Virus record (IMG/VR): IMGVR_UViG_3300043331_000168 | Location: 1-58,673 of that record | Source: a virus | Direction: 5' to 3' (one strand) | DNA length: 58,673 nucleotides | In this document: in pieces, positions 1 through 58,673 of the stretch | How the letters are laid out: every line of letters begins with the position of its first letter | Numbering within the stretch: the stretch's first letter is position 1 | Program-made: the position numbers and the translations under genes | Notes under the pieces: model-generated | The model's database searches: none | Told to the model about the DNA's origin: nothing | What the model saw: the letters and a program-made list of their open reading frames with translations, nothing else

Positions 1-608
1 GCGTTGACCCGCGCCATTTCGCCAGAATCGCCGCCGCGGTCGGGATGGTGCTGCATCGCGAGCTTCCTGTAGGCGTCGTCGATCTCGTCGCGCGTGGCTT
101 TCGAGCTGACGCCCAGGACTTGCCACCATTGCTCGGGTTGCGGCAGCGCCACGAAGCCGGTGAAAGCGCGGTTCAGGATCTCGGCGCCACCGTGGCGGTC
201 GATCGCGCGCATGGCCGAGAGCGTCGCGGCGATAGCAGCGAGGTTGTCTTGCACGCGATCGTAGCGATCGACGGCGATGCAGCGGGTCTCTTTTCCCTTC
301 TTCCAGTACACCGCGACCCCCGGATCGTCGGGCGCGCGCTGGCCGCTGCGCGGGTCGCCGGCCAGCGTCACCGGGACGTTCGTCGAGATGACGGTCTCCG
401 TAGTCCACGCTCCGAGGGCCTCGAGTTCTCGCGCCACGCGCCCCACGGCATCGGCCACCGTGAGCGAACGCTTGTCTTGCCAGCTCGAGCCGCCGTCACC
501 GTATTTGCGCTCGGCTTTATGAAACTTCGCGCGCGTGCGCATGTGGGCCGAGGTCCGGCGCCAGCCTGCCGGCCAGGAGAGCGGGTAGGCGTCAACGTGC
601 TCGCTCAT
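1..608 (-). CDS. J-domain (DnaJ-like) protein, 3' end cut by window
   Basis: The reading frame starts at the ATG at 608 and runs off the left edge, so only about 202 residues are visible. Residues 1-150 are not recognised. Residues 160-200 form a J domain with the helix II pattern DAYRKLAMQHHPDRGG and the invariant HPD at residues 188-190, the loop that stimulates Hsp70 ATPase. The protein therefore probably recruits the host DnaK. It is unusual in that the J domain is C-terminal. The start overlaps the stop of the upstream gene by ATGA, so it is the last visible gene of the recT operon. The family call is firm; the target is unknown. Confidence 0.85.
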   Translation of the reverse strand, partial: MSEHVDAYPLSWPAGWRRTSAHMRTRAKFHKAERKYGDGGSSWQDKRSLTVADAVGRVARELEALGAWTTETVISTNVPVTLAGDPRSGQRAPDDPGVAVYWKKGKETRCIAVDRYDRVQDNLAAIAATLSAMRAIDRHGGAEILNRAFTGFVALPQPEQWWQVLGVSSKATRDEIDDAYRKLAMQHHPDRGGDSGEMARVN

Positions 609-1099
609 TGAGGCGCCCCGCAAAATGAGCATGTGGCCTTGTACTCGCCGTCGATTGGCACCAGCGGGCCTTCCGCGTCGCATACGTGCCCGTCAACGCC
701 GCCGTCTGCGTCAAGGTCATCAACGCCAGGGAGGGGCGCATCGTGGGGCTCACCGAGCCTCTCCCAAGTTTCGGTCGAGATCTCGCTGACTTCGTCAATG
801 ATGATTGTTGGCAGCTCTGCTTGCGGCCGCACCGATTCAGCAAACGGCACTGGCTCCGAATAGTCAGGCGACTTCGAGGCGAGCGTCATGTTGAGCGCCA
901 CGACGCAGCGCTGGCCTGGGCTCGGGCGCCGGCGCTCCAAGCTCTCGAGCGCCGCGGCGATGGTCCGGTAGGTCGCGACGCGCTTGCCGGCGATGCCGGG
1001 CCGGTTCTCGTTGGCCTTGATAACGCGCATCTCGATCGTCGCGTAGGGCTGCAAGAGCCGGAGCGCGAGCCGGAGCGGCCACGGAAGCGTAAGCCTCAT
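605..1099 (-). CDS. Hypothetical protein with C-terminal cysteine cluster
   Basis: 164 residues from the ATG at 1099; a longer upstream frame exists, but this start overlaps the previous stop by ATGA, the spacing used throughout this operon. The middle is acidic. The C-terminus has C-x16-C-x2-C (ending TCSFCGAPQ), which could bind one zinc ion. No family is recognised. It lies between the SprT-like protease and the J-domain gene in the recT operon. Confidence 0.7.
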   Translation of the reverse strand: MRLTLPWPLRLALRLLQPYATIEMRVIKANENRPGIAGKRVATYRTIAAALESLERRRPSPGQRCVVALNMTLASKSPDYSEPVPFAESVRPQAELPTIIIDEVSEISTETWERLGEPHDAPLPGVDDLDADGGVDGHVCDAEGPLVPIDGEYKATCSFCGAPQ

Positions 1100-1578
1100 T
1101 GGCGCTCCCTCGTCACAGTCGCTTCGAACTCCATAACCGCGCGTGCGGTCTCGTCGTCGGCGATCATGGCGAGCCAGCGCTCCCAGGATTCGCCGTGCCC
1201 GTCCTTCCAACCCTGCACGTCGCGGTCTAAACAGACCAGGACATGCGCCAGCTCGTGCGGGACCGCAAACAGCACAGCAAACTCAGGGTCTTTCGACGAG
1301 CGCTCGCGGTCGAAGATGATCGACGGCTCGCCGACGCACTCGGTCACCGCAAATTCGGCCGCGTCCTCAATGAACTCGACGGCTGGCTCGTCGACGAAGG
1401 TTTTGATCTCGAGCGCGCCCAAATGGTAGAGCTTCCACACCGGCGACCAATACTCGCGCACGGCGGCTCGGATGCTATGTTGCGCCGCGTACTCCGCGGA
1501 CGCTTGACGCTCCGACCAGGAGACCCACGCAACCGCGGCGCACCCGGCGAGCAGCAAAAAACCACTGGAGGCCCTCAT
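1096..1578 (-). CDS. SprT-like zinc metallopeptidase, membrane-anchored
   Basis: 160 residues. The N-terminus is hydrophobic (residues 5-20) with LAGC at 10-13, so it could be a lipoprotein or be held in the inner membrane. The catalytic motif HELAH is at 108-112, followed by a GHGESW segment whose His128 is a plausible third zinc ligand, as in SprT/Spartan-type proteases. The export signal is odd for that family, which is usually cytosolic and acts on DNA-protein crosslinks. The start overlaps the upstream stop by ATGA. The metalloprotease call is strong; the substrate is unknown. Confidence 0.75.
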   Translation of the reverse strand: MRASSGFLLLAGCAAVAWVSWSERQASAEYAAQHSIRAAVREYWSPVWKLYHLGALEIKTFVDEPAVEFIEDAAEFAVTECVGEPSIIFDRERSSKDPEFAVLFAVPHELAHVLVCLDRDVQGWKDGHGESWERWLAMIADDETARAVMEFEATVTRERQ

Positions 1579-2321
1579 AGCACCCTCGAGGTCAGGTGCG
1601 GCTCGTTGTAGAGCTGGATGCCGGGGATCGCGTCATCGATCACGTCGGGCACCTTGTCGGCCGGCCCGAGCTTGAGCTTGGCAATGGCCGCCTTGGCTGC
1701 GGTCTTGGCCGCTGCGTTCATTACGGTGCGCTGTACGCGCTCCTCCGGCGGGACAAGGTAAGCCTCCGGGACCTTGGAGATGTCGGTCACACGCCATTTC
1801 CAGTTGTCCCTGGCGCCAACGACGGCCCCATGCGAGCCCACGATCCTGAAGGGATCCTCGGCCGGCGGGACAACGATCGGCGGCGGCGCCGGCGGACTCT
1901 CGAGCCCGAGCCGCTTTGCCTCGGCTTCCAGCTCGAGCTGCTTTTCGCGCTGGGCACGCTCCGCCTCCTCGCGCTCGCGGCGGGCCGCTTCCTCCTTCGC
2001 CCGGCCGAAGGTAAGGATGGCCGCGGCAACAGCTTTGGCGCGTGCGCGCAGCTCGTTGATGCGTTCGTTGAAGCGCGCGTTGATCCGCTCGATCGTCTCG
2101 CGAGCGCCGCGCGTCGTCTCGAGCCTTTCTTCGTCGAGGCTCCTGATGAGCGATTGAACCTCGGCGTGGTATTGGCCGGCGACCCTCGCCTGATCGTCGC
2201 TCGTGATCGTGAGCAGGGTCCCACCGTGCGTTGCGAGCTGCACCGCGGCGTCGAGCAGCTCCATCGCGCTCGGCCGCTGCTCGACCTTGGTGAAGATAAT
2301 CGGTAGCGCCTCAGTAGCCAT
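1575..2321 (-). CDS. Coiled-coil protein of the recombination operon
   Basis: 248 residues from the ATG at 2321, chosen because AAGGAG lies 7 bases upstream; the frame is open further upstream. Residues about 60-150 form a long charged coiled coil rich in Glu, Arg and Ala, followed by a proline-rich hinge (SPPAPPPIVVPP) and a compact C-terminal domain. Proteins of this shape often accompany RecT/exonuclease pairs in phages, but no family is certain. It overlaps the exonuclease gene by 11 bases and the protease gene by 4. Confidence 0.75.
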   Translation of the reverse strand: MATEALPIIFTKVEQRPSAMELLDAAVQLATHGGTLLTITSDDQARVAGQYHAEVQSLIRSLDEERLETTRGARETIERINARFNERINELRARAKAVAAAILTFGRAKEEAARREREEAERAQREKQLELEAEAKRLGLESPPAPPPIVVPPAEDPFRIVGSHGAVVGARDNWKWRVTDISKVPEAYLVPPEERVQRTVMNAAAKTAAKAAIAKLKLGPADKVPDVIDDAIPGIQLYNEPHLTSRVL

Positions 2322-2979
2322 GAAACATCTCCTTGTAGCGCCGAGCACGCTTGGCGGTCGGCTCAAATTCGTTGCCTGACTCTAACATCTCCAGGAACCG
2401 CGTCCCAAAGTCGCGCATTTTGTTCATGTAGGACTCCGGGACCAATACGGGCACGTCGAAGAACTGGAAATCTTCCTCCTCGCGCGGGTCGAAAGCTACA
2501 AAACGCCACGAAGGCAGCCCGGTTACAATCATGCCGAATACGCATTGATCGACGTGCTCATCGGGGCAACGCGCGCCGGACTCGATCCATTTGCGCACTA
2601 CGCCTGGTGTCCATGGGCATTTCAGCTCCAGGCCGGCTATAGCTTTCTTTGCGCTCGGGTCGTAGATCACGCGGTCTGGGCTCACGACGGTATGTCGGAA
2701 CCATAGCCCGTTCGTCTCATCGTGATAGGGCACGCATACCGGGTTGTCGAGGTCGAGCAGCGGGTGGCGATCCCACCACAGGGCGAGCGCGCGCTCCTCG
2801 TGCTGCTTGCCCCAGGCGAGCGGCTGCGGCGTATTCGGCGTCACGTTGTAGAACGGCGGCGGGTTACGCAGATCGCGCAGCATCCGGTTCCAGACCCGCG
2901 GGTTGCCTGTCATGAGGTCGCCGGCTAAGGACCCACTCAACTTACCTCGACGCATGGCGCCGTGTTCGGTGCGTTCCAC
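2311..2979 (-). CDS. YqaJ-type phage exonuclease (recombination)
   Basis: 222 residues. It is a PD-(D/E)XK nuclease of the lambda-exo/YqaJ type: a glycine/serine-rich N-terminal motif (SGSLAGDLM), WGKQHEE at 57-62, the catalytic Asp102 in SPDRVIYD, and E118-L-K120 in GLELKCP. Such enzymes resect double-strand ends to give single strands for the partner annealing protein, here RecT just upstream. The GTG at 2979 gives a start 7 bases after the recT stop; an ATG at 2955 is the alternative. The GTG sits inside the 14-bp parS-like palindrome 2973-2986. Confidence 0.88.
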   Translation of the reverse strand: MERTEHGAMRRGKLSGSLAGDLMTGNPRVWNRMLRDLRNPPPFYNVTPNTPQPLAWGKQHEERALALWWDRHPLLDLDNPVCVPYHDETNGLWFRHTVVSPDRVIYDPSAKKAIAGLELKCPWTPGVVRKWIESGARCPDEHVDQCVFGMIVTGLPSWRFVAFDPREEEDFQFFDVPVLVPESYMNKMRDFGTRFLEMLESGNEFEPTAKRARRYKEMFHGY

Positions 2980-2986
2980 GTGGAAC
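2973..2986. other. parS-like 14-bp palindrome GTTCCACGTGGAAC
   Basis: A perfect palindrome that reads GTTCCACGTGGAAC. It equals the 14-bp core of the ParB binding site parS as known from Pseudomonas, and differs at one symmetric pair of positions from the GTTTCACGTGAAAC form of other bacteria. It spans the recT-exonuclease junction and contains the exonuclease GTG start. No ParA or ParB gene is visible in the window, so any ParB would be the host's or lie outside. Confidence 0.6.
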
Positions 2987-3976
2987 CTACTCGACGGGCG
3001 GCTGTTGCTGCCGCTCGAGAAATTGCTTGGCCCGCTCGACCAGCGCGGCCTTGACCTCGTCGACGAGGCGCGCCGGGAGCTGGTCCATACTGCCGTAGCC
3101 CATCGCGGTCGCTTTCTTCACAAGCCACGACGTCGCGCGCTCGCTCTCGATCCCGAGATCCGTGAGCGCGGCGTGCAGCTCGAGCCGTTGCTCGTCGCTC
3201 ACGAGCAGCTCGCCGGCCGGGTCGTCGGTCGGCTGTGTCTCGGGCTCGAAGCCGTCGTGCTTGTCCATGAGCTGGATGGCGTGCTCGACCTTGCCGCCGG
3301 CGTCGCGTGGCCAGTAGTTCGAGGCCCGACGGATCACGGCCTTGATCTCCATTTGGCTGCGGAAGTCGCCGCGCCACACCATGCCGCCCTTGGGATTCGG
3401 AACCCAAATAGACTTGCCGGCGTCGTCCTTGCCGCGCTTATGCGTCGCCACGAACTCGACCTTGAGCAGTGCCTCGCGGTCCATGTCGATCGTGATGCGC
3501 TCGCCGCTCGCGAGCTTCGCGATCACGTAAGCGTGCAGGGTGTCTCGCTTGCTGCGGTCGGGCGCCGCGGACTCCTCATGGAATAGCTGCGTGACGCCGT
3601 TCTCCGTCCACTTGCGATAGCGCGGGTCTCCTTCCTTGTGGAGCCCCGGCTGGATGCTCAAGATCGTCCCGCCTTGGTAGAACAGATGGCAAATCCCCTT
3701 GTAGCCAGGGGTGAACACGCAGGTTTTCCCGTAGGGCACCATGTAGGCGTGGCCAAGCGATGGCGACAGCGAGAGCCCGGAAGCGGCCAAATCGAGGAAG
3801 GCCAGGGTGACGGTATCGGGGTCGCAGGCGCGGAGGTTCTCGTCGGTTTGGAGCTTGCGCTCCAGGTAGCGACGCTCGACAGCGAGCTTGATGGCCCGGT
3901 CATAGCGCGAGCTGTTCCACTGCGCGACGAGCTTCTTGTCCGCGAGGCGTTCTTGGAAAATGGTGATTTGATTCAT
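2987..3976 (-). CDS. recT: RecT family single-strand annealing protein
   Basis: 329 residues, the normal RecT length plus a polar tail. The RecT core is clear at residues 60-105 (LDLAASGLSLSPSLGHAYMV, then PGYKGICHLFY) and around 215-235 (GGMVWRGDFRSQMEIKAVIRR is the family's conserved central block). It anneals single-stranded DNA during recombination-dependent replication and works with the exonuclease next to it. The ATG at 3976 lies 9 bases after a -10 box with no Shine-Dalgarno, so the mRNA may be nearly leaderless. Confidence 0.95.
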   Translation of the reverse strand: MNQITIFQERLADKKLVAQWNSSRYDRAIKLAVERRYLERKLQTDENLRACDPDTVTLAFLDLAASGLSLSPSLGHAYMVPYGKTCVFTPGYKGICHLFYQGGTILSIQPGLHKEGDPRYRKWTENGVTQLFHEESAAPDRSKRDTLHAYVIAKLASGERITIDMDREALLKVEFVATHKRGKDDAGKSIWVPNPKGGMVWRGDFRSQMEIKAVIRRASNYWPRDAGGKVEHAIQLMDKHDGFEPETQPTDDPAGELLVSDEQRLELHAALTDLGIESERATSWLVKKATAMGYGSMDQLPARLVDEVKAALVERAKQFLERQQQPPVE

Positions 3977-3985
3977 AGGCCGGCG

Positions 3986-4014
3986 ATCTTACTGAGTCAT
4001 TAGGCAAGATGCAA
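3986..4014 (-). promoter_or_regulatory. Promoter of the recT operon with operator in spacer
   Basis: On the minus strand: -35 TTGCAT (4014-4009), 17-bp spacer, -10 TAAGAT (3991-3986). The spacer carries the 13-bp operator CCTAATGACTCAG (4004-3992), which abuts the -10. It matches the CTTAGTSACTAAG-like element found at five other promoters. The start codon at 3976 is 9 bases beyond the -10. Confidence 0.65.
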
Positions 4015-4019
4015 CTACC

Positions 4020-4048
4020 TTGACAGCGCTGACCGCGTGAAGCATGAT
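4020..4048 (+). promoter_or_regulatory. Promoter of the DUF1376 replication operon
   Basis: Perfect -35 TTGACA (4020-4025), 17-bp spacer, -10 CATGAT (4043-4048, 4 of 6). It diverges from the recT promoter. There is no CTTAGTSACTAAG element. The spacer begins with AGCGCTGACCGCGT, nearly identical to the spacer of the TerL promoter. The ATG at 4058 follows after 9 bases. Confidence 0.6.
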
Positions 4049-4057
4049 GCCCGACCC

Positions 4058-4969
4058 ATGAGACTCGACTGGTTCCCGTTCTATTGGCGCGACTTCGACG
4101 ACGGGACCCGTGAGATGACCAACGAGGAGGTCGGCGCGTATTGGCGCCTGCTGTACTACCAATGGCAGTACGGCTCCATTCCGGCAGACAAAGAGCTGGC
4201 CGCCAGGATCACCGGCGAGCGCTTCGACGATCGCACGTGGGCGCGTCTCCTGAGCAAGTTCGTCCCGGACAAATCCGTGCCCGGCGATCGGCTCGTGAAC
4301 CTCCGAATGCAGGCCGTTCGCAGCTCCCAGGAGGCCCGCTACGGCCGACGCATCGAATCGGCACGCCTGAACGGACAGAAGGGCGGCTTGGCCCGCGCGG
4401 AACGCTTGCGCAGCTTGGCCGGTAGCGAACCGCTTAGCGAACCTGTAGCGAATGGCCAAGCGAATCGCCAGGCATCCGCTAAGCGAAATTCAAGCAGATT
4501 AAAGAGTAAGAAAGAAGAAGACAATAAGCCTACGGGTATCTCTAGCCTTGAAGGTAATACCAGCACTGACCTTAGAGGCGCGCGCGCAAGGCACGCGCCA
4601 CCCGACTTCGATATTTCGGATGGAATCCGCACCTGGGCAGCGAAGGCGCTCCCCAGGGTCTCAGCCGAGAGCCTCGACCTGTGGATGCGCAAGGAACTGG
4701 AGAAGTTCAAGGACCATGAGTTCAACACGCCGAAGGGCAAACGGAGCTGGGAGGGCACCTTCCGCAACTGGCTGCGGCGCTGCCTCGAGATCGGCAACCT
4801 ACCGGCCGGGACCTCGGCCCGGAGCGTCGACGAGGAGAAGCACCGCGCGGAGGTCTTGAAGACGGCGGCGATTTTCAACATGACTAGACAAGGCGGCGAG
4901 GAATGGGCCGCTTTCGAGGAGCGGGTGAATGAACGCAACAAGCGGAGGCTCGAGGCCCTTGGGAAATAA
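4058..4969 (+). CDS. DUF1376-type replication initiation protein
   Basis: 303 residues from the ATG at 4058; an upstream ATG at 4037 falls inside the promoter. Residues 1-95 match DUF1376 (LDWFPFYWRDF, then EEVGAYWRLLYYQWQYGSIP), a winged-helix-like domain of phage replication proteins. Residues 115-185 are a low-complexity Ser/Lys linker. Residues 190-270 (WEGTFRNWLRRC) resemble the C-terminal region of DnaT/DnaD-type helicase recruiters. The linker DNA holds iterons at 4423-4487 and an AT-rich tract at 4486-4560, the same arrangement as the lambda origin inside gene O. No Shine-Dalgarno is present. Confidence 0.85.
   Translation: MRLDWFPFYWRDFDDGTREMTNEEVGAYWRLLYYQWQYGSIPADKELAARITGERFDDRTWARLLSKFVPDKSVPGDRLVNLRMQAVRSSQEARYGRRIESARLNGQKGGLARAERLRSLAGSEPLSEPVANGQANRQASAKRNSSRLKSKKEEDNKPTGISSLEGNTSTDLRGARARHAPPDFDISDGIRTWAAKALPRVSAESLDLWMRKELEKFKDHEFNTPKGKRSWEGTFRNWLRRCLEIGNLPAGTSARSVDEEKHRAEVLKTAAIFNMTRQGGEEWAAFEERVNERNKRRLEALGK
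4423..4487 (+). repeat. Iteron array 1 (TAGCGAA), inside the replication gene
   Basis: Copies start at 4423 (TAGCGAA), 4435 (TAGCGAA), 4446 (TAGCGAA), 4458 (AAGCGAA) and 4481 (AAGCGAA). Spacings are 12, 11, 12 and 23 bp, close to one or two helical turns and not a multiple of 3, so the repeat is in the DNA rather than the protein. The 18 bp 4422-4439 recur exactly at 21741-21758. Confidence 0.8.
4486..4560. other. AT-rich tract beside iterons, candidate unwinding element
   Basis: By eye the first 50 bases are only about one-third G+C in a genome that is otherwise clearly GC-rich. They run straight on from the last iteron. Iterons plus an AT-rich tract inside the initiator gene are the layout of a lambdoid replication origin. 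This is an inference from position and composition. Confidence 0.55.
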
Positions 4970-5384
4970 GCAAGCGACGAAGGAAATTCGCGCGGCCTGG
5001 ATCGGGCACGTGCTCGGCGACGGCGGGCCGCGCTGCCCAGTGTGCGCCGCGGAGCCGATGCTCCGGCGGTACACGTTCACCGAGACGATGGCGCTCGCCA
5101 TGATCTTTTTGCGCAACAACCGCGAGAAGACGGTCATACAGCTCCCGGAAGACTTCACGACCGGCGACTCGCTCGTGAAGCTCAGATTGTGGGGTTACGT
5201 GAACGACAGCCTAAGCATCGAGCTGACCGGACGCGGCGAAGCAGCGGTCAAGCTGATGCGCAAGATCCCGCGCACGTGCCAGACGATCAACGGCCGGCCG
5301 GTGGCGTTCTCAACTGAGGCAAAGCGCCTCAACGAGTACCTGAGCCAAAAGTACGACTACGACCAGCTCATGGGTGGCGCATGA
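4929..5384 (+). CDS. Hypothetical protein, possible winged-helix fold
   Basis: 151 residues. The ATG at 4929 has GAGGAGCGGGTGA before it, a good ribosome site, though it overlaps the replication gene by 41 bases; a TTG at 4959 is an alternative. It has one CPVC pair (RCPVCAAEP) and a central region TTGDSLVKLRLWGYV ending in a basic segment that could be a winged helix. No family is recognised. Its place just after the replication gene suggests a DNA-related role. Confidence 0.65.
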   Translation: MNATSGGSRPLGNKQATKEIRAAWIGHVLGDGGPRCPVCAAEPMLRRYTFTETMALAMIFLRNNREKTVIQLPEDFTTGDSLVKLRLWGYVNDSLSIELTGRGEAAVKLMRKIPRTCQTINGRPVAFSTEAKRLNEYLSQKYDYDQLMGGA

Positions 5385-5752
5385 ATTTCCGCTACGCGGT
5401 CGACTTGAACGGTGCGCCGTCGGATTGGAGCGACACCAAGTTCAAGTCGCCCGAGGAGGCGCGCGCGTTCGCCTGGGGCCGGTTCGATGGTCCCGTGTGG
5501 ACGGCCTGGGTCGAGCCGCTCAAGTACAGCGCGCAGCTCGCGAACCCCGACGTGCTCATCGCCGAGATGAAGGAACACGCGGCTTTGAACAACCGCAATA
5601 CGTCGTGTTTCGACGAGCTGAGCCCGCGCGAGATCGAGGTCCTCGGGCTGATTCTCAGAAACGCCATTGACAACTGGGAGAGTTGGCTCCCCGAGCTGAA
5701 GCGCTCGACGGTCGTCAACATCTCGCACGTCACAAAGCACCAGCCGACATGA
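5381..5752 (+). CDS. Hypothetical protein
   Basis: 123 residues, starting with ATGA overlap on the previous stop. It has an acidic, tryptophan-rich N-terminal half and a helical C-terminal half. No signal peptide, membrane segment or known motif is visible. Part of the 4058-8455 operon. Confidence 0.7.
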   Translation: MNFRYAVDLNGAPSDWSDTKFKSPEEARAFAWGRFDGPVWTAWVEPLKYSAQLANPDVLIAEMKEHAALNNRNTSCFDELSPREIEVLGLILRNAIDNWESWLPELKRSTVVNISHVTKHQPT

Positions 5753-5859
5753 AGCGGCGGGAGGAGTTATGGCTGTGGGTTTTCTTCGTCGTGGGCGCCG
5801 CCGCCTGGCTGTGGGCCGCGTGGTGGGCGTGGGGAGTGTTCATCCGATGGCACCTGTGA
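5749..5859 (+). CDS. Small tryptophan-rich membrane protein
   Basis: 36 residues. The start overlaps the previous stop by ATGA and the stop lies 11 bases into the next gene. After a charged MKRREE start, residues 7-32 form one hydrophobic segment with seven tryptophans, ending in a short polar tail. A single-span inner-membrane protein is likely; function unknown. The chain of overlaps is the main support that it is real. Confidence 0.6.
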   Translation: MKRREELWLWVFFVVGAAAWLWAAWWAWGVFIRWHL

Positions 5860-6065
5860 ACAAAAAGACCGACACGATTTGGCTCGACGTCGAGATTATC
5901 GCGCGGTCGAAGTTCGATAACGGCTGGAGGGTGATCGGCGATGACACGACTGCGGCGTGGGTCGACGACGATCGAATCATCGACTCCGAGGACGATCTTC
6001 GGATAGGCGTGCGCACCAAGATCGAGCTGACGATCAGCTACGCCGAATACTTGGGGCTCGCATGA
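5847..6065 (+). CDS. Hypothetical small acidic protein
   Basis: 72 residues from the ATG at 5847, with GGGGAG 12 bases upstream; the open frame extends further, but that part overlaps the membrane protein gene. The sequence alternates acidic and hydrophobic residues (DTIWLDVEIIARS at the start, IELTISYAEYLGLA at the end), consistent with a small beta-rich fold. No family is recognised. Confidence 0.6.
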   Translation: MAPVNKKTDTIWLDVEIIARSKFDNGWRVIGDDTTAAWVDDDRIIDSEDDLRIGVRTKIELTISYAEYLGLA

Positions 6066-6379
6066 GACGGAGCTATCACAACACGACGGGCTCCGGCGGC
6101 GGGACGCTCGACAAGTACGAGGCGAAAGCCAGGACCCAAGAGCTGGCGGTCTCGCGTTGGTTCGTAATGCACGCAGGCGACTACACGCCGTCCGAAGTGT
6201 GGGGCGCGGTGTTTACGCGCATGGTGCCGCTTACCTCGGTGCGCCGCGCCATGACCAACCTCACGAATGCGGGCGTGCTCGAGAAGACCGAGAAGCAGCG
6301 CGCCGGGCTCTATGGGCGCCCGGAATATGCGTGGCGGCTGAGCACGTCGCGCGCCCAGCAAGCGAGCCTGTTCACGTGA
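6062..6379 (+). CDS. Winged-helix DNA-binding protein
   Basis: 105 residues from the ATG at 6062 (ATGA overlap). Residues 35-90 look like a winged helix: YTPSEVWGAVF, PLTSVRRAMTNLTNAGVLEKTE as the recognition helix region, then RAGLYGRPEYAWRL as the wing. This pattern is common in phage proteins that sense or regulate replication-stage genes. No effector domain is present. It could regulate the plus-strand early operon. Confidence 0.65.
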   Translation: MRRSYHNTTGSGGGTLDKYEAKARTQELAVSRWFVMHAGDYTPSEVWGAVFTRMVPLTSVRRAMTNLTNAGVLEKTEKQRAGLYGRPEYAWRLSTSRAQQASLFT

Positions 6380-6510
6380 GCCGCGACAAGCCGGCAAGCG
6401 AGCGCGCCCCTCTTTGCCCGATCTGCAACACGAGGCACTGGGGCCGCGAGCCGCACGTGTTCAAGAAACGCGCGCCGCAGGAGAAGCCCAAGCGCAAATG
6501 GAAGCGGTAG
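6376..6510 (+). CDS. Small zinc-finger-like protein
   Basis: 44 residues from a GTG with GTGA overlap on the previous stop. It has CPICNTRHWGREPH (C-x2-C-x3-H-x5-H), a plausible single zinc site, then a strongly basic tail rich in Lys and Arg, suggesting nucleic acid binding. No family is recognised. Confidence 0.6.
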   Translation: MSRDKPASERAPLCPICNTRHWGREPHVFKKRAPQEKPKRKWKR

Positions 6511-7229
6511 CCGAGCCGACGAGCGAGCTATGTTTCCACGGGCCGGTGCGCGTTCACTCGTGGTCGGACACGTCCGCGCAGGGCTTCCGAGTCAAGCTCG
6601 AGCTGCTCGATGGCCGCGACGCACTCGCGCATTTCGAGGACGCCACCAGGCGCAGCAAAAAGCGCGCTGGGCAGCGCTACCGCGCCGTGTGGCAGGACAA
6701 CGAGGGCCGCGCGCTCGCGGATATGCCGGCCGAGTGCTGGTTCTGCGGCGCGAATTGGAGCCACCAGTCGGGCGCGAGCATTGTTTTCACGGTCGACGAC
6801 GAGGGCGCGCTCGCGATCCGCGCGCTCGGGATCACGGTCGACAGCGCGGACTCGGTCGAGGTTGTGCCGACGCTGTTCCTCGGGCTCGTGCAGCTCGACG
6901 ACGACGAGAAGCCGGTCAACCAGCGCGAAGCGGCGCTCGTCGAGTTCGCCGAGGGGCTCGTCGGCGGGCCGAAGTCGAAGGCCGCGGCGATGCGCTGCCA
7001 AGAGGCCGAGTTTCAGCTATTCGTGGGCCGGCGACTCGGCATCGAGACGGCGAGCGTCGAGCAGTGCGATCGGTACATCAAAACGCACGTCGGGATCCAC
7101 ACGAAGCGGCTGCTCGACTACAACGACCCGACGACCGGCAAGCCGTTTTGGGACAAGTACGAGTTGCACGTAAATCGCCCGTATCTATCATGGCTCACCG
7201 GGAGGGCCGTCAGTGCACAGCCAGGCTAA
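6498..7229 (+). CDS. Hypothetical protein of the replication operon
   Basis: 243 residues from the ATG at 6498; a longer frame begins inside the previous gene. The N-terminal half looks beta-rich and has one CWFCGANW pair; the C-terminal half is helical with RCQEAEFQLFVGRRLG. No family is recognised. It overlaps the Ref-like nuclease gene by 17 bases. Confidence 0.65.
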   Translation: MEAVAEPTSELCFHGPVRVHSWSDTSAQGFRVKLELLDGRDALAHFEDATRRSKKRAGQRYRAVWQDNEGRALADMPAECWFCGANWSHQSGASIVFTVDDEGALAIRALGITVDSADSVEVVPTLFLGLVQLDDDEKPVNQREAALVEFAEGLVGGPKSKAAAMRCQEAEFQLFVGRRLGIETASVEQCDRYIKTHVGIHTKRLLDYNDPTTGKPFWDKYELHVNRPYLSWLTGRAVSAQPG

Positions 7230-7575
7230 GGGTGCGACCAAGGCCGAGAAGCAGCGGTTCCAGTACATCACCGAGCTGGGGTGCATAGCGTGTCGGCAGC
7301 TCGGGCTCACGCGCCACGCCGAGGTCCACCACATCGTCGAGGGCAACAAGCGGCTCGGGCATTCGTTCACGATCGGCCTGTGCCCGTGGCACCACCGCAG
7401 CGTGATCGAGATGGGCTCTTGCATGGCCGAATGGATTTATGGCCCGGCGCTCGGCGGAGACCACGCCAACAAGCGGGCGTTCTACAAGATTTTCGGCAGC
7501 GAGCGCGAGCTGCTCGAGAAGCAGAACGAGCTATTGCGGGTGCAGCGGCCGCGCCTCGAGGCGGCGCCGGCGTGA
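7213..7575 (+). CDS. Ref-like HNH nuclease
   Basis: 120 residues from a GTG preceded by GGGAGG. The motif order CIAC (24-27), HH (39-40), LCPWHHR (56-62) is the beta-beta-alpha metal site of the HNH fold, and the overall layout (one zinc CxxC, EVHHIVEGNKRLGHSFTIGL, short helical tail) fits the Ref family. P1 Ref is a RecA-dependent nuclease that cuts at displacement loops. Its position beside other recombination nucleases supports this. Confidence 0.8.
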   Translation: MHSQAKGATKAEKQRFQYITELGCIACRQLGLTRHAEVHHIVEGNKRLGHSFTIGLCPWHHRSVIEMGSCMAEWIYGPALGGDHANKRAFYKIFGSERELLEKQNELLRVQRPRLEAAPA

Positions 7576-8114
7576 GCATCGGCGGGCACCAAAGCGCGGC
7601 GGCCAAGACTGAGACTTGGCTCACGCCGCCATACATTCTCGAGGCGCTCGGCGAGTTCGACCTCGACCCGTGTGCGGCTATGTGCCAGCCGTGGCAGACG
7701 GCGAAGCAGCAATTCACCGAGTGGGACGATGGTCTCAATCAGCCGTGGCGCGGGCGCGTGTGGCTCAATCCTCCGTATGGCGCTAAAACGGCGTGGTGGC
7801 TCAAGCGGCTCGCCGCGCACCGCAACGGGATCGCGCTGATATTCGCGCGCACCGAGACCGAGATGTTCTTCGAGCACGTATGGAGCGCGGCCGACGCGCT
7901 GTTCTTTTTCGAAGGGCGGCTGCATTTCCACTTCGCGAACGGGCAGCGCTCGCCGACCAACGCCGGCGGGCCGTCGGTGCTCGTCGCCTACGGCGCGCGC
8001 AACGCTGCGGCGCTCGAGACTTGCGGGCTCCCTGGGAAGTTCGTCCGGCTTTGCCGGCTCATCGAGGAACAGCCCGACGTGCCGGTGCCGCCAAAGCCGA
8101 TCCCAGCGTTATGA
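7572..8114 (+). CDS. Dam-type phage N6-adenine methyltransferase
   Basis: 180 residues from a GTG with GTGA overlap. It matches the phage N-6-adenine methyltransferase family: TETWLTPPYILEAL near the start, the DPCAA motif at 32-36 for cofactor binding, and the catalytic NPPY at 66-69 (RVWLNPPYG). It would methylate adenine in the phage or host DNA, typically as protection against restriction. The target sequence cannot be read from the protein. Confidence 0.88.
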   Translation: MSIGGHQSAAAKTETWLTPPYILEALGEFDLDPCAAMCQPWQTAKQQFTEWDDGLNQPWRGRVWLNPPYGAKTAWWLKRLAAHRNGIALIFARTETEMFFEHVWSAADALFFFEGRLHFHFANGQRSPTNAGGPSVLVAYGARNAAALETCGLPGKFVRLCRLIEEQPDVPVPPKPIPAL

Positions 8115-8455
8115 GATACGGCCGCCGGCGCGACGGCAACCACGGCGACGTCGTCAACGAGCTTCGGAAGATCGGCTGCTCGGTCGCGGACACGAGCGCC
8201 GTGGGAGGCGGGTTTGGGGATCTCGTCGTGGCGCGCATCATGCCGACCGGCCGGCGCACGGTGTTGTTCGAGGTCAAGGACGAGACCGGCAAGAACCGTC
8301 TCGAGGAGTCGCAAGCCGAGTTCCGCAAGACGTGGCTTGGGGAATACTACGTCGTGCGCTCGCCGGCCGAAGCGGTCGCGATCATGCTCTCGCTGGAGCG
8401 CTCAAAGTCGGCCCAGGCTGCCGGGATGGTCCCGAACGGCCCGCGCTTGCGTTGA
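8111..8455 (+). CDS. VRR-NUC/PD-(D/E)XK nuclease
   Basis: 114 residues, ATGA overlap. A small nuclease fold is clear: NHGDVVNELRKIG, then GGGFGDLVV with Asp37, FEVKDETGK with Glu54 and Lys56, EESQAEFR with Gln68, and a final VRSPAEAVAIML. This is the D-ExK-Q pattern of VRR-NUC nucleases used for branched or flap DNA in phage replication. The last 109 bases overlap, on the opposite strand, the end of the minus-strand gene at 8347-8562. Confidence 0.8.
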   Translation: MRYGRRRDGNHGDVVNELRKIGCSVADTSAVGGGFGDLVVARIMPTGRRTVLFEVKDETGKNRLEESQAEFRKTWLGEYYVVRSPAEAVAIMLSLERSKSAQAAGMVPNGPRLR

Positions 8456-8562
8456 CCCTTCCCCCAGTACCAGCCATTGCCCATGTAGCAGAGCCCAGGC
8501 GGGCGGCCCGGAGTTGGAACGATCCCGCTCGGCTGAAACTCGGGCTCGCTTGAGTCGATCAC
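8347..8562 (-). CDS. Hypothetical small protein, convergent overlap with nuclease gene
   Basis: 71 residues from a GTG with GTGA overlap on the toprim gene stop. The middle has GLCYMGNGWYWGKGQRKRGP followed by a PAAWADFER segment, aromatic and basic, and reads like a real small phage protein rather than antisense noise. The 3' 109 bases run antisense to the end of the nuclease gene. No family is recognised. Confidence 0.55.
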   Translation of the reverse strand: MIDSSEPEFQPSGIVPTPGRPPGLCYMGNGWYWGKGQRKRGPFGTIPAAWADFERSSESMIATASAGERTT

Positions 8563-9464
8563 GAGTCGAGCCCCTCGATGATGTTGTCGAGCGTGTCCAG
8601 CTCGTCGGCTAGTTGCTGCTCTTTCTCCGCCCACAGGTCCGTGTCGCGCAACTCCGTGACGTTGTGGCGGATCAGCTCGGCGATGACCCGCGGCTCGAGC
8701 GCGTCCAGCTCCCAGCTCTCGTCGCCGAACTTCCTCAAGTAGCCGGCGAAGCGGCTGTCTGTGCTCTTGGCGGGATTCGGTGGCGGCTTGTACAGCTCGA
8801 CTTGGTCCATATTGAGCGCGAGCCTGCGCACTTCAACGACGTCTTCAACGTCGTGGCCGCGGCTACCGATGAACAACGTCAGCCGGTCAAGGTTGTCGCG
8901 GGTCATGTCGATGCCGGAGGGGTCATGGTCGCCGAAGTGCAGAATCGTGGTGCGCTGCTCGCAGTTCTCGAACTTCTCGAGGATCCGACGGTAGGCGCGC
9001 CACTGCTCGGACTGGCTCACGTAGCCTCGGCACGCTAGGTATGGGACATCGAGCTTGCGGCAGGTCGGTTGCACGACGCCGATGAGGGCCTCTTTCTCGA
9101 CCCATACCTCGACGCGCTCAGGCTGGTTGTCCCACATCGCAATGCGATACTGCGAGCGTAGCGCCTCAATGCCGTCCTTCGGGCTGTTCCAGTGTGAGTT
9201 TTGCTCCATGCCGCGGGTGCGATCCTCGATCGCCTCCCAGTCGACAAGTCCCGCGAGCCGCGCGTCGTTGATGATCGAGCCCAGCGTCTTGTAGGACTTC
9301 TGGCTGTTTTCGATCAGGCCGCGCGCGACGAACTGGTAGTACAACTGGCGCAACGTCAGCGTGAAGCCTTGCGCCGAGTACGCTTCGATGATCTCGTTCG
9401 CCTGCTCGATGCGCTCGAGCGAGGTAGCGGAGAAGTTGCGAGAGATAAACGCTTCAACTGGCAT
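8559..9464 (-). CDS. Toprim-domain protein (topoisomerase VI A/Spo11-like)
   Basis: 301 residues. Residues 30-80 form a winged-helix-like N-terminal part (LTLRQLYYQFVARGL). The toprim centre follows: E123 or E125 in WVEKEAL, the strand VPYLACRGYVSQSEQWRA, and the metal motif GDHDPSG with D179 and D181. This layout is shared with small phage proteins related to topoisomerase VI A and Spo11. The tyrosine in LYYQF could play the nucleophile role, but that is speculation. It probably acts on DNA ends or topology; no partner B subunit is seen. Confidence 0.75.
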   Translation of the reverse strand: MPVEAFISRNFSATSLERIEQANEIIEAYSAQGFTLTLRQLYYQFVARGLIENSQKSYKTLGSIINDARLAGLVDWEAIEDRTRGMEQNSHWNSPKDGIEALRSQYRIAMWDNQPERVEVWVEKEALIGVVQPTCRKLDVPYLACRGYVSQSEQWRAYRRILEKFENCEQRTTILHFGDHDPSGIDMTRDNLDRLTLFIGSRGHDVEDVVEVRRLALNMDQVELYKPPPNPAKSTDSRFAGYLRKFGDESWELDALEPRVIAELIRHNVTELRDTDLWAEKEQQLADELDTLDNIIEGLDS

Positions 9465-9467
9465 GGT

Positions 9468-9656
9468 CTATCCTCGGTTGTTGCGTCTCGCGAGCTTCTG
9501 CGCTTTGCGCTTGGCCTTGCGCTTGTCGATGCCGCTCTGTCGTGGAGGGTTCCACCGCGTTGCCGGTTTCGGCGCCGGCGGGAAGCCCGCTATGAGAGCG
9601 GCCGCGATGGCTGCGCGCGCCGTCGGCTTGGAGCTTCGATCGAATAAGTTACCCAT
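9468..9656 (-). CDS. Hypothetical small basic protein
   Basis: 62 residues from the ATG at 9656, with GGAG nine bases upstream. It begins MGNLFDRSSKPTARAAIAAA and ends in a Lys/Arg-rich tail (KRKAKRKAQKLARRNN), so nucleic acid binding is possible. It overlaps the previous gene by 8 bases. Confidence 0.6.
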   Translation of the reverse strand: MGNLFDRSSKPTARAAIAAALIAGFPPAPKPATRWNPPRQSGIDKRKAKRKAQKLARRNNRG

Positions 9657-9960
9657 GTCTTGCGATCTCCTCGGCCGCCTCTGCGGCCCGTTTTGCACCA
9701 TTGAAGCCGGCGCGCTGAGCGACGCATACGCCGTCCTTGACGACGTCCCAGCAGCTCTCGTGCCGGTGGTAAATCTCGTGCCCGGCGTGCCGCGTCGGGC
9801 GCGCCGAGGTCGTGTAAAACGCCGGCCCGTAACGGGCGTCGCGCGGGTCGTGCCACGGGTTGCGGTAGGAAACTTCCGCCGCTTTGGCCATGGCGCTTTC
9901 GTATCTCGCGCGGCTGATCTCGTCGAGGCTTTCCGCGTAGGCGCGCTCTCTGGCGTTCAT
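9649..9960 (-). CDS. Hypothetical protein
   Basis: 103 residues, ATGA overlap with the upstream gene. The N-terminal 35 residues are helical and charged; the C-terminal part has CWDVVKDGVCVAQRAGFNGA and a helix, reminiscent of small phage proteins that bind DNA or nucleotides, but no family can be assigned. Confidence 0.65.
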   Translation of the reverse strand: MNARERAYAESLDEISRARYESAMAKAAEVSYRNPWHDPRDARYGPAFYTTSARPTRHAGHEIYHRHESCWDVVKDGVCVAQRAGFNGAKRAAEAAEEIARHG

Positions 9961-10226
9961 CGCTTGTTTCTCCGCGTGAGTTGCTTGCCGAGCCGCCGGC
10001 CCTCACCCATATCTAGGCCGCGTATCATCTCGGCGAGATGAACGCCAGCCGGCAGCGGCGTATGAAAAACGCAGACTGGCTCCCACCCGCGCCGAATCCG
10101 GTGGTTTTTGAGAGCCGCGTCACGATGAACGATCGCCCAAAGTGATTGCATGAGCGGGCCATCGTCCGAGTCAACGATCACGATGAATTTGCCGAATACA
10201 AAGTGCCGCCCTTCGATCCGGTTCAT
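9957..10226 (-). CDS. Hypothetical protein
   Basis: 89 residues from the ATG at 10226 (ATGA overlap with the DUF3560 gene). It is beta-rich in the first half (RHFVFGKFIVIVDSDDG) with a basic C-terminus (GRRLGKQLTRRNKR). No recognised domain. Confidence 0.65.
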   Translation of the reverse strand: MNRIEGRHFVFGKFIVIVDSDDGPLMQSLWAIVHRDAALKNHRIRRGWEPVCVFHTPLPAGVHLAEMIRGLDMGEGRRLGKQLTRRNKR

Positions 10227-11107
10227 GCGGCCCCCTTGTTGAGCGTGTTCGCGATCTCCTCGGCCGCCCACTTGGCGTTACCCGTCAAGTGCCGCTGCCA
10301 AGCTCCGGCCGTCGGCGACCAGCGGAAGCCTCGGCCCTTGAGCGCGGCCCGAACCTCGTAGCTCGGCTTGCCGGGGAAGAACATCTGGAGCCGGTTCTCG
10401 CTCACGTTCTCGACGATCCGCACCGCGCCGATCACCGTTTCGCTGGTGGCGACGCCGTTGGGAGCCTCGGCTTCCAGGGCCTCGCGCACCTTCGCCCGCG
10501 CCTCGAGGTCGGCGATGCGCCCCTCGATCCGCCGGATATTGGCGCCGATGTTCTGTAGGCTGTAGCCCTCGAACGGCCCCTTTTGGAAGCTGTACTCGGG
10601 CTTCCAGGTCACGGCGCGCCGCATGGCTGCGATGGCCTGATCGTTGATCTCGATGCCGCCGACCGCAAACAGCAAGTCGACGAGATCCTCGTTGGTCACG
10701 TCTTCTCGCGCCAAGCCGCGCTTGACGGCGAGCCGGTAGCCCTTGTTGAGCCCCTTCATCATGTCGCGGCTGGCCACCTTTTCGGCCAGCTCGGCCCGCA
10801 GCTTCGTGACCGCGTCCGGGTCATCGCTGCTGATACCGCCGGTGCCGATCGCCGCGGCGCGTCGCGCGAGTTCCTGGGCTCGCTTGTCGGCCTCGACGGC
10901 CTTGCCCAAGTGATTCCAGGACTTGTCGACCGCGCGTCGATGTCGGCCCTCGGAGTGATGGCCGACCAAGATCGGCTGTCCGAAGGGAATGCCGGCGACG
11001 GCGTCGCGGCTCGAGCGGTGGTATGCGTCCGACTCGGCGCTCGCTCGGCTGGCCGCGGCTTCGAGCCGCTCCCGCTTCGCTTCCTGTTTCAGTTCGTACT
11101 CGTTCAT
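10223..11107 (-). CDS. DUF3560 domain protein
   Basis: 294 residues from the ATG at 11107 (ATGA overlap). Residues 1-105 match DUF3560: a coiled-coil start, then GIPFGQPILVGHHSEGRHRR with paired histidines, then the KSWNHLGKAVE helix. The middle is helical. The C-terminal 60 residues (YEVRAALKGRGFRWSPTAG) match a small domain often attached to plasmid and phage proteins. DUF3560 genes are typical of conjugative elements and phages; the biochemical role is unknown. Confidence 0.8.
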   Translation of the reverse strand: MNEYELKQEAKRERLEAAASRASAESDAYHRSSRDAVAGIPFGQPILVGHHSEGRHRRAVDKSWNHLGKAVEADKRAQELARRAAAIGTGGISSDDPDAVTKLRAELAEKVASRDMMKGLNKGYRLAVKRGLAREDVTNEDLVDLLFAVGGIEINDQAIAAMRRAVTWKPEYSFQKGPFEGYSLQNIGANIRRIEGRIADLEARAKVREALEAEAPNGVATSETVIGAVRIVENVSENRLQMFFPGKPSYEVRAALKGRGFRWSPTAGAWQRHLTGNAKWAAEEIANTLNKGAA

Positions 11108-11445
11108 GCGGCCTCCTTCGCCACTCGTGCCCGCCATTCTCGGTCCCAATCAGTTTCGGGAGCGTCGAGCAGCGCGAGCCACTCGGCCGGGAAATCGTAG
11201 TAGTTCGGCCCCATGTCCGACGACATGAGCTTGGTGCCGAAGTTGAACCGGCCGGGCTTGTACTCGTAGAGCACCACGAGCCCGAACCGCTTGCCCTCGC
11301 CATTGCGCACGACGCCGTAAGCGACCTTCTGCCCGTCATAGCCGGGCTTGTTGTCGACGTAGCGCTCGATCACGAGGGGCTCAAGCTCCTCGGCGATCAT
11401 CGCTCGAGGCGTCTTGCCTTCGCTCGGTCTGAATGTCCATCCCAT
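11104..11445 (-). CDS. MGWTF-type conserved protein (DUF6927-like)
   Basis: 113 residues, first gene after the promoter at 11469-11497, with a strong GGAAGGAG ribosome site. The MGWTF start, the central YGVVRNGEGKRFGLVVLYEY beta segment and the NYYDFPAEWLALLD end fit a small family common on plasmids and phages next to DUF2958 and DUF3560 genes. I name DUF6927 only as the closest match I recall. Function unknown. Confidence 0.65.
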   Translation of the reverse strand: MGWTFRPSEGKTPRAMIAEELEPLVIERYVDNKPGYDGQKVAYGVVRNGEGKRFGLVVLYEYKPGRFNFGTKLMSSDMGPNYYDFPAEWLALLDAPETDWDREWRARVAKEAA

Positions 11446-11468
11446 AACTTTCTCCTTCCTACGTGCCT

Positions 11469-11497
11469 ACTGTAGCTTAGTGATTAGGTAGTGTCAA
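11469..11497 (-). promoter_or_regulatory. Promoter of the DUF3560/toprim block with operator
   Basis: Minus strand: -35 TTGACA (11497-11492), 17-bp spacer, -10 TACAGT (11474-11469). The spacer holds the operator CCTAATCACTAAG (11488-11476), one base from the -10. The promoter overlaps the last codons of the gene 11484-11690. The leader then has GGAAGGAG before the ATG at 11445. Confidence 0.7.
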
Positions 11498-11690
11498 CTG
11501 CTTTCTTGCTGCCCTTGCGGACCTCGGCGACAATCGCACCCTTGAGCGCGATCGAGCGCTGGGTCTTGTTGGCGACCGCTTGCCTGCCGATCGTCTCAGC
11601 CAGCGTGTCGTCGTCGATGACGAACTCGACGTCGGTCTCGAATGACCCGTTTCCGAGCTGCGTCAGGACTCGTTTCGTGAATCGCAGCAT
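11484..11690 (-). CDS. Hypothetical small protein
   Basis: 68 residues from the ATG at 11690, directly at the previous stop (TGATG); a GTG three bases upstream is the alternative. The sequence has beta-type segments (SFETDVEFVIDDDTLAETIG) and a basic end. Its stop codon lies inside the operator of the next promoter. No family is recognised. Confidence 0.65.
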   Translation of the reverse strand: MLRFTKRVLTQLGNGSFETDVEFVIDDDTLAETIGRQAVANKTQRSIALKGAIVAEVRKGSKKAVDTT

Positions 11691-12325
11691 CACTCCCCCT
11701 TCCGGTAGTCGCCGACAATCTGTGCGCGGCGCGCGTCGAGATAGGTCACGTTGCCCTCGTTGCCGGGCTCGCTGTAGTAGAACCCCTTGACGGCCTTGGG
11801 GCCGCCGTTGAGCTTCGCGACCTCGGCCGAGTAGGTGTTCGCGTCGAACGGCCGGAAGCCTTGGTTGAACTTCATGTCCTTGAGTCGGACGCGCTCGACC
11901 GCGACGAAGTCGCCGCCGACCATGAGCTTGCCTTTCTCCTCGGCCGGCTCGATCGTCTCGAGGAGCTGCTCGATAGTGACCGGCTTACCGTCCTTCGAGC
12001 GGATCACGAACGTCGCGCCCTGGATATAGCTGCCGCAGCCGCGCGAGACCATCGCGCCGCCGGCGGAGACTTGCTCGAGGTCGAACAGCGTGGCCATGAG
12101 GTTCGCTTCCTCGCCCGACAGCCCCGAGACGCTCGAGACCACGAACTTGCCGAACATCACGACCGACTTACCGTCGGGGATCGCGAGCCACACGGTATCG
12201 CCGTATTCCATCTTTTTGAGCGCCGTGCGCGAGACTCGGCGCGTGATGCCGAAGGTCTTGGCCTCTTTTTCGAAGCTGGCTGCGCTATAATAAGACCTGC
12301 CAACCATATGTATCCAATGAGTCAT
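11690..12325 (-). CDS. Conserved hypothetical protein of the PP-loop operon
   Basis: 211 residues from the ATG at 12325, with GAGG eight bases upstream. It starts MTHWIHMVGRSYYSAASF, followed by a basic segment (GITRRVSRTALKKM) and a long beta-rich body with many glycines (MVSRGCGSYIQGATFVIRS). I do not recognise the family. It is separated from the upstream gene by 201 bases that carry the HNH endonuclease remnant on the other strand. Confidence 0.7.
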   Translation of the reverse strand: MTHWIHMVGRSYYSAASFEKEAKTFGITRRVSRTALKKMEYGDTVWLAIPDGKSVVMFGKFVVSSVSGLSGEEANLMATLFDLEQVSAGGAMVSRGCGSYIQGATFVIRSKDGKPVTIEQLLETIEPAEEKGKLMVGGDFVAVERVRLKDMKFNQGFRPFDANTYSAEVAKLNGGPKAVKGFYYSEPGNEGNVTYLDARRAQIVGDYRKGE

Positions 12326-12599
12326 GAACTTACCTCTTGATCTACCTACCAAGTTTTGGGCTAGAGTCGATGTCATTCAAGACAGCGATTCGTGCTGGAA
12401 TTGGACGTTGTCCTGCAAGACTCACTGCAAAGCCGGGCACGAACTCGCTGGCCGGAATCTCGTGGCTTTGCAATGTGGGGAAAGGCGCTGCCGAATCTGC
12501 GCGAATCGTAACGCCCGCAAGCACTATCACAAGCGTGCCTCCTGGCGCGCGATCTCCTCGACCACGTCTGCGGCCGGGAGATCGGCGCCTTCACGTTGA
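12324..12599 (+). pseudogene. Remnant of an HNH homing endonuclease, catalytic core deleted
   Basis: The plus-strand frame starts with a typical HNH endonuclease N-terminus (FWARVDV, SCWNWT at residues 11-28) and then jumps directly to the typical C-terminal zinc segment (KTHCKAGHELAGRNL, then RRCRICANRNARKHYHKR). The roughly 80-100 residues with the HNH active site that normally lie between are missing, so an in-frame deletion is likely. It sits on the opposite strand to its neighbours and starts in a locally AT-richer stretch, both signs of an inserted element. The last 25 codons run antisense to the gene 12527-12703. Confidence 0.6.
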
Positions 12600-12703
12600 A
12601 CAAAATCCCGAGCGCGGCGCACCGCGCGGAGGGTGTCGAAGCCTCGGGCCTCGAGGCCGACCACGATCAAGTGCAGGTAGTGGCGCGTGTCTTTGACGTT
12701 CAT
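12527..12703 (-). CDS. Hypothetical small helical protein
   Basis: 58 residues from the ATG at 12703, overlapping the PP-loop gene stop by ATGA. It reads as three helices (VKDTRHYLHLIVVGLEARG, then LRAVRRARDFVQREG, then ADVVEEIARQEARL). No family is recognised. The frame is open far upstream inside the PP-loop gene, but that part is out of phase with the real product. Confidence 0.6.
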   Translation of the reverse strand: MNVKDTRHYLHLIVVGLEARGFDTLRAVRRARDFVQREGADLPAADVVEEIARQEARL

Positions 12704-13755
12704 GCTGCCCTCTTGAGCATCTCGAGCGGCACCGCAACCTCGACCGGGCCGCCGCCGCACGACCGACCGTCGAGCGCGTTGTCCTGGCCCTTCAGCGCTT
12801 CCGCCTTGGCCTTGAACTCCTCGAGCCGATCGAGCCGAACCTTGAAGCTGCCATCCACGACGTCGTTCACGACTGCCCACTGATTCCAGGCGAACTTCCG
12901 ACCGAGGCCGACTGTCGTGTTGCTCGAGGGGAACCGATCCGCGTTCTTGACCAGGTTCTCCCACGAGTCGCCGAACTCGATCGCGTCGAACCGGCTATGC
13001 CGGCCAGTGAGCGCGTTCCGCTCGATCGCGAGCGCGTTCTCGAATAGCTCAGGGTGATTGCCAGCGAGCCAGTACAGTTCCCACTTTTGGGACGCTGGGC
13101 AGAAGTAGCACGCCGACTTCACCGGGACCCACTCGGGGCCTAGGCTCTCGACGATTGCCTTGACGCACTCGGCCCGTGTCCAGCCCAAGAGCTGGAGCGG
13201 GTAGATGTAATCGAAATCAGCGTCGGAGCCCTTCAGATTCTTGGACCGTCTGAGGTCCGCCTTGCCAGCGTCGTAGCCGATCAGCTTGACGATCCGCTCG
13301 CCGGCCGCCTGGGTCTCGACCCACAGCGAATGGGGCGCGCACGCATTCGGGCCGCTCTTGACGCCCTTGAGGAAGTTGTCCTGCGGCGCCTGCTTCCACT
13401 TGATCGAGCACGACTTCATGCCGAACGCCAGCGAAGGCAGGGTCTCGTTGTCGAGGCAGTTGCCGGCGAGATCCGAGTAGCTCGTGCTCTCGAGGGTCTT
13501 GTGCCGGACCACTGAAACGGGCGGGAACCCCCACGACTCGATCAAGGTGCTCATGGCTTTGACATGGGCATAAGTCTCGGGCTTCTCGCCGCCGGTATCG
13601 GCAAAACTCACGATCGCGGGAACGAGCCCCGCGTCGTGAAGCGCTACCAGCATGGCCGTCGAATCAACTCCGCCGCCGAAGCACACAACGAACTTGCGGC
13701 CGGCGAGCGCCTTCCGCAGCTTGGCGATTTGGAGGTCGTGGAGCGTCTTGGTCAT
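12700..13755 (-). CDS. PP-loop ATPase, PAPS reductase-like
   Basis: 351 residues. The ATP pyrophosphatase P-loop is CFGGGVDST at 25-33 (consensus SGGxDS). Further conserved parts are the SFADTGGEKPETYAHV segment, the YPLQLLGWTR segment and CYFCPASQ, a cysteine pair seen in phage members. These enzymes adenylate a substrate; true PAPS reductases make sulfite, DndC-like relatives put sulfur in DNA. Phage copies may modify DNA or nucleotides. No dnd partners are visible, so I leave the reaction open. It is first in its operon, with a GAGAGAG leader. Confidence 0.82.
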   Translation of the reverse strand: MTKTLHDLQIAKLRKALAGRKFVVCFGGGVDSTAMLVALHDAGLVPAIVSFADTGGEKPETYAHVKAMSTLIESWGFPPVSVVRHKTLESTSYSDLAGNCLDNETLPSLAFGMKSCSIKWKQAPQDNFLKGVKSGPNACAPHSLWVETQAAGERIVKLIGYDAGKADLRRSKNLKGSDADFDYIYPLQLLGWTRAECVKAIVESLGPEWVPVKSACYFCPASQKWELYWLAGNHPELFENALAIERNALTGRHSRFDAIEFGDSWENLVKNADRFPSSNTTVGLGRKFAWNQWAVVNDVVDGSFKVRLDRLEEFKAKAEALKGQDNALDGRSCGGGPVEVAVPLEMLKRAA

Positions 13756-13780
13756 TTGGGTTTTCTCTCTCTAGGGCTCC

Positions 13781-13809
13781 AGACTACCTTAGTGGCTAAG
13801 CCTTGTCAA
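13781..13809 (-). promoter_or_regulatory. Promoter of the PP-loop operon with operator
   Basis: Minus strand: -35 TTGACA (13809-13804), 17-bp spacer, -10 TAGTCT (13786-13781). The spacer holds CTTAGCCACTAAG (13800-13788), the most symmetric copy of the operator apart from its centre. The -35 overlaps the stop codon of the zinc protease gene. Confidence 0.72.
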
Positions 13810-14312
13810 GAGGTTTCGGTATCCTCGCCGGGGTCGACGTAGGGCCGATCGAGGATCCGGCGCCCGCCGGCGGGCCGGCAAGCTGCGGGGCTCGAGAAAT
13901 CGAGGCCGGCGTTGCGCGCGCTCGCGGTCAGCTCGGCCAGGCTCAAGCCTCCGAACTTCGCGAGCAGATACATGAACGTCGCGAGGAACTCGCGCCCGTG
14001 AATGGCGACGTTCCGCGTGTGGAGCCGATCGGTAATCCAATGCGCGCACTCGTGGAGCGCGACGACCTGAATCCGCGCCCACTTGGGCAGCGTCAGCGCA
14101 TACTGGCCGACGATCCATCCGGCATTGCTGCGGCCGCGGCCGTCCTTCACGCGCGGCGCGACGGCGCCATAGTGGCGCGCGACTTTCGCCACGAGCTTCT
14201 CGACCTGCTTGAGCGTGAGCGGCGACTGGCCAACGTGGAAGTCGCGCTCCCAGCGGTATAGCCGCTCGCGTTGCGTGTCGCGTGGCCGCATCCGCTTGCC
14301 GTAGACCCTCAT
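13806..14312 (-). CDS. SprT-like zinc metallopeptidase
   Basis: 168 residues from the ATG at 14312 (ATGA overlap). The catalytic motif is HECAH at 87-91, preceded by IQVVAL and followed by IHGREF with His105 as the likely third ligand. This is a SprT/WLM-like pattern. Unlike the protease at 1096-1578 it has no signal sequence, so it is probably cytosolic. Residues 1-60 are basic and may bind DNA. It is the last gene of the DUF2958 operon. Confidence 0.75.
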   Translation of the reverse strand: MRVYGKRMRPRDTQRERLYRWERDFHVGQSPLTLKQVEKLVAKVARHYGAVAPRVKDGRGRSNAGWIVGQYALTLPKWARIQVVALHECAHWITDRLHTRNVAIHGREFLATFMYLLAKFGGLSLAELTASARNAGLDFSSPAACRPAGGRRILDRPYVDPGEDTETS

Positions 14313-14599
14313 GACGAGGCCCACCCGAAAAAGAGCCACTCGTCGCCGCCGAGCTTGATGCAGCCGGCCGGCCCCCACTTGTCGTCAATTCGCTCGTCGT
14401 CGTCCGCGATGAGCTTCGCGGCGTACTTGCGTGCATCCTCGCCGGCCGGGACCTCGATCACGGTGAACTCGTGCTTCTCGGCGATCGTGCCGGTATAGCC
14501 GCCGTGCCCGTGCTCCCAACGTGCGTCATCGCGCGCACCATTGAAAGCGTCGCGCGCGTTCGAGCCTTTGGCCCGGACAAAAAACGTGTTAGCGCCCAT
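14309..14599 (-). CDS. Conserved phage hypothetical protein
   Basis: 96 residues. The N-terminus MGANTFFVRAKGSNARDAF, the HGHGGYTG turn and GDEWLFFGWAS end look like a small alpha-beta protein seen in many phages and plasmids; no function is known to me. It overlaps the zinc-ribbon gene by 11 bases. Confidence 0.68.
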   Translation of the reverse strand: MGANTFFVRAKGSNARDAFNGARDDARWEHGHGGYTGTIAEKHEFTVIEVPAGEDARKYAAKLIADDDERIDDKWGPAGCIKLGGDEWLFFGWASS

Positions 14600-14963
14600 T
14601 TTCTTGCTCCTTCAGTACGCGGCGCGCGCAGGCGGAGCCGAACGGGAATCCGCCCTGGCTGACATGCCCCTCCGGCAGCGCGCCTGGTTTTCGATACAAG
14701 CCGTCGGTGTTGGACAGCTCGAGCCACACGATGCGCTCGCGCTTCAGCCACTCGCCGCACCGTTCGCAGCGCAGCTCGCAAAGCGCCTCCTCGTGCTCCA
14801 TGTTGGCCGGCATCTTCTTCAAGCAGCGACGGCATTTCACCTGGCGCCAGTCGCGTGTTTTGAGCGACCGAGCGCTCGCGCCGCATACCGGCCTCGTAGC
14901 GCGCGAAAGCTCTGTAGCGAAGTGCAATTTCGGTTTCGGAGAATTGAGCGGATGGCCAGTCAC
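14589..14963 (-). CDS. Zinc-ribbon protein
   Basis: 124 residues. Two CxxC pairs (KCRRC and RCERC, about 20 residues apart) make a zinc ribbon. The rest is basic and polar. It overlaps the DUF2958 gene by 4 bases. A DNA- or RNA-binding role is plausible; no family name. Confidence 0.65.
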   Translation of the reverse strand: MTGHPLNSPKPKLHFATELSRATRPVCGASARSLKTRDWRQVKCRRCLKKMPANMEHEEALCELRCERCGEWLKRERIVWLELSNTDGLYRKPGALPEGHVSQGGFPFGSACARRVLKEQENGR

Positions 14964-15310
14964 ATGACCTCCGAGAGCTTGTGCCCGTGGTAGTGCAAGT
15001 CCCGCTCGATCCCGAGCCCGAACGGCCCTTCGATCTCTTTGAGGTTCCCGAGCATCACGTAGCCCAGCTCGTCGTTGTGATCGCCGAAGATGCTGGCGAA
15101 CCCGAACAGGTGCCAGTCGCTCGCGGTCTCGATCTCGGTCGGGTCACCGTTCGCGTCGACCGGCATCCCCTCCGTGATGTACCACTTGCTCCGGCCCCAC
15201 GGCGCGAAGAACTTGACGATGATCTCGGCATCGGCGCTGCCGCCGTCCGCGGCCGACTTCTCGTAGGCCGCTTTCAGTTTCGTTGCGATCTCTTTGGTCA
15301 GTAGTTTCAT
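14960..15310 (-). CDS. DUF2958 family protein
   Basis: 116 residues, full family length. The signature is clear: MKLLTKEIATKLKAAY at the start, VKFFAPWGRSKWYITEG in the middle, then the HLFGFASIFGDHNDELGYVM segment and FGLGIERDLHYH at the end. DUF2958 genes are spread on conjugative elements and phages; their role is unknown. It is first in its operon, with an AGAGAGGAG ribosome site. Confidence 0.85.
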   Translation of the reverse strand: MKLLTKEIATKLKAAYEKSAADGGSADAEIIVKFFAPWGRSKWYITEGMPVDANGDPTEIETASDWHLFGFASIFGDHNDELGYVMLGNLKEIEGPFGLGIERDLHYHGHKLSEVM

Positions 15311-15334
15311 GGGTTTCTCCTCTCTACGCCTCCA

Positions 15335-15363
15335 AAGATACCCGAGTCACTAAGCTCTGTCAA
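15335..15363 (-). promoter_or_regulatory. Promoter of the DUF2958 operon with operator
   Basis: Minus strand: -35 TTGACA (15363-15358), 17-bp spacer, -10 TATCTT (15340-15335). The spacer carries CTTAGTGACTCGG (15354-15342), one base from the -10. The -35 overlaps the stop codon of the helicase gene. Confidence 0.72.
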
Positions 15364-17369
15364 GTGGTTTGTGCAAAGGATTGCAGGAGGTCGGGCGGGA
15401 GCTGTCGCCGGTACTTCGTCACGAGCTTGCGGCCGAGGGCGGCCTGCTTGTTCGTGAGCCGGATGGCGTGCGCGAGCGACTTGCCGATGTTGGTGTCGAG
15501 CTTGTTGAAGCCGACGCCGTCGATCTGCCGCGCGCCGTCGCACATGCCGGCGAGCATCTGGAGCCCCAGGTGGATTGCTGCGCGCTGTGGCTCGGTGAAC
15601 TCTGGCGCTTCCTCGATCTCTCGCCGGCTGATCGTGACGCTCGACTGCGTCGGAATGATCGACTCTCTGGCCGCCGGCGAGGTCACGGGATCATCGAGCG
15701 CCTTGTCGATCGCGTCCTGCTTCTCGACGAGCCGCTTGGCCATGGTCGCGTCGAGCGAGCCCTCGAGCACCAAGTGTTGCACGAGCACGCTGTCGTGCTG
15801 GCCGATCCGGTGCGCCCGGTCTTCGGCCTGGCTCACGTTGCCGGGCACCCAGTCCAGCTCGGCGAACACGACCCGCGTCGCCGCGGTCAGCGTGATGCCG
15901 ACGCCGGCCGCCTCGATCTGGCCGACGAACACGCGGCACGCCTCGTCGCTCTGGAAGCGCTCGACTTCGGCTTGCTTATCCTCGGCCGCCATGCCGCCCC
16001 AAATCAGCGCCGAATGCTCGAAGTGATCGTGCAGCGCCTTGAGCACGTCGCGGTGGTGCGCGAACACGAGCAGCTTGTGGCCTTCCTCGAGGATGCCCTC
16101 GATGTGGGCGATGACGTCCGGGACCTTGGCGATGGCCGTTTGGTGTCTCAAGAGCGCGATCTGCGTGAAGGCAGCCGACACGCCGCGGTTCAGCTCCTCG
16201 ACGGCCTGCTCGTAACCCTCCTGGTTGTCGGCGACCTTGGCGATCTCGACGCGGGCCTTGAGGACCTCGAGGACCTCCTCGGCCGCGGCGAGCGCTGCGA
16301 TCTCGGCTTCGACGACGTGACGTGTCTCCGGCCCGACCGGGACCTCGATGACTTGCCGCCGCTTCGCGGGCAGCTCCTTGAGCACGTCCCGCTTGAGCCG
16401 CCGGACCATGATCGTCGAGCGGAGCCGCTGCTGTAGCTCGCCCAGGTGGGCGGTGCCGAAAGCGTAGCGGTAGCGATACTGTCGCTCGTTCTCGAACTCG
16501 ATCGGGTCGAGGTCCTTGAAGATCGGCAGCCCTTCCATGACTCGGTTGGGGATCGGCGTCCCGGTCGCGTGTGCCTTCATGGGCGCGCCGATCGAGAGCG
16601 CGGCCAGCGTCCGCTTGGCCTTTGGATTCTTGAGCTTGTGGGCCTCGTCGCAGACTCGATAGTGCCACTCACCCGTGAGCAGCTCGTCGAGCCAGTGGTA
16701 GATGATCGCGTAGTTGACGATCACAATTCGGTGATGCGCCGGCCGGCTCAGTACGTGCCGAATCAGGCCGGGGTATGGCTTCGTGCCCGAGAGAATCGTG
16801 ATCTCGTGATCGTTGACGAGCCAGCGCTGTAGCTCGTTGCGCCAGTTGATCGTGAGCGAGGCCGGGACCGCGATCACGATGTTGCGCAGCTCGGGCCTGG
16901 CGTTGATGACGCCGATGATCTGGATGGTCTTGCCGAGCCCCTGCTCGTCGCCGAACAGCGTAGCCTTGCGCGAGAGCGCGAAGTGGATGCCGGCCTTTTG
17001 GAACGGCATGTAGTCGTAGCCGAGCTGCTTGCACATCTCGGACAGCGGGTACTCGGCTTCGATCGCTTCCGCGACTGAGGCCGCGACCGACGATGCTCGA
17101 GCGGCCTGCTCCTCCTCGGGGAGCTTCTGCCACCAAGTGAGCGACCATTCGCCGGTGCTGTCGTCCTTGCGAGGCGAGATGCCGGCGGCCTTGAGCGCGT
17201 CCTTGTTGGCGCGCCACATCGACCAAAAGTCGGGCGGGATCTTGCGAGCCTCGCGCTTGATGCGCGGGCCGAACTTGGTTTGCGTGCGCTGCGGCTGGCC
17301 CCAGCTCGCGAGCGTCTCGAGATTCAGCTCGACGGGCGCGATGTCGACGGTTTTGACTTCGTCAGTCAT
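15360..17369 (-). CDS. SNF2-type DNA translocase/helicase
   Basis: 669 residues from the ATG at 17369. Residues 120-300 are the first RecA-like domain, with Walker A GDEQGLGKT at 140-148, the DEAH box at 241-244 and the HATGTPIPN motif III region. Residues 410-570 are the second domain, ending in QAEDRAHRIGQ, the SNF2 motif VI. The layout matches SMARCAL1/HARP-like annealing helicases found in phages. It would move along DNA and reanneal or remodel forks. It follows the small UVR-like gene in a two-gene operon. Confidence 0.88.
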   Translation of the reverse strand: MTDEVKTVDIAPVELNLETLASWGQPQRTQTKFGPRIKREARKIPPDFWSMWRANKDALKAAGISPRKDDSTGEWSLTWWQKLPEEEQAARASSVAASVAEAIEAEYPLSEMCKQLGYDYMPFQKAGIHFALSRKATLFGDEQGLGKTIQIIGVINARPELRNIVIAVPASLTINWRNELQRWLVNDHEITILSGTKPYPGLIRHVLSRPAHHRIVIVNYAIIYHWLDELLTGEWHYRVCDEAHKLKNPKAKRTLAALSIGAPMKAHATGTPIPNRVMEGLPIFKDLDPIEFENERQYRYRYAFGTAHLGELQQRLRSTIMVRRLKRDVLKELPAKRRQVIEVPVGPETRHVVEAEIAALAAAEEVLEVLKARVEIAKVADNQEGYEQAVEELNRGVSAAFTQIALLRHQTAIAKVPDVIAHIEGILEEGHKLLVFAHHRDVLKALHDHFEHSALIWGGMAAEDKQAEVERFQSDEACRVFVGQIEAAGVGITLTAATRVVFAELDWVPGNVSQAEDRAHRIGQHDSVLVQHLVLEGSLDATMAKRLVEKQDAIDKALDDPVTSPAARESIIPTQSSVTISRREIEEAPEFTEPQRAAIHLGLQMLAGMCDGARQIDGVGFNKLDTNIGKSLAHAIRLTNKQAALGRKLVTKYRRQLPPDLLQSFAQTT

Positions 17370-17520
17370 TACCCTTGTCCTCATAAGCCGCGTAGAGCCG
17401 CTCGAGCCCTTCCCGCGCAGCCGCGGCGCCTTCGAAGTCGCCGGCCGCCTCAAGTTCTTCGATCGTGGCGCTCAACGCGGAGCGCATTTTCTCGAACCGG
17501 ACCTGTCTGCTTTCTGCCAT
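17362..17520 (-). CDS. Small UVR-motif-like protein, leader gene of the helicase operon
   Basis: 52 residues from the ATG at 17520, with AGAGGAGAAAGG just upstream. Residues 16-43 form a helical hairpin (ATIEELEAAGDFEGAAAARE then GLERLY) that resembles the UVR motif by which UvrB and UvrC interact. The stop lies 8 bases inside the helicase gene. The resemblance could be chance for a short helical protein, but the strong ribosome site and promoter show the gene is real. Confidence 0.65.
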   Translation of the reverse strand: MAESRQVRFEKMRSALSATIEELEAAGDFEGAAAAREGLERLYAAYEDKGND

Positions 17521-17544
17521 TTCCTTTCTCCTCTTTACGGGTGC

Positions 17545-17574
17545 AGCATAGCACAGTGACTAAGAGCTTGTCAA
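17545..17574 (-). promoter_or_regulatory. Promoter of the helicase operon with operator
   Basis: Minus strand: -35 TTGACA (17574-17569), 18-bp spacer, -10 TATGCT (17550-17545). The spacer holds CTTAGTCACTGTG (17564-17552), one base from the -10. Its -35 overlaps that of the divergent plus-strand promoter, so one bound regulator could affect both. Confidence 0.72.
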
Positions 17575-17596
17575 CGGCCTGATAGATGCTTATAGT
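17568..17596 (+). promoter_or_regulatory. Promoter of the plus-strand DUF2303/terminase block
   Basis: -35 TTGTCA (17568-17573, 5 of 6), 17-bp spacer, -10 TATAGT (17591-17596, 5 of 6). It is back to back with the helicase promoter and shares five bases with its -35. The operator at 17552-17564 lies just upstream. Confidence 0.7.
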
Positions 17597-17632
17597 GCGG
17601 CCTTTCGTCCAACCACCAGGGGAGCCGCTTTT

Positions 17633-18007
17633 ATGCCCGAGCCTGACCAAAACCTCATATTGCCGGACGCCTTGCCGGTCGAACCGCGAGCCCCGACGCC
17701 GGCGCTCAACGTGCTATCCGTGCTGCGGGGTGGCCATGTGTTCGATCTCTTGAGCCTCGAGTTCCAGCGCGCCGTGCTCGCGCTCGAGGCCGCCGGCGAT
17801 CCCAAGGCCAAGGCGAAGGTCAAGATCGAGGTCACGCTCGCGAAGCACCCGAAGAAGCTCAACACGCTCTTTGTCTCGACCGACATCGACTCGAAGCTCC
17901 CGCCCGAGGACATCGACTCGGACATCTTGTTCTACGACGAGACCACGGGCGAGCTGATGACGCGCAACCCGAACCAGCGGGAGATGTTCGAAGGGCCGCA
18001 GGGATAG
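17633..18007 (+). CDS. Hypothetical protein, first gene of the plus-strand block
   Basis: 124 residues, with GGGGAG upstream. A central helical stretch (FDLLSLEFQRAVLALEAAG) is followed by a beta segment (KVKIEVTLAKHPKKLNTLFV) and an acidic tail ending NPNQREMFEG. This order is seen in small phage proteins encoded before DUF2303 genes; no function is known to me. Confidence 0.7.
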   Translation: MPEPDQNLILPDALPVEPRAPTPALNVLSVLRGGHVFDLLSLEFQRAVLALEAAGDPKAKAKVKIEVTLAKHPKKLNTLFVSTDIDSKLPPEDIDSDILFYDETTGELMTRNPNQREMFEGPQG

Positions 18008-18073
18008 ACTCAGGGCCGGCAGCGCCCGGTGGAGCGCCAGGATACCCGGCGCACAAACACCGAAGCTGAAGCC

Positions 18074-18134
18074 GTGCCGGGGAACAAAGGTCGTAAAGCA
18101 ACTTAATGGGGTTGACCGCCCCGAGCCCCGGCGC
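18074..18134 (+). other. Structured untranslated leader before the DUF2303 gene
   Basis: Nine bases 18074-18082 (GTGCCGGGG) can pair with 18126-18134 (CCCCGGCGC, one G-U pair). Inside, GGGG 18108-18111 pairs with CCCC 18119-18122. The whole 156-base gap 18008-18163 has no gene. A structured mRNA leader or small RNA is possible; there is no T-run, so it is not a terminator. Confidence 0.35.
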
Positions 18135-18163
18135 GCAATGATTTGAAAACAAAGGGGAATCTC

Positions 18164-18958
18164 ATGTTGAAGGAAGCGATGCAATTTCTGATGGGCCAGA
18201 CGCACACGCTCATACCTGGGGCGTCGGTTGGCAGTGTGGCCGACCTGATCGTGCTCGGGGATGGCCAGACCCTCGAGAGCCTCGAGGAGCATCTGCCGGC
18301 GCCGACCGCGGTGCGCCGGCGCGTGGTCGCGCAGTCGGCCGCTTCGCTGGTCTCCTACGTCAATCGGTTCGCGAATGCCGACACGTCGATCTACCTCGAT
18401 TTCAAGACGCCGGAGTTTACGGCCGTGATCGACCACCACGGTGCGGTGCCGACGTGGGGCAAGCATCAAGTCGTATTCCGGCCGGAGCTGTCGCTCGAGA
18501 TGAAGGCGTGGCTCGACTTCAGCGCTGCGGCGTTCAATCACCGAAAGCTGCTCGAGTTCATGGAGCGCCACGCGGCCGATTGCCACGAACCGGGGGAGCG
18601 CGAGATACTGCAATTCGCGCATAACTTCGAGGCGGTCGAGAAGCACACATATCAGTCGTCGCGCAACCTCGACAATGGCCACGTGGAACTGACGTATATC
18701 AAGGGCTCAGCGACCAACAAGGTCACGTTCCCGCACGCGCTCAAGCTGTGGATCCCGGTGCACGAGAACGAGCCCGAGCAATTCATCGACGGCCGCCTCG
18801 GCTATTCCACGAACGAGGGCGACGTGAAGTTCAACTTCCGATTCGTGCTCGACCCCGTGCGCATCCGGCGCGATGCGTTGCGCAAGATGGCCGAGGAGAT
18901 TGGCACCAGCGCGAAAGTGGGGCATCTCTACGAGGCCATGCTCGGGCTCCCGACGTGA
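18164..18958 (+). CDS. DUF2303 family protein (YfdQ-like)
   Basis: 264 residues from the ATG at 18164, with AAAGGGG upstream; an upstream TTG frame is ignored. The DUF2303 features are visible: the N-terminal QFLMGQTH region, HLPAPTAVRRR, ADTSIYLDF, FTAVIDHHG, and the C-terminal RFVLDPVRI. The family is widespread in phages and cryptic prophages; its role is unknown. It leads towards the terminase genes. Confidence 0.88.
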   Translation: MLKEAMQFLMGQTHTLIPGASVGSVADLIVLGDGQTLESLEEHLPAPTAVRRRVVAQSAASLVSYVNRFANADTSIYLDFKTPEFTAVIDHHGAVPTWGKHQVVFRPELSLEMKAWLDFSAAAFNHRKLLEFMERHAADCHEPGEREILQFAHNFEAVEKHTYQSSRNLDNGHVELTYIKGSATNKVTFPHALKLWIPVHENEPEQFIDGRLGYSTNEGDVKFNFRFVLDPVRIRRDALRKMAEEIGTSAKVGHLYEAMLGLPT

Positions 18959-19305
18959 TGCGCTGCCCGCGAGAGTGGGAGATTTACCGCGACCAACGTC
19001 TAGGCCGGGGCGACACATGCAACGGCGCACTTCGCTTGCCGGCGCGCAACATGCAGATTATTTTCTCGAATGGCATGGGTTGGGAACACGTTTCAGTGTC
19101 GTGCAAGACGCGCTGCCCGAGCTGGGAAGAAATGGCCGAGATCAAGCGACGCTTTTGGCAGCCGGATGACGTCGTGATGCAACTCCACGTGGCGGACAAG
19201 GATCACATCAACTGCCATCCGTTTTGTCTCCACTTGTGGCGGCCATTGGATGCGCAAATACCTGTGCCGCCGGGGATTATGGTCGGGCCGCATGTCGCAG
19301 CGTAA
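18958..19305 (+). CDS. Conserved phage protein (GWEHVSVS family)
   Basis: 115 residues from the ATG at 18958, sharing one base with the previous stop. The core GMGWEHVSVS, CPSWEEMAEIKRRFW, VVMQLHVAD and CLHLWRP is a well conserved phage family (I recall the name DUF7694, not certain). Phage genomes often carry it as a stand-alone gene. Function unknown. Confidence 0.75.
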   Translation: MRCPREWEIYRDQRLGRGDTCNGALRLPARNMQIIFSNGMGWEHVSVSCKTRCPSWEEMAEIKRRFWQPDDVVMQLHVADKDHINCHPFCLHLWRPLDAQIPVPPGIMVGPHVAA

Positions 19306-20023
19306 ACCCATCGCAGCGCTGCTCGAGGAGGTCACGCGGCCGCCGCCGCCCAAGCGTCCGCCGGAGCGCAAGCGAAAGAAGAAGCTCCAACTCCGCCGCG
19401 GGCCACCTGTCGTGAAGCGCAAGCAGCTCGATCTCGAGGAGGAGATGATCCGGCGTTTCTGCCATGCGCTCCTATTCGAGTGCGGGTTCAACGCCACAGA
19501 CGCATATCTCAAGGTCGATCCGACGGTTACGCGCGGGAGTGCGGGCACTATAGCCGCCCGCCTGTTGAGGAGTGTTCGGGTCCAAAGCAAGCTCGCCGAA
19601 ATTATTAATACCGCCAAAGCGCGAGACGGGCTCGACCAAGCCAAGATCATCGCCATTTGGAACGCCATGAGCGATGCGAATATCCTCGACTACTACGACG
19701 AAGACAAAGACGGCCGGCTCGTGCTCACGAAGCTCAAAAGGCTGCCGATCGAGAAGCAGCAGAACATCGCACAGATCGAAGTCACAACGGACACGATCAA
19801 CGACATGACCGTTCAGCAGCGCGTGAAGCTCAAGCTCATCGACCGCAAGAGCGTGACCGATTCCATGGCGCGCGCGGCGGGCATGTTCGGCGATCTCGGT
19901 AAGCCGCCCGAGGACGACGGTGACATCGCGAAGGCGATCGAGGAAGGCTTCGAGCGCGTCCGCAAAGCAATGGGCGGCAAGACGTTCGACGGCAAGACCG
20001 GCGAGGAGGTCATTGATGTCTGA
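19292..20023 (+). CDS. terS: Terminase small subunit
   Basis: 243 residues from the ATG at 19292; overlaps the previous gene by 14 bases. A basic N-terminus (residues 20-50) precedes a helix-turn-helix-like segment, FCHALLFECGFNATDAYLKV, followed by GTIAARLLRSVRVQSKL, which is the signature of Terminase_2-type small subunits. The C-terminal half is helical and should form the oligomer. It would recognise the packaging site and pass DNA to TerL, whose gene is 2 kb downstream. Confidence 0.82.
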   Translation: MSQRKPIAALLEEVTRPPPPKRPPERKRKKKLQLRRGPPVVKRKQLDLEEEMIRRFCHALLFECGFNATDAYLKVDPTVTRGSAGTIAARLLRSVRVQSKLAEIINTAKARDGLDQAKIIAIWNAMSDANILDYYDEDKDGRLVLTKLKRLPIEKQQNIAQIEVTTDTINDMTVQQRVKLKLIDRKSVTDSMARAAGMFGDLGKPPEDDGDIAKAIEEGFERVRKAMGGKTFDGKTGEEVIDV

Positions 20024-20462
20024 CACACCGACGCTCACGCGCCGCGGGTTCCTGTTCGGAGCCGGCGCCGTAGCGATCATGAGCGGGGCGATGCCGCTCT
20101 CGCAGGCGATCGAGGCTGTGTTCAAAGAGCCGCAGATCGAGGCCGTCAAGCACGTCGGGCGCATCGTGCGCGTTGCTGGCTCGGGGGCGCTCGGCGATGG
20201 GCTCATCGTTGCCGCGCCGGGTTCACGAGTGGCGGCCGACATTCTCACGAGCGGCTACTACGGGCCGACGGTATACCCAGGGACGCCGATCCGCGAGGCG
20301 CTCGCGACGATTCGTGGCGAGTCAACAATCTTCGTGCCGGACTTCATGCGCCGGCGTCTCGAGATCGCGGAGCTGGCGCTCGAGGATCCCGAGCTGGCCG
20401 GCGTGATCGAGTACGCGCAGGCCATGGTGCGCGGGCGCGGCCGGAGGATCATCACACTATGA
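20016..20462 (+). CDS. Hypothetical protein with Tat-like signal
   Basis: 148 residues, with GGAGG upstream. The N-terminus has TRRGFLFGAGAVAIMSGAMP at 8-27: two arginines followed by a hydrophobic stretch with a small-residue end, as in twin-arginine export signals. The rest is an alpha-beta domain with a TSGYYGPTVYPGTPIREAL segment. Export of a protein encoded between TerS and TerL is unexpected. The function is unknown; a cytosolic protein with a chance motif is possible. Confidence 0.68.
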   Translation: MSDTPTLTRRGFLFGAGAVAIMSGAMPLSQAIEAVFKEPQIEAVKHVGRIVRVAGSGALGDGLIVAAPGSRVAADILTSGYYGPTVYPGTPIREALATIRGESTIFVPDFMRRRLEIAELALEDPELAGVIEYAQAMVRGRGRRIITL

Positions 20463-20689
20463 CAACCTTGGCCGAGCAGATCGCGTGCGTGCAGCGTGAG
20501 ATTCAGATGCGCCAGCGGGTCTATCCGGGGCTCATCGACCGACGCAAGATGCGGCCCGAGGCAGCCGATCGCGAGATCGAGACCATGGTCGACGTCGAGC
20601 GCTCGCTCGTCATACTCCAGCAGATTGCCGCGGGGCTGCCGCAACACGAGAAAACGGCGGAATTGCTCAAGGAGATGGGGCTCGCGTGA
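20459..20689 (+). CDS. Small conserved phage protein
   Basis: 76 residues, ATGA overlap. The pattern LAEQIACVQREIQMRQRVYP followed by a basic turn and a long helix (EIETMVDVERSLVILQQIA) is common in phages as a small protein next to replication or packaging genes. It is fully helical and probably a dimer. Function unknown. Confidence 0.75.
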   Translation: MTTLAEQIACVQREIQMRQRVYPGLIDRRKMRPEAADREIETMVDVERSLVILQQIAAGLPQHEKTAELLKEMGLA

Positions 20690-20937
20690 GTACCGGAATG
20701 CGTTGCTACTGCGGCGGCAATACGTGTGTCATCGACACGCGACCGCAAACGAACATGCGCGTGCGGCGCCGGCGCAAGTGCCGCAAATGCGGCGCGCGGT
20801 TCTCGACGGTCGAGGTCGAGGCGCGCACGCTGACCGCGCTCATCAAATGCCGGGACGCGCTCGATCGGCTTTACTTTGACCGCGCCAAATGGGGGCGCCG
20901 AGTGGAGGATCATGGAGATATTCGAGTGGCACGTTGA
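20686..20937 (+). CDS. NrdR-like zinc-ribbon protein
   Basis: 83 residues from a GTG with GTGA overlap. Residues 7-45 match the zinc ribbon of NrdR-like regulators: MRCYCGGNTCVIDTRP, RRRRKCRKCGARFSTVE. NrdR normally has an ATP-cone after this; here only about 35 residues follow, so it is a stand-alone ribbon. It may bind DNA. Phage small proteins of this type are common; the target is unknown. Confidence 0.75.
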   Translation: MSTGMRCYCGGNTCVIDTRPQTNMRVRRRRKCRKCGARFSTVEVEARTLTALIKCRDALDRLYFDRAKWGRRVEDHGDIRVAR

Positions 20938-21226
20938 GAGCCGCCCGTACTACGGGGATGGCGTCCAAGTGTGGGCTTTCCGGCAGGTCGGCGACTACCG
21001 TGAGCACCTTGCGTCGATGCTCGCCGTGCAGCGCATCGAGAAGCACCAGATGTACGAAGGCGGCCCGACGTTCAAGCTCACGTCCGGCGAGGCGCAGCAG
21101 CTCATGAACGGGCTCTGGCAAGCGGGTTTGCGGCCTCGCGACGGTGCCGGCTCGCTCGCGCACGTGGACGCGCAGAAGGCCCATCTCGAGGACATGCGCC
21201 GGCTCGTGTTCGACGCGAAGCCATGA
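20912..21226 (+). CDS. Hypothetical protein
   Basis: 104 residues from the ATG at 20912, with GGAGG directly upstream. A beta-rich first half (MEIFEWHVESRPYYGDGVQV) is followed by helices with EAQQLMNGLWQAGLRP. This resembles small conserved phage proteins of unknown role that lie close to terminase genes. Confidence 0.7.
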   Translation: MEIFEWHVESRPYYGDGVQVWAFRQVGDYREHLASMLAVQRIEKHQMYEGGPTFKLTSGEAQQLMNGLWQAGLRPRDGAGSLAHVDAQKAHLEDMRRLVFDAKP

Positions 21227-21456
21227 AGAACGTCAAAACCCGCGACTTCGGCGGTAAGCTCTCGCCCTCTCAGGTGCTCATCGACGTGATGCAATACACC
21301 GACGAGGCTAAGACGCTCGTGGTCGTGTTCATCGACAAGGACGATTGCATCAACACCGCATGGGCCGATGGTGCGCTCTCGCAGCGCGTCGGGCTCTGCG
21401 ACATCGCGAAGCACCGCATGATCGACCTTGCCTGGCGAGATGAAGAAGCCAAGTGA
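21223..21456 (+). CDS. Hypothetical protein
   Basis: 77 residues, ATGA overlap. Central strand pair (KTLVVVFIDKDDCINTAWAD) then a helix with SQRVGLCDIAKHRMIDLAW. No family recognised. Confidence 0.65.
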   Translation: MKNVKTRDFGGKLSPSQVLIDVMQYTDEAKTLVVVFIDKDDCINTAWADGALSQRVGLCDIAKHRMIDLAWRDEEAK

Positions 21457-21733
21457 GCGCCGCGGCCGGCTGATCGAGTTCCGTCTTGGTCACCGCATGG
21501 CTGAGGCCGGCGAGAAGCTCGACCCCAACGCTTCGAAGACCTGGCAGCTCGGCTACAACTACGCGCGCCGCACGCTCGCGATGCGGGCCTGGTCGCACAA
21601 GCACAATCGCGCCTACGTCTTCGACGGCCCGTTCCCGGCCGAGGATCCGCTGCCCGAGTCGCCGGCCCAGGTCGAGCTATGGCTCAAGTCAAACGAGAGG
21701 CTGCTCGTAGCGATTGGCTTAGCGAATCCCTAG
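21440..21733 (+). CDS. Hypothetical protein; its 3' end carries the start of iteron array 2
   Basis: 97 residues from the ATG at 21440; overlaps the previous gene by 17 bases. Basic N-terminus (KKPSERRGRLIEFRLGHRM), then a tyrosine/arginine-rich segment (TWQLGYNYARRTLAMRAW). The final codons contain the first iterons of the array. No family recognised. Confidence 0.65.
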   Translation: MKKPSERRGRLIEFRLGHRMAEAGEKLDPNASKTWQLGYNYARRTLAMRAWSHKHNRAYVFDGPFPAEDPLPESPAQVELWLKSNERLLVAIGLANP

Positions 21734-21783
21734 CGAACTTGTAGCGAACCGCTTAGCGGATGCCTAGCGAATCAGGTGGCGAA
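21708..21783 (+). repeat. Iteron array 2 (TAGCGAA), seven copies
   Basis: Copies begin at 21708, 21720, 21731, 21742, 21754, 21765 and 21777: four perfect TAGCGAA and three with one change (TAGCGAT, TAGCGGA, TGGCGAA). Spacings are 12, 11, 11, 12, 11, 12, an average of 11.5 bp. The 18-mer 21741-21758 is identical to 4422-4439 in array 1. The sixth copy coincides with the -35 of the promoter of gene 21802-22005. Confidence 0.88.
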
Positions 21784-21793
21784 TCGCTACAAT
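21765..21793 (+). promoter_or_regulatory. Promoter overlapping iteron array 2
   Basis: -10 TACAAT (21788-21793, 5 of 6) with a weak -35 TAGCGA (21765-21770) 17 bp upstream, which is part of an iteron. The ATG at 21802 follows 8 bases later with no Shine-Dalgarno. An iteron-binding protein would cover the -35, giving a simple feedback switch. Confidence 0.5.
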
Positions 21794-21801
21794 GCGCGCC
21801 C

Positions 21802-22005
21802 ATGCGTGTCTACATCGTCACTGGCAACCGTCGGCAGTTCCACGACTGCGTCCGCAAGCTCGGGCTGCACGAGGCGGCCGCGGTCTACGTAGAGCGCGTC
21901 GAGGATCTCGAGGCCGACGGCTTCGTGGTGCTGTACGGCGACTATGCGCGCAACCCCGCGGCGCCGGCTGCGGAGCGTTTGCAGCGCGCGCGGCGCGCAG
22001 CGTAG
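21802..22005 (+). CDS. Small protein downstream of iteron array 2
   Basis: 67 residues from the ATG at 21802. It begins with a strand, MRVYIVTGNRRQFHDCVRK, then VERVEDLEADGFVVLYGDYA, an alpha-beta pattern like a small nucleotide-binding or Rossmann-type half-domain, and ends in an Arg/Ala-rich helix. No family is recognised. Its own promoter is merged with the iteron array, so its level is probably set by the array-binding protein. Confidence 0.6.
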   Translation: MRVYIVTGNRRQFHDCVRKLGLHEAAAVYVERVEDLEADGFVVLYGDYARNPAAPAAERLQRARRAA

Positions 22006-22030
22006 ACACTAAGCGCTGATTGCGTACACT
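22003..22030 (+). promoter_or_regulatory. Candidate promoter of terL
   Basis: -35 TAGACA (22003-22008, 5 of 6), 16-bp spacer, -10 TACACT (22025-22030, 4 of 6). The spacer contains AGCGCTGATTGCGT, nearly the same as in the DUF1376 promoter. An operator-like CGTAGACACTAAG (11 of 13) lies at 22001-22013. The GTG start at 22038 follows 7 bases after the -10. Confidence 0.5.
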
Positions 22031-22037
22031 GCGGCTC

Positions 22038-23513
22038 GTGGCCGCGGTTCTTAAACCCCCGCTCGTCGAGGCGATCCTCAAATACTCGCACGACCCGTAT
22101 GGGTTCGTGATGTTCGTGTTCCCGTGGGGCAAGGCGGGCACGTCGCTCGAGAAAGAGACCGGCCCCGACGTGTGGCAGACGACGGTGCTCAGGCTCATCG
22201 AGCAGGCGCTCAAGCGCAAGGGCGTGTTCGCCGCGGTCGCGCGCGCGGCTTTGCGTCTCGCGGTCTCCTCGGGGCACGGTGTCGGGAAGACCGCGCTCGT
22301 CGCGTGGCTCGTGCTGTGGTTCATCTCGACGCGCCCCAACCCGCAGATCGTCGTCACGGCCAACACCAAGACGCAGCTCACGACGAAGACCTGGCGCGAG
22401 CTGGCCAAGTGGCACGAGCTGGCCGTCCACAAGCACTGGTTCGATTGGTCGGCGACCCAGTTCAAGATGAAGCACCGGCCGGCTACGTGGTTTGCGACCG
22501 CGGTGCCGTGGTCCGAGCACAACGCCACCGCGTTCGCCGGCACGCACGAGCGCCACGTGCTGCTCATCTTCGACGAGGCGAGCGAGATCTCGGACCTGAT
22601 TTGGGAGACGGCCGAAGGCGCCATGAGCACGGGCTCCGATGACGGCAACACCGCTATCTGGCTCGCGTTCGGCAACCCGACGGTGAACACGGGCCGCTTC
22701 CGGCAGTGCTGGACCAAGTTCCGCCGCTGGTGGGTCACGCTCAACGTCGACGCTCGGCAGGCCAAGAAGGCCGACAAGCAGTGGATCAAGGAGATCATCG
22801 ACGCTTGGGGCGAGGACCACGACTACACGCGCGTTCGCGTCAAGGGCGAGTTCCCGCGCGTCGGCGCCCGGCAATTCATCGGCAACGATCTCGTCGAGGA
22901 GGCGATTGCCCGCACGATCGACGAGCGCACGATCCCGGCCTCGATCCCGAAGCTCATGGGCGTCGACGTCGCGCGCCAGGGCACGAATCAGACCGTCATC
23001 ACGCGCCGGCGCGGCCGCAAGCTCTACAAGGAAATCATCAAGCTGCGCGTCCCGGATCTCATGCAGGTCGCCAACGCCGTCGGCCACGAGATCAACGAGT
23101 GGAGCCCCGACGTCGTGTTCATCGACGCGACCGGCATGGGCGCGGGCGTGTTCGATCGGCTCGTGCAGCTCGGCTATACCAACGTGGTCGCGGTCTACTC
23201 GGGCGATCAGAAGTCCGTGAGCCAGCCCGAAGTGCACTACAACGTGCGCATCGAGATGTGGGCGCGCATGAAGGAGTGGCTCAAGACCGCCGACATTCCC
23301 GACGACCGCGAGCTATCCGAGGACCTCATCGGCCCCGAGCTGCACTACGACGACAAGATGCGAATGCGGCTCGAGCGCAAGCAGGACATGGAGAAGCGCG
23401 GCTTGCCGTCGCCGGACACGGCTGACTCGGTCGCGCTCACGTTCGCATTCCCCGTGCCGCTCAAGCCGACCGACGAGGGCTCCATGCAGCAGACCGAGCC
23501 CGAGGTCGCATGA
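22038..23513 (+). CDS. terL: Terminase large subunit
   Basis: 491 residues from the GTG at 22038. The ATPase has Walker A SGHGVGKT at 78-85 and Walker B LLIFDEASE with D179 and E180. The nuclease domain begins at GVDVARQG (D310), followed by VVFIDATGMGAG and a C-terminal TADSVALTFAF segment. It drives genome packaging into the prohead at the portal and cuts the concatemer. No Shine-Dalgarno precedes the start. Upstream TTG codons exist but lie in the promoter. Confidence 0.93.
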   Translation: MAAVLKPPLVEAILKYSHDPYGFVMFVFPWGKAGTSLEKETGPDVWQTTVLRLIEQALKRKGVFAAVARAALRLAVSSGHGVGKTALVAWLVLWFISTRPNPQIVVTANTKTQLTTKTWRELAKWHELAVHKHWFDWSATQFKMKHRPATWFATAVPWSEHNATAFAGTHERHVLLIFDEASEISDLIWETAEGAMSTGSDDGNTAIWLAFGNPTVNTGRFRQCWTKFRRWWVTLNVDARQAKKADKQWIKEIIDAWGEDHDYTRVRVKGEFPRVGARQFIGNDLVEEAIARTIDERTIPASIPKLMGVDVARQGTNQTVITRRRGRKLYKEIIKLRVPDLMQVANAVGHEINEWSPDVVFIDATGMGAGVFDRLVQLGYTNVVAVYSGDQKSVSQPEVHYNVRIEMWARMKEWLKTADIPDDRELSEDLIGPELHYDDKMRMRLERKQDMEKRGLPSPDTADSVALTFAFPVPLKPTDEGSMQQTEPEVA

Positions 23514-23680
23514 GCCGGTTACCACCATCCGGTGCCGCTTTACGGAGACGGCGGATTCACCGGCGCCACACGCCGCTGCGCGCGCAGCGGGGGAATCATG
23601 CCGGCTATGGAGCCGTGGGCCGACCAGCCCGCGTCGCAAAGAGCCGCGGGCCGGGACTGCCCAATGGTCACGAAGGGTAG
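23510..23680 (+). CDS. Possible small basic protein after terL
   Basis: 56 residues, ATGA overlap with the terL stop; very rich in arginine and proline (LRRRRIHRRHTPLRAQRG). A second frame, from a GTG at 23532, reads MPLYGDGGFTGATRRC and is in the same frame as terL after its stop. Only one can be the main product and neither has a clear ribosome site. The 203-base gap 23514-23716 otherwise holds only the next promoter. Confidence 0.3.
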   Translation: MSRLPPSGAALRRRRIHRRHTPLRAQRGNHAGYGAVGRPARVAKSRGPGLPNGHEG

Positions 23681-23687
23681 CATAGGA

Positions 23688-23707
23688 CTTAGTGACTGTG
23701 ATAGAGT
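23688..23707 (+). promoter_or_regulatory. Operator and -10 of the small HTH gene
   Basis: Operator CTTAGTGACTGTG (23688-23700), one base, then -10 TAGAGT (23702-23707). No good -35 is seen (AGCATA or TAGCAT). The operator-to-(-10) spacing equals that of four of the five minus-strand promoters. The ATG at 23717 follows 9 bases later with no Shine-Dalgarno. Confidence 0.6.
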
Positions 23708-23716
23708 GCGCAAACT

Positions 23717-23995
23717 ATGGCACGTGTCATCGGGCTCGACCCGCTCAACAACGAGGAGCTGCGCCGCATCCGCTCGCAGTACCATCTATCGCGCAAGACG
23801 ATCGCGACGATCTGCGGCGTCTCGGAGTCGCTCGTCGACCTGTGGCTCCTGCCGCCGGGCAACAAGGTTTTCCAGGCCATGCCCGAGAAGTCCATGCGCC
23901 TCCTGAAGCTCGAGCTGGGGCTCGTCGCGTCGAGCTTCCTGCACGTGCGCGAGCAGGGCGAGAAGTTCAAGGCGAAGCTACTCGGTGTCGCGTAA
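23717..23995 (+). CDS. Small helix-turn-helix protein, candidate regulator
   Basis: 92 residues. Residues 14-50 form a clear helix-turn-helix: ELRRIRSQYHLSRKTIATIC, then GVSESLVDLWLLPPGNK. The remainder is helical (MPEKSMRLLKLELGLV). This pattern is typical of small phage DNA-binding proteins with Cro-like folds. Its promoter has a copy of the 13-bp operator shared by five other promoters, so it may be the repressor or activator of that regulon and control itself. The link is inference; binding is not shown. Confidence 0.78.
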   Translation: MARVIGLDPLNNEELRRIRSQYHLSRKTIATICGVSESLVDLWLLPPGNKVFQAMPEKSMRLLKLELGLVASSFLHVREQGEKFKAKLLGVA

Positions 23996-24239
23996 GGCCG
24001 ATTATGTTCGGCAGCAACCGCAGTCGAGGCCGCACGCTTGCCACTGGCCCGGCTGCGGCCGGCAAGTCCCGCCCGCGATGTGGGGCTGCAAGCAGCACTG
24101 GTTCAAGCTCCCGAAGTACCTCCGCGACCGCATCTGGCGCGCCTACCGGCCGGGGCAAGAGCAGGACCTCGACCCCTCGAAGGAATACGTCGAAGCGGCC
24201 CAGGCCGTCCAAGCGTGGATCCTCGAGCATGGCGGGTAG
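23985..24239 (+). CDS. Zinc-finger-like conserved phage protein
   Basis: 84 residues from the GTG at 23985, overlapping the previous gene by 11 bases. The motif HACHWPGCGRQVPPAMWGCKQH (positions 17-38) has three Cys and three His in a zinc-site spacing, followed by WFKLPKYLRDRIWRAYRPGQ. This small family is common in tailed phages near late genes. Function unknown. Confidence 0.75.
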   Translation: MSRKADYVRQQPQSRPHACHWPGCGRQVPPAMWGCKQHWFKLPKYLRDRIWRAYRPGQEQDLDPSKEYVEAAQAVQAWILEHGG

Positions 24240-24248
24240 CATCCAAGG

Positions 24249-24491
24249 ATGGCGCTGATGCAGACCGAGGCCGACGTGTTCACGCTCGAGAAGCTCCGCG
24301 CCGCACGTAAGAAGCTCGAGGGCGCGCGCCGTTGGTCCGACTTCGTGTACGTTATGCCGCCCAAGCTGTTCGATCGGGCCGTCGAGATCGGCGTGCTGCG
24401 CGCCGACGACGCGATTCAACGCAACGCCGAAAGCGTCGTGATCGACGTTCGCTGCCTCGACCGACTCCCATCTCTCGAAAGAATCCCATGA
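24249..24491 (+). CDS. Hypothetical protein
   Basis: 80 residues. Helical first half (TLEKLRAARKKLEGARRWSD), then a strand pair with VEIGVLRADDAIQRNAESVV. No family recognised. Confidence 0.62.
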   Translation: MALMQTEADVFTLEKLRAARKKLEGARRWSDFVYVMPPKLFDRAVEIGVLRADDAIQRNAESVVIDVRCLDRLPSLERIP

Positions 24492-24676
24492 CCATCGAAG
24501 CGCATCAACGCAAAATTCGCCTCGCGATGCACCGACTCAACAAGGCGCTCGAGGATGCCGGGAAGGACAACCTTTACGTCGACTTCGACCCGGTCACTAC
24601 CGAGAACAACGACACGGTTTTCCTCGCGCTCAAGATCCGCGAGTGGCAAATCGACGAGCCCAAGCCCGTTGATTGA
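24488..24676 (+). CDS. Hypothetical small protein
   Basis: 62 residues from the ATG at 24488 (ATGA overlap). One long basic helix (MTIEAHQRKIRLAMHRLNKA) then a short alpha-beta end. Its stop codon lies inside the -35 of the next promoter. Confidence 0.6.
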   Translation: MTIEAHQRKIRLAMHRLNKALEDAGKDNLYVDFDPVTTENNDTVFLALKIREWQIDEPKPVD

Positions 24677-24700
24677 CACGAAATAGCCGCTCTCTATAGT
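24673..24700 (+). promoter_or_regulatory. Strong promoter of the exported-protein block
   Basis: Perfect -35 TTGACA (24673-24678), 16-bp spacer, -10 TATAGT (24695-24700). It has no operator element. The ATG at 24736 has GCAGGAG upstream, so this mRNA has a normal leader. Confidence 0.75.
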
Positions 24701-24735
24701 CGGCGTGCGCCTCCATTCCGCAGGAGCACACGCGC

Positions 24736-27237
24736 ATGACGATTCGTTTTCTCGGTGGCGCCCTGTTCCTGTTCGCCGTCGCCGCGCTCGCGCAGACGTG
24801 GACCAACGTCCGCTTGCCAGACGGAAACCGCGTATGTAAGCGCGACACCGGCGAGCAGTTCGACCCGCGCTACACGAGTTCGGGCAACACCACGGAGGCG
24901 TGCAACCACCTGACCGACTTCGAGGCGACGCTGCGCGACCTGTTCGGCTTCTCGATCGCCGAAGCGCAGGTGCTCATCGCGGGCGGCGCCTTGCCGCCTG
25001 CCGGCGGCGGTAGCACGTGGACTGTGCAGATGTACGGCGATGCGGGCGGGACGATTTCGGAAGTCTCCTCGACGCAGCTCAACTTTTCCATCGAGTCCAC
25101 TAACGACACAGCGAATAAAGCGACGGCTTATCAATCTATCGGCTCGGGCGATGCGCAGGTCAAGTGCGTCGTCGAGGACGTGTCTTTGTGGGATGGATAC
25201 ACGGAGACGTGGACCTTCTTCGGCTGCCAGATTCGTGACGCTAACGGCAAGTATGTCTCGATGGCGCGCCCAGCGGTCGGAAGCGGCGTTGGGGTCTGCA
25301 AGGTAGACGATGACGACGCTACCCCGTTGTTGCTTTCGACAGGCGGGAGCACCGGACAATTCGGGCCGTATTTATATGCAGTGACCTATGATGCTTCCGC
25401 GACGACGGTCAAATGCTTCGAATCTTTAGACGGCGGCTCGAATTGGGTTGAGGTCGGGTCTTTCGTTACGACGCTCGCCTACCCGTTGCGCGCTGGCCCT
25501 TGGGGCTCGTCGCACGAGAATGGCAACACGACGCAGGTCGTCACAACTGGCAACGTCGTAAGCGGCACGATCGACGTGTACACGCCGAGCGATCCCGGCG
25601 GCGGCGATCCGGTGTGTGCTGGTATGCCGCCCGTGCAGTGGACGCAGGGCACGGCGATCGGAAGCTACTCGATAGCGTCTTACTGCTCCGATCCGCAGAT
25701 GCAGGCGATGACATTCTCGGTCGCTGGCCTGCCTGGCTCTACTGGAATCTCGATGTCGAGCGCTGGGGTGTTCTCCGGCACGCCGAACGCGAACGACCTA
25801 GCGGCGAGCCCGTTCATCGTGACGGTGACGGCGACCGACACCGACACGAACACGGGCGAGGATGATTTCACTGTCACCATAGCGTCGGCCGCCGGCGATA
25901 CGTTCCTGATTCCGACGACGCAAACGACAGTCGATTGCACGGCTGCGCAGCCGCTCCAGGGCGGCGGGACAGGAACCCCCGGTCCTGGCGACACGATCAT
26001 TCTCGACGGCACGGCGCGCGGGATCATCGTGCTTGAAAACTGCATAGGCAGTCCGACATCGTTCATCACGATCAGGAACGACGCGACGGAAACCGGCCAG
26101 CTCGTCGTGAGCTATTCCGGGTCTGGCTTCCAGTCACGTTGCATGTTCTGTCAATACGTGGACATCACGAGCGTTGCGTATAGCGGCGCGCCTGTCGGAA
26201 CACTCGGGGTCACAGTTTCAGGCGGCGCGTGGACCGAGGGCCGAACGCAAGCGGGCATCAAATTCAGTTGCACGTCAGGCTCCCCACACAGCGCGTTTCG
26301 GTTTGGCGGGTCGAGCAAGCAAGTCAAGTTCCGCAACATCGAGATCGACGGCAACCGCGCGACGTGCGGGACTCCCAATATCGGGCTGTCGATCAACGAC
26401 GGGGTTTACCTGCTCACAGATAACCCCAGTGCATGGCGTGAGGGGATCGTCCTCGAAAACAATTACATTCATGAGGCATCGAGCGAATCAATCTACTTCG
26501 GACCGAACTATCATGAACCGCAGGAAATCCCGCAGCGGAACAACGATATTCGGTTCAACATCATCGAGGACGGCGGGTGGGATTGCGTCAATGTCAAGAG
26601 CGTTTTCGGGACGCCGAACACTCGCATCTATCAAAACCTGATTCAAAACTGCGGCCTGGCTGCGACCGGCGGCGGGAACAGCGGCGCCGGCATTGCGATC
26701 ATTTATGGCGCGAATGTCGATGTCTATTACAACCGGATTCGCGACACGAACAATCCGTCTCTTGGTTCGCGCGATGGCATCCTAGTAGACAGCAACAACG
26801 TGCCTACCTCGGTGCTCGCGAGCACGAGTTCGAACATCTACGGCAATGACGTATACGATACTGGCGGGATCGGGATCAAAGCGCGCGCCACGTCCGGGCA
26901 AACCGTTCACGTACCGACGATCTACAACAACACTATCGTGCAGGCAGGCACTGACGGGATCGAGTGCGGGAGTTCCACATCTAGCTCAGGTGTGATTCGG
27001 GACAACATCGTGGCCGGCGAGATTATTGACGACGGGCCGTGCTCCATCAGCAACAACGACACTGGCAGCGTCGCCTCGCAGAATTTCGTGAACGCAGGCG
27101 CGCAGGACTTTCGCCTCACGGCATCGAGCCCCGCGCGAAACAACGGCGGGGCGACGTGTCCATCGACTGACTTATTGAATCTATCTCGCCCGCAAGGCGG
27201 AACATGCGATCGAGGGGCATATGAGTTCGACGAGTAG
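24736..27237 (+). CDS. Beta-helix (pectin-lyase-like) protein with signal peptide
   Basis: 833 residues. Residues 1-19 are a Sec-type signal (FLGGALFLFAVAALA then Q). Residues about 30-285 are beta-rich, with a putative lectin-like part. Residues about 300-390 match the He_PIG immunoglobulin-like domain (QWTQGTAIGSYSIASYC ... GLPGSTGISMSSAGVFSGTP). Residues 395-780 are a right-handed parallel beta-helix with ladder repeats (FRNIEIDGN, ENNYIHEASSESIYFG, VYYNRIRDTNNP). The end has the NGGATCP...DRGAYEF segment typical of secreted polysaccharide-binding proteins. A tailspike or cell-surface glycan-degrading protein is likely; the signal is unusual in a virion protein. Confidence 0.8.
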   Translation: MTIRFLGGALFLFAVAALAQTWTNVRLPDGNRVCKRDTGEQFDPRYTSSGNTTEACNHLTDFEATLRDLFGFSIAEAQVLIAGGALPPAGGGSTWTVQMYGDAGGTISEVSSTQLNFSIESTNDTANKATAYQSIGSGDAQVKCVVEDVSLWDGYTETWTFFGCQIRDANGKYVSMARPAVGSGVGVCKVDDDDATPLLLSTGGSTGQFGPYLYAVTYDASATTVKCFESLDGGSNWVEVGSFVTTLAYPLRAGPWGSSHENGNTTQVVTTGNVVSGTIDVYTPSDPGGGDPVCAGMPPVQWTQGTAIGSYSIASYCSDPQMQAMTFSVAGLPGSTGISMSSAGVFSGTPNANDLAASPFIVTVTATDTDTNTGEDDFTVTIASAAGDTFLIPTTQTTVDCTAAQPLQGGGTGTPGPGDTIILDGTARGIIVLENCIGSPTSFITIRNDATETGQLVVSYSGSGFQSRCMFCQYVDITSVAYSGAPVGTLGVTVSGGAWTEGRTQAGIKFSCTSGSPHSAFRFGGSSKQVKFRNIEIDGNRATCGTPNIGLSINDGVYLLTDNPSAWREGIVLENNYIHEASSESIYFGPNYHEPQEIPQRNNDIRFNIIEDGGWDCVNVKSVFGTPNTRIYQNLIQNCGLAATGGGNSGAGIAIIYGANVDVYYNRIRDTNNPSLGSRDGILVDSNNVPTSVLASTSSNIYGNDVYDTGGIGIKARATSGQTVHVPTIYNNTIVQAGTDGIECGSSTSSSGVIRDNIVAGEIIDDGPCSISNNDTGSVASQNFVNAGAQDFRLTASSPARNNGGATCPSTDLLNLSRPQGGTCDRGAYEFDE

Positions 27238-27982
27238 ACTGCTGCTCGTCGCGGCTCTGCTACCGCTCTCAGCGAGCGCGGCGATTTCGTACATCGCGGA
27301 GTCGTCGGACGATAATGCTTCAAGCTCTGGCCAGACGCTCGCGGAGCCAACAGGCACGCAGCAGAATGATCTCCTCATCTGCAAGGCCTCGATGGCGCAG
27401 CAGGACGGAGACTGGGCGAAGCCTGCTGACCATACTTGGATCGACGCCTCGATCGTCACGGCCGGTGGCACGGCGATGGAACTCGCGGCGTCGTACAAAA
27501 TACGCGGTGCAACCGCAGGTGACGCTCTCAGCTTCGCATACTCAGGCACCGCGGGCGCGAATCGAGTCTCGTGCTACACGTTCCGAGGCGTCGACACGAC
27601 GACGCCGATGGACGTCACATTCGCCGAAGGCTCGCACTACGCGCAGGCCACCAACGATCCGGTGGCGGCGTGCGCAGCTATCACCACGACCACAAATGGA
27701 GCGTGGGTGGTTCTGTTGCAGACCGTCAGTCTGAGCAACATTTCGGCGGCTGCGGCTCCGACGAATTACACGCTTCGCTTCAGCGAAGTCGGCACCAGCA
27801 ATCGGCAGGCCGCGACCGCGACGCGCGAGATCGCGGCGGCTGGCACGGAGACCCCCGGCACGTGGGGGCATACGGGCGGCGGCGGGACGGACGACGCGCG
27901 GTGCCTGACATTGGCGATCAGACCCGCGGCGGCCGCTGGCGGCGGCTCAGTGTTCAAAGGTCCATTCGGAGGGCCATTCTGA
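27221..27982 (+). CDS. Fibre-like beta protein with signal peptide
   Basis: 253 residues, overlapping the previous gene by 17 bases. Signal peptide at 1-20 (LLLVAALLPLSASA). The body is beta-rich with NDLLICKASMAQQDGDW, GDALSFAYSGTAGANRVSCY and TFRGVDTTTP motifs. The same pattern appears in the fibre-like protein at 54532-55254, so both may share a jelly-roll-type domain. It ends in a glycine-rich tail. A surface or virion adhesin is likely. Confidence 0.7.
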   Translation: MSSTSRLLLVAALLPLSASAAISYIAESSDDNASSSGQTLAEPTGTQQNDLLICKASMAQQDGDWAKPADHTWIDASIVTAGGTAMELAASYKIRGATAGDALSFAYSGTAGANRVSCYTFRGVDTTTPMDVTFAEGSHYAQATNDPVAACAAITTTTNGAWVVLLQTVSLSNISAAAAPTNYTLRFSEVGTSNRQAATATREIAAAGTETPGTWGHTGGGGTDDARCLTLAIRPAAAAGGGSVFKGPFGGPF

Positions 27983-29109
27983 TGAAACGATTACTCGCGC
28001 TGCTCGCGTTGCTTCCGGCGTGCGCGGCTCATGCGGAATACGCGGGCATGTTCAAACTCGGCGAGATCGTTCCGATCACGTTCGAGACCTACAACGTGAC
28101 GACCGGCGCCTCTATCACGGCATCTGCCGTGGCGATTGCCGACATGGAGGTTTACAAAGGGAATAGCCTCACTCAGCGTAACAACGACGCGGGCTACGAC
28201 GAGTTCGACGGCGAAGCTGATGGGATCGACCTCGACAGCACGACTGGCTGGCACGGATTCCAGATCGACACGTCGGATAACACCGTGGCCGGCTTTTGGG
28301 AACCGGGCGCGCACTACACGACAGTTCTCACGCCGTTCACGGTCAACGGTGTGACGGTGCTCTATCGGACGGAGTTCGACCTCGATCCAAGGGTGCTCGC
28401 CTACGGCACGTCCAAGAGCGCGGGCGACAGCGATACGATATTCCTCGCTGATTGGGTCGGCGTTCGCTATCCAGACGGGCGGCTCGACAATCGACTTGTG
28501 TGCATCGTGGCCGGCACCGGCGTCGGCCAGTGTCAGGTATTCAAGAGCGGTACGTGGGATGGCGACACCGACAGCGGCGACGTGCCCGGATGGGGAACGG
28601 CCCCGAGCACCGACAGCAAATTCGTTGTGTACGCAAGCTCGCAGGCGACTGCCGCGGAGCTTGTCGCGCTTATGGACACGACTGGCATCGCGACGCTCAC
28701 TGACCTGCAAAACGAGCTTAACAGCACGGAAGGCAACATCACGGATGAGCACAATGCTCTCGCCGAGCTTGTCGACGATGTGGAAGGCAGGCTGCCGTCG
28801 TCGCTCGTGGCCGGTCGCATGGACTCGAGCGTGGGCGCGCTCAGCGCCAACACGGTCAACGCTGGGGCGCTTTCGTCGGATGCAGTGCAAGAGGTTTGGA
28901 ACCACTTGATCGACGGAGGTCTGGATGCCGAGGAGATCCTCTGTTACGTTGCCGCAATCCTTGTCAACAAGTCGGATTTCGACGACGTGGCTCAAGATAG
29001 CGCGGTTTTCCGGGACCAGGCTGACACCATAGATCGGGTCTCGGTCGAGTACGGTGGCGCGCAAGGCATCGACCGCACAAGCGTTGCGCTCGCCGCGTGC
29101 GGTAACTGA
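27982..29109 (+). CDS. Phage head/tail fibre-type protein with signal peptide
   Basis: 375 residues; the start shares one base with the previous stop. Signal peptide MKRLLALLALLPACAAHA at 1-18. The next about 130 residues match a well known phage domain: FKLGEIVPITFETYN, AIADMEVYKGNSLTQRNNDA, HGFQIDTSDNTVAGFW, normally found in virion fibre proteins without a signal. The C-terminal region is helical (LQNELNSTEGNITDEHNAL) and should form a trimeric coiled coil. So a typical phage structural domain is here fused to an export signal. Confidence 0.75.
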   Translation: MKRLLALLALLPACAAHAEYAGMFKLGEIVPITFETYNVTTGASITASAVAIADMEVYKGNSLTQRNNDAGYDEFDGEADGIDLDSTTGWHGFQIDTSDNTVAGFWEPGAHYTTVLTPFTVNGVTVLYRTEFDLDPRVLAYGTSKSAGDSDTIFLADWVGVRYPDGRLDNRLVCIVAGTGVGQCQVFKSGTWDGDTDSGDVPGWGTAPSTDSKFVVYASSQATAAELVALMDTTGIATLTDLQNELNSTEGNITDEHNALAELVDDVEGRLPSSLVAGRMDSSVGALSANTVNAGALSSDAVQEVWNHLIDGGLDAEEILCYVAAILVNKSDFDDVAQDSAVFRDQADTIDRVSVEYGGAQGIDRTSVALAACGN

Positions 29110-29111
29110 CC

Positions 29112-29342
29112 GTGCCCTCTCGCCACCTTCCTCCTGGCCACCTTCCTCCTGGGCATCTTCCTCCTGGTCATTTGCCTGGTGGTGGGGCTGGCGGCGGGAT
29201 CCCGCCCAGCCAACAAGCGCCCGTGCGCAGCATCGACTGGCGCACGATCGCGAACAAGCTCAACGAGCACGCTCCGCGCAACCCGTCCTACGAGTTCGGC
29301 ACGCGCAAGTTCTATCAGCCGGGCGATTTGGAGAACGAATGA
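29112..29342 (+). CDS. Small protein with HLPPG repeats
   Basis: 76 residues from a GTG at 29112. The first 25 residues are three and a half copies of HLPPG then a glycine-rich hinge; in DNA this is a 15-bp tandem repeat (CACCTTCCTCCTGG-like, 29123-29175). The C-terminal half (IDWRTIANKLNEHAPRNPSY) is normal protein. It lies just before the portal module. Function unknown. Confidence 0.6.
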   Translation: MPSRHLPPGHLPPGHLPPGHLPGGGAGGGIPPSQQAPVRSIDWRTIANKLNEHAPRNPSYEFGTRKFYQPGDLENE

Positions 29343-29749
29343 TGGACCCGCATGGCACAGTCTATTCGCCCGATCATCTCAAAGAGACCGCGTCGATGAT
29401 CGTGCTCGTCAAGGAGATCGCCGCGCAGCTCATGAAGCATTATCCCGGTTGGCGTTGGGCAATTCAGCCTGACCCGCGTGGTGGCGTCGTGTCCATCTTC
29501 AATCACGACCTATCTGGCGAATGGGGAATGATCCTCAAATTGGAGTGGTTGCAGGCGAGCCCCTCGAGCTGCAAACAACACGTGCTGGCCGCCGGCGCCG
29601 AGCTGCTCGAGCGCTACAGCCTCCCGGCCGGGGCCTACAATCATGAGCGATGGCTCAACGCCCCGCGCGACGTAGCCGGCAACTTGCGGCCGGACGTCAG
29701 TGACAAGCTCCAGAGGATCCAAAAGAAGTTTCTGCCGGCGATGAGGTAA
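29339..29749 (+). CDS. Hypothetical protein before portal
   Basis: 136 residues from the ATG at 29339 (second ATG at 29342), with GGAG upstream. Helix first (SPDHLKETASMIVLVKEIAA), then strands (WRWAIQPDPRGGVVSIFNHD), then helices with a basic end. The pattern suits small phage proteins encoded directly before podovirus portals. No family recognised. Confidence 0.72.
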   Translation: MMDPHGTVYSPDHLKETASMIVLVKEIAAQLMKHYPGWRWAIQPDPRGGVVSIFNHDLSGEWGMILKLEWLQASPSSCKQHVLAAGAELLERYSLPAGAYNHERWLNAPRDVAGNLRPDVSDKLQRIQKKFLPAMR

Positions 29750-29752
29750 ACC

Positions 29753-32098
29753 ATGTTCACGCCAGACGACCCGAGGCACCAAGCGCCCCTCGAGAGCGGG
29801 CTCGAAGACATGCCTCCGTCCGAGGAAGTTCCGCTTCGGTTTGCCGAGACCACCGAGCATCTCGATTGGCTGTCGATCGCGCGGGCCGTGTACCAAGCAT
29901 CCGACGATTGGTTCTCGACGTCGCTGCGCGTCATGCTCGAACGGTCGCTATCGAACTTTCGCGGCGTGCATCCGCCAGGCTCGAAGTACCACCAGGAGCA
30001 GTACCTCAAAAAGTCGCGGCTGTTCCGACCGAAAACGCGCGGCGCGATTCGACGCGGCGAAGCGGGCCACGCAATCGCGTTCTTTTCGACGCAGGACATC
30101 GTTCACTGCACGGCGCGCGACGAGACCGACGAGCGCCAACTGCTCGCGGCCGAGATCCACAACGAGCTGGTCAACGAGCGCTTGAACGACCCGATGCAGC
30201 ACTGGTTCAAGACGCTCATCGGCGGCGCGCAGGATGCCATGACGATCGGCACCGTGATCTCGAAGCAGTGCTGGGACTTCGAGATGGCCGAGGTCGAGGT
30301 TGACTACGAGTACGAGGAGCTGGACATTGAAGGGCGCACGATCGTGCAACAAGAGCGCGCCATGGAGAGCCGCGTGCTCGTCGACCGACCGAGCTGCAAG
30401 ATCATCCCGATCGAGAACTTCCGACTCGACCCCGCGGCCGACTGGCTCGACCCGGTCAACAGCTCGCCCTATCTGATCGAGATGCAGCCTACGTATATCT
30501 ACGTAATTCAGGAGCGCATTTCTAAGGGTAAGTACCTACCCGTCGCGCGCGATCTCATGGGCGCGGCGATCCACCAGGATTGGGATTCGATTCGCAAGGC
30601 TCGTGAAGGCGGCGCACGGCTCGATAAGTACGACAACGATAGCTCGGTGCGCGATCACATGATCGCCTGGGTGCATCATCACATCGTGCATCGGTGGGGT
30701 GTCGATTGGGTCTACGACACGCTCGGGACCGAGATCATGCTCAGCAAGGAGCCCATTCCGATCGAGGACTACTACGCGCACTCGCACACCTATAACCGCC
30801 CGTATGTCATGGGCAACGCGATCATCGAGGCACACAAGAATTACCCAGGCGGCATCCCGCAGCTCATCGAGGACCTTCAAGAAGAAGCGAACGACATCGC
30901 GAACTTGCGCATCGACAACGTGCGCGCCGCGCTCAATCCGCGGTGGATTGTGCGCCGCGGCTCCGGCGTCGACGCGCGCGGACTGATTCGCAACGTGCAT
31001 TCCGGCGTGACGTATGCGACGAACGTGGCCAACGATATTCGCGAGCTACGCGCGCAGGACGTGACGCGCTCGGCCTACGAGGAGCAGAACCGCATCGACC
31101 TCGACATTGATGGGGTCATAGGCACATTCTCTGGAAGCTCGATCCAGGCGAACCGCTCGGTTGGCGAGACCGTCGGCGGCATGAACTTGCTCTCGGCCGA
31201 CGCCAACAAGCTCGAGGAGTACCTGATTCGCACGGTCACCGAGACCTGGGTCGAAGGGGTCATGCGCCAATTCGTGGCCATGGAAGCGGCTTACGAGAGC
31301 GACGACAGAATACTCTCCGTCGTGGCTTCGCGGCTTAAAACCGACGTCGACACCGTGCTCGACGTGATCCGCGAGCCCATCAATGTGCGTTGTAACGTCG
31401 GCTTCAACGCGACCAACCCGCAAAAGCGCATCGAGAAGCTCTCGATCGGGCTCGCTACGATCTCTGCCTACATGCCGGACGTGATTGCGGAATTGGACCG
31501 GCGCGAAGTCGTCAAAGAAGTATTCGGGGCGATCGGGCACAAAGACGGCAGCCGATTCTTTCCTGGGCTGTACGATGAGGAGCAGGACCCGCGCATCGTG
31601 GCGCTCGAGCAGCAGATCCAGCAGCTTCAGCAGCTCCTACAGCCGAAGCTCCTCGAGTCGCAGACCAAGGTCGAGGTCGCGAATATCGGCGCCGAGACCA
31701 AACGCTTCGAGATCATCACGAAGAACGATCTCGAGATGCTCAAGCTCAGGCACAGCACGACCCAGCTCGCCTTGCAGAGCCGGCTCGATCAAGTCGATGC
31801 GCAGCTCAAGATCGAGGAGAGCGACCGCAAGCGCCGCGAGCTGTATCTCGCGCGCGAAGCGCTCTCGCACGAGATCCAGGAGTCGAACCGCCGCTTCAAC
31901 CTCGAGGTCGCGAAACTCCGGCAGCAGGACCAAAGCGAGAAGCGCGAACTCAAGGCCAAGGGCGGCGAGAAAGGCGCGCCAAAAACCAACGGCAAGGGCG
32001 GCCCGTCGGCCATGGCGATCCCCGGCACCGCGGGCGTCATGGCGCGCGACCAGTTCGGCATGGTGCCTGGGAAAAGCGACGGCATCGCGCCGCCGTGA
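29753..32098 (+). CDS. Portal protein (podovirus type)
   Basis: 781 residues, the size of podovirus portals. N-terminal DWFSTSLRVMLERSLSNFRG; the clip/stem region around 130-240 with HWFKTLIGGAQDAMTIGTVI; conserved HAHTYNRPYVMGNAI-like part near 345; and a long C-terminal coiled coil (600-730) that should form the barrel. It makes the dodecameric DNA gate of the capsid and docks TerL. It is the first of the head genes, upstream of scaffold and capsid. Confidence 0.85.
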   Translation: MFTPDDPRHQAPLESGLEDMPPSEEVPLRFAETTEHLDWLSIARAVYQASDDWFSTSLRVMLERSLSNFRGVHPPGSKYHQEQYLKKSRLFRPKTRGAIRRGEAGHAIAFFSTQDIVHCTARDETDERQLLAAEIHNELVNERLNDPMQHWFKTLIGGAQDAMTIGTVISKQCWDFEMAEVEVDYEYEELDIEGRTIVQQERAMESRVLVDRPSCKIIPIENFRLDPAADWLDPVNSSPYLIEMQPTYIYVIQERISKGKYLPVARDLMGAAIHQDWDSIRKAREGGARLDKYDNDSSVRDHMIAWVHHHIVHRWGVDWVYDTLGTEIMLSKEPIPIEDYYAHSHTYNRPYVMGNAIIEAHKNYPGGIPQLIEDLQEEANDIANLRIDNVRAALNPRWIVRRGSGVDARGLIRNVHSGVTYATNVANDIRELRAQDVTRSAYEEQNRIDLDIDGVIGTFSGSSIQANRSVGETVGGMNLLSADANKLEEYLIRTVTETWVEGVMRQFVAMEAAYESDDRILSVVASRLKTDVDTVLDVIREPINVRCNVGFNATNPQKRIEKLSIGLATISAYMPDVIAELDRREVVKEVFGAIGHKDGSRFFPGLYDEEQDPRIVALEQQIQQLQQLLQPKLLESQTKVEVANIGAETKRFEIITKNDLEMLKLRHSTTQLALQSRLDQVDAQLKIEESDRKRRELYLAREALSHEIQESNRRFNLEVAKLRQQDQSEKRELKAKGGEKGAPKTNGKGGPSAMAIPGTAGVMARDQFGMVPGKSDGIAPP

Positions 32099-32280
32099 AT
32101 AAGCTCGTGATGACGTGTCTCAAGTGCGGGCACGAATGGCGCGATTGGCCTGGGGAATCGGGGGAATCAGCGAAACAGGTGAACGGCAGCGTTCGCGGCT
32201 GCCCGTACTGCCACTCGCTGCATTGGAAGGCCGAGGAGGATAGGTGGGACGAGACGCACACGAAAACGATCCGCCCATAA
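32095..32280 (+). CDS. Small zinc-ribbon protein
   Basis: 61 residues from a GTG with GTGA overlap on the portal stop. CLKCGHEWRDWP and GCPYCHSLHW form a C-x2-C ... C-x2-C zinc ribbon. Such small ribbons are often encoded among phage head genes. Function unknown. Confidence 0.75.
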   Translation: MNKLVMTCLKCGHEWRDWPGESGESAKQVNGSVRGCPYCHSLHWKAEEDRWDETHTKTIRP

Positions 32281-32621
32281 GCGCCGAGCCCGTCGACGAA
32301 ATTGAGGCCGCGCTCGCCGAGCGGCTGGGCGATGAGCGATACCTGATCGAGCTGGTCCGGTTCGGCCTCGACACCGAGAAGTTCGTCAACACGAATCCGA
32401 TCGGGAAGTACCTAGTCTCTCGGGGCGAGACAGAACTCAACGAAGCGGTTAAGAAGTTGCTTGACTTGAAAGATTTGCAGAGTGAGGATGCGCGCATCGC
32501 ACATGGCGAGGCTAGGGTGGCTCTCATGGTTCTTCGATGGCTCGATGAAGCCATTACGCGCGGCGTAGAGTCCGAGCGGCTCATGAGCGCCCGCGATCTC
32601 ACGGAAACCCCTCATGGGTAA
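32244..32621 (+). CDS. Hypothetical head-module protein
   Basis: 125 residues from a GTG at 32244, overlapping the ribbon gene by 37 bases. Mostly helical (LIELVRFGLDTEKFVNTNPI, then VKKLLDLKDLQ). Similar helical proteins sit between portal and scaffold in podovirus-like phages. No confirmed role. Confidence 0.7.
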   Translation: MGRDAHENDPPISAEPVDEIEAALAERLGDERYLIELVRFGLDTEKFVNTNPIGKYLVSRGETELNEAVKKLLDLKDLQSEDARIAHGEARVALMVLRWLDEAITRGVESERLMSARDLTETPHG

Positions 32622-33912
32622 ACCCGCCGTTCTTCCGACCGCGGCCGACGAGCCGGCCCCCGCGGCCGACGTTCCTGGCGCGGAGGCCGAGCCAGAAGCG
32701 CCCGCTCCGCAGGCGCCAGCCGCAGATCCGGCGGCAGCTCCGACTCTCGACCCGAACGCGATCAACGCGGCGCTCGAGAAAGACCGCGCCGAGCGGCGCG
32801 CGGCGGCTCAGCGCGACAACCCGCGTGAGGACATCTACGCGCGCGCGGCCGCGAAGCGAGCGGCCGAGGTCGAGCAATCGCTCGAGGATCCCGAGGTCCA
32901 AAACCTCAACCTGCTCGCCGGGCATCCAGTCGAGACTGGCGAAATCACAACCGTAGCCGAGAGTCGGGCCGCCGCGGCTCCGACGTCAGACCCGGAGACC
33001 GCGGCGCCTCCCGATAATGCCGGCAAGATCAAGATTGCCGTGTACGGCGAGGAAGCCTTCGTCACCGAGGACGAAGTGCGCACGGCCGGCATCGCGACGC
33101 TCCAGAAGGAGCGCGGCGCCGATTATCGGCTCTCGCAGGCCGCCCAGGCGGAACAGCGAGTCAGGACCTACCACCGCGACCTCGACGCTTATCGCGATCG
33201 ACTGGTGGCGATGGAGAAAGATTTGAAAGCGGGCAAGATGCCCACTGTGAAGGATGCGTCAACCGCGGCCGCGCCACCCGCATCGGGCGCGACGGTCACG
33301 GTCGACGAGAAGCGGATCGCCGAGGGAGCCAATCGGTTCGCCGAAGCGATCTATCGAGGCGACCCGAAAGAGACGGCGGAAGCCATCAGGTCGCTACTCA
33401 CCGACGTTGCTCAGGGGCGCGCTGCTACCCCTCCGGCGGTGGACGTGGATGCGGTGGCGGAAGTCGCCGCGGCCAAGGTGGATGAGCGCCAAGTGAAGCG
33501 GTCGGCCGAACAAGATCGGCAGAGGGTCAACGAGACCTTCGCCGGCGAGTTCAAGGCTGTACACGACCATCCTGGTGCGTTTGCTGTGGCTCAAGCTCAC
33601 TTCACCGTGCTGCGCCAGCAGGAGGCCAATAGGGGCCGCCCGCTCGAGGAGCTGGCACGCGAAGCAGGGCAAGAGGCACTCAAGCGCTACCCGGAGCTGC
33701 GCGCGCCGGACGAGCAACCTACTCCAGAAAAACCGCGCACACCGACTCCCGCGGACGCCCTCCAGGGCCGTCGGGAGCTGAAGAAGCGCACCGTCGTCCG
33801 GCAGCCGACCGTCACCGCACGAGCACCCGCCCCAACCGCGCCTGTCTTTCCGTCGGGTAAAGACTACGTGGCGCAGCTTCGGAGAAACGCCGGGTTACCC
33901 CCGACGCCCTAG
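32614..33912 (+). CDS. Scaffold-like protein
   Basis: 432 residues. It is low in aromatic residues, rich in Ala, Pro, Glu and Lys, with a Pro/Ala-rich N-terminus (residues 10-60) and long helices (GADYRLSQAAQAEQRVRTYH). The C-terminus is basic and proline-rich (PTPADALQGRRELKKRTVV), as expected of a scaffold that binds the coat. It lies directly before the capsid gene. Homology is not certain, but composition, size and place agree. Confidence 0.75.
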   Translation: MGKPAVLPTAADEPAPAADVPGAEAEPEAPAPQAPAADPAAAPTLDPNAINAALEKDRAERRAAAQRDNPREDIYARAAAKRAAEVEQSLEDPEVQNLNLLAGHPVETGEITTVAESRAAAAPTSDPETAAPPDNAGKIKIAVYGEEAFVTEDEVRTAGIATLQKERGADYRLSQAAQAEQRVRTYHRDLDAYRDRLVAMEKDLKAGKMPTVKDASTAAAPPASGATVTVDEKRIAEGANRFAEAIYRGDPKETAEAIRSLLTDVAQGRAATPPAVDVDAVAEVAAAKVDERQVKRSAEQDRQRVNETFAGEFKAVHDHPGAFAVAQAHFTVLRQQEANRGRPLEELAREAGQEALKRYPELRAPDEQPTPEKPRTPTPADALQGRRELKKRTVVRQPTVTARAPAPTAPVFPSGKDYVAQLRRNAGLPPTP

Positions 33913-33918
33913 AAGCGC

Positions 33919-33934
33919 GCCTCTAAACGGAGGC
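33919..33934 (+). promoter_or_regulatory. Short hairpin over the capsid ribosome site
   Basis: GCCTC (33919-33923) pairs with GAGGC (33930-33934), covering the GGAGG ribosome site of the capsid gene (start 33942). The stem is only 5 bp, so any effect on translation would be mild. Confidence 0.35.
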
Positions 33935-33941
33935 AGCGAAA

Positions 33942-34934
33942 ATGTCAGGTCAAGTTTGGGCCGTCAATTCACTCGGCGGCTTCATGTATTCCGACGAATT
34001 GTCGAACGTGCTGCGCACGGCGCTCCAGCCCGTGGTGCGGTTCCGGCAGTTCTGCGACGCGAAGGACGCGATCGACAAGGGGCTCGGCAAGGGCAACAAG
34101 TTCCACTGGGACGTGTTCTCCGAGGTTCAAGACGGTGGTGGCGAGCTGGTCGAAACCGAGGCCATGCCCGAGACCAACTTCACGATCAGCCAAGGCGAGC
34201 TGACGATCACCGAGTTCGGCAATTCCGTGCCGTACACCGGCAAGCTCGACAACCTGTCGAAGCTCCCGGTCTCGGAGATCATCCACAAGGTGCTCAAGAA
34301 CGACGCGAAGATGACGCTCGACGGGTACGCGCACGCGCAGTTCGACGCCACCCCGGTGACGGTCGCTCCGACGGGCGGTAACTCGCCGACGGCCGTCACG
34401 TTCGAGGAGGGCGGCTGCACGATCACGAACGCCGTCGCGTTCGGCACCGGCCACGTCAAGGCGATCGTCGACGGCATGAAAGAGCGGAAGATCCCGCCTT
34501 ACATGAACGACGACTACTTCGCCGTCGCCTGGCCGACGACGTTCCGGCCCATGAAGAACTCGCTCGAGACGATCCACCAATACGTCGAGACGGGCTTCAC
34601 GAAGATCATGAACGGCGAGATCGGCCGTTACGAAGGCACGCGGTTCTGCGAGCAGACCAACGTCGCCAAGGGCGGCGCCGTCGACTCGCTCACGTGGAAC
34701 TTCCGCACGCCGGACCCGTGGAATGGTGGGCTCTCGGACTGGATTTTCTTCCTCGGCGAAGACACGGTCGCAGAAGCGCTCGCGATCCCCGAGGAAATCC
34801 GCGGCAAGATCCCCGGCGACTACGGTCGGTCGAAGGGCGTGGCTTGGTACTATCTCGGCGGCTTCGGCATCGTCCACGGGTCGAGCGGCGTCGCGAGCCA
34901 GGCGCGTATCGTCAAGTGGGAGAGCGCGGCCTAA
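33942..34934 (+). CDS. Major capsid protein, N4-gp56-type
   Basis: 330 residues, with GGAGG eight bases upstream. The N-terminus has VVRFRQFCDAKDAIDKG and GKGNKFHWDVFSE, then TEAMPETNFTISQGELTITE and FGNSVPYTGKLDNLS, which is the core of the N4-gp56/P22-type coat family. The C-terminal half has YYLGGFGIVHG. It forms the shell of the head. Codon use and GC are like its neighbours. Confidence 0.88.
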   Translation: MSGQVWAVNSLGGFMYSDELSNVLRTALQPVVRFRQFCDAKDAIDKGLGKGNKFHWDVFSEVQDGGGELVETEAMPETNFTISQGELTITEFGNSVPYTGKLDNLSKLPVSEIIHKVLKNDAKMTLDGYAHAQFDATPVTVAPTGGNSPTAVTFEEGGCTITNAVAFGTGHVKAIVDGMKERKIPPYMNDDYFAVAWPTTFRPMKNSLETIHQYVETGFTKIMNGEIGRYEGTRFCEQTNVAKGGAVDSLTWNFRTPDPWNGGLSDWIFFLGEDTVAEALAIPEEIRGKIPGDYGRSKGVAWYYLGGFGIVHGSSGVASQARIVKWESAA

Positions 34935-34969
34935 CGGCGCGCCCCTCCACGCACTAAGGAGACATTTCA

Positions 34970-35404
34970 ATGGAATCACGACATTTCGGTAGCTACGATC
35001 GGCCGCTCATTCGCGCGTACACTTTCCCGCAGGTCGACTTCGGTGGTGCCGGCAACGTCACGCATCTCATCCCGGTGCCGAAGCTCGGGCCGGCCATCGG
35101 CGCGAAGCGCGGGCTCCAGGGCAGGGTGCTCTCGGTCGAGATCTCGCGGGTCACCGAGGATTTCGCTGGCTCGACGAGCGACAGCGCCGTGCAGGTCGGC
35201 GACGGCAGCGATGTCGACAAGTATTTCGACTCCGGGCTCGTGTTGAACGAGTCAGTCGACATCGGCGAGGTTCTCGAGCTAGTGGACGATGGCGCTGCGG
35301 TCGACATCGAGGCCGGCCGCTCGAGCGTCACCGTGACGGCGGTCGCGTCTGTCGGCACGCCGACCGGCATCGCTGACGTCACCGTTGTCATCGCCTGGTG
35401 GTAG
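34970..35404 (+). CDS. Possible head decoration protein
   Basis: 144 residues, preceded by AAGGAG. It is all-beta with few charged clusters and a periodic valine pattern at the end (SVTVTAVASVGTPTGIADVT), as in small capsid-stabilising proteins. Position right after the capsid gene is typical of decoration proteins. The call is by size, fold type and place. Confidence 0.65.
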   Translation: MESRHFGSYDRPLIRAYTFPQVDFGGAGNVTHLIPVPKLGPAIGAKRGLQGRVLSVEISRVTEDFAGSTSDSAVQVGDGSDVDKYFDSGLVLNESVDIGEVLELVDDGAAVDIEAGRSSVTVTAVASVGTPTGIADVTVVIAWW

Positions 35405-35412
35405 ACGCGAAA

Positions 35413-35438
35413 GGCGCGCCGAGTAAAATCGGCGCGTC
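35413..35438 (+). other. GC-rich hairpin after the decoration gene
   Basis: CGCGCCGA (35415-35422), loop GTAAAA, TCGGCGCG (35429-35436), extended by one G-U and one G-C pair. No T-run follows, so it is not a standard terminator; it may pause transcription or stabilise the capsid mRNA 3' end. Confidence 0.5.
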
Positions 35439-35468
35439 AGACTGACACACGTTACAGGAGCTTTGACC

Positions 35469-35651
35469 ATGAGAGACGCAGAGACCAAGGGCGGCACGCT
35501 CGAGTCCGGCACTTCCAAAAAGGAGGGCTTCCATTCTCAGTCGCCGAGCGATCTCGGCATGGGAACCTCCGGGAGCAAGGACTACAACGGCCCCCAACGC
35601 CCGCAGCACAAGCCGGAGACGAAAGCTCCGCGCGGGCACGTCATCAGGTAG
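35469..35651 (+). CDS. Small hydrophilic protein
   Basis: 60 residues from the ATG at 35469, with CAGGAG upstream. Very polar and probably disordered (KGGTLESGTSKKEGFHSQSP). Between decoration and neck genes; function unknown. Confidence 0.62.
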   Translation: MRDAETKGGTLESGTSKKEGFHSQSPSDLGMGTSGSKDYNGPQRPQHKPETKAPRGHVIR

Positions 35652-35656
35652 TTCAC

Positions 35657-35681
35657 CCCAATCACTACTTGAGTCACTCGG
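35657..35681 (+). promoter_or_regulatory. Two tandem operator-like elements
   Basis: CCCAATCACTACT (35657-35669) and TTGAGTCACTCGG (35669-35681) each match the CTTAGTSACTAAG-like element at most fixed positions. No promoter is obvious. They lie just before, and reach into, the terminator 35679-35715. Confidence 0.4.
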
Positions 35682-35715
35682 GCGGCGCGCAGCGCAAGGC
35701 CGCCGCCCGTTTTTT
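35679..35715 (+). terminator. Rho-independent terminator
   Basis: CGGGCGGCG (35679-35687) pairs with CGCCGCCCG (35701-35709), then T6 (35710-35715). A nine-base-pair GC stem and T-run are textbook. It would lower expression of the neck and tail genes relative to the capsid. Confidence 0.85.
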
Positions 35716-35730
35716 ACGGAGGGCAACCTC

Positions 35731-36039
35731 ATGGCCAGGAAACGAATCCCCAGCGGCGGCGGTTACGTGGATTTTCCGGGTCCGCCAGACCCTCACGATC
35801 GGAAACTATTTCCGGGCGGCTACAGCGGCCGTGAAACGGCGTGCGCGCTCGAGGACCGAGAGCCCATGACGCCGCACACGCAGAAAGCGGAGTCCACGCC
35901 TTATTCGCTCCCACCGCTGCATAACAATCGCTCGGTGGTCGGCGAAAAGACACAGGTCCGCAATCCGACTGTCGAGGAGGGCGTCTCGTTCTCGGAGTGT
36001 ATGCGCGCCGACCTCGACGAAGACGTGCAGGCGTACTAG
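35731..36039 (+). CDS. Hypothetical proline-rich protein
   Basis: 102 residues, with ACGGAGGG upstream. Polar, proline- and glycine-rich (GGGYVDFPGPPDPHDRKLFP), with an acidic C-terminus. Possibly disordered. First gene after the terminator. Confidence 0.65.
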   Translation: MARKRIPSGGGYVDFPGPPDPHDRKLFPGGYSGRETACALEDREPMTPHTQKAESTPYSLPPLHNNRSVVGEKTQVRNPTVEEGVSFSECMRADLDEDVQAY

Positions 36040-36045
36040 GCCACA

Positions 36046-36441
36046 ATGAAAACACTCGATCGCAGCCGCTACTTCGCGCTTTGCTACGGCGAGGGCGAGG
36101 CGCGCTATTACCAGGACCGCGTCTACTTCGACAGTCTCGGCAACGAGATCGGCGCCTCCCAAGCCGCCGAGCAGGAGCCAAGTCCTGCCGATGCCATCGA
36201 GGCCGCGCTGCCAGCGGTCGCGCTACCAGAAGGCGAGCCGCCGCCACCGGCGGAGATCGTCGTCACTGAGAAGACCGACGCCGTCGACGCCAAGCTCGAC
36301 GCGCTTCACCCGGCCAAGGTGAAGCAGATGTTTCTCAAGGCTGGCGGGCCAACCAATTTGGCGGCCGGCACGGGCGCGAAGCAGCGCATGGTCGACTGGC
36401 TAAAGCAAAAGCACAAGGCAGAGACGTTGGGTGAGGAATGA
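36046..36441 (+). CDS. Hypothetical protein
   Basis: 131 residues. N-terminal YFALCYGEGEARYYQDRVYF, then a Pro/Ala-rich linker, then a helical end (KVKQMFLKAGGPTNLAAGTG, KQRMVDWLKQKHKAE) that looks like a small SAP- or LEM-type helix pair. It precedes the adaptor gene. Function unknown. Confidence 0.65.
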   Translation: MKTLDRSRYFALCYGEGEARYYQDRVYFDSLGNEIGASQAAEQEPSPADAIEAALPAVALPEGEPPPPAEIVVTEKTDAVDAKLDALHPAKVKQMFLKAGGPTNLAAGTGAKQRMVDWLKQKHKAETLGEE

Positions 36442-37160
36442 TCTTTCTCGATCTCTGCAAGGATCTGATCTCGGATACCGGGCTCGGCGGCGAGCCTGAT
36501 CTGCTCGAGACCGTCGTCGGGCAGACCGGCGATCTCAATAATGCGGTGCGCTACATACGCGACGCCGCGCTTCAGATCGACAACCTATGGTTCGATTGGA
36601 AGTATCTGTGGTTCGAGCATATCGCGAATTTCACAGTGGCGATGAACAACGCGCCGCCGATGCCGGCCTTTGGCGTCCGTCGCTGGGATCGCGAGACGTT
36701 CTACCTCGACAAGTCAGGAGCCACTCCGATCAAACTGCGCTTCGAGGAATGGGATACGTTTCGCGATCGAACTGGCGTCTTCCCAACCGGAAAGGCGGCA
36801 ATCATCACGGTCAAGCCAGATAACACGTTGCTCGTCGAGAAGCTCAACAATGCGACGTATTCGTTCTCGGCGAACGGCTGGCGCCGGCCTGTCGTTCTTG
36901 CTGCCGACGACGACGAGCCGCTGATGCCAGAGGAGTATCACCGCATCATCGTGTGCCGCGGCAAGATCAATTACGCGAGCAAGGAAGACGCGCCCGAGAT
37001 CCTCGAAGGAGCCGAGGCGGAGTACATGGATATTCTCGACAAGCTCCAGTCTGACCAGCTCGAGGGGCACTACTTAGATCGAATGTCCACGCAGGACGTC
37101 GATGTGTCCCAGGAAGTTCACGGCTTCCAGTACGGCGGCTCGCAGTACGTCTCGAGATGA
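36438..37160 (+). CDS. Head-tail adaptor (neck) protein
   Basis: 240 residues, ATGA overlap. It opens MIFLDLCKDLISDTGLGGEP, DLNNAVRYIRDAALQIDNLW and has RFEEWDTFRDRTGV and YHRIIVCRGKINYASKED, the pattern of phage adaptor proteins that bind below the portal and connect to the tail nozzle. The place between the head genes and the large tail gene supports this. Confidence 0.75.
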   Translation: MIFLDLCKDLISDTGLGGEPDLLETVVGQTGDLNNAVRYIRDAALQIDNLWFDWKYLWFEHIANFTVAMNNAPPMPAFGVRRWDRETFYLDKSGATPIKLRFEEWDTFRDRTGVFPTGKAAIITVKPDNTLLVEKLNNATYSFSANGWRRPVVLAADDDEPLMPEEYHRIIVCRGKINYASKEDAPEILEGAEAEYMDILDKLQSDQLEGHYLDRMSTQDVDVSQEVHGFQYGGSQYVSR

Positions 37161-37163
37161 GCC

Positions 37164-40067
37164 ATGGACATCGCAACCGCACGGAGGCTTGCGAGGAGAC
37201 GCCAACGAGTTACTCGCACCAGTGACCAAGACTCGTTTGCTCTAGGAGGCGGCCTCAACCTAATCGACACGCCGCTCACGATTCGGCCGGGCTACGTGGT
37301 CGCGTCGGAGAACTACGAGGTCGGAATCAACGGCGGCTACGAGCGCTTGGGCTGCTTCGAGCGCTTCGACGGGCGGCCAGCCCCGTCGGCGCAAACTTAC
37401 TACGTCCTGCCGTTTCGATATGCCACGGTGTTGCCTCCAACGATGGCGCCCGGCAATGTCTTCAAGGACAACGCGGGCACCAACGCCGGAACCGTTGTGG
37501 ACATTCGGTACATGACGGCTGGTGGCAACGGGTTTTGCGACTTCCCTGGAAGCGAGGGCGACTTTACTGCTGTTTCTGCTGCTACTTCCGCAATCGATAC
37601 GTCGATACCGCTGATCCCTCAACCGACGTTCGTTGTGCAGCCGGTTGGAGCTGATCCTAGCAACACGTTTTTAGACTCCGGGCCGACTGCCCCCCGCACG
37701 CTGTACACCGTTTTAGAAGGCTCTGCGAGCGCAACCCACTTTGTCTCCAAACGTCTTGCGGCCGCGCCTAGCGTGGACAGCGGCGGTGACTGGATCTCGG
37801 GGCAATACGTGATCATGAGTTTATTTCTACGTCGTCGGTCTTCAACCGATCGACGGTATCTCACATTGCGGCTCGAAAAATCGGGAGTCGATGTCTCGTT
37901 TGTCGGTGGTGGGGCGAGCGTAGTCGTTGACATTGCGACGCAAACGGTTGTGAGTAGCCCAGGAGGATTCGCGAACGTCTACGCGGAGCCTTACGGTGAG
38001 GGTTGGTATCGGTGGGTGATCGAAACAACGGCCCTGGCGGAAACCATCGACACCGATACTACCTTAGTATCGCTGAAGGTTTCGTTGATGGACGACAACC
38101 AGGCCCTCTCGTATCCAGGAGACACAAGCAAAGGATTCCAGGCAGCGGGCGTGCTTTTCGACAAGGGCGATGTTCTCCCAGCGTTAACTCCATACAGAAG
38201 CATCACTGGCCTAAGCGGACAAAACAGCGCTACCGGGCTCGGGTATCTCGTCTATCGAACACGCACCGTCACTGGGTTCTGCGGAGCCGGCCTTACGCAA
38301 AACAATCTCAAGGATTCCACGGGTGCGATCGTCGCTTTTGCGTCCGGCAACGAAATCGAGGCGCACGCTCCGACGATTGCCGAGCACGCTAGCTATTTGA
38401 AAATCGCGGCTGATGCGGCGCGCGCGTTGATTCAAGCAGTTCCAGGCAGCGGATCAATCCGCGGCGTGTGGATGTACAACGGCAAGGGCTTCGCCTTCCG
38501 AGACGACGGCGCCGCCTGCAAGATGTACAAGTCGAGCGCCTCGGGCTGGGTCGAGGTCACGTTCGCGAAGCATCTCAACTTCGATGCTGGCCAAGCGTCA
38601 GGGGATACGACGCTCGTGCCTGGTGCTTCGATCACGGGGCTGACCTCCGGCGCAACGGCAACGATCGCGCGCCGGAACATCATCAACCCGGATTGGGCCG
38701 GCAACGTCGCCGTCGGCACGCTCGTGCTCACGAGCGTCACAGGCGCGTTCCAGAACAACGAGGCGATTCAAACCGGCGGCACGACTCGAGCCACAGCCGA
38801 CGGCGCTGACTACGTTCCGACTTGGACGGCCGGCGGGCGGTATCTGTTCCGCACGCACAATTTTTACGGCGCTGCGAATAAGCGGCGCATGTACGGCGTC
38901 AACGGGCTCAACAAGGCGTTCGAGTACGACGACGTCGACGGCGTGCTCGCTGCGATCCGCAGCGGCATGACCGTTGACGCTCCGACGCGCGTTGGCGTCC
39001 ACCAAGACCAGCTCGTGCTCGGGTTCCCAGGCGGATCCGTGCAGCGCTCCGCCGTCGGGCTGCCGGATGCCTGGGTTGTCGTGCTCGGCACCGATGAGAT
39101 CGGCGTCGGCGACGAGATCAGCGACTTTCTCGAGGAGGTCGGCGACTCGCTGTTCGTGTTCACGCGCGGCTCGACGAAGCAGATCGTCGGCAACGTCGCG
39201 GACGGATACAAGCTCGACAACTTCGACTTCAACAACGGCGCGGTCCCGTTCTCGGTGCAGCGCATCGGGTTCGGTATCCATCTCGATGACCGCGGCTTTG
39301 CGAGCTTGTCGACGTCCGACCGGCATGGCAACTACGAGGCCAACACGTTCAGCCGGATCATCCAGCCGCTCGTCGACCGCAAGCTCAGGGACACGACGGT
39401 AACGGCCTCGGTGATCTTCCGCCGCCGCAACCGCTACCGCTGCTTTTTCGCCGACGGCACGTTCATCTCGATTGGCGTATCCGGCGCGCCAGGCGATTCG
39501 CACGGCGAGGCAGCCGTGAAGGTCAACGAGATCACCGGCCACATGGTTTGCGATTACGGCAAGGTCGTGCGCTGCGCGTGCTCGGAGGAGGACCTCACGG
39601 GCAGCGAGCGCGTGTTCTTCGGCTCCGACGATGGGTATGTCTACGAGGCCGAGAAGGGGCGCTCGTTCGACGGCGGGCCGATTCGCGCCGGGCTACGCAT
39701 TCCATATCACAACAGCGGGCGGCCGGAGAGGATCAAGCATTACCGCGGCGGGCGCATCGAGGCCGAGATGCAGGGGCAGTGCACTCTAATCGTGCGCCCC
39801 GACGTGAACTTCGGCAAGACGCGGCTCGCTGAGCGTAACATCACGAGCGCGCTCGGCGGCGCGATCTACGACTACACGATGTTTTGGGAGGGTTTTGATT
39901 GGGACCAGCCGCTCGAGAGCTTACAGCCTTTCAAGATCGGAACTGACGGCGTCAACGTCAGCCTCTCATTGGCGCACGAGAGCGACCGCGAACTGCCCCA
40001 CACGCTACGCGCGATTGTCTATCAGACGACGCTGCGCGGCCTCAACAGGAGCTATAGAGTTGGGTAG
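37164..40067 (+). CDS. Large tail/nozzle-like protein with inserted beta domain
   Basis: 967 residues. The flanking parts (about 1-150 and 360-967) match the podovirus nozzle/stopper type: ENYEVGINGGYERLGCFERF near the start, then YGVNGLNKAFEYDD, SKQIVGNVADGYKLDNFDFN, FFADGTFISIGV, GSDDGYVYEAEKGRSFDGGP, in a beta-propeller-like order. Residues about 152-350 (37620-38215) look like an inserted concanavalin/LamG-type sugar-binding domain (GDWISGQYVIMSLFLRRRSS, GEGWYRWVIETTALAETIDT) and the DNA there is visibly less GC-rich. Confidence 0.75.
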   Translation: MDIATARRLARRRQRVTRTSDQDSFALGGGLNLIDTPLTIRPGYVVASENYEVGINGGYERLGCFERFDGRPAPSAQTYYVLPFRYATVLPPTMAPGNVFKDNAGTNAGTVVDIRYMTAGGNGFCDFPGSEGDFTAVSAATSAIDTSIPLIPQPTFVVQPVGADPSNTFLDSGPTAPRTLYTVLEGSASATHFVSKRLAAAPSVDSGGDWISGQYVIMSLFLRRRSSTDRRYLTLRLEKSGVDVSFVGGGASVVVDIATQTVVSSPGGFANVYAEPYGEGWYRWVIETTALAETIDTDTTLVSLKVSLMDDNQALSYPGDTSKGFQAAGVLFDKGDVLPALTPYRSITGLSGQNSATGLGYLVYRTRTVTGFCGAGLTQNNLKDSTGAIVAFASGNEIEAHAPTIAEHASYLKIAADAARALIQAVPGSGSIRGVWMYNGKGFAFRDDGAACKMYKSSASGWVEVTFAKHLNFDAGQASGDTTLVPGASITGLTSGATATIARRNIINPDWAGNVAVGTLVLTSVTGAFQNNEAIQTGGTTRATADGADYVPTWTAGGRYLFRTHNFYGAANKRRMYGVNGLNKAFEYDDVDGVLAAIRSGMTVDAPTRVGVHQDQLVLGFPGGSVQRSAVGLPDAWVVVLGTDEIGVGDEISDFLEEVGDSLFVFTRGSTKQIVGNVADGYKLDNFDFNNGAVPFSVQRIGFGIHLDDRGFASLSTSDRHGNYEANTFSRIIQPLVDRKLRDTTVTASVIFRRRNRYRCFFADGTFISIGVSGAPGDSHGEAAVKVNEITGHMVCDYGKVVRCACSEEDLTGSERVFFGSDDGYVYEAEKGRSFDGGPIRAGLRIPYHNSGRPERIKHYRGGRIEAEMQGQCTLIVRPDVNFGKTRLAERNITSALGGAIYDYTMFWEGFDWDQPLESLQPFKIGTDGVNVSLSLAHESDRELPHTLRAIVYQTTLRGLNRSYRVG

Positions 40068-40539
40068 CAAGGCTAATAATCTTTACTCCTCTGGCAACCG
40101 TCCGCCCGCTGGTGGTTTCGGACGTTCTGGCGATATTCGCACCGAACTAGACTTGATCGAGGCGGGGTTCTATAAGCTCAAAAGAACCATCGTCCAGGTT
40201 TACTTCGAGGACGCGAATAATGGGGTCCAGACTCGTTCTGTTTTGCAGCCAACCACTCGCGCCGGCACAGTAGCTCGTATCTCTGTTACCCCACAAGCGA
40301 ACAACAGCGGCGCCCCGACTGTGTTTACGGCAGCGATCGGGTCTGCCCCAATTACGATGCCGACATTGCAACTTTCCGCGAGCGCTGCGGCGCACGAGCC
40401 AGTTTCGGTTGTGCCGACGGACCTCAACAGCTATGACCCAAGCACGATCATTGCTAACAACAGAACGCTGCGGATCACTAGCGACGGTGGTGGCTCATCG
40501 GTCATGCCGGTTATGGTCACGATCGAGATTGAGGATTAG
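40060..40539 (+). CDS. Hypothetical tail-module protein
   Basis: 159 residues from a TTG at 40060, chosen because AGGAG lies 8 bases upstream; the frame is open for 55 codons before this but those are antisense-like. Residues 30-50 (LIEAGFYKLKRTIVQVYFED) and a beta-rich C-terminus (TLRITSDGGGSSVMPVMVTI). Overlaps the tail gene by 8 bases. Function unknown. Confidence 0.65.
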   Translation: MGSKANNLYSSGNRPPAGGFGRSGDIRTELDLIEAGFYKLKRTIVQVYFEDANNGVQTRSVLQPTTRAGTVARISVTPQANNSGAPTVFTAAIGSAPITMPTLQLSASAAAHEPVSVVPTDLNSYDPSTIIANNRTLRITSDGGGSSVMPVMVTIEIED

Positions 40540-40542
40540 GGC

Positions 40543-40878
40543 GTGAATGGTGACTGGTTCGACTGGCTCGGAGCAGCAGCCCTCGGAGTGGCTGGATGGC
40601 TCACCGCGTGGCTCGGTAAGCTGTCCGGGAGGGTCAACCTCAACCGCGAGCGCCTCGCCGTGATGGAGACGACTGTGAAGCATCTCGACGGGCGTGCGGA
40701 GCAGAGCGTCAAGCTGCTCGGCGAGATACGCGACGAGGTAAAGGCGCTCAGGGAGGACGGTGATCACCGCGCACGCGCGCTGCACGAGAACATCAACGAT
40801 CTTCGGCTAGAGACGAAGGAGGATCAGCGGATTATGAAGGAAGAACTGCTGGTAGAGATACGAGATAAGCACGGATGA
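40543..40878 (+). CDS. Membrane-anchored coiled-coil protein
   Basis: 111 residues from a GTG. Residues 5-25 (WFDWLGAAALGVAGWLTAWL) span the membrane and the rest is a long charged coiled coil (ERLAVMETTVKHLDGRAEQS). Proteins of this shape near lysis genes include holin-like and membrane-linked regulators. Together with the next gene it may form the lysis membrane part. Confidence 0.65.
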   Translation: MNGDWFDWLGAAALGVAGWLTAWLGKLSGRVNLNRERLAVMETTVKHLDGRAEQSVKLLGEIRDEVKALREDGDHRARALHENINDLRLETKEDQRIMKEELLVEIRDKHG

Positions 40879-41291
40879 TCACAGTCAAGATCGCGGGGCG
40901 TGAGTTCTCGCTTACCAAGGTCATTGCCGGCGCGTTCGTGGTGCTGGCTACGGTCTCCGGGGCCATCACCTACGGCAAGAACGTGCTGCCGTATGCGTCT
41001 TACGTCGTGCCTTCGACGCGCGTGCAGCACCGGCTCGATGTCGCGGCGCTCCAGGCGCGCATCGCGGAGCTGGAGAACCAGCTCAACCTCAAGATCGACA
41101 CGTCGCTCATGGCCGCTACCGGAGCGACAGAGGACTTTCGCGCCGAGTGGAAGTGCGACGAGTACCGCGAGGAATTGAACGAGCTTATTGACGCTCAGGA
41201 CCGTGGTGACCGAAGCGAACGCACGCGCAAGCGGGTGGAAGATTTGGAGAAGTTGATGATGAAATACAACTGCGTGCGGTTCGATGATTAG
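40875..41291 (+). CDS. Spanin-like membrane protein
   Basis: 138 residues, ATGA overlap. One membrane segment (residues 15-36, VIAGAFVVLATVSGAITYG), then a periplasm-side helical region with coiled coil (LDVAALQARIAELENQLNLK) and a charged C-terminus. This fits an inner-membrane i-spanin. An outer-membrane partner (lipoprotein) is not seen. Moderate confidence from topology and place next to the peptidase. Confidence 0.55.
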   Translation: MITVKIAGREFSLTKVIAGAFVVLATVSGAITYGKNVLPYASYVVPSTRVQHRLDVAALQARIAELENQLNLKIDTSLMAATGATEDFRAEWKCDEYREELNELIDAQDRGDRSERTRKRVEDLEKLMMKYNCVRFDD

Positions 41292-41622
41292 CCTCAAGCC
41301 AGGTGTGACGCTGCTCGGCCTCGTGCCGCAGATGCTCATTGGGGTCATGGTGCTCGAGAGCCTGTACGAGCGAAAGGGCGTGGATCTGGTCATCACGGCC
41401 GGCAACGACGGCAAGCACAAGCGAGACTCCGAGCACTACGGTGGCCGCGGGCTCGACTGTCGGACCTGGAACTTGCCCAAGCCCGAGGTCGACGCGCCAG
41501 CGATCGTCAAGGCTGCGCAGGACGCGCTCGGCGTCGACTACGTCGTGATCTACGAGACGTTCCCGGACAACCCGAACAACAACCACATTCACATGCACTA
41601 CAGCCCGCGGAGGCCAGAATGA
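41284..41622 (+). CDS. M15-type peptidase, likely endolysin
   Basis: 112 residues. The zinc motif SEHYGGRGLD (49-58) is the SxHxxGxAxD site of M15/VanY-like D,D-peptidases, with H51 and D58 as ligands; NHIHMH (100-105) gives the third ligand. This cleaves peptidoglycan stem peptides. A catalytic Glu is likely E91 (IYETF). It is a compact endolysin; there is no cell-wall-binding domain. Confidence 0.82.
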   Translation: MISLKPGVTLLGLVPQMLIGVMVLESLYERKGVDLVITAGNDGKHKRDSEHYGGRGLDCRTWNLPKPEVDAPAIVKAAQDALGVDYVVIYETFPDNPNNNHIHMHYSPRRPE

Positions 41623-42056
41623 GTCTTATAAGCGGGCGATTCGCGGCGGAGTTCTTGATGACCGTTTTCTCGCCCGAGCGACGCGCGAAGCGAAAGGCGC
41701 GCCGGAGCGCGCGCAAAAAGGCGCGCAAGGGCGAGCCACTCACCGCAGTCGAACAGGAGATTCTCATGGCAGAAGTAGTCAAGGTCACGCTACCGGACGG
41801 TAGAACCGTCGAGCGCACGGAGCCGACGATCAAGAAGCGCACGTCAACGAAAGTGCTCGGCGCTGCTGGCGCCGGATTCGCGGCCAGTCTCGTGACGCTG
41901 GTCCCGTTCTACGACGAGATCAATGGCCTGCTGTTGGAGGCGTGCCAGAGTGAGCAGGGGCCAACGGTGTTCCTCGCTGGTTTCGTGGTCGCGACTGGAA
42001 TCGCATACACGACCGCGCGTTTCACGAAGTCACCGATCCTACCAGGCAAGCTCTGA
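41619..42056 (+). CDS. Holin-like protein with two membrane spans
   Basis: 145 residues, ATGA overlap. Two hydrophobic helices (LGAAGAGFAASLVTLVPFY and TVFLAGFVVATGIAYTTARF) follow a very basic N-terminus. An in-frame ATG at 41766 would give a shorter form that lacks this basic part, like the dual-start holins of phages. The place after the endolysin supports a holin. Confidence 0.6.
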   Translation: MSLISGRFAAEFLMTVFSPERRAKRKARRSARKKARKGEPLTAVEQEILMAEVVKVTLPDGRTVERTEPTIKKRTSTKVLGAAGAGFAASLVTLVPFYDEINGLLLEACQSEQGPTVFLAGFVVATGIAYTTARFTKSPILPGKL

Positions 42057-42058
42057 TC

Positions 42059-42607
42059 GTGGGCGGCTTCACCGGAAATCCGCGCGGGGTGCGCTGGGCG
42101 ATCTTGCTGTTGCTCGGGCTGTTCGCGCTCGGCGCGCTCGGCTATTGCAACCGCTCGGACGCAGCCGAGGGGCTGTCGCTCTCGTTCGGCTTGGGGTACG
42201 CAGGCAGCGATCGGTGCTTCGACTCGATGATGCTCGCGCAGGAGATGGCCGAGCGCCGATGGCTCGCCTATTTCATCACCCACGGTGACAGCGAGTCGTG
42301 CCAGTCCGAGGCAGAGTACGTGCGTGCAAACCTCGGCGCCGGCATCATTCGCACGACGCATCTCGGGCCATGGTCGATCGGGTTCGGCGCGGGCGTGCTC
42401 GAGCATGGCGACATCGTCATTGGACCCTACGAGATCATCGACGACGCGGCACCAAGGGTCGATAACGACCTACAGGCGCACGCGGTCATCTTGATCCGCC
42501 GCACGCTCGGCAAGCGGTTCGTCTTCGACTTCTTCCACGCCAGCACGGGGAAAGCGACGCATTTCAATGCTGGGTTGAACAACATCACATTGGGGGTGAG
42601 ATTCTGA
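42059..42607 (+). CDS. PagL-like outer-membrane beta-barrel protein
   Basis: 182 residues from a GTG. A hydrophobic N-terminus (WAILLLLGLFALGALGYC) ends near AEG, a likely signal peptide. The rest is a small beta-barrel: GLSLSFGLGYAG, GPWSIGFGAGVLEHGDIVIG, and the C-terminal FDFFHASTGKATHFNAGLN segment with a final F, close to the catalytic FEHISNAG-type motif of the lipid A deacylase PagL. It would act on lipid A in the host outer membrane. It is encoded among lysis and ejection genes, so a role in superinfection exclusion or lysis is possible. Confidence 0.65.
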   Translation: MGGFTGNPRGVRWAILLLLGLFALGALGYCNRSDAAEGLSLSFGLGYAGSDRCFDSMMLAQEMAERRWLAYFITHGDSESCQSEAEYVRANLGAGIIRTTHLGPWSIGFGAGVLEHGDIVIGPYEIIDDAAPRVDNDLQAHAVILIRRTLGKRFVFDFFHASTGKATHFNAGLNNITLGVRF

Positions 42608-42810
42608 TGCTGTTGGGGGATTACGGGCCGGGTCGGTTTCGGCCCAAAGCGCTGTCTAGCAGTGATGAGCGAGTCAGGACGACTCAAGCGCTGCTCGCGA
42701 TGTGGAACCGCAAATGCCTTGCTTTGAAGTCATGGCGTCGCATAATCGCCGCCCAGGAGAGCCACGATGTCGACGACAGCGGAGGACATGCGCGAGCTGC
42801 TACCGGCTGA
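42607..42810 (+). CDS. Possible small protein before the ejection genes
   Basis: 67 residues; start shares one base with the previous stop, but it overlaps the next gene by 44 bases. Moderately basic helix (TTQALLAMWNRKCLALKSWR). A second frame at 42702 is also open. Support is weak. Confidence 0.35.
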   Translation: MLLGDYGPGRFRPKALSSSDERVRTTQALLAMWNRKCLALKSWRRIIAAQESHDVDDSGGHARAATG

Positions 42811-44224
42811 GCCGTCTCCGCCGCCGCAGGTCACGCCAAATCTACCCGCTCCGCCTGGAGTGGTCGTCAACAATCCGCCCACCCAGCAAGCGAGCCTGAC
42901 GACGCCGACGGTCGTGCCGACCTCGCCGACGCCGCTCGCGACTGTTTCGGACGCCGAGACGACGCGCGGCCAACTCAACGAGTTGCTCGCGGCCGGCAGC
43001 CCATACATCGAGCAGGCGCGCGGCGGGGCGATCCGCTATGCCGCCTCACGCGGGTTGCAGAACTCCTCGATTGCGGCCCAGGCAGGCGAGCAGGCGGCGA
43101 TCTCGGCTGCGCTGCCGATCGCAAGTGAGACCGCAGCGGCGCACGAGCGCCGGACGCTGTCGAACTTGGGGCACGTCCAACGGCTTACGGAGCAAGCGCA
43201 GGCCGGAACGATCAACGAGCGCCTATCCGGCATCGAGCACGCCCAGCGACTCATCGAGCAAACCCAGGCCGGCGACATCAACTCCCGCCTTCAGCTCGAA
43301 CGGTTCGGGTTCGATTCAAAGCTGTCGGCGCAAGAAAACGTGCAGCGCCTCCAACAGCTCGCTGCTCAGGGCGATCTCGATGCGCGCGCACGGCTCGAGC
43401 AATTCAACTACGCGACGCAGCTCGCCTCCCAGGGGCACCAGTTCGAGGTTGCGCTTTCCGGGATCCAGCACACGCAACGGCTACTTGAGCAAGCGCAGGC
43501 TGGCGACATCAATAGCCGCTTGCAGCTCGAGCGCTTCGGCTTCGACCAGCAACTCTCGGCGCAGGACAACCTTCAACGTCTCCAGCAGATGGCCGCCCAG
43601 GGCGACATCAATTCTCGGTTGCAGCTCGAGCAGTTCAACCACGCGAGCCTGCTCGCCGACAAGGAGGCAGGACTCGCGCTCACTCTCGAGGACCGGCGGA
43701 TTCAGGGTCAGATCGAGCTGCTCGGCCGCGAGTATCAGAACGCGCTCGGGCTCAATGCGCAGGACCAGGCGAATTGGATCGACCGGCAAAACCTCACGCA
43801 TTCACAGACGCTTACGCAAATCAACGCGCAGATCGCGGCGGCTGCCGAGGCGGATCGCTCGATCGACGTGCAGCGGGCTTCGCAGTCGCTCCAGTCTCAG
43901 TATCTCGCGTCGATTTCCAACCGCCAGAACATGGCGACGCAGGAGATCACGTCGATCTATCAAACGCAGGGGCTCACGCCGCAGCAGCAGCAAGCGGCCG
44001 TGGCCGATGCGATGCGCCGGCTCGACTCAGACATTGCAGCGCTGCAAGCGTACTACGCGCAATCGCCGCTGTGGGACTCGAATTGGGGCGGGCCGGCGCC
44101 ACCAACCCCGCAACCGATTCCAACTTCGCCTCCTGGCACTGGGCAGCCGCCGATCACGCCGGCGCCGAACTACTACAACTATCCAGAATACTATCCGGGG
44201 TACTTCCCACCGTACACGTACTAG
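42767..44224 (+). CDS. Repeat-containing ejection/internal virion protein
   Basis: 485 residues, with AGGAGAG upstream. Pro/Val-rich N-terminus, then Gln/Ala-rich helices. A 77-residue unit beginning QRLIEQTQAGDINSRLQLER recurs as QRLLEQAQAGDINSRLQLER (231 bp period in DNA, starting near 43265 and 43496), with a shorter related repeat before and after. The C-terminus is Pro/Tyr-rich (ITPAPNYYNYPEYYPGYFPP). Such long helical, repeated proteins form the channel or core ejected with podovirus DNA. Confidence 0.7.
   Translation: MSTTAEDMRELLPAEPSPPPQVTPNLPAPPGVVVNNPPTQQASLTTPTVVPTSPTPLATVSDAETTRGQLNELLAAGSPYIEQARGGAIRYAASRGLQNSSIAAQAGEQAAISAALPIASETAAAHERRTLSNLGHVQRLTEQAQAGTINERLSGIEHAQRLIEQTQAGDINSRLQLERFGFDSKLSAQENVQRLQQLAAQGDLDARARLEQFNYATQLASQGHQFEVALSGIQHTQRLLEQAQAGDINSRLQLERFGFDQQLSAQDNLQRLQQMAAQGDINSRLQLEQFNHASLLADKEAGLALTLEDRRIQGQIELLGREYQNALGLNAQDQANWIDRQNLTHSQTLTQINAQIAAAAEADRSIDVQRASQSLQSQYLASISNRQNMATQEITSIYQTQGLTPQQQQAAVADAMRRLDSDIAALQAYYAQSPLWDSNWGGPAPPTPQPIPTSPPGTGQPPITPAPNYYNYPEYYPGYFPPYTY
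43265..43726 (+). repeat. 231-bp direct repeat inside the ejection gene
   Basis: Two diverged copies, starting near 43265 and 43496, encode the 77-residue unit of the ejection protein. The copies differ at many third codon positions, so the repeat is old and kept at protein level. Confidence 0.7.
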
Positions 44225-44235
44225 GGAGACCAGCC

Positions 44236-44403
44236 ATGCCATTGACCCCAAAGGGCGAAAAGATCATGCGGAAGATGAAGAAAACCTACGGTGACGACGA
44301 GACAGCCGAGCGCGTGTTCTACGCTTCAGCCGAGTCCGGGCGTATCACGGGTGTCCACGCAGAAGACAAACCCGCGCACAAGCGCAAGGAAAAGAGGGAA
44401 TGA
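44236..44403 (+). CDS. Small conserved phage protein
   Basis: 55 residues from the ATG at 44236, with AGGGAG upstream. The MPLTPKGEKIMRKMKKTYGD start, FYASAESGRITGVH and a Lys/Arg-rich tail are widespread in tailed phages near the internal virion proteins. Function unknown. Confidence 0.75.
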   Translation: MPLTPKGEKIMRKMKKTYGDDETAERVFYASAESGRITGVHAEDKPAHKRKEKRE

Positions 44404-44870
44404 TCCGCAAGGCGCGCCCAGGCGATCTCCCGCAAGTGCTCGCGCTGTGCGAGCGCCTACGCGCGCGCATCGAGACCTATCCGAACGCGCCGCTCGACCG
44501 CAATTCGATCGTCCACGTATTCGGGCGCTGTATCAGCGCCGCAACCTGTCTTGCTCTCGTCGTCGTTGACAATAACGAGCGGGTAACGGGCCTCCTGCTC
44601 GGGGTCACGCAAGAGCTTTGGTGGAGCCGCGCGAAGGAAGCTACCGATTTGATTCTCCACGCCGAGCAGCCCGGCACCGGGATCGCGCTTGCGCGCAGGT
44701 TCGTGCGCTGGGCGTGGACCGTGCCGAGGGTTGCTGTCGTGACGTTGGCGCAGTCGAGCGGGCTCGATGATGGCCGCTGGGGCGAGGCGCTCCAAGCGAT
44801 CGGCTTCAGGCAGATCGGTGGGCTCTACCAGCTCGCGCGATCGGTAGCGCTCAGGGAGGAGGCGGCATGA
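44400..44870 (+). CDS. GNAT-type acetyltransferase
   Basis: 156 residues. MIRKARPGDLPQVLALCERL is the usual GNAT strand 1-helix 1 start, then VTGLLLGVTQELWWSRAKEA for the central strands, GTGIALARRFVRWAW as the acetyl-CoA-binding region, and a C-terminal ALQAIGFRQIGGLYQ. Phages often encode such a stand-alone transferase near internal proteins; the target is unknown. Confidence 0.78.
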   Translation: MIRKARPGDLPQVLALCERLRARIETYPNAPLDRNSIVHVFGRCISAATCLALVVVDNNERVTGLLLGVTQELWWSRAKEATDLILHAEQPGTGIALARRFVRWAWTVPRVAVVTLAQSSGLDDGRWGEALQAIGFRQIGGLYQLARSVALREEAA

Positions 44871-45595
44871 GCGGGATCGTCAAGGGCATCAAAAAGGTCT
44901 TCAAGAAGGTCGTCAAGGTCGTCAAGAAGGTCTTGCCGTATGCGGTCGCGGCCGCGGCTATCTACTTCAGTGCGGGGCTCGCAGGAGCGGCGTTCGCGCC
45001 CGGCTCTTTCTTGGCGACTATGCCGGGGATACCAGCCGCCGCAAGTGCGCTCGGCATCGGCGGCGCGGCGGCCGCCGGTGCAGCAACAGCCGCCGCACCG
45101 AGCCTCGCTACAGTTGCGGCACCGAGCTTTTCGCAAGCGGCTGGGTTGATACTCCCGGCTACATGGACGACCAGCGCCGGGACAGCCGCTATCGCGCCAG
45201 CAGTAGCGTCGGGCGGGAAATTCGCCACGCTCATCGGCAAGGTGTTCGGTGGCGCGCGCAGCGCGCTCGGTTCGATGTCGATGAGCGAGAAGCTCTTGCT
45301 GGCCTCGATGGGCTCGAACGTGCTCTCAGAGATGCTCGGACCTACGCCGCGCGAGCAGGCGCGAGACATCGCGATCGAGCAAGCGAAGTTCCGTGGTGCG
45401 TTCTACGGCATGGACGAAAGCGGAGCTTCGGCGCCGGCGCCGCGCCGAGATCTGTTCGCGGTCGCGCGGCCGCCGAGCGTGGCCATGAGCCCGCCATCGG
45501 TCGCGAAGCCATCGGTCGATCAGCCGTTGCGCGGCCCAGGAACGCAGAGTTTCGATCTATTCGACGAGCAGAAGCCGAGGTCGCTCTATGCCTGA
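44867..45595 (+). CDS. Membrane-active internal virion protein
   Basis: 242 residues. The N-terminus is an amphipathic basic helix (IKKVFKKVVKVVKKVLPYAV), then a hydrophobic Ala/Gly-rich region (residues 25-85, LAGAAFAPGSFLAT), then a helical C-terminus (EQARDIAIEQAKFRGAFYGM) and a Pro-rich tail. This layout matches ejection proteins that insert in the host membrane. Confidence 0.7.
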   Translation: MSGIVKGIKKVFKKVVKVVKKVLPYAVAAAAIYFSAGLAGAAFAPGSFLATMPGIPAAASALGIGGAAAAGAATAAAPSLATVAAPSFSQAAGLILPATWTTSAGTAAIAPAVASGGKFATLIGKVFGGARSALGSMSMSEKLLLASMGSNVLSEMLGPTPREQARDIAIEQAKFRGAFYGMDESGASAPAPRRDLFAVARPPSVAMSPPSVAKPSVDQPLRGPGTQSFDLFDEQKPRSLYA

Positions 45596-46250
45596 GCTGA
45601 TGATGGAGGAGCCAGCTCCTACCGGGCAGCCCGCGGGTCCGCATCCGAGCGGTTTGCCGGTAGGCATGGAGCCTGGCTCATTCGATGACGTCGACGAGAA
45701 CTACGTCTCGCCGGAGGAGCAAGCGCAGTACGATCAATTCGTGACCAAGGCGTTAAAGCTGATTCATACGAAGGGATCGCAGCGCGCTTTGCTCCAGCAG
45801 CTCAATCAGCCGAAAATGAAGGTTTACGAGGCCGTTGGGCGTGCCGCCGCCATGATGGCTATGACGATCGCCGAGCAAGCCGAGGCGTCGGGCGCGAAGC
45901 TCTCTCCAGACGTGGTCTTTCACGGGACCGCGGATTACATCGTCCCGGAGCTGTTCGAGGTCGGGCAGGCCGCGAAGATCATTCCCATGGAGGACGAGCA
46001 GAATCAGATCAACATGGCCTTTCTCGAGGCGCAACGTGTCTACGGTGAGGAGTTGCTCAACAGCCCCGACGGGCCGAAGCTCCAGCAGGAGGCCCAGGAC
46101 TACTACTCGCACCAAGTGGCGCGCGAGATGGACGAGGGCGGTGACCCCGATCAATTCCGCGAGGGCATCCTCGGCGTAGCGCGCGAGGATCCGCTCGCTT
46201 CGGCGATTTCGTCAGAGCTTGCGAACCGGAAGGCAGCCAATGGCGCGTGA
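45588..46250 (+). CDS. Hypothetical internal/structural protein
   Basis: 220 residues. Acidic, helical (EEQAQYDQFVTKALKLIHTK, RAAAMMAMTIAEQAEASGAK). It lies between internal virion genes and is likely part of the ejected set. No family is recognised. Confidence 0.68.
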   Translation: MPELMMEEPAPTGQPAGPHPSGLPVGMEPGSFDDVDENYVSPEEQAQYDQFVTKALKLIHTKGSQRALLQQLNQPKMKVYEAVGRAAAMMAMTIAEQAEASGAKLSPDVVFHGTADYIVPELFEVGQAAKIIPMEDEQNQINMAFLEAQRVYGEELLNSPDGPKLQQEAQDYYSHQVAREMDEGGDPDQFREGILGVAREDPLASAISSELANRKAANGA

Positions 46251-47145
46251 GCGGCTGTCTCGTGCTTTGAGCGCGCTCTCCCAAGGGTTCGCCGGTATGG
46301 CCGAGATTCGGATGCAGCGCGAGGCTGCGGAGCTGGAGCTGTTGCGCCAGCAGAGTCTCGAGGATTTGCGCCATAAGCGCGAGACCGATCTCGAGACGCG
46401 CCGCCAGCAGTTCGAAACCACTATGGCACGCGACGAGCGCACTTTCCGCACCGGCCTGGCCGAGCGCGAGGAGCGCATGGCAGGCGAGCGCCTGACACGC
46501 GAGGAGCGGCTCGCGAGCGAACGGTATACGCGCGAAGATCGCCGGCTCGTCGAGAACGAGGCGCAGGACCGCATCGCTGCGCTCACGAAGCGCATTCAAG
46601 AAGTCACCGACGATCGGCGCGCCGCCGAAGCCGAGTTCCAGGACCAGGCCGTGCTCGACGGCATGGACGCTGAGATCAACGAGGCGCTCGATCAGATGCG
46701 CTCGATCAAGGCGCGGATGCTGCTCGCGCTCAAAGACTTAGGCGATCCGCGCTACAAAGACGAGGGCATGAACAATCTCTTGCTGGCCGCCGGCTACAGC
46801 CGCGAGGAGATCCAGGACGAGCTGCGCCGTCGGTCGTCAGAGACTTCGTTTGCAGATGCGGACGAGGAGACCTTCGAGGACCCGACCGCGATTGCGACTC
46901 AGCCGCAAGGCCCGCCGCAAATGCCGCCGTCGAATGAGCTAATGCCGCCTTCGCCGCCGGCTGTATTGCCGGACATGACGAAGGCTGGGCGCGGGCGGCG
47001 CGCAACGAAATACGGTGCTCTGACAGAGGGCGTGCGCGACTTGTTCCAGCGGCGCGTCGACGACCCGCTCGCGCGCGGGCGCATTCGTCCAGAGGACGAG
47101 AACCGCCAGCGCAGGCAAGACTACCGCACCGGCGGCGGCTTCTAA
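46240..47145 (+). CDS. Coiled-coil ejection-type protein
   Basis: 301 residues from the ATG at 46240. Residues 5-120 form one very long charged coiled coil (QREAAELELLRQQSLEDLRH, ERLTREERLASERYTREDRR), followed by a helical part and a Pro-rich C-terminus. It is directly before the giant polyvalent protein and probably packs with it in the virion. Confidence 0.7.
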   Translation: MARERLSRALSALSQGFAGMAEIRMQREAAELELLRQQSLEDLRHKRETDLETRRQQFETTMARDERTFRTGLAEREERMAGERLTREERLASERYTREDRRLVENEAQDRIAALTKRIQEVTDDRRAAEAEFQDQAVLDGMDAEINEALDQMRSIKARMLLALKDLGDPRYKDEGMNNLLLAAGYSREEIQDELRRRSSETSFADADEETFEDPTAIATQPQGPPQMPPSNELMPPSPPAVLPDMTKAGRGRRATKYGALTEGVRDLFQRRVDDPLARGRIRPEDENRQRRQDYRTGGGF

Positions 47146-47147
47146 CC

Positions 47148-50100
47148 ATGGCCACGCGCCCCAGCGACATCGGGCGCGATGTGTTCGACGCCTTGACTAT
47201 TGGGCGCCGAGATCCCGCCGCTTCGTTTGACGCCGAGCGCGACCTCTCGCGCGAGGACTTCTATCTGCTCACGACGCCGGGGCGCCGGCGCCGGCAGCCA
47301 GAGCCTCCACCTGTGCTCGAGGAGGAGGAGCCGGGCGGCCTCGGCTTTGGAGACTACGCGCGCTCGATCATGACTGGCGGAGCCTCGCTCGCGCAGAGCT
47401 TCGGCTGGCTGACGCGCATGATCGGCGCCGAGCAAATCGGGACCGCGATCGAGGACCTCGGGCGCAATGCCGTTGACTACTGGAATGCGGGGCTCTCAGA
47501 CGAGGCGAAGGACGCGCTATCGCGCGAGTTCGTCCGCAAGAACGCAGAGACCGGCGAGTGGGAATGGGGCGACGCAACCCTGCACACGGTCGGGCTCATG
47601 GGAGCCCAATCGTTGCTAGGCACGGCGGCTGGCATCGGCATCGGCGGTGCTGTGACCAAGGGATTGCAGCTCGGCACGGCGGCCACGATGGCGCGGGCGC
47701 CGGCTGCCGCTTCCGCCGGCATCAAGGACGTGCTCACCTTGTTCGCGAACCCGTTTGGGCGCACGGCGCTACAAGCGGCCGCTCGAGCTGGCTCCACCCA
47801 GGCGCTCGCCAAGCTCAATCTCATCAACCGTGTGCTCGGCGCCGCGGGCTTCGGCATCGGCGAGGGGCTCGTCGGCGGAACGAGCGCGGCAGTCTCAGTC
47901 GAGAATGCGATTCGCTCGCTGCCGGTTGAGAAGCTGCTCGCGAATCCGCGCTACGCCGAGATATTCAACTCGACCGACGAGAGCATGTCCGAGCTTGAGC
48001 GCCATCAATACGCGACCGACACGATCGCGAAGGAAGCGGCGAGCCAAGCGGGTTGGCAGAGTGGCCTGCTGACGGGCCTACTCGGCGCGCCGATGGGCGC
48101 CTACTTCGGGCAGATCCTCGGCCGCAGCGGGCGGCTCGCGTCGACGCGGCTGCGTTCGATCCTCGTCGGCGCCGCCGGCGAGGCAGGCCAGGAGTTCTTG
48201 CAGTCCGGCGGCGAGTCGCTGATCTCGGGCATGACGCTCGAGCGCGTGAGCGGCGAGAACATGGAACTGTTCTCGACCGCGTTGAATCAAGCGATTGCCG
48301 GCTTGGCCGCCGGCGGCACGCTCGGTGGCGCGATCGGTGGCGTCGACTTCCAGCGGCCCGTACAACCCAAGAGACAGCCCGACCGGCAGACCGCGCTCAA
48401 GAATGCAGCGATGCGCGCAGCCACGGCGGGCGCCGATCGCGAAGCCGTCATCGGCGTCGTGCGCGCCTCCGATCAGCCGCTCATGGAGCGAATCGCCACG
48501 CTCCGCAAGCTCGAGGCCGAGGCCAACGAGCAATTCGTGGTGCCGGCGCCTCCGGCCAGGACCGAGCCCACGCCGCTCGACGTCGTCACGCCCATCGACG
48601 AGCAAGTGCACCGCGCCGCGGCCTTGAGCCCGCTCAACGATCTACCGACGCCCACGCCGGAGCAGATCGAGTCGGAGAACTACGAGGTTGCGCGCGTTGC
48701 CGGCAAAGACTTAGGGATGCGCTCGCTCGATTTCGTCGTCGAGTACCCGGCCGGGTCGGAGCGCAACGGGCTCACGATGGCGGCCCACTACGGCCGGATT
48801 CCGGGCGTAATCGGCGGCGACGGCATGTCGCTCGACTTCATGTTGGGCAAGCACCCGGAGTCGCGCACGGTCTATCTCTACCATCATCTCGACGCGCAAG
48901 GCCGTTTCAAGCAGCACAAGGCACTTGTCGGCATGGACCGCGCCGAGGCGGAAGCCTCGCTCGAAGCGTTCTATAAGCGTTCTGGTGGGCCGCGCGGGCC
49001 GATTGTCGAACTGACGCCAGAACAATTCGAGCAGTGGGCCGCGAGCGGCCAAACCGGCCGACCGCACCCGGACGCCGGCATCACGGCCGAGCGCCGGTTC
49101 GAGGGCGCCGAGACCCGCGCCATTACACCGTCAGGCGGCGCGGTAGGGGCTCGCTACGCGCTCGTCGAGCTGGGCGATCTCATCTCGAGCCACACGATCA
49201 CGGGCCGCGCGAATACCAACTTCCCGCAGGAGCTTCAGCCTCGAGACCGGAGCCGCGCCGGGTTGCGGCAGTGGATTGTCGAGACGGCCGAACGCTTCGA
49301 GCCAGCGCTCGCCGTCGAGGGCGTCTCCGCCGGCGAGGGAGCGCCCATCGTTGGGCCGGACATGATCGTGGAGTCCGGCAACGGGCGTGTCGCAGTCATC
49401 ACGAAGCTCTATCTCGATCGCTCCGACAAGTATCGCGGCTACCTCGAGCAGAACATCGAGAAGTTCGGGCTCAGCAAAGAGCAGCTCGACAAGCTCGCCC
49501 AGCCGATTCTCGTGCGGGTTCGGCAGGAGCCGATGGACATGGCCGCGCGGACCAAGTTCGCGCACGAGGCCAACCGGCCGCAGATCGCGACATTCTCCGC
49601 GACCGAGCAGGCGAACGCTGATGCGCGCACCCTGACCAACGACGAGATCGCGCTATTTCAGCCGACGGCCGAGGGCTCGGTGCTCGGGCTTTCGAATGAG
49701 CGCTTCGTGCGCGCCTTCGTCTCGAAACTCCCGGCCGCCGAGCGTGCGGGGCTCATGACCGCCGAGGGGCAGCCGACCCGGCAGCTCGCGAACCGGATCC
49801 AGGCCGCGATATTCGCGCGCGCCTACCAGGACGATCGGCTCTTGACGCTCATGGCCGAGGAAGCCGACCCGGACGTGCGCAATATCGTGGCTGCTTTGAC
49901 CTCGGCCGCGCCGACGTTCGCGCGGGCGCGCGCCGCGGGCGCGCTGGCGCAGGCCGACGTCGTGGAGCCGCTGCTCGGGGCGGTCGAGATCGTTCGGCAA
50001 ACCCGCGCGCGCGGGCAGTCCGTCGAGGAGTACCTCGGCCAGCAAGGCTTGTTCGAGTCGATCCCGCCCGAGGTCGACCGAATGGCGCGCTTCATCGACA

Positions 50101-53100
50101 AGAACATTCGGTCGTCGAAGCGCATGGGCGAGGCGTTCACGTCGATGGCCGGATTCCTCGAGTCCGAGGCGAAACGCCGCACTACGGGCGCCCTGTTCGG
50201 CGAGGAGCCCAAGCTCGATGTCGGGCTCGCGATGCAGGCCGCGAACCAGCAGATGGAGCGCACCTACGGTGCCGGCCAGGCGCAGAGCGCGATGTTTAGC
50301 CGACCGCTGCCCGAGTTCACGCGCGAACAGCTCCGGCAAGGCTTTCGTGGTGAAGCCTATCGCGGCCGAGAGTTCGTCGGGCAAGTCTACATGGTCGATG
50401 GGCGCGCCTTCGTGGCCAACGTCGAGAACGGTGTGGTGCGCTCGGCAACCGAATATGCGCCGAGTCAATTCAAGCGCTCAGGCGGCTATGACGCGCCAGG
50501 CGGGCGCGTGGACAAGTGGCAGATCGAAGATGCCGCTTTTCAAGTTCGCGAAGGCGGAGCCACCTACTCGGGCGTCGGCGAGGCTGCGCTCAACCAGCTC
50601 GATATGTTCGCCGAGGCCGAAGCTCCGCCGGCAGATAGCGTGCTGCGGTTCGTGCGCGCCAGGGGCGTGCGCACCGGCACGTTTCGGTCCTCCGTTCGCA
50701 AAGTGCAAACGCCGGAAGAAGCGGCGCACGTGCTGGCTCCGCTGCGCAAGGCCGCCCAGGAGCAGATGACCGCGCTCGTGACCGACGAGAACGGTAAGCC
50801 GCTCGCGGTGCTGCGGCACACGATCGGCACGCCGGACGCCGGCCCGGTGGTCCGCGGAATGGTGCTCGGGCAGGTGCTCAACATACCGGGCGCCAAGAAT
50901 GTCTGGTTTGCTCACAACCATCCCGGCGGGAACCCAAGCCAAACCTCGGCTGACCACGGGACAACAATCGCGCTCGATCGCTTGAGCGCTGGGACCGGGC
51001 TCAACGTCCGGGGCATGATTACGCTGGCTGCCGGCTCGAACCAGGCGACGTTCTTCGAGCCGCGCATTGAGCGCGAAATAAGATTCGATATTCCGGCTGG
51101 CCCGCGTGCTGCGACCGGCGCGGCCGAGATCCCGCACATCGGCGAGCGGCGCTTTACCCGGAGGCTCGGAGACGCGCAGCGCGAGAAGCTCACGCAAGAG
51201 AACGTCAACCAAATGCTCGCGGTCGCCGCGCCAGGCGGCGGGTCCGGGCTCATGCTGTTCGACGCGCGCCTGAATCCGACCGGCTGGATACCGATGACGG
51301 CCGCGGAGATGGGGCGCTTGCGCATCGGCTCTCAACCTAGCGCGGCGCGTGTCCTCCGCGAGATCGAGCGTACCAACGCGACCCGCGCGCTCATTCGCAC
51401 GAAAGACGCCTCGGAACGTGACGCGGCTTCCAATCTCATGAATTTCTTGGCGTGGGCGCAGGTCGACGTGTTCGACATTCTGCAAGGCGGCCGCGCTTTG
51501 AGCCGAGAAGCTCAAGGGCTCCCGCTCCTGGGTCCGGTCTATCGCTCGATTGGGCGGCCGCAAGCGCCACCGGACACGCCCACGAATCCGGTCGACCCGA
51601 GCTTGAGCCAGGAGGCGAAAGCCGCGGAGCTGCACCGGCTCGGGCTCGAGAACTTGGCTTGGGTCGAGCCGATCGTCGAGGAGATCAACGCGACCTTCGG
51701 TGTGCGCGGGCCAAGATACCGCGAGGACTACATCAAGAGCGAGCGCAGCATCATCGGCAAGGCGAACCGGCCGGGCATCTTGGCCGAAAAGCCGTGGTGG
51801 GACGTCGAGCACCTACGCGATAGCTTCCGCTTCCGTAGCGTCGTTGCGTCGGCTGATCAGGTCGAGCCGGTTTTCCGGGCGTTCCTCGAGAGGGCCGAAG
51901 CGTCCGGCCACCCGGTTCGGGTCATCAAGACCGACATCGACAAGCTCGCGCGGCCGAAAGACTGGGGCTGGCGCATGTTACCGTTCGATCTCGTGATGCC
52001 GAATGGGCAGCTCGCCGAGTATTACATCACGTTCCCGGAATTGGCCGACGCCAACGAGGGGGTCCGCTACGCCGGCAAGTACAACGGCAACGGCGGACTC
52101 CACAAGACCTTCGAGAATTGGCGCTATCGTGACGTAAACACGCTGTCCGAGGAGGAGCGGCTTGCCTTCAACGAAGACAAGACGATCAGCAAGACCGGAT
52201 ATGACTCTGCGTGGGAGGAGTTTCTAGGGCGAACGGGTCAGACGGAGGAAGCGGTTTTTGCTTCGGCGAGGAGGCTCTCAGCGGTCGCCGAGTCATTTTC
52301 GACGGCGAAATCCTCGTCTATTTCTTCGCCCGTGAGCGGCATGGGGAACTTGCCGGCCGGGAACCAAGTGCCGCCGACTTTGAGTGCCATGAACGCGCCG
52401 TCGGATACGAATATCCGCGCGCCTTCGCGTTCTCTTGCGACCAATGCGCCCATCGACGCCAGTCTAGCACAGCACGTCGAGGAAGTCCGCCAATGGCTAA
52501 GCCCATCGCTCGCGCATTTAGCCCCGGTCATCCGCGCCAACGTCGTCGCGTCTCCGCAGGATCTCCCGGACCCGACCGCGCCGCCCGACGTCGAGGGCGC
52601 GTATACCCAGGACGGGCAAGTGTGGTTCGTCGCGAGCAACCTTCCGACCCAGGAGCGTGCCCAGGCCGTCGGCCGGCACGAGGTCTTCGGCCACATGGCG
52701 ATCGAGCGTAACCCGAAGTTCAAGAAGCAGCTCGAGCGTGTCGAGGATGCGATCCGCACGGGCGGGCTCAAGAATGAAGTCGCCCAGGTCCGCGCACGTC
52801 AGGGGCTCTTGCCGCGATCGACCGAGGCCCGCGAGGTCATCGCGCTGATTGCTGAAAAGGGCGGGCGCTCGCCAATGGGCGACGTGCTCGTGTCGACGAT
52901 CCGCGCGATCGGGCTCGACCTCGGGTTCGACATGAACCTCGAGCGGCGCGATCTCGAGCGGCTCGTCCGGGTCGCGGCGAAGGGCTTGTTGCACGACGCG
53001 CGCATGGCGGCGAACTTCCGAGCCGCAATGAAGATGGCGGAAGTGACAGCGCTCGAGAAAGGCGAGCCGACCGACGAGGAGATCGTCGCCGCGATCGAGG

Positions 53101-53348
53101 CGCTCTATCCGAACGATGCGATCGACTTGACCGCGCAAATCCGGCCGCAGACCGACTACTATCAGCGCTACGTCACGGAGACGCGGCCAGCCGATATTCA
53201 GGACTTCGGCGATTTGCAGCTCGCGGAGCAGCTCGAGGTCGAGGGGGAGGGGGCCGTGGAGGTCACGCAACGCGCGCAACAAGCGTTTGAGCAGGCGCGC
53301 GATCGAGTCAAGATGCTGGAGTCGTTGCAAGAATGCCTAGCACAGTAA
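47148..53348 (+). CDS. Giant polyvalent protein (DdrB-ParB, JAB, RelA/SpoT-like, metallopeptidase)
   Basis: 2066 residues. 1-510: hydrophobic, glycine-rich and helical segments (LLGTAAGIGIGGAVTKGLQL) typical of ejection proteins. 515-640: pyrophosphatase-like polyvalent domain (GRIPGVIGGDGMSLDFMLGK, FKQHKALVGMDRAEA). 650-930: DdrB/ParB-like domain (GARYALVELGDLISSH, IVESGNGRVAVITKLYLD). 1200-1300: JAB/RadC-like site HNHPGG at 1256-1261 with H1256, H1258 and D1269 (Thr1266 replaces the usual Ser). About 1505-1690: RelA/SpoT-like NTase fold (DYIKSERSIIGKANRPG, LRDSFRFRSVVASADQVEP). 1800-1950: zinc peptidase HEVFGH at 1844-1849. Such polyvalent proteins are injected with phage DNA to act on the host or its defences. 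Confidence 0.78.
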   Translation: MATRPSDIGRDVFDALTIGRRDPAASFDAERDLSREDFYLLTTPGRRRRQPEPPPVLEEEEPGGLGFGDYARSIMTGGASLAQSFGWLTRMIGAEQIGTAIEDLGRNAVDYWNAGLSDEAKDALSREFVRKNAETGEWEWGDATLHTVGLMGAQSLLGTAAGIGIGGAVTKGLQLGTAATMARAPAAASAGIKDVLTLFANPFGRTALQAAARAGSTQALAKLNLINRVLGAAGFGIGEGLVGGTSAAVSVENAIRSLPVEKLLANPRYAEIFNSTDESMSELERHQYATDTIAKEAASQAGWQSGLLTGLLGAPMGAYFGQILGRSGRLASTRLRSILVGAAGEAGQEFLQSGGESLISGMTLERVSGENMELFSTALNQAIAGLAAGGTLGGAIGGVDFQRPVQPKRQPDRQTALKNAAMRAATAGADREAVIGVVRASDQPLMERIATLRKLEAEANEQFVVPAPPARTEPTPLDVVTPIDEQVHRAAALSPLNDLPTPTPEQIESENYEVARVAGKDLGMRSLDFVVEYPAGSERNGLTMAAHYGRIPGVIGGDGMSLDFMLGKHPESRTVYLYHHLDAQGRFKQHKALVGMDRAEAEASLEAFYKRSGGPRGPIVELTPEQFEQWAASGQTGRPHPDAGITAERRFEGAETRAITPSGGAVGARYALVELGDLISSHTITGRANTNFPQELQPRDRSRAGLRQWIVETAERFEPALAVEGVSAGEGAPIVGPDMIVESGNGRVAVITKLYLDRSDKYRGYLEQNIEKFGLSKEQLDKLAQPILVRVRQEPMDMAARTKFAHEANRPQIATFSATEQANADARTLTNDEIALFQPTAEGSVLGLSNERFVRAFVSKLPAAERAGLMTAEGQPTRQLANRIQAAIFARAYQDDRLLTLMAEEADPDVRNIVAALTSAAPTFARARAAGALAQADVVEPLLGAVEIVRQTRARGQSVEEYLGQQGLFESIPPEVDRMARFIDKNIRSSKRMGEAFTSMAGFLESEAKRRTTGALFGEEPKLDVGLAMQAANQQMERTYGAGQAQSAMFSRPLPEFTREQLRQGFRGEAYRGREFVGQVYMVDGRAFVANVENGVVRSATEYAPSQFKRSGGYDAPGGRVDKWQIEDAAFQVREGGATYSGVGEAALNQLDMFAEAEAPPADSVLRFVRARGVRTGTFRSSVRKVQTPEEAAHVLAPLRKAAQEQMTALVTDENGKPLAVLRHTIGTPDAGPVVRGMVLGQVLNIPGAKNVWFAHNHPGGNPSQTSADHGTTIALDRLSAGTGLNVRGMITLAAGSNQATFFEPRIEREIRFDIPAGPRAATGAAEIPHIGERRFTRRLGDAQREKLTQENVNQMLAVAAPGGGSGLMLFDARLNPTGWIPMTAAEMGRLRIGSQPSAARVLREIERTNATRALIRTKDASERDAASNLMNFLAWAQVDVFDILQGGRALSREAQGLPLLGPVYRSIGRPQAPPDTPTNPVDPSLSQEAKAAELHRLGLENLAWVEPIVEEINATFGVRGPRYREDYIKSERSIIGKANRPGILAEKPWWDVEHLRDSFRFRSVVASADQVEPVFRAFLERAEASGHPVRVIKTDIDKLARPKDWGWRMLPFDLVMPNGQLAEYYITFPELADANEGVRYAGKYNGNGGLHKTFENWRYRDVNTLSEEERLAFNEDKTISKTGYDSAWEEFLGRTGQTEEAVFASARRLSAVAESFSTAKSSSISSPVSGMGNLPAGNQVPPTLSAMNAPSDTNIRAPSRSLATNAPIDASLAQHVEEVRQWLSPSLAHLAPVIRANVVASPQDLPDPTAPPDVEGAYTQDGQVWFVASNLPTQERAQAVGRHEVFGHMAIERNPKFKKQLERVEDAIRTGGLKNEVAQVRARQGLLPRSTEAREVIALIAEKGGRSPMGDVLVSTIRAIGLDLGFDMNLERRDLERLVRVAAKGLLHDARMAANFRAAMKMAEVTALEKGEPTDEEIVAAIEALYPNDAIDLTAQIRPQTDYYQRYVTETRPADIQDFGDLQLAEQLEVEGEGAVEVTQRAQQAFEQARDRVKMLESLQECLAQ

Positions 53349-53920
53349 CCCGCGCGCAACTCAATGAGCGCCTCGCCTCCGGCGCGGCCGTCAAACGTGT
53401 CGGACAGCAGAGCATCTCGCTCGTCGACCCCGTCGAGCTGCAATCGCTCCTTGCCGGCACGCTCGCGGCGCAACTGAAATCCGCCGTCGTCGAGATCGTC
53501 GAGTCGTTAATTACGGAACTCGAGGGCCGCGACGAAACCGCGGCGCGCGCAGCGCTCGAATCGCTGAGCAAGGGCGCTCAAGCGGAGCTTGCGGCCGCCG
53601 CGAAGACGATCGCGGCGCGGTTCGAGGCCACGCTTTCCAAGGATCCGCTCGAGACCCGGAAAGGGTTGAAGGCTATCGCCGAGGCGATCTCTCGGGCCGC
53701 CACCATGCAGGAGGTCCGCTTCGAGAGCTTGAGCGCCAAGGTCGGCGCGCCGCGAGACGATAGCGCGACCATGGACCTGTTAAACGAGCTGCTCAAGCGG
53801 ATCTCACAGCCGCCGCCCGTGGTCGTCGAGGCGCCTCCTGCACGCCCGCCGACCTACCTGTTCACAATCGTCCGCGATCACTTGGGGCGCATCGAGACAG
53901 TGCTCGCCACGCCGAAATAG
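53333..53920 (+). CDS. Hypothetical helical virion protein
   Basis: 195 residues, overlapping the polyvalent gene by 16 bases. Mostly helical (AVVEIVESLITELEGRDETA, GAQAELAAAAKTIAARFEAT) with a Pro-rich stretch and a strand end (PTYLFTIVRDHLGRIETVLA), as in small phage tail-fibre adapters. The basis is composition and place. Confidence 0.62.
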   Translation: MPSTVTRAQLNERLASGAAVKRVGQQSISLVDPVELQSLLAGTLAAQLKSAVVEIVESLITELEGRDETAARAALESLSKGAQAELAAAAKTIAARFEATLSKDPLETRKGLKAIAEAISRAATMQEVRFESLSAKVGAPRDDSATMDLLNELLKRISQPPPVVVEAPPARPPTYLFTIVRDHLGRIETVLATPK

Positions 53921-53929
53921 GAGCTTGCT

Positions 53930-54304
53930 ATGAGCGTATTTTTGATTGATTCCTCCATGGATGCCGCGTTGAACGAGATCAAGAACAACGTGACCGAGCG
54001 CTATATCTGCGCCGGGAACCCGACGACCCGCGCCGCGGCGATCTCGGCTGCGCTCGCCACGCTGACCGGGCTCTCGGGCTCGAGCTTCACCGGGCCGGCC
54101 GATGGAGACACCAGCGGCCGCAAGCTCACGAAGAACGCCGAGACGGGCGACGGCATCGACTCGAGCGGCACGGCCGACACGATCTGCTACTGCTCCGCGA
54201 GCGTGCTGATCTGGCGGGTCAACTTGTCGGCGCCGCAAGCGCTCACGTCCGGCGGAACCGTCGACGTCGGCGCTCACAAACACGAAATTGCAGACGCAGC
54301 TTAA
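53930..54304 (+). CDS. Hypothetical virion-type protein
   Basis: 124 residues, with AGGAG upstream. MSVFLIDSSMDAALNEIKNN opening, then Ala/Thr-rich body (SGTADTICYCSASVLIWRVN) and a short polar end. Similar proteins accompany phage fibre genes. Function unknown. Confidence 0.65.
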   Translation: MSVFLIDSSMDAALNEIKNNVTERYICAGNPTTRAAAISAALATLTGLSGSSFTGPADGDTSGRKLTKNAETGDGIDSSGTADTICYCSASVLIWRVNLSAPQALTSGGTVDVGAHKHEIADAA

Positions 54305-54315
54305 AGGAGTGGAGC

Positions 54316-54510
54316 ATGAAAAAGTTCACGGCCGGAGAACGCATCAAGCACTGGGACAAGGATGAGGATCGGCTGATCGCTCTCGAGAAGGGCGACGTCG
54401 TCGAGCTGCGGGACGAGCTGGCGGAGTATTTCTGCAAGCTCGGCTGGGGTAAAGCCCCAGGAGTTGCGACTGGGGAGCGCAAAACGGGCGTGACCACGCT
54501 CACGGTCTAA
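54316..54510 (+). CDS. Small conserved phage protein
   Basis: 64 residues, with AAAGGAG upstream. MKKFTAGERIKHWDKDEDRL then KGDVVELRDELAEYFCKLGW: this short alpha-beta protein is common in phage fibre blocks. Function unknown. Confidence 0.68.
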   Translation: MKKFTAGERIKHWDKDEDRLIALEKGDVVELRDELAEYFCKLGWGKAPGVATGERKTGVTTLTV

Positions 54511-54531
54511 CCGGATGGGAGCAGTTCTGAC

Positions 54532-55254
54532 ATGGCTCTCAGCTACCGCTTCGTCGCCCACAAGACCCGCGCGACTTTTGCCGGCACGAGCACGACGCTC
54601 GCGCTGTCGGGTATATCGCCAGGGTCAATTCTATTGTGTGGGCTCTCGTGGTTCGATGACTCGCAAGATGACGTTACGGATATATTTGATAACGTCAATT
54701 CAGGCTCGTGGGATGCGACGACACGGCATGAACTTCAGTCAGGCGCCGGCAACATTCAGATGTGGTATCGGGAGAACACCGGGGATAACCCGACGCTGCT
54801 CACTGTCGAGTTTACGAACGGCGGAGGCGCTGATAATTTCCAGGGCGAGTTCGATGTCGTCGAGATACTAGGCGGAATGACGGCGAACGCCCTCGACAAG
54901 AACGCCACGAACAATGGCACGAGTCAGGATGCTTCTATCGCCTGGGGTACGCTCGCGCAGCAGGATGAAATCATCTTCCAGCTCATGCACCATGCGGGAA
55001 ATACACGATCACTCACTGAGGATAGCGCAGACGGTTACACGCTGATCGGTGAGAACGAAAGCGACACGGGCGGCAACCCGTATCTGTTCCAGTACAAGAT
55101 TGTCTCCACGACGACGCCACCGAACGCCAACGTCGCTATCGGCACCGGCTCCGTAGCGTGGGGAACACGCGGACTGAGCTTCAAGGCGGCGGCTGCGGGG
55201 CCGATTCGACACTACGGGCCGCAAGGGTTTCAACGCACACTGTTGACGATGTGA
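54532..55254 (+). CDS. Fibre-like beta protein
   Basis: 240 residues. Beta-rich with GSILLCGLSWFDDSQDDVTD, QDEIIFQLMHHAGNTRSLTE and AVAWGTRGLSFKAAA-like segments. The order of motifs resembles the protein at 27221-27982, but here without a signal peptide. A capsid- or tail-attached fibre domain is likely. Confidence 0.65.
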   Translation: MALSYRFVAHKTRATFAGTSTTLALSGISPGSILLCGLSWFDDSQDDVTDIFDNVNSGSWDATTRHELQSGAGNIQMWYRENTGDNPTLLTVEFTNGGGADNFQGEFDVVEILGGMTANALDKNATNNGTSQDASIAWGTLAQQDEIIFQLMHHAGNTRSLTEDSADGYTLIGENESDTGGNPYLFQYKIVSTTTPPNANVAIGTGSVAWGTRGLSFKAAAAGPIRHYGPQGFQRTLLTM

Positions 55255-55264
55255 GGTAATTGCT

Positions 55265-55720
55265 ATGGCAGGACGAATCTACACCATCCCGCTCAACGCC
55301 ATAACGGTAACAAATGACGCCGATCAGGATATTTGGGAGTTGGTCAACGCTGCCACGAAGAAGTGTGTGTTGCATGGTTTCTCGCTTACATCGAACCATA
55401 CGACCGACGAGAGAGTTCACTTACGGCTCTGTCGGCGTTCGACGACCGGCTCCGGTGGGAGCGGCGCTACTGAGGCCGCAGTAGACGAAGGTAACAGCAT
55501 TGCGGCTACGGCTGCTCTTGCGACTTTGGTCACGACACCGGGAACCATCGGAGCGATTCTCGCGGCTTGGCAGTGGAGCCAGCAGAACGAATTGCTGTAC
55601 CTGCCAACGCCAGAGATCAGGCCGGTCATATCGGAGTCTGGCCGGCTCTGCCTGAATCTTCAGACTGCGGTCGGCGCGAATAGAACGTGGTGCGGATGGG
55701 TCAAGTGGGAAGAACTGTAA
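55265..55720 (+). CDS. Fibre-associated protein
   Basis: 151 residues, with GAGGTAATTGC upstream. Beta-rich (RIYTIPLNAITVTNDADQDI, KKCVLHGFSLTSNHTTDERV) and ends with a Trp-rich strand (GANRTWCGWVKWEEL). Typical of short tail-fibre or baseplate-associated domains in phages with minor fibres. Confidence 0.62.
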   Translation: MAGRIYTIPLNAITVTNDADQDIWELVNAATKKCVLHGFSLTSNHTTDERVHLRLCRRSTTGSGGSGATEAAVDEGNSIAATAALATLVTTPGTIGAILAAWQWSQQNELLYLPTPEIRPVISESGRLCLNLQTAVGANRTWCGWVKWEEL

Positions 55721-55723
55721 TCC

Positions 55724-57853
55724 GTGGCGACTCGGCTCCGCACAATCGAGTATTGGTGGCCGCACCTAGCGACGGCCAACGATAACACTTCGACTCCCTT
55801 CACGCAGATCACGGCGTATATCCCGGAGGCTGCGGCCGGCACGGTCACGTTTCGGTCGGTCCACGTGGACCTGATTTGTCACAATCGAAACACGACCGTC
55901 GCGAACGTAACGAACCGGAACTTGAGCCTGACGTTGCAGGGCGTAGGTGCGTCCTCGGTAAATAACGCAAATACCCTTACCGGCAGCGGCGAGCAGTACA
56001 ACATTCTCGCTTCCGGTGACTTCACGACGTACTTCGCAACTAATTGGGGCTCGAACGGTTCGCGCACGCTCGATTTGAGCGTGCTGATGAACGACTCGGG
56101 AGGTACGCCACTCACACCGAGCTTCAACAATTTCAGCGCGCGCATCGTCATTACCTACGAATACGACGATACGCAGGCGACCCACGTCAAGACCGTGTGG
56201 ATTCCGCTCAATGCACCGTTGACCGCGCTGGCGACCTCCAAGCCCGGTTCTCCCACCGACACGATCCCAGATCTGGACGACTTCTTGCCGGAGGCGGGCA
56301 AGGTTTTCAGGCAGACGACCATCGTCATTCAGGGCAACAGCGAGGGTAATTCTGCTACCGATAAATCGCTGTCCATCGAGATCGACACGGCCGGGGCGCT
56401 CGCATCGCAGACCTACGAACACGGCTCCAGTTGCGATATGTGGTATCGACTCAACCACGTCGTTTCGTTCACGACCACGGCGACGCACAGCTTCTACATT
56501 TGGGCGAGCGCCGCGGACTTCGATCATCCGCAGGTCTGGTTGGTAGTCACCTACGAGTTCGAGGGTGACAACACAGCAACGACGCTCACGGAAGACCTGG
56601 ACGGCTCGGAGACGGGTGTCGATGTCACCAATGCCGCGCTGCTCGGCACGGTCCCGTTCACGATCATCGTCGATAACGAGCACATGCTGGTGACGAGCAT
56701 TGCCAGCAACACGCTCACAGTGGCGCGAGGCCACAACGGCACGAGCGCCGTAACGCATGACAGCGGGGCGGCAGTTCGTCCCGGTGTGATCTGCTCGCTG
56801 TTGCTCCCGGTCGAGTTCGGTGGTGCCTTCGGTGGCACAACATCGAGCGACTACCAGCGCGCGGATCGCGAGTTGTGGGTGCAAGAACTAGCCCCGGTTT
56901 CGCGGAACATGGCGGCACTCGTGTTTTGGGATCAAGCGGCAGCCATCGCCGGGCTTGAGATGAGATTCGGCACGGGTTCGTTCAACGCGATCACGTCAGT
57001 TGCGACTGTTCTCTGCGGTGGGTGCGGCGCGATGCTGCGCAACGATGCCGGGTTTACGCTCGCGCGTGGGCGCAACACGATGAACGTGGACGCCTTCCGA
57101 ACGGACACGACCGACCTGGGCATGAACACGTCGGCGCTGTTCATGGTCAACTATGTCGCTGCGCAGCCGACCGCAGGGCCGGGGGCCGCGAACCACACGG
57201 TTATCAAGGCGCTCGCCGTGATCGGCACCGGCGCGGCAGCGGTGGGCGCAACTATCGCAGCGACCTCTCTGCCGATCCCGGAGTCCGAGTGGTTCGCGAG
57301 CGCGATCGGCGTGCATTACCTGTATCAGAGCAACGGCGCATCGAGCCCGGCCGGCGTCAACATTGGTGTAGAACGATTAGCCTCCGGCGAAGGCGGGCTC
57401 CTGTGGGAGAACGTGTACGAGGCTATCGGAAGCACTGACCCAGAGGTTGGGATCAGGCAGGCTTTTGCCACGGCACGATCGGTGTTCAATCGTTGGGCTG
57501 GCGATCCGCGCGGGAGCCTGGACATCGAGACGAACCGACGCTGGCGGTTCATCACAGCCAATGCGGCCACATCGTTCGATCAACTGTTGCTCTTGTTCAC
57601 GTACCACAGCATCACGTACACCGTCGCTGACGACGTGACGAACAGCAATGGCGGGGCCGTGCAGCTAGGACTCCACCGCGACGACGAGAATGCGAGCGGC
57701 AAAGGGGAATTAGTCCGCGAGTCGTCCCGCTCGGGAGATGGGGCCTATTCGTTCAACTGGTTCGACAACACCGAGGAAGTTTATGTCGTCGGTTATGAGG
57801 ACGACGACTTCAAGGGCCGGAGCGGCAGCGGACTAGCTACAGGGACGCCGTAA
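55724..57853 (+). CDS. Large fibre/tail protein
   Basis: 709 residues from a GTG 3 bases after the previous stop. It is beta-rich throughout: repeated strands such as TVTFRSVHVDLICHNRNTTV and WYRLNHVVSFTTTATHSFYI, and a segment at 275-355 (ATTLTEDLDGSETGVDVTNA, then SIASNTLTVARGHNGTSA) of the repeat type found in phage fibre shafts. The C-terminal 60 residues (YSFNWFDNTEEVYVVGYED) form a small domain. The DNA includes a 14-bp palindrome GGTCCACGTGGACC at 55858-55871. Confidence 0.68.
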   Translation: MATRLRTIEYWWPHLATANDNTSTPFTQITAYIPEAAAGTVTFRSVHVDLICHNRNTTVANVTNRNLSLTLQGVGASSVNNANTLTGSGEQYNILASGDFTTYFATNWGSNGSRTLDLSVLMNDSGGTPLTPSFNNFSARIVITYEYDDTQATHVKTVWIPLNAPLTALATSKPGSPTDTIPDLDDFLPEAGKVFRQTTIVIQGNSEGNSATDKSLSIEIDTAGALASQTYEHGSSCDMWYRLNHVVSFTTTATHSFYIWASAADFDHPQVWLVVTYEFEGDNTATTLTEDLDGSETGVDVTNAALLGTVPFTIIVDNEHMLVTSIASNTLTVARGHNGTSAVTHDSGAAVRPGVICSLLLPVEFGGAFGGTTSSDYQRADRELWVQELAPVSRNMAALVFWDQAAAIAGLEMRFGTGSFNAITSVATVLCGGCGAMLRNDAGFTLARGRNTMNVDAFRTDTTDLGMNTSALFMVNYVAAQPTAGPGAANHTVIKALAVIGTGAAAVGATIAATSLPIPESEWFASAIGVHYLYQSNGASSPAGVNIGVERLASGEGGLLWENVYEAIGSTDPEVGIRQAFATARSVFNRWAGDPRGSLDIETNRRWRFITANAATSFDQLLLLFTYHSITYTVADDVTNSNGGAVQLGLHRDDENASGKGELVRESSRSGDGAYSFNWFDNTEEVYVVGYEDDDFKGRSGSGLATGTP

Positions 57854-58673
57854 ATGGCCCTGTTCACCGTCGATCTCGGACAGGGCGGGACGGGCTTCGA
57901 GGTCGTCCTATCTAGCACTGGCGCAGTCCCATCACTCACGACGCTCTACGATCCACCTTACGGTGGCGTATTCCGCGAGGAGATCCAACTCCGCGGGCGC
58001 AGGTATCGGCAGCTCCGCTACTACCCGCCGCTGTTCTCCGACGCGGCGGGTGCCACAGGTCTTACGGCTGACGCTACCACGCAAAGCCAGGTCTCCGCTG
58101 ATGCCAGCGTCACGCAGCACCATGTTCTAGCCGCCACGGCAAGCGCCCAGGCGCAGACGAGCGCCGCGGGGGCCTTGACGCAGCATCACGTTCTCGCTGC
58201 CGACGCGACCACCCAAGCGCAAACGTCCGAAGCTGCGGACGTAAGCGCTGGGGTCGATCTCACGGCCGACGCCACGTCGCAAGCGCAGACGAGCGAGGCC
58301 ACGGCGGTTACGCAGCACCATGTCGCCGCCGCGACCGCGACGACGCAGAATCAGACTTCTGCGGCCGCGGCCTTGACGCAGCACCACGCGCTCGAGGCGG
58401 GCGCGACTTCGCAGGCACAGACCTCGGCTGCCGCCCAACTGACGCAGCATCATCAGCTCGCCGCCGACGCGAGCGAGCAATCGCAAACGTCGCAAGATGC
58501 GACGCTGAGCGTTCAAGGCCAACTGGTTGCTGACGCGACGACGCAGAGCCAGGCTTCCGAGGCCGCGGTCCTAACGCAACACCACGCGCTGGCTGCCGAT
58601 GCGACGACCCAGGCCCAAACCTCAGAGCCAGCCGAAATCATTGTGACTGTCATGGCAGAACTGCCGGGCAGCG
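57854..58673 (+). CDS. 22-residue-repeat protein, 3' end cut by window
   Basis: At least 273 residues from the ATG at 57854. Residues 1-67 (MALFTVDLGQGGTGFEVVLS, FREEIQLRGRRYRQLRYYP) are normal. From about residue 70 to 260 there are eight full copies and one partial copy of a 22-residue unit, consensus LxADATTQxQTSEAAxLTQH with a final H and one variable residue, 66 bp in DNA. The copies differ from each other, so the array is not a recent duplication. It then leaves the repeat. Such Thr/Gln/Ala repeats form extended fibres. The gene runs off the right edge. Confidence 0.72.
   Translation, partial: MALFTVDLGQGGTGFEVVLSSTGAVPSLTTLYDPPYGGVFREEIQLRGRRYRQLRYYPPLFSDAAGATGLTADATTQSQVSADASVTQHHVLAATASAQAQTSAAGALTQHHVLAADATTQAQTSEAADVSAGVDLTADATSQAQTSEATAVTQHHVAAATATTQNQTSAAAALTQHHALEAGATSQAQTSAAAQLTQHHQLAADASEQSQTSQDATLSVQGQLVADATTQSQASEAAVLTQHHALAADATTQAQTSEPAEIIVTVMAELPGS
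58058..58650 (+). repeat. 66-bp tandem repeat in the terminal gene
   Basis: About nine units of 66 bp encode the 22-residue repeat. Several units share QHH (CAGCACCA or CAGCATCA) at the same place and differ elsewhere, so sequence has drifted while length is kept exactly. Confidence 0.75.

Follow-up and report, generated by a model that had tools for sequence, protein, structure and literature searches.

In Bacillus phage SPP1, the initiator gp38 binds the direct repeats of oriL, which lies within its own gene 38, and those of oriR, situated about 12-13 kb from oriL in the late region; at this second site, gp38 has been proposed to stall the replication fork and to start concatemer synthesis (PMC6316719, PMC3485210). 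The origin of lambda is likewise made of iterons and an AT-rich tract placed in the middle of an initiator gene (PMC7466680). Finally, RctB, from chromosome 2 of Vibrio cholerae, binds 12-mer iterons, 39-mers and a 29-mer in the rctB promoter, and represses promoters, including that of its own gene (PMC6090056).

In this work we describe viral DNA in which iterons of one kind occur both inside a predicted initiator gene and just before the packaging genes. The stretch analyzed here (the window) spans the 58,673 bp of an entire IMG/VR record, although the record itself may be incomplete. A motif scan placed seven phased iterons of the N[A/G]GCGAA type on its plus strand at 21708-21783 (array 2), starting at 21708, 21720, 21731, 21742, 21754, 21765 and 21777; each of them has at most one mismatch to TAGCGAA, and four of the seven are exact. 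An earlier, sequence-only reading of this DNA had proposed seven phased copies, beginning in the end of a gene and kept by selection on DNA, and these three claims were borne out: the copies are spaced by 12, 11, 11, 12, 11 and 12 bp, the first ones overlap the 3' end of the ORF at 21428-21733, and selection acts on the DNA because the repeats fall in different reading frames at both arrays of the record (array 1 is described below). When the window was simulated 300 times with an order-2 Markov model, TAGCGAA chains reached two copies at most, and the de novo score for arrays of any 7-mer is 5.8 in the window, while none of 60 Markov windows exceeds 2.8. The seventh copy is also one half of an imperfect palindrome, TGGCGA-A-TCGCTA (21777-21789, no strand assigned), which ends the array and enters the -10 element discussed below. 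Phased arrays of this motif with the 11/12-bp phase are found at only two places in the record, array 2 and a twin situated 17.3 kb away (array 1), which was missing from the sequence-only reading and was found by motif scan of the record.

Array 1 (4423-4487, plus strand; iterons at 4423, 4435, 4446, 4458 and 4481) lies in the linker of a gene at 4037-4969, also on the plus strand, whose product was assigned from Pfam, PHROG and a structure model as a DUF1376 (PF07120) replication initiator with an N-terminal winged helix. The ORF scores 39.2 bits against PF07120, above the gathering score of 30.1, and matches PHROG primosomal or replication-initiation families. Its N-terminal domain was modelled as a winged helix with a pLDDT of 83.5; the closest structural neighbours of this model are winged helices such as that of ORC2, with DnaD and Rep initiator domains lower in the VIA list, and the Z of all of them is below 6. 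Foldseek searches with the whole model and with the domain alone gave no significant match. Used as a query against viral contigs and the phage collection, the protein found no close relatives, and its matches are weak and limited to plasmids. A gene for a RecT annealing protein neighbours the initiator gene. The 60-bp windows of lowest GC content in the whole record start at 4480-4500, adjoining array 1, and the AT-rich stretch delimited there by GC scan (4480-4559, no strand assigned) is likely a DNA unwinding element. With direct repeats inside the gene and an AT-rich element next to them, array 1 and this stretch together have the look of a lambda-type origin within the initiator gene. The sequence-only reading had offered array 2 as a possible second origin, a proposal that found no support: the AT-richest DNA of the record is that beside array 1, and the search for an AT-rich unwinding element at array 2, based on the GC content of the 60 bp that follow it, found none, since their 60% GC, at the 32nd percentile for the record, is an ordinary value. 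Array 2 is thus unlikely to be a second origin, strictly speaking.

Array 2 leads into a putative -10 element, TACAAT (21788-21793, plus strand), which is a good -10 box by sequence. A 17-bp spacer separates TACAAT from the sixth iteron (TAGCGA, 21765-21770), which stands at the -35 position, and the promoter has the build TAGCGAA-N5-TGGCGAATCG-C-TACAAT. The sixth copy had been taken as the -35 region of a promoter; this stands as far as position is concerned and not as to the quality of the box, as TAGCGA makes a poor -35 and a consensus sigma-70 scan, which looks for -10 and -35 boxes near consensus and 16-18 bp apart, called no promoter at 21765-21793. Directly 3' of the putative promoter lies a small gene of 67 aa (21802-22005, plus strand), possibly leaderless, and then the gene for the terminase large subunit, TerL (22020-23513, plus strand), whose start may be the GTG at 22038. 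A second promoter-like site, TAGACA-16-TACACT with a degenerate AAGCGCT within it (22003-22030, plus strand), was found before TerL by promoter scan. At 22025-22038, TACACT is followed seven bases on by the possible GTG start of TerL, an arrangement to be compared with 21788-21802; transcripts from the two sites could both be leaderless. Head genes follow further downstream, with the portal at 29753 and the major head protein at 33942. Elsewhere in the window, a 2066-residue ORF (47148-53348) matches the DarB-like antirestriction family and large families of unknown function.

The terminase small subunit, TerS, is encoded at 19250-20023 on the plus strand (phrog_51, E 2.7e-11), 1.7 kb upstream of array 2, which therefore divides the terS block from terL. 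The block between TerS and TerL also encodes, at 20686-20937, a small protein that has an NrdR-type zinc ribbon but apparently lacks the ATP-cone domain. This position of terS bears on another proposal of the sequence-only reading, namely a terminase recognition site (pac or cosB) with TerS as the binder. In at least four groups of phages, terminase genes do have AGCGAA arrays on their 5' side, as such a site would lead one to expect; nevertheless, we regard it as improbable, because pac and cosB sites are usually placed in or beside terS and array 2 is not, and because the same motif in the same phase forms the origin array of the window 17 kb away, which TerS would not explain. Furthermore, in a second phage group (see below) one palindrome is common to the packaging region and the DUF1376 gene, and the array motif is not kept among near relatives whose TerL is 91% identical.

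This second group consists of freshwater IMG/VR contigs, independent of the window, in which phased AGCGAA arrays also stand upstream of terminase genes; they surfaced as non-coding matches of a scan for AGCGAA triples, and 80 loci with the small gene of this group were collected. The gene order is small gene, terS and terL, and the small genes of the window and of the second group show no significant homology (E about 4). In a subset of members, three to four iterons in exact 11-bp phase lie 5' of the small gene and are followed by the palindrome ACCGANTCGGT, many members of this subset having further copies where the small gene ends; one array of the group sits downstream of a promoter of the TTGGCA/TATGAT type. 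In several members the terS promoter takes the form T[A/G]GCGAA-N4-AAGCGAATCG-NN-TACACT, and the terS promoters TAGCGAATGGCAAGCGAATCGGCTACACT and TGGCGAAGTGAAAGCGAATCGATTACACT match TAGCGAATCAGGTGGCGAATCGCTACAAT of the window and have the same build. The array is thus built into a promoter in two phage groups, which points to control of transcription, a role that the sequence-only reading came near to without adopting it. On the other hand, AGCGAA was discarded as a general start-codon motif in this group, its counts being equal to expectation and its start-codon contexts few. A ribosome-binding site placed between two AGCGAA copies (AAGCGAAAGGAAAGCGAATCATG) is kept across genomes (L513-L525; G051 23480, G053 17956, G055 21594), and serves a gene that lies some 3 kb 5' of terS.

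The four second-group genomes that were fully read all carry a DUF1376 gene with ACCGAA iterons in its linker, spaced by 12 and 11 bp, and the distance from this gene to the packaging array is about 8-9 kb. ACCGAA and AGCGAA can be taken as a single iteron family, since the origin array of one record (L533) mixes both in one phase. The palindrome of array 2 also has a counterpart here, the 11-bp A[GC]CGANTCG[GC]T, present three to eight times in each of these four genomes against a Markov mean of 0.05-0.4, with all of its sites confined to the DUF1376 gene and the packaging region. Across 26 records with the small gene, this DUF1376 gene was present in eight of the nine with an array and in two of the 17 without one, a co-occurrence that is supporting and not independent evidence, since the records are related by phylogeny; the two array-less records with DUF1376 have other motifs in that gene, and no packaging array. 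The pairing of an origin array with a terminase array was found only in these two phage groups, that of the window and the second one. In the comparison with relatives that had been suggested as a check, 11-bp phased arrays recur in the second group; the TerL relatives examined (L005-L084) have no comparable array upstream of TerL. The TerL relatives G001 and G002 have neither the array nor a DUF1376 gene, the latter by hmmsearch of the full sequence, a search in which four other genomes scored 1e-22 or better.

From this evidence, we put at roughly even odds (a probability of about 0.5) the reading in which array 2 is a second binding platform of the DUF1376 initiator, by which the promoter of TerL and the late genes is controlled. 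The DUF1376 protein, one of the two binders named in the sequence-only reading, is well supported as the candidate by the twin array within its gene and by the pairing in the second group; we infer its identity as binder, the activity of the promoter and the sign of regulation. In the mechanism that we propose, the initiator, with its N-terminal winged helix, would bind array 1 and open the adjoining AT-rich stretch, and replication would start. Bound to the seven repeats of array 2, the same protein would form a stack on a single face of the helix, reaching the -10 box of a promoter which, with a -10 and without a -35, would head TerL, the small gene before it and the genes for head and tail. 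There it would most likely act as an activator, so that packaging and late genes would be expressed after replication; were it to occupy the inverted pair at 21777-21789 instead, it might repress the promoter, as initiators like RctB do with theirs (PMC6090056). Activation is favoured over repression because the core promoter is incomplete. The most likely role predicted for array 2 is to couple replication to packaging-gene expression. Several observations speak against this reading: the absence of a second array from most DUF1376 phages, the second-group array placed 3' of its promoter, the partial contigs (L093, L102 and L111) in which an array stands before a complete promoter and no DUF1376 gene was seen, the array-less near relatives of these contigs, the small genes without significant homology and the Foldseek searches without a match. 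The broader proposition, that the replication initiator is itself the transcription switch for packaging and late genes, that the array replaces the -35 and that this arose in at least two distant groups, is more tentative, and we place it a little short of even odds.

A different explanation would make array 2 an operator array for some other phage or host transcription factor, its likeness to the origin being a coincidence or due to a shared host protein. Several activator families typically have direct repeats in 11-bp phase that end at the -35 position, and arrays of this kind are found before terminase genes in other phages. In three contigs (L093, L102 and L111) a complete promoter before terS-terL, TTGAAG-17-TATAAT, is immediately preceded by four repeats in 11-bp phase, and another one (L088) has four perfect repeats about 50 bp ahead of a terL-like gene; no DUF1376 gene was seen in these four contigs, all of which are partial. 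In the first three, a hairpin also precedes terS-terL beside the array and the TATAAT promoter; the same array and promoter stand before a metK-like gene in a further contig (L095). Near relatives of the three have no array. Their arrays and that of L088 indicate that the place recurs. Even so, we hold another factor to be highly improbable, since the Markov comparison leaves a negligible chance that motif and phase would match those of the origin array by accident, and since the second group shows the pairing again, together with a shared palindrome.

Arrays inside DUF1376 genes are far more widespread than the pairing. Many unrelated phages have phased arrays at the same place within this gene; the place is the rule while the sequence varies. 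L091, an otherwise different phage, has TAGCGAA repeats in its DUF1376 gene, and the genes of its family (L091/L243-L252) have TAGCGAA together with drifted variants. The AGCGAA-triple scan also reached the DUF1376 genes of L325, L332, L359, L377, L400 and others, over a GC range of 30-66%, and in named phages GTTCAACG or GTGCAAA arrays are found at the same place. Helicase or helicase-loader genes adjoin the DUF1376 gene in several phages. About 15-16 other DUF1376 phage genomes, complete or long, were scanned both de novo and by motif; all arrays found lie within the DUF1376 gene or next to it, and no genome has a second one, so the two-array arrangement is not general; the second array is likewise absent from DUF1376 genomes whose motifs fall outside the AGCGAA/ACCGAA group. 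A GTDB-wide scan for TAGCGAA triples returned mainly simple tandem repeats and no DUF1376 gene, and a profile built from five remote DUF1376 proteins was too diverse for searching. AGCGAA iterons are also associated with a different protein family (M.KRDTCIFYRSMYEAIKEL...), whose genes carry in-gene arrays of the GAAGCGAA type with an 11-bp period (L331, L343, L354, L379, L387, L402, L409, L426 and others); AGCGAA is therefore the iteron core of more than one initiator-like family.

The timing of phage packaging after replication is usually credited to dedicated late activators, antiterminators or replication-coupled clamps. If the promoter-control reading is true, the initiator would time packaging directly, and one protein and one DNA word would couple replication and packaging, which could be tested with a single protein and one 76-bp DNA fragment. 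Besides this, DUF1376, a family of "unknown function", becomes tied to a defined DNA motif and an in-gene origin, and the arrays within its genes would allow origins to be predicted in many phages and prophages.

The main rival to promoter control comes from SPP1 itself. In a site of the oriR type, the initiator bound to array 2 would stall the fork coming from array 1 and turn theta into sigma replication, yielding concatemers, and the overlap with the promoter would be secondary. The binding of gp38 both to oriL and to the distant oriR of the late region (PMC6316719, PMC3485210) provides the precedent, the two sites are 17.3 kb apart here and about 8-9 kb apart in the second group, and the RecT gene beside the initiator gene fits as well. 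We consider such a fork barrier unlikely, as SPP1 oriR has an AT-rich unwinding element of which array 2 has none, and as it leaves unexplained the exact junction of the array with a -10 box devoid of a -35, a feature that the window shares with the second-group terS promoters. A copy-control site (another proposal of the sequence-only reading), of the incA or 39-mer kind, at which array 2 would titrate the initiator or handcuff with the origin and so limit replication, agrees with the larger number of copies in array 2 than in array 1 and with the behaviour of iteron-replicon initiators, which use distant arrays and promoter-overlapping operators, RctB being an example (PMC6090056). It would explain neither the location by packaging genes in two phage groups nor the fit to the -10 box, and we rate its chances as poor.

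Compared with described systems, array 1 resembles the O/ori-lambda arrangement in its position midway through the initiator gene and in its combination of iterons with an AT-rich tract, whereas lambda has no known second O-binding array, its iterons are unlike in length and sequence, and the initiator is of the O family there and a DUF1376 protein here. RctB offers the likeness of a replication initiator that acts on the direct-repeat iterons of an origin and on a promoter; this promoter is, however, that of its own gene, while a packaging or late-gene promoter is concerned here, and the protein families are unrelated. By analogy, SPP1 is the nearest known system to the two-array layout: its initiator gene contains iterons and an AT-rich unwinding element, as at array 1, and a second direct-repeat array for the same initiator lies many kb off in the late region, as an array of the same iteron does in the window (21708-21783) and in four second-group genomes. 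The differences are that oriR is surrounded by moron genes, 3' of the terminase genes, and array 2 is in a promoter before TerL, and that the initiators are gp38 and a DUF1376 protein, likened here by the layout of their sites. Having no unwinding element and being fused to a promoter, array 2 is better described not as a proven oriR but as a variant of the two-site initiator system.

Follow-up and report, generated by a model that had tools for sequence, protein, structure and literature searches.

A phage DdrB-type polyvalent protein carries a RelA/SpoT-fold domain between a RadC–JAB2 pair and a predicted zinc metallopeptidase

The giant protein encoded at positions 47148–53348 (+ strand) of the virus record IMGVR_UViG_3300043331_000168 is a DdrB-type polyvalent protein in which a RelA/SpoT-fold domain (hereafter Rel) appears to be inserted, like a cassette, into the linker between a second JAB-like domain and a zinc metallopeptidase. 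The window (the entire stretch of DNA analyzed, 58,673 bases) is the whole of this record, and its genes include those for terminase, portal, capsid, RecT, YqaJ, Dam methylase, and an SNF2 helicase. The gene has an ATG start and exact open reading frame bounds, and its 2066-residue product (P0001) presents, in order, InPase, DdrB-ParB, RadC JAB, JAB2, RelA/SpoT-fold, and zinc metallopeptidase domains. P0001 combines enzymatic domains of several unrelated kinds and is encoded by a virus with terminase, portal, and capsid genes; it thereby bears the marks of a phage polyvalent protein, as which a preliminary description had identified it. The InPase, DdrB-ParB, RadC/JAB, RelA/SpoT-type, and zinc peptidase domains that the description named are likewise present (Pfam, profiles, and model). 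Proteins of this kind are already known; the RadC–JAB2–(Rel)–peptidase arrangement and an altered Rel acceptor site are new. The reading that we favor, and to which we give slightly better than an even chance, is that P0001 is injected and that its Rel cassette uses ATP, perhaps on an acceptor other than GDP/GTP.

Three Pfam families match P0001 above their cut-offs: ddrB-ParB (2.5e-27, residues 664–792), InPase (4.8e-16, residues 505–631), and RadC (1.3e-8, residues 1187–1287). PHROG profiles extend the DdrB-ParB core (PF18763) to residue 1051 (residues 651–1051, positions 49098–50300, + strand; PHROG 5143, 6e-128), and this core aligns at 40% identity with Acinetobacter phage ABMM1 and at 39% with DdrB of phage P1. 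It is also here that the top matches fall among the 345 phage records similar to P0001, all of them below 60% identity and none spanning most of the protein. Scans of viral contigs with whole P0001, or with the Rel part alone, returned no relatives, and no closer relative turned up among 147 genomes from the bacterial family around G001, which contains L093. The pyrophosphatase-like InPase domain (PF18823; residues 505–631, positions 48660–49040, + strand) is substituted at three conserved positions, D560M, D588K, and E589Q, at each of which 93–96% of 28 InPase domains keep the acidic residue. P0001 thus lacks conserved acidic residues expected of an active type I InPase, and these three substitutions make pyrophosphatase activity unlikely; we therefore rejected a working InPase, and the domain has probably ceased to act as a pyrophosphatase.

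The N-terminal region (residues 1–460, positions 47148–48527, + strand) is Ala/Gly-rich and in part resembles DarB-like virion proteins, residues 236–428 being similar to PHROG 10089 (4.2e-7). Its hydropathy is weak (best 19-residue mean 1.29) and a clear transmembrane segment is absent, so that the “ejection-type hydrophobic front” proposed earlier is the weak point of the description, the DarB-like similarity notwithstanding. P1 DdrB has the DdrB core in common with P0001; it has been found in the P1 virion head by mass spectrometry with 59.5% peptide coverage, and aids the entry of DarB into the capsid (PMC9024508). This precedent, the DarB-like N-terminus, and a gene order shared with another phage (below) make it plausible that P0001 is packaged with the genome and injected.

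The genomic setting includes portal and major capsid genes (29753–34934, + strand), a late structural context. Upstream of P0001 lies an acetyltransferase-like gene (44400–44870, + strand), which has no match in a Pfam search but matches at 9e-18 a gene of Pseudoalteromonas phage vB_Pun_Y3 annotated as diamine N-acetyltransferase; three small genes follow (44867–47145, + strand), and the succession of acetyltransferase, three small genes, and giant DdrB protein is the same in vB_Pun_Y3. An acetyltransferase-like neighbor gene also accompanies L121, a phage relative described below. The position of P0001 among late genes, its DarB-like N-terminus, and the help that P1 DdrB gives to DarB would all suit a protein that is mainly structural, acting in ejection or head assembly and carrying its enzyme-like domains as passengers of little function. 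We regard this as quite unlikely, given how little the zinc sites of RadC and of the peptidase vary: across approximately 50 diverged relatives they are unchanged or almost unchanged.

The first of these sites lies in the RadC-type JAB (residues 1174–1296, positions 50667–51035, + strand; PF04002, 1.3e-8), where the E, HxH, and D ligands are E1205, H1256, H1258, and D1269, all four invariant across 51 RadC sequences, with T1266 in place of the usual Ser; the model of this domain matches RadC (2qlc) with a Z-score of 13.2. A second JAB-like domain, JAB2 (residues 1331–1477, positions 51138–51578, + strand), starts ~30–35 residues after RadC and is found in 69 of 107 RadC-containing ORFs. Its profile aligns with that of RadC over the full domain (P = 1.1e-5; control pairs with other P0001 domains, P of at least 0.07), and in the model the predicted order of strands and helices is that of RadC; the HxHP motif is missing from JAB2. 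On this evidence, we regard JAB2 as a degenerate copy of a JAB domain, predicted to be metal-free.

The putative zinc metallopeptidase (residues 1814–1903, positions 52587–52856, + strand) has no Pfam match in its region and was instead placed in a profile family of ~50 domains. It carries an HEVFGH motif at residues 1844–1849 (HExxGH type; H1844, E1845, H1849) with E1896 downstream as the likely third ligand, the pattern of HExxH plus downstream Glu expected in the profile of a zincin-like polyvalent metallopeptidase. The processing of host proteins, which the preliminary description had envisaged for the JAB and peptidase together, is the less likely role for these domains: a JAB domain of the RadC type is not regarded as a ubiquitin-type peptidase (PMC5512222), membership of the RadC clade led us to reject a deubiquitinase-like host protease, and for the metallopeptidase self-processing is more likely. 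By analogy with P1 DdrB, its substrate is most likely the P0001 chain itself.

Detection of the Rel domain (approximately residues 1488–1712, positions 51609–52283, + strand) came by way of its relatives. Pfam searches of P0001 and of the Rel region alone gave no match for this part, to PF04607 (RelA_SpoT) or to any other family, and PHROG matches were at chance level only. A translated search weakly linked the region to ATI15652.1 of Bordetella phage PHB04, a protein that matches PF04607 above the curated cut-off (4.4e-7), and further members of the family were found on phage contigs (L003, L121, L017, and L076); a Rel-family scan of genomes found no relatives. The profile built from PHB04, L003, L121, and L017, and hence free of the window, recovered L076 at 2.3e-8 and the window at an E-value of 1.2e-4 among 12,863 ORFs, and reported nothing from 38,589 shuffled ORFs. 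Aligned, the Rel sequences share only 19–24% pairwise identity; a six-sequence profile with the window included placed Tas1 (6ox6) first in the PDB (6.5e-23), followed by small alarmone synthetases and Rel enzymes.

The AlphaFold model of the window Rel domain (pLDDT 78.5, pTM 0.78, from an alignment of six rows chosen as Rel-like) gave, in the top ranks of Foldseek, solely alarmone synthetases, CapRel, and SpoT/Rel (Tas1 at 4.3e-6). Tas1, RelP, RelQ, and CapRel were among the matches when Foldseek was taken with a second aligner, which scored RelQ at Z = 14.2 (rmsd 3.3 over 169 residues), Tas1 at 11.1, and other nucleotidyltransferases at no more than 9.6. A chance match was rejected on the grounds that no shuffled ORF scored and that alternative folds ranked lower in the structure search. 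Profile and model together confirm residues ~1488–1712 as a predicted RelA/SpoT superfamily fold, closest to the Tas1/Apk2 toxic type; the RelA/SpoT-type assignment, first reached by inspection of the sequence, holds for fold and superfamily, and structure prediction, proposed with it as a check, gives an alarmone-synthetase fold for this region. The idea that such a domain is unique to the window among DdrB-type phage proteins was rejected: in a viral structure library, a 1129-residue “DdrB-like domain-containing protein” matches the window Rel model, and phage proteins named DdrB-like or polyvalent share the fold.

Comparison with FaRel2 separates the donor and acceptor sides of the active site. 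FaRel2 binds its donor ATP through R64, K66, S70, K74, R77, R95, E145, and Q147 and Mg through D90, and seats the acceptor with Y128 (PMC11782079). By spacing and alignment, seven of the donor and metal residues are kept in the window, K66, S70, K74, R77, D90, R95, and E145 corresponding to K1530, S1534, K1538, R1541, D1558, R1563, and E1624. The K-x3-S-x3-K-x2-R spacing occurs once in P0001 (~3e-6 per position by composition), and with a model pLDDT of 52–55 over this stretch its assignment rests mainly on sequence spacing. FaRel2 R64, Y128, and Q147 are replaced by Y1528, W1608, and Y1626, and the syn3 region reads GWRMLP, presenting W-R-M-L-P where a motif is expected; this is neither the YxSxH guanine-acceptor motif of (p)ppGpp synthetases nor the GxN of Apk2 (PMC12226406), and the pairing of GxN with a MuF or T6SS delivery domain that distinguishes Apk2/Tas1 is absent (no MuF match by Pfam). 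With Trp in place of Tyr and with neither SxH nor GxN present, the acceptor pocket seems altered, and synthesis of (p)ppGpp is not a safe assumption. The residue pattern suggests that the domain is probably an ATP-using pyrophosphotransferase, acting perhaps on RNA or an adenine nucleotide instead of GDP/GTP.

The earlier proposal that P0001 could make alarmones thereby stays conjectural, the donor site being kept and the acceptor site diverged. That it could break them is not supported: the InPase has lost the D560, D588, and E589 equivalents, and P0001 has no HD hydrolase domain, an HD-type alarmone hydrolase in this protein being rejected. A (p)ppGpp synthetase setting off a stringent-like response, as first suggested, would agree with the fold matches to RelQ and RelP and with the proposal of Iyer et al that RelA/SpoT domains in polyvalent proteins produce alarmones (PMC5512222); we find it improbable, since neither the guanine-recognizing SxH of syn3 nor the tyrosine preceding it is present and no hydrolase domain is there to break alarmones.

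Other observations would suit a genuine toxin that, like Apk2/Tas1, makes (p)ppApp and is delivered so as to starve the host of ATP or adenine nucleotides: Tas1 is the closest solved relative of the family profile, the phage MuF toxins Apk2 produce only (p)ppApp, from ATP (PMC12226406), and the PHB04 gene directly follows the portal gene, with a small ORF and then a gene resembling HD hydrolases after it, the arrangement of apk2-iapK-aph1. We nevertheless consider it unlikely for P0001, where W-R-M-L-P stands in place of GxN and where no hydrolase or immunity gene was seen among the window genes tested.

Changes at the acceptor-site Y, S/G, H/N, and Q positions also invite a reading of Rel as a pseudoenzyme, binding ATP or alarmones in the capacity of a sponge, sensor, or protein-binding part, in the manner of InPase and JAB2, which in P0001 have lost catalytic residues. 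With Y1528, W1608, and Y1626 at the FaRel2 R64, Y128, and Q147 sites, activity may indeed be lost. This reading, the main rival to the one that we favor, is possible but, in our estimation, doubtful: seven donor and metal residues remain, correctly spaced, a pattern that a domain under drift would be expected to lose.

The position of Rel in the chain is best appreciated across the 27 giants (some of them near-identical contigs) that have JAB2 and a following peptidase. The gap between these two domains is at most 95 residues in 20 of the 27 (median 64), against 337 in the window and 455 in L121 (IMGVR_UViG_3300037069_001561), each of which holds a Rel domain; only two of the 27 show a Rel insert between JAB2 and a recognized peptidase. 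L121 reproduces the window order in full (InPase, ParB-like, RadC, JAB2, Rel, peptidase), and L076 (IMGVR_UViG_3300024520_000169) carries DdrB-ParB, RadC, JAB2, and Rel (Pfam RelA_SpoT 1.9e-5, just under the score cut-off), with no peptidase match found. Both thus hold RadC, JAB2, and Rel in the same order in one phage giant, but they differ from P0001 in their length (~3.0–3.5 thousand residues), in possessing LPD38, and in retaining Tyr at the Rel acceptor position (GYRD, GYRAVH). A combination of RadC with DdrB unique to the window among phages was rejected, being carried also by L028, L076, L080, L102, and others.

Set against known systems, P0001 shares with the polyvalent proteins of Iyer et al (2017; prototype P1 DdrB) the DdrB-ParB, InPase, RelA/SpoT, and zincin-like peptidase domains and a late-gene position. 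Their census assigned RelA/SpoT, InPase, and DdrB-ParB domains to the phage type and RadC to the type of conjugative elements (PMC5512222), listing RadC in proteins of the latter only; here, RadC and a second JAB occur in phage proteins, and the window Rel domain is a linker insert ahead of the peptidase. The (p)ppApp synthetases Tas1/Apk1 and the phage-head-associated MuF toxin Apk2 (PMC12226406, PMC12691689) have the same fold and are the closest profile and Foldseek match, whereas the window has no MuF domain, a non-GxN acceptor motif, and no immunity gene seen. The toxSAS tRNA pyrophosphokinases FaRel2/CapRel (PMC11782079) have in common with it the fold and the donor-site K, S, K, R, D, R, E pattern; unlike them, the window has Trp for the acceptor tyrosine and no antitoxin part, and is an injected-type protein rather than a TA module.

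From the computed domains, their order, the cassette position, and the residues kept or lost, we infer packaging, self-cleavage, ATP use, acceptor, and role as follows. P0001 would be expressed together with the late structural genes, enter the particle along with the genome, and reach the host on infection, with a working core of DdrB-ParB, RadC-type JAB, metal-free JAB2, and zinc metallopeptidase, and with an InPase domain whose pyrophosphatase role would have been lost. As has been proposed for P1 DdrB, the peptidase would cleave the chain into individual units, either ahead of delivery or once it has taken place. The Rel-fold cassette in the JAB2–peptidase linker, closest to the Tas1/Apk2 toxic type, would bind ATP and Mg and transfer pyrophosphate to an acceptor (perhaps an adenine nucleotide or RNA), an action that would alter host metabolism or nucleotide-based defense early in infection. 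A bolder version, which we offer only tentatively, is that Rel is an injected pyrophosphokinase of toxic-alarmone-synthetase ancestry that, by means of its remodeled pocket (W1608), modifies at entry a novel acceptor, for instance a defense nucleotide or RNA end, the RadC–JAB2–peptidase unit being a dock for cassettes swapped between phages.

With RadC present in these proteins, the range of RadC polyvalent proteins widens beyond conjugative elements to include phages, and a recurring RadC–JAB2–peptidase core with an interchangeable insert provides a concrete, testable unit within giant phage proteins of mostly obscure function. Alarmone-type enzymes serve bacteria as toxins and anti-phage weapons (CapRel); a phage importing one along with its DNA would reverse that chemistry.

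In the genome of Bordetella phage PHB04 (L001:5020-7285), the portal gene is followed directly by a gene for a RelA_SpoT protein, a small ORF and a gene for an HD_4 protein, the last annotated as a (p)ppGpp synthetase/hydrolase; this RelA_SpoT/small ORF/HD_4 order resembles the apk2-immunity-aph1 layout of the phage MuF (p)ppApp synthetase toxin Apk2 and its hydrolase partner Aph1. The same phage carries an InPase-like ORF (L001:9095-9847, 3.7e-7) near the RelA_SpoT gene. On a second phage contig, a free-standing Rel-like (RelA/SpoT-fold) ORF of 304 aa (L017:20289-21200) lies ~6 kb downstream of a DdrB giant, and on a third a single ORF (L003:8324-10534) joins a stretch that reads by eye alone as ParB-like to a following Rel-like domain, and adjoins a gene likewise judged portal-like by eye alone.

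Two repeat-bearing ORFs were observed in the window: a 485-aa late protein with LQLERFGFD...LSAQ-type repeats (42767-44224), and an ORF, open at the record end, with Ala/Thr/Gln-rich repeats carrying LTQHH motifs (57854-58672).

Among the giants, five (L152, L146, L145, L153 and L141) each show two far-apart matches to the profile of JAB2, the second JAB-like domain, within a single chain. Three JAB2-to-peptidase linkers are long yet lack Rel (L124, 239 aa; L156, 371 aa; L144, 1580 aa), and these may possibly hold other cassettes.
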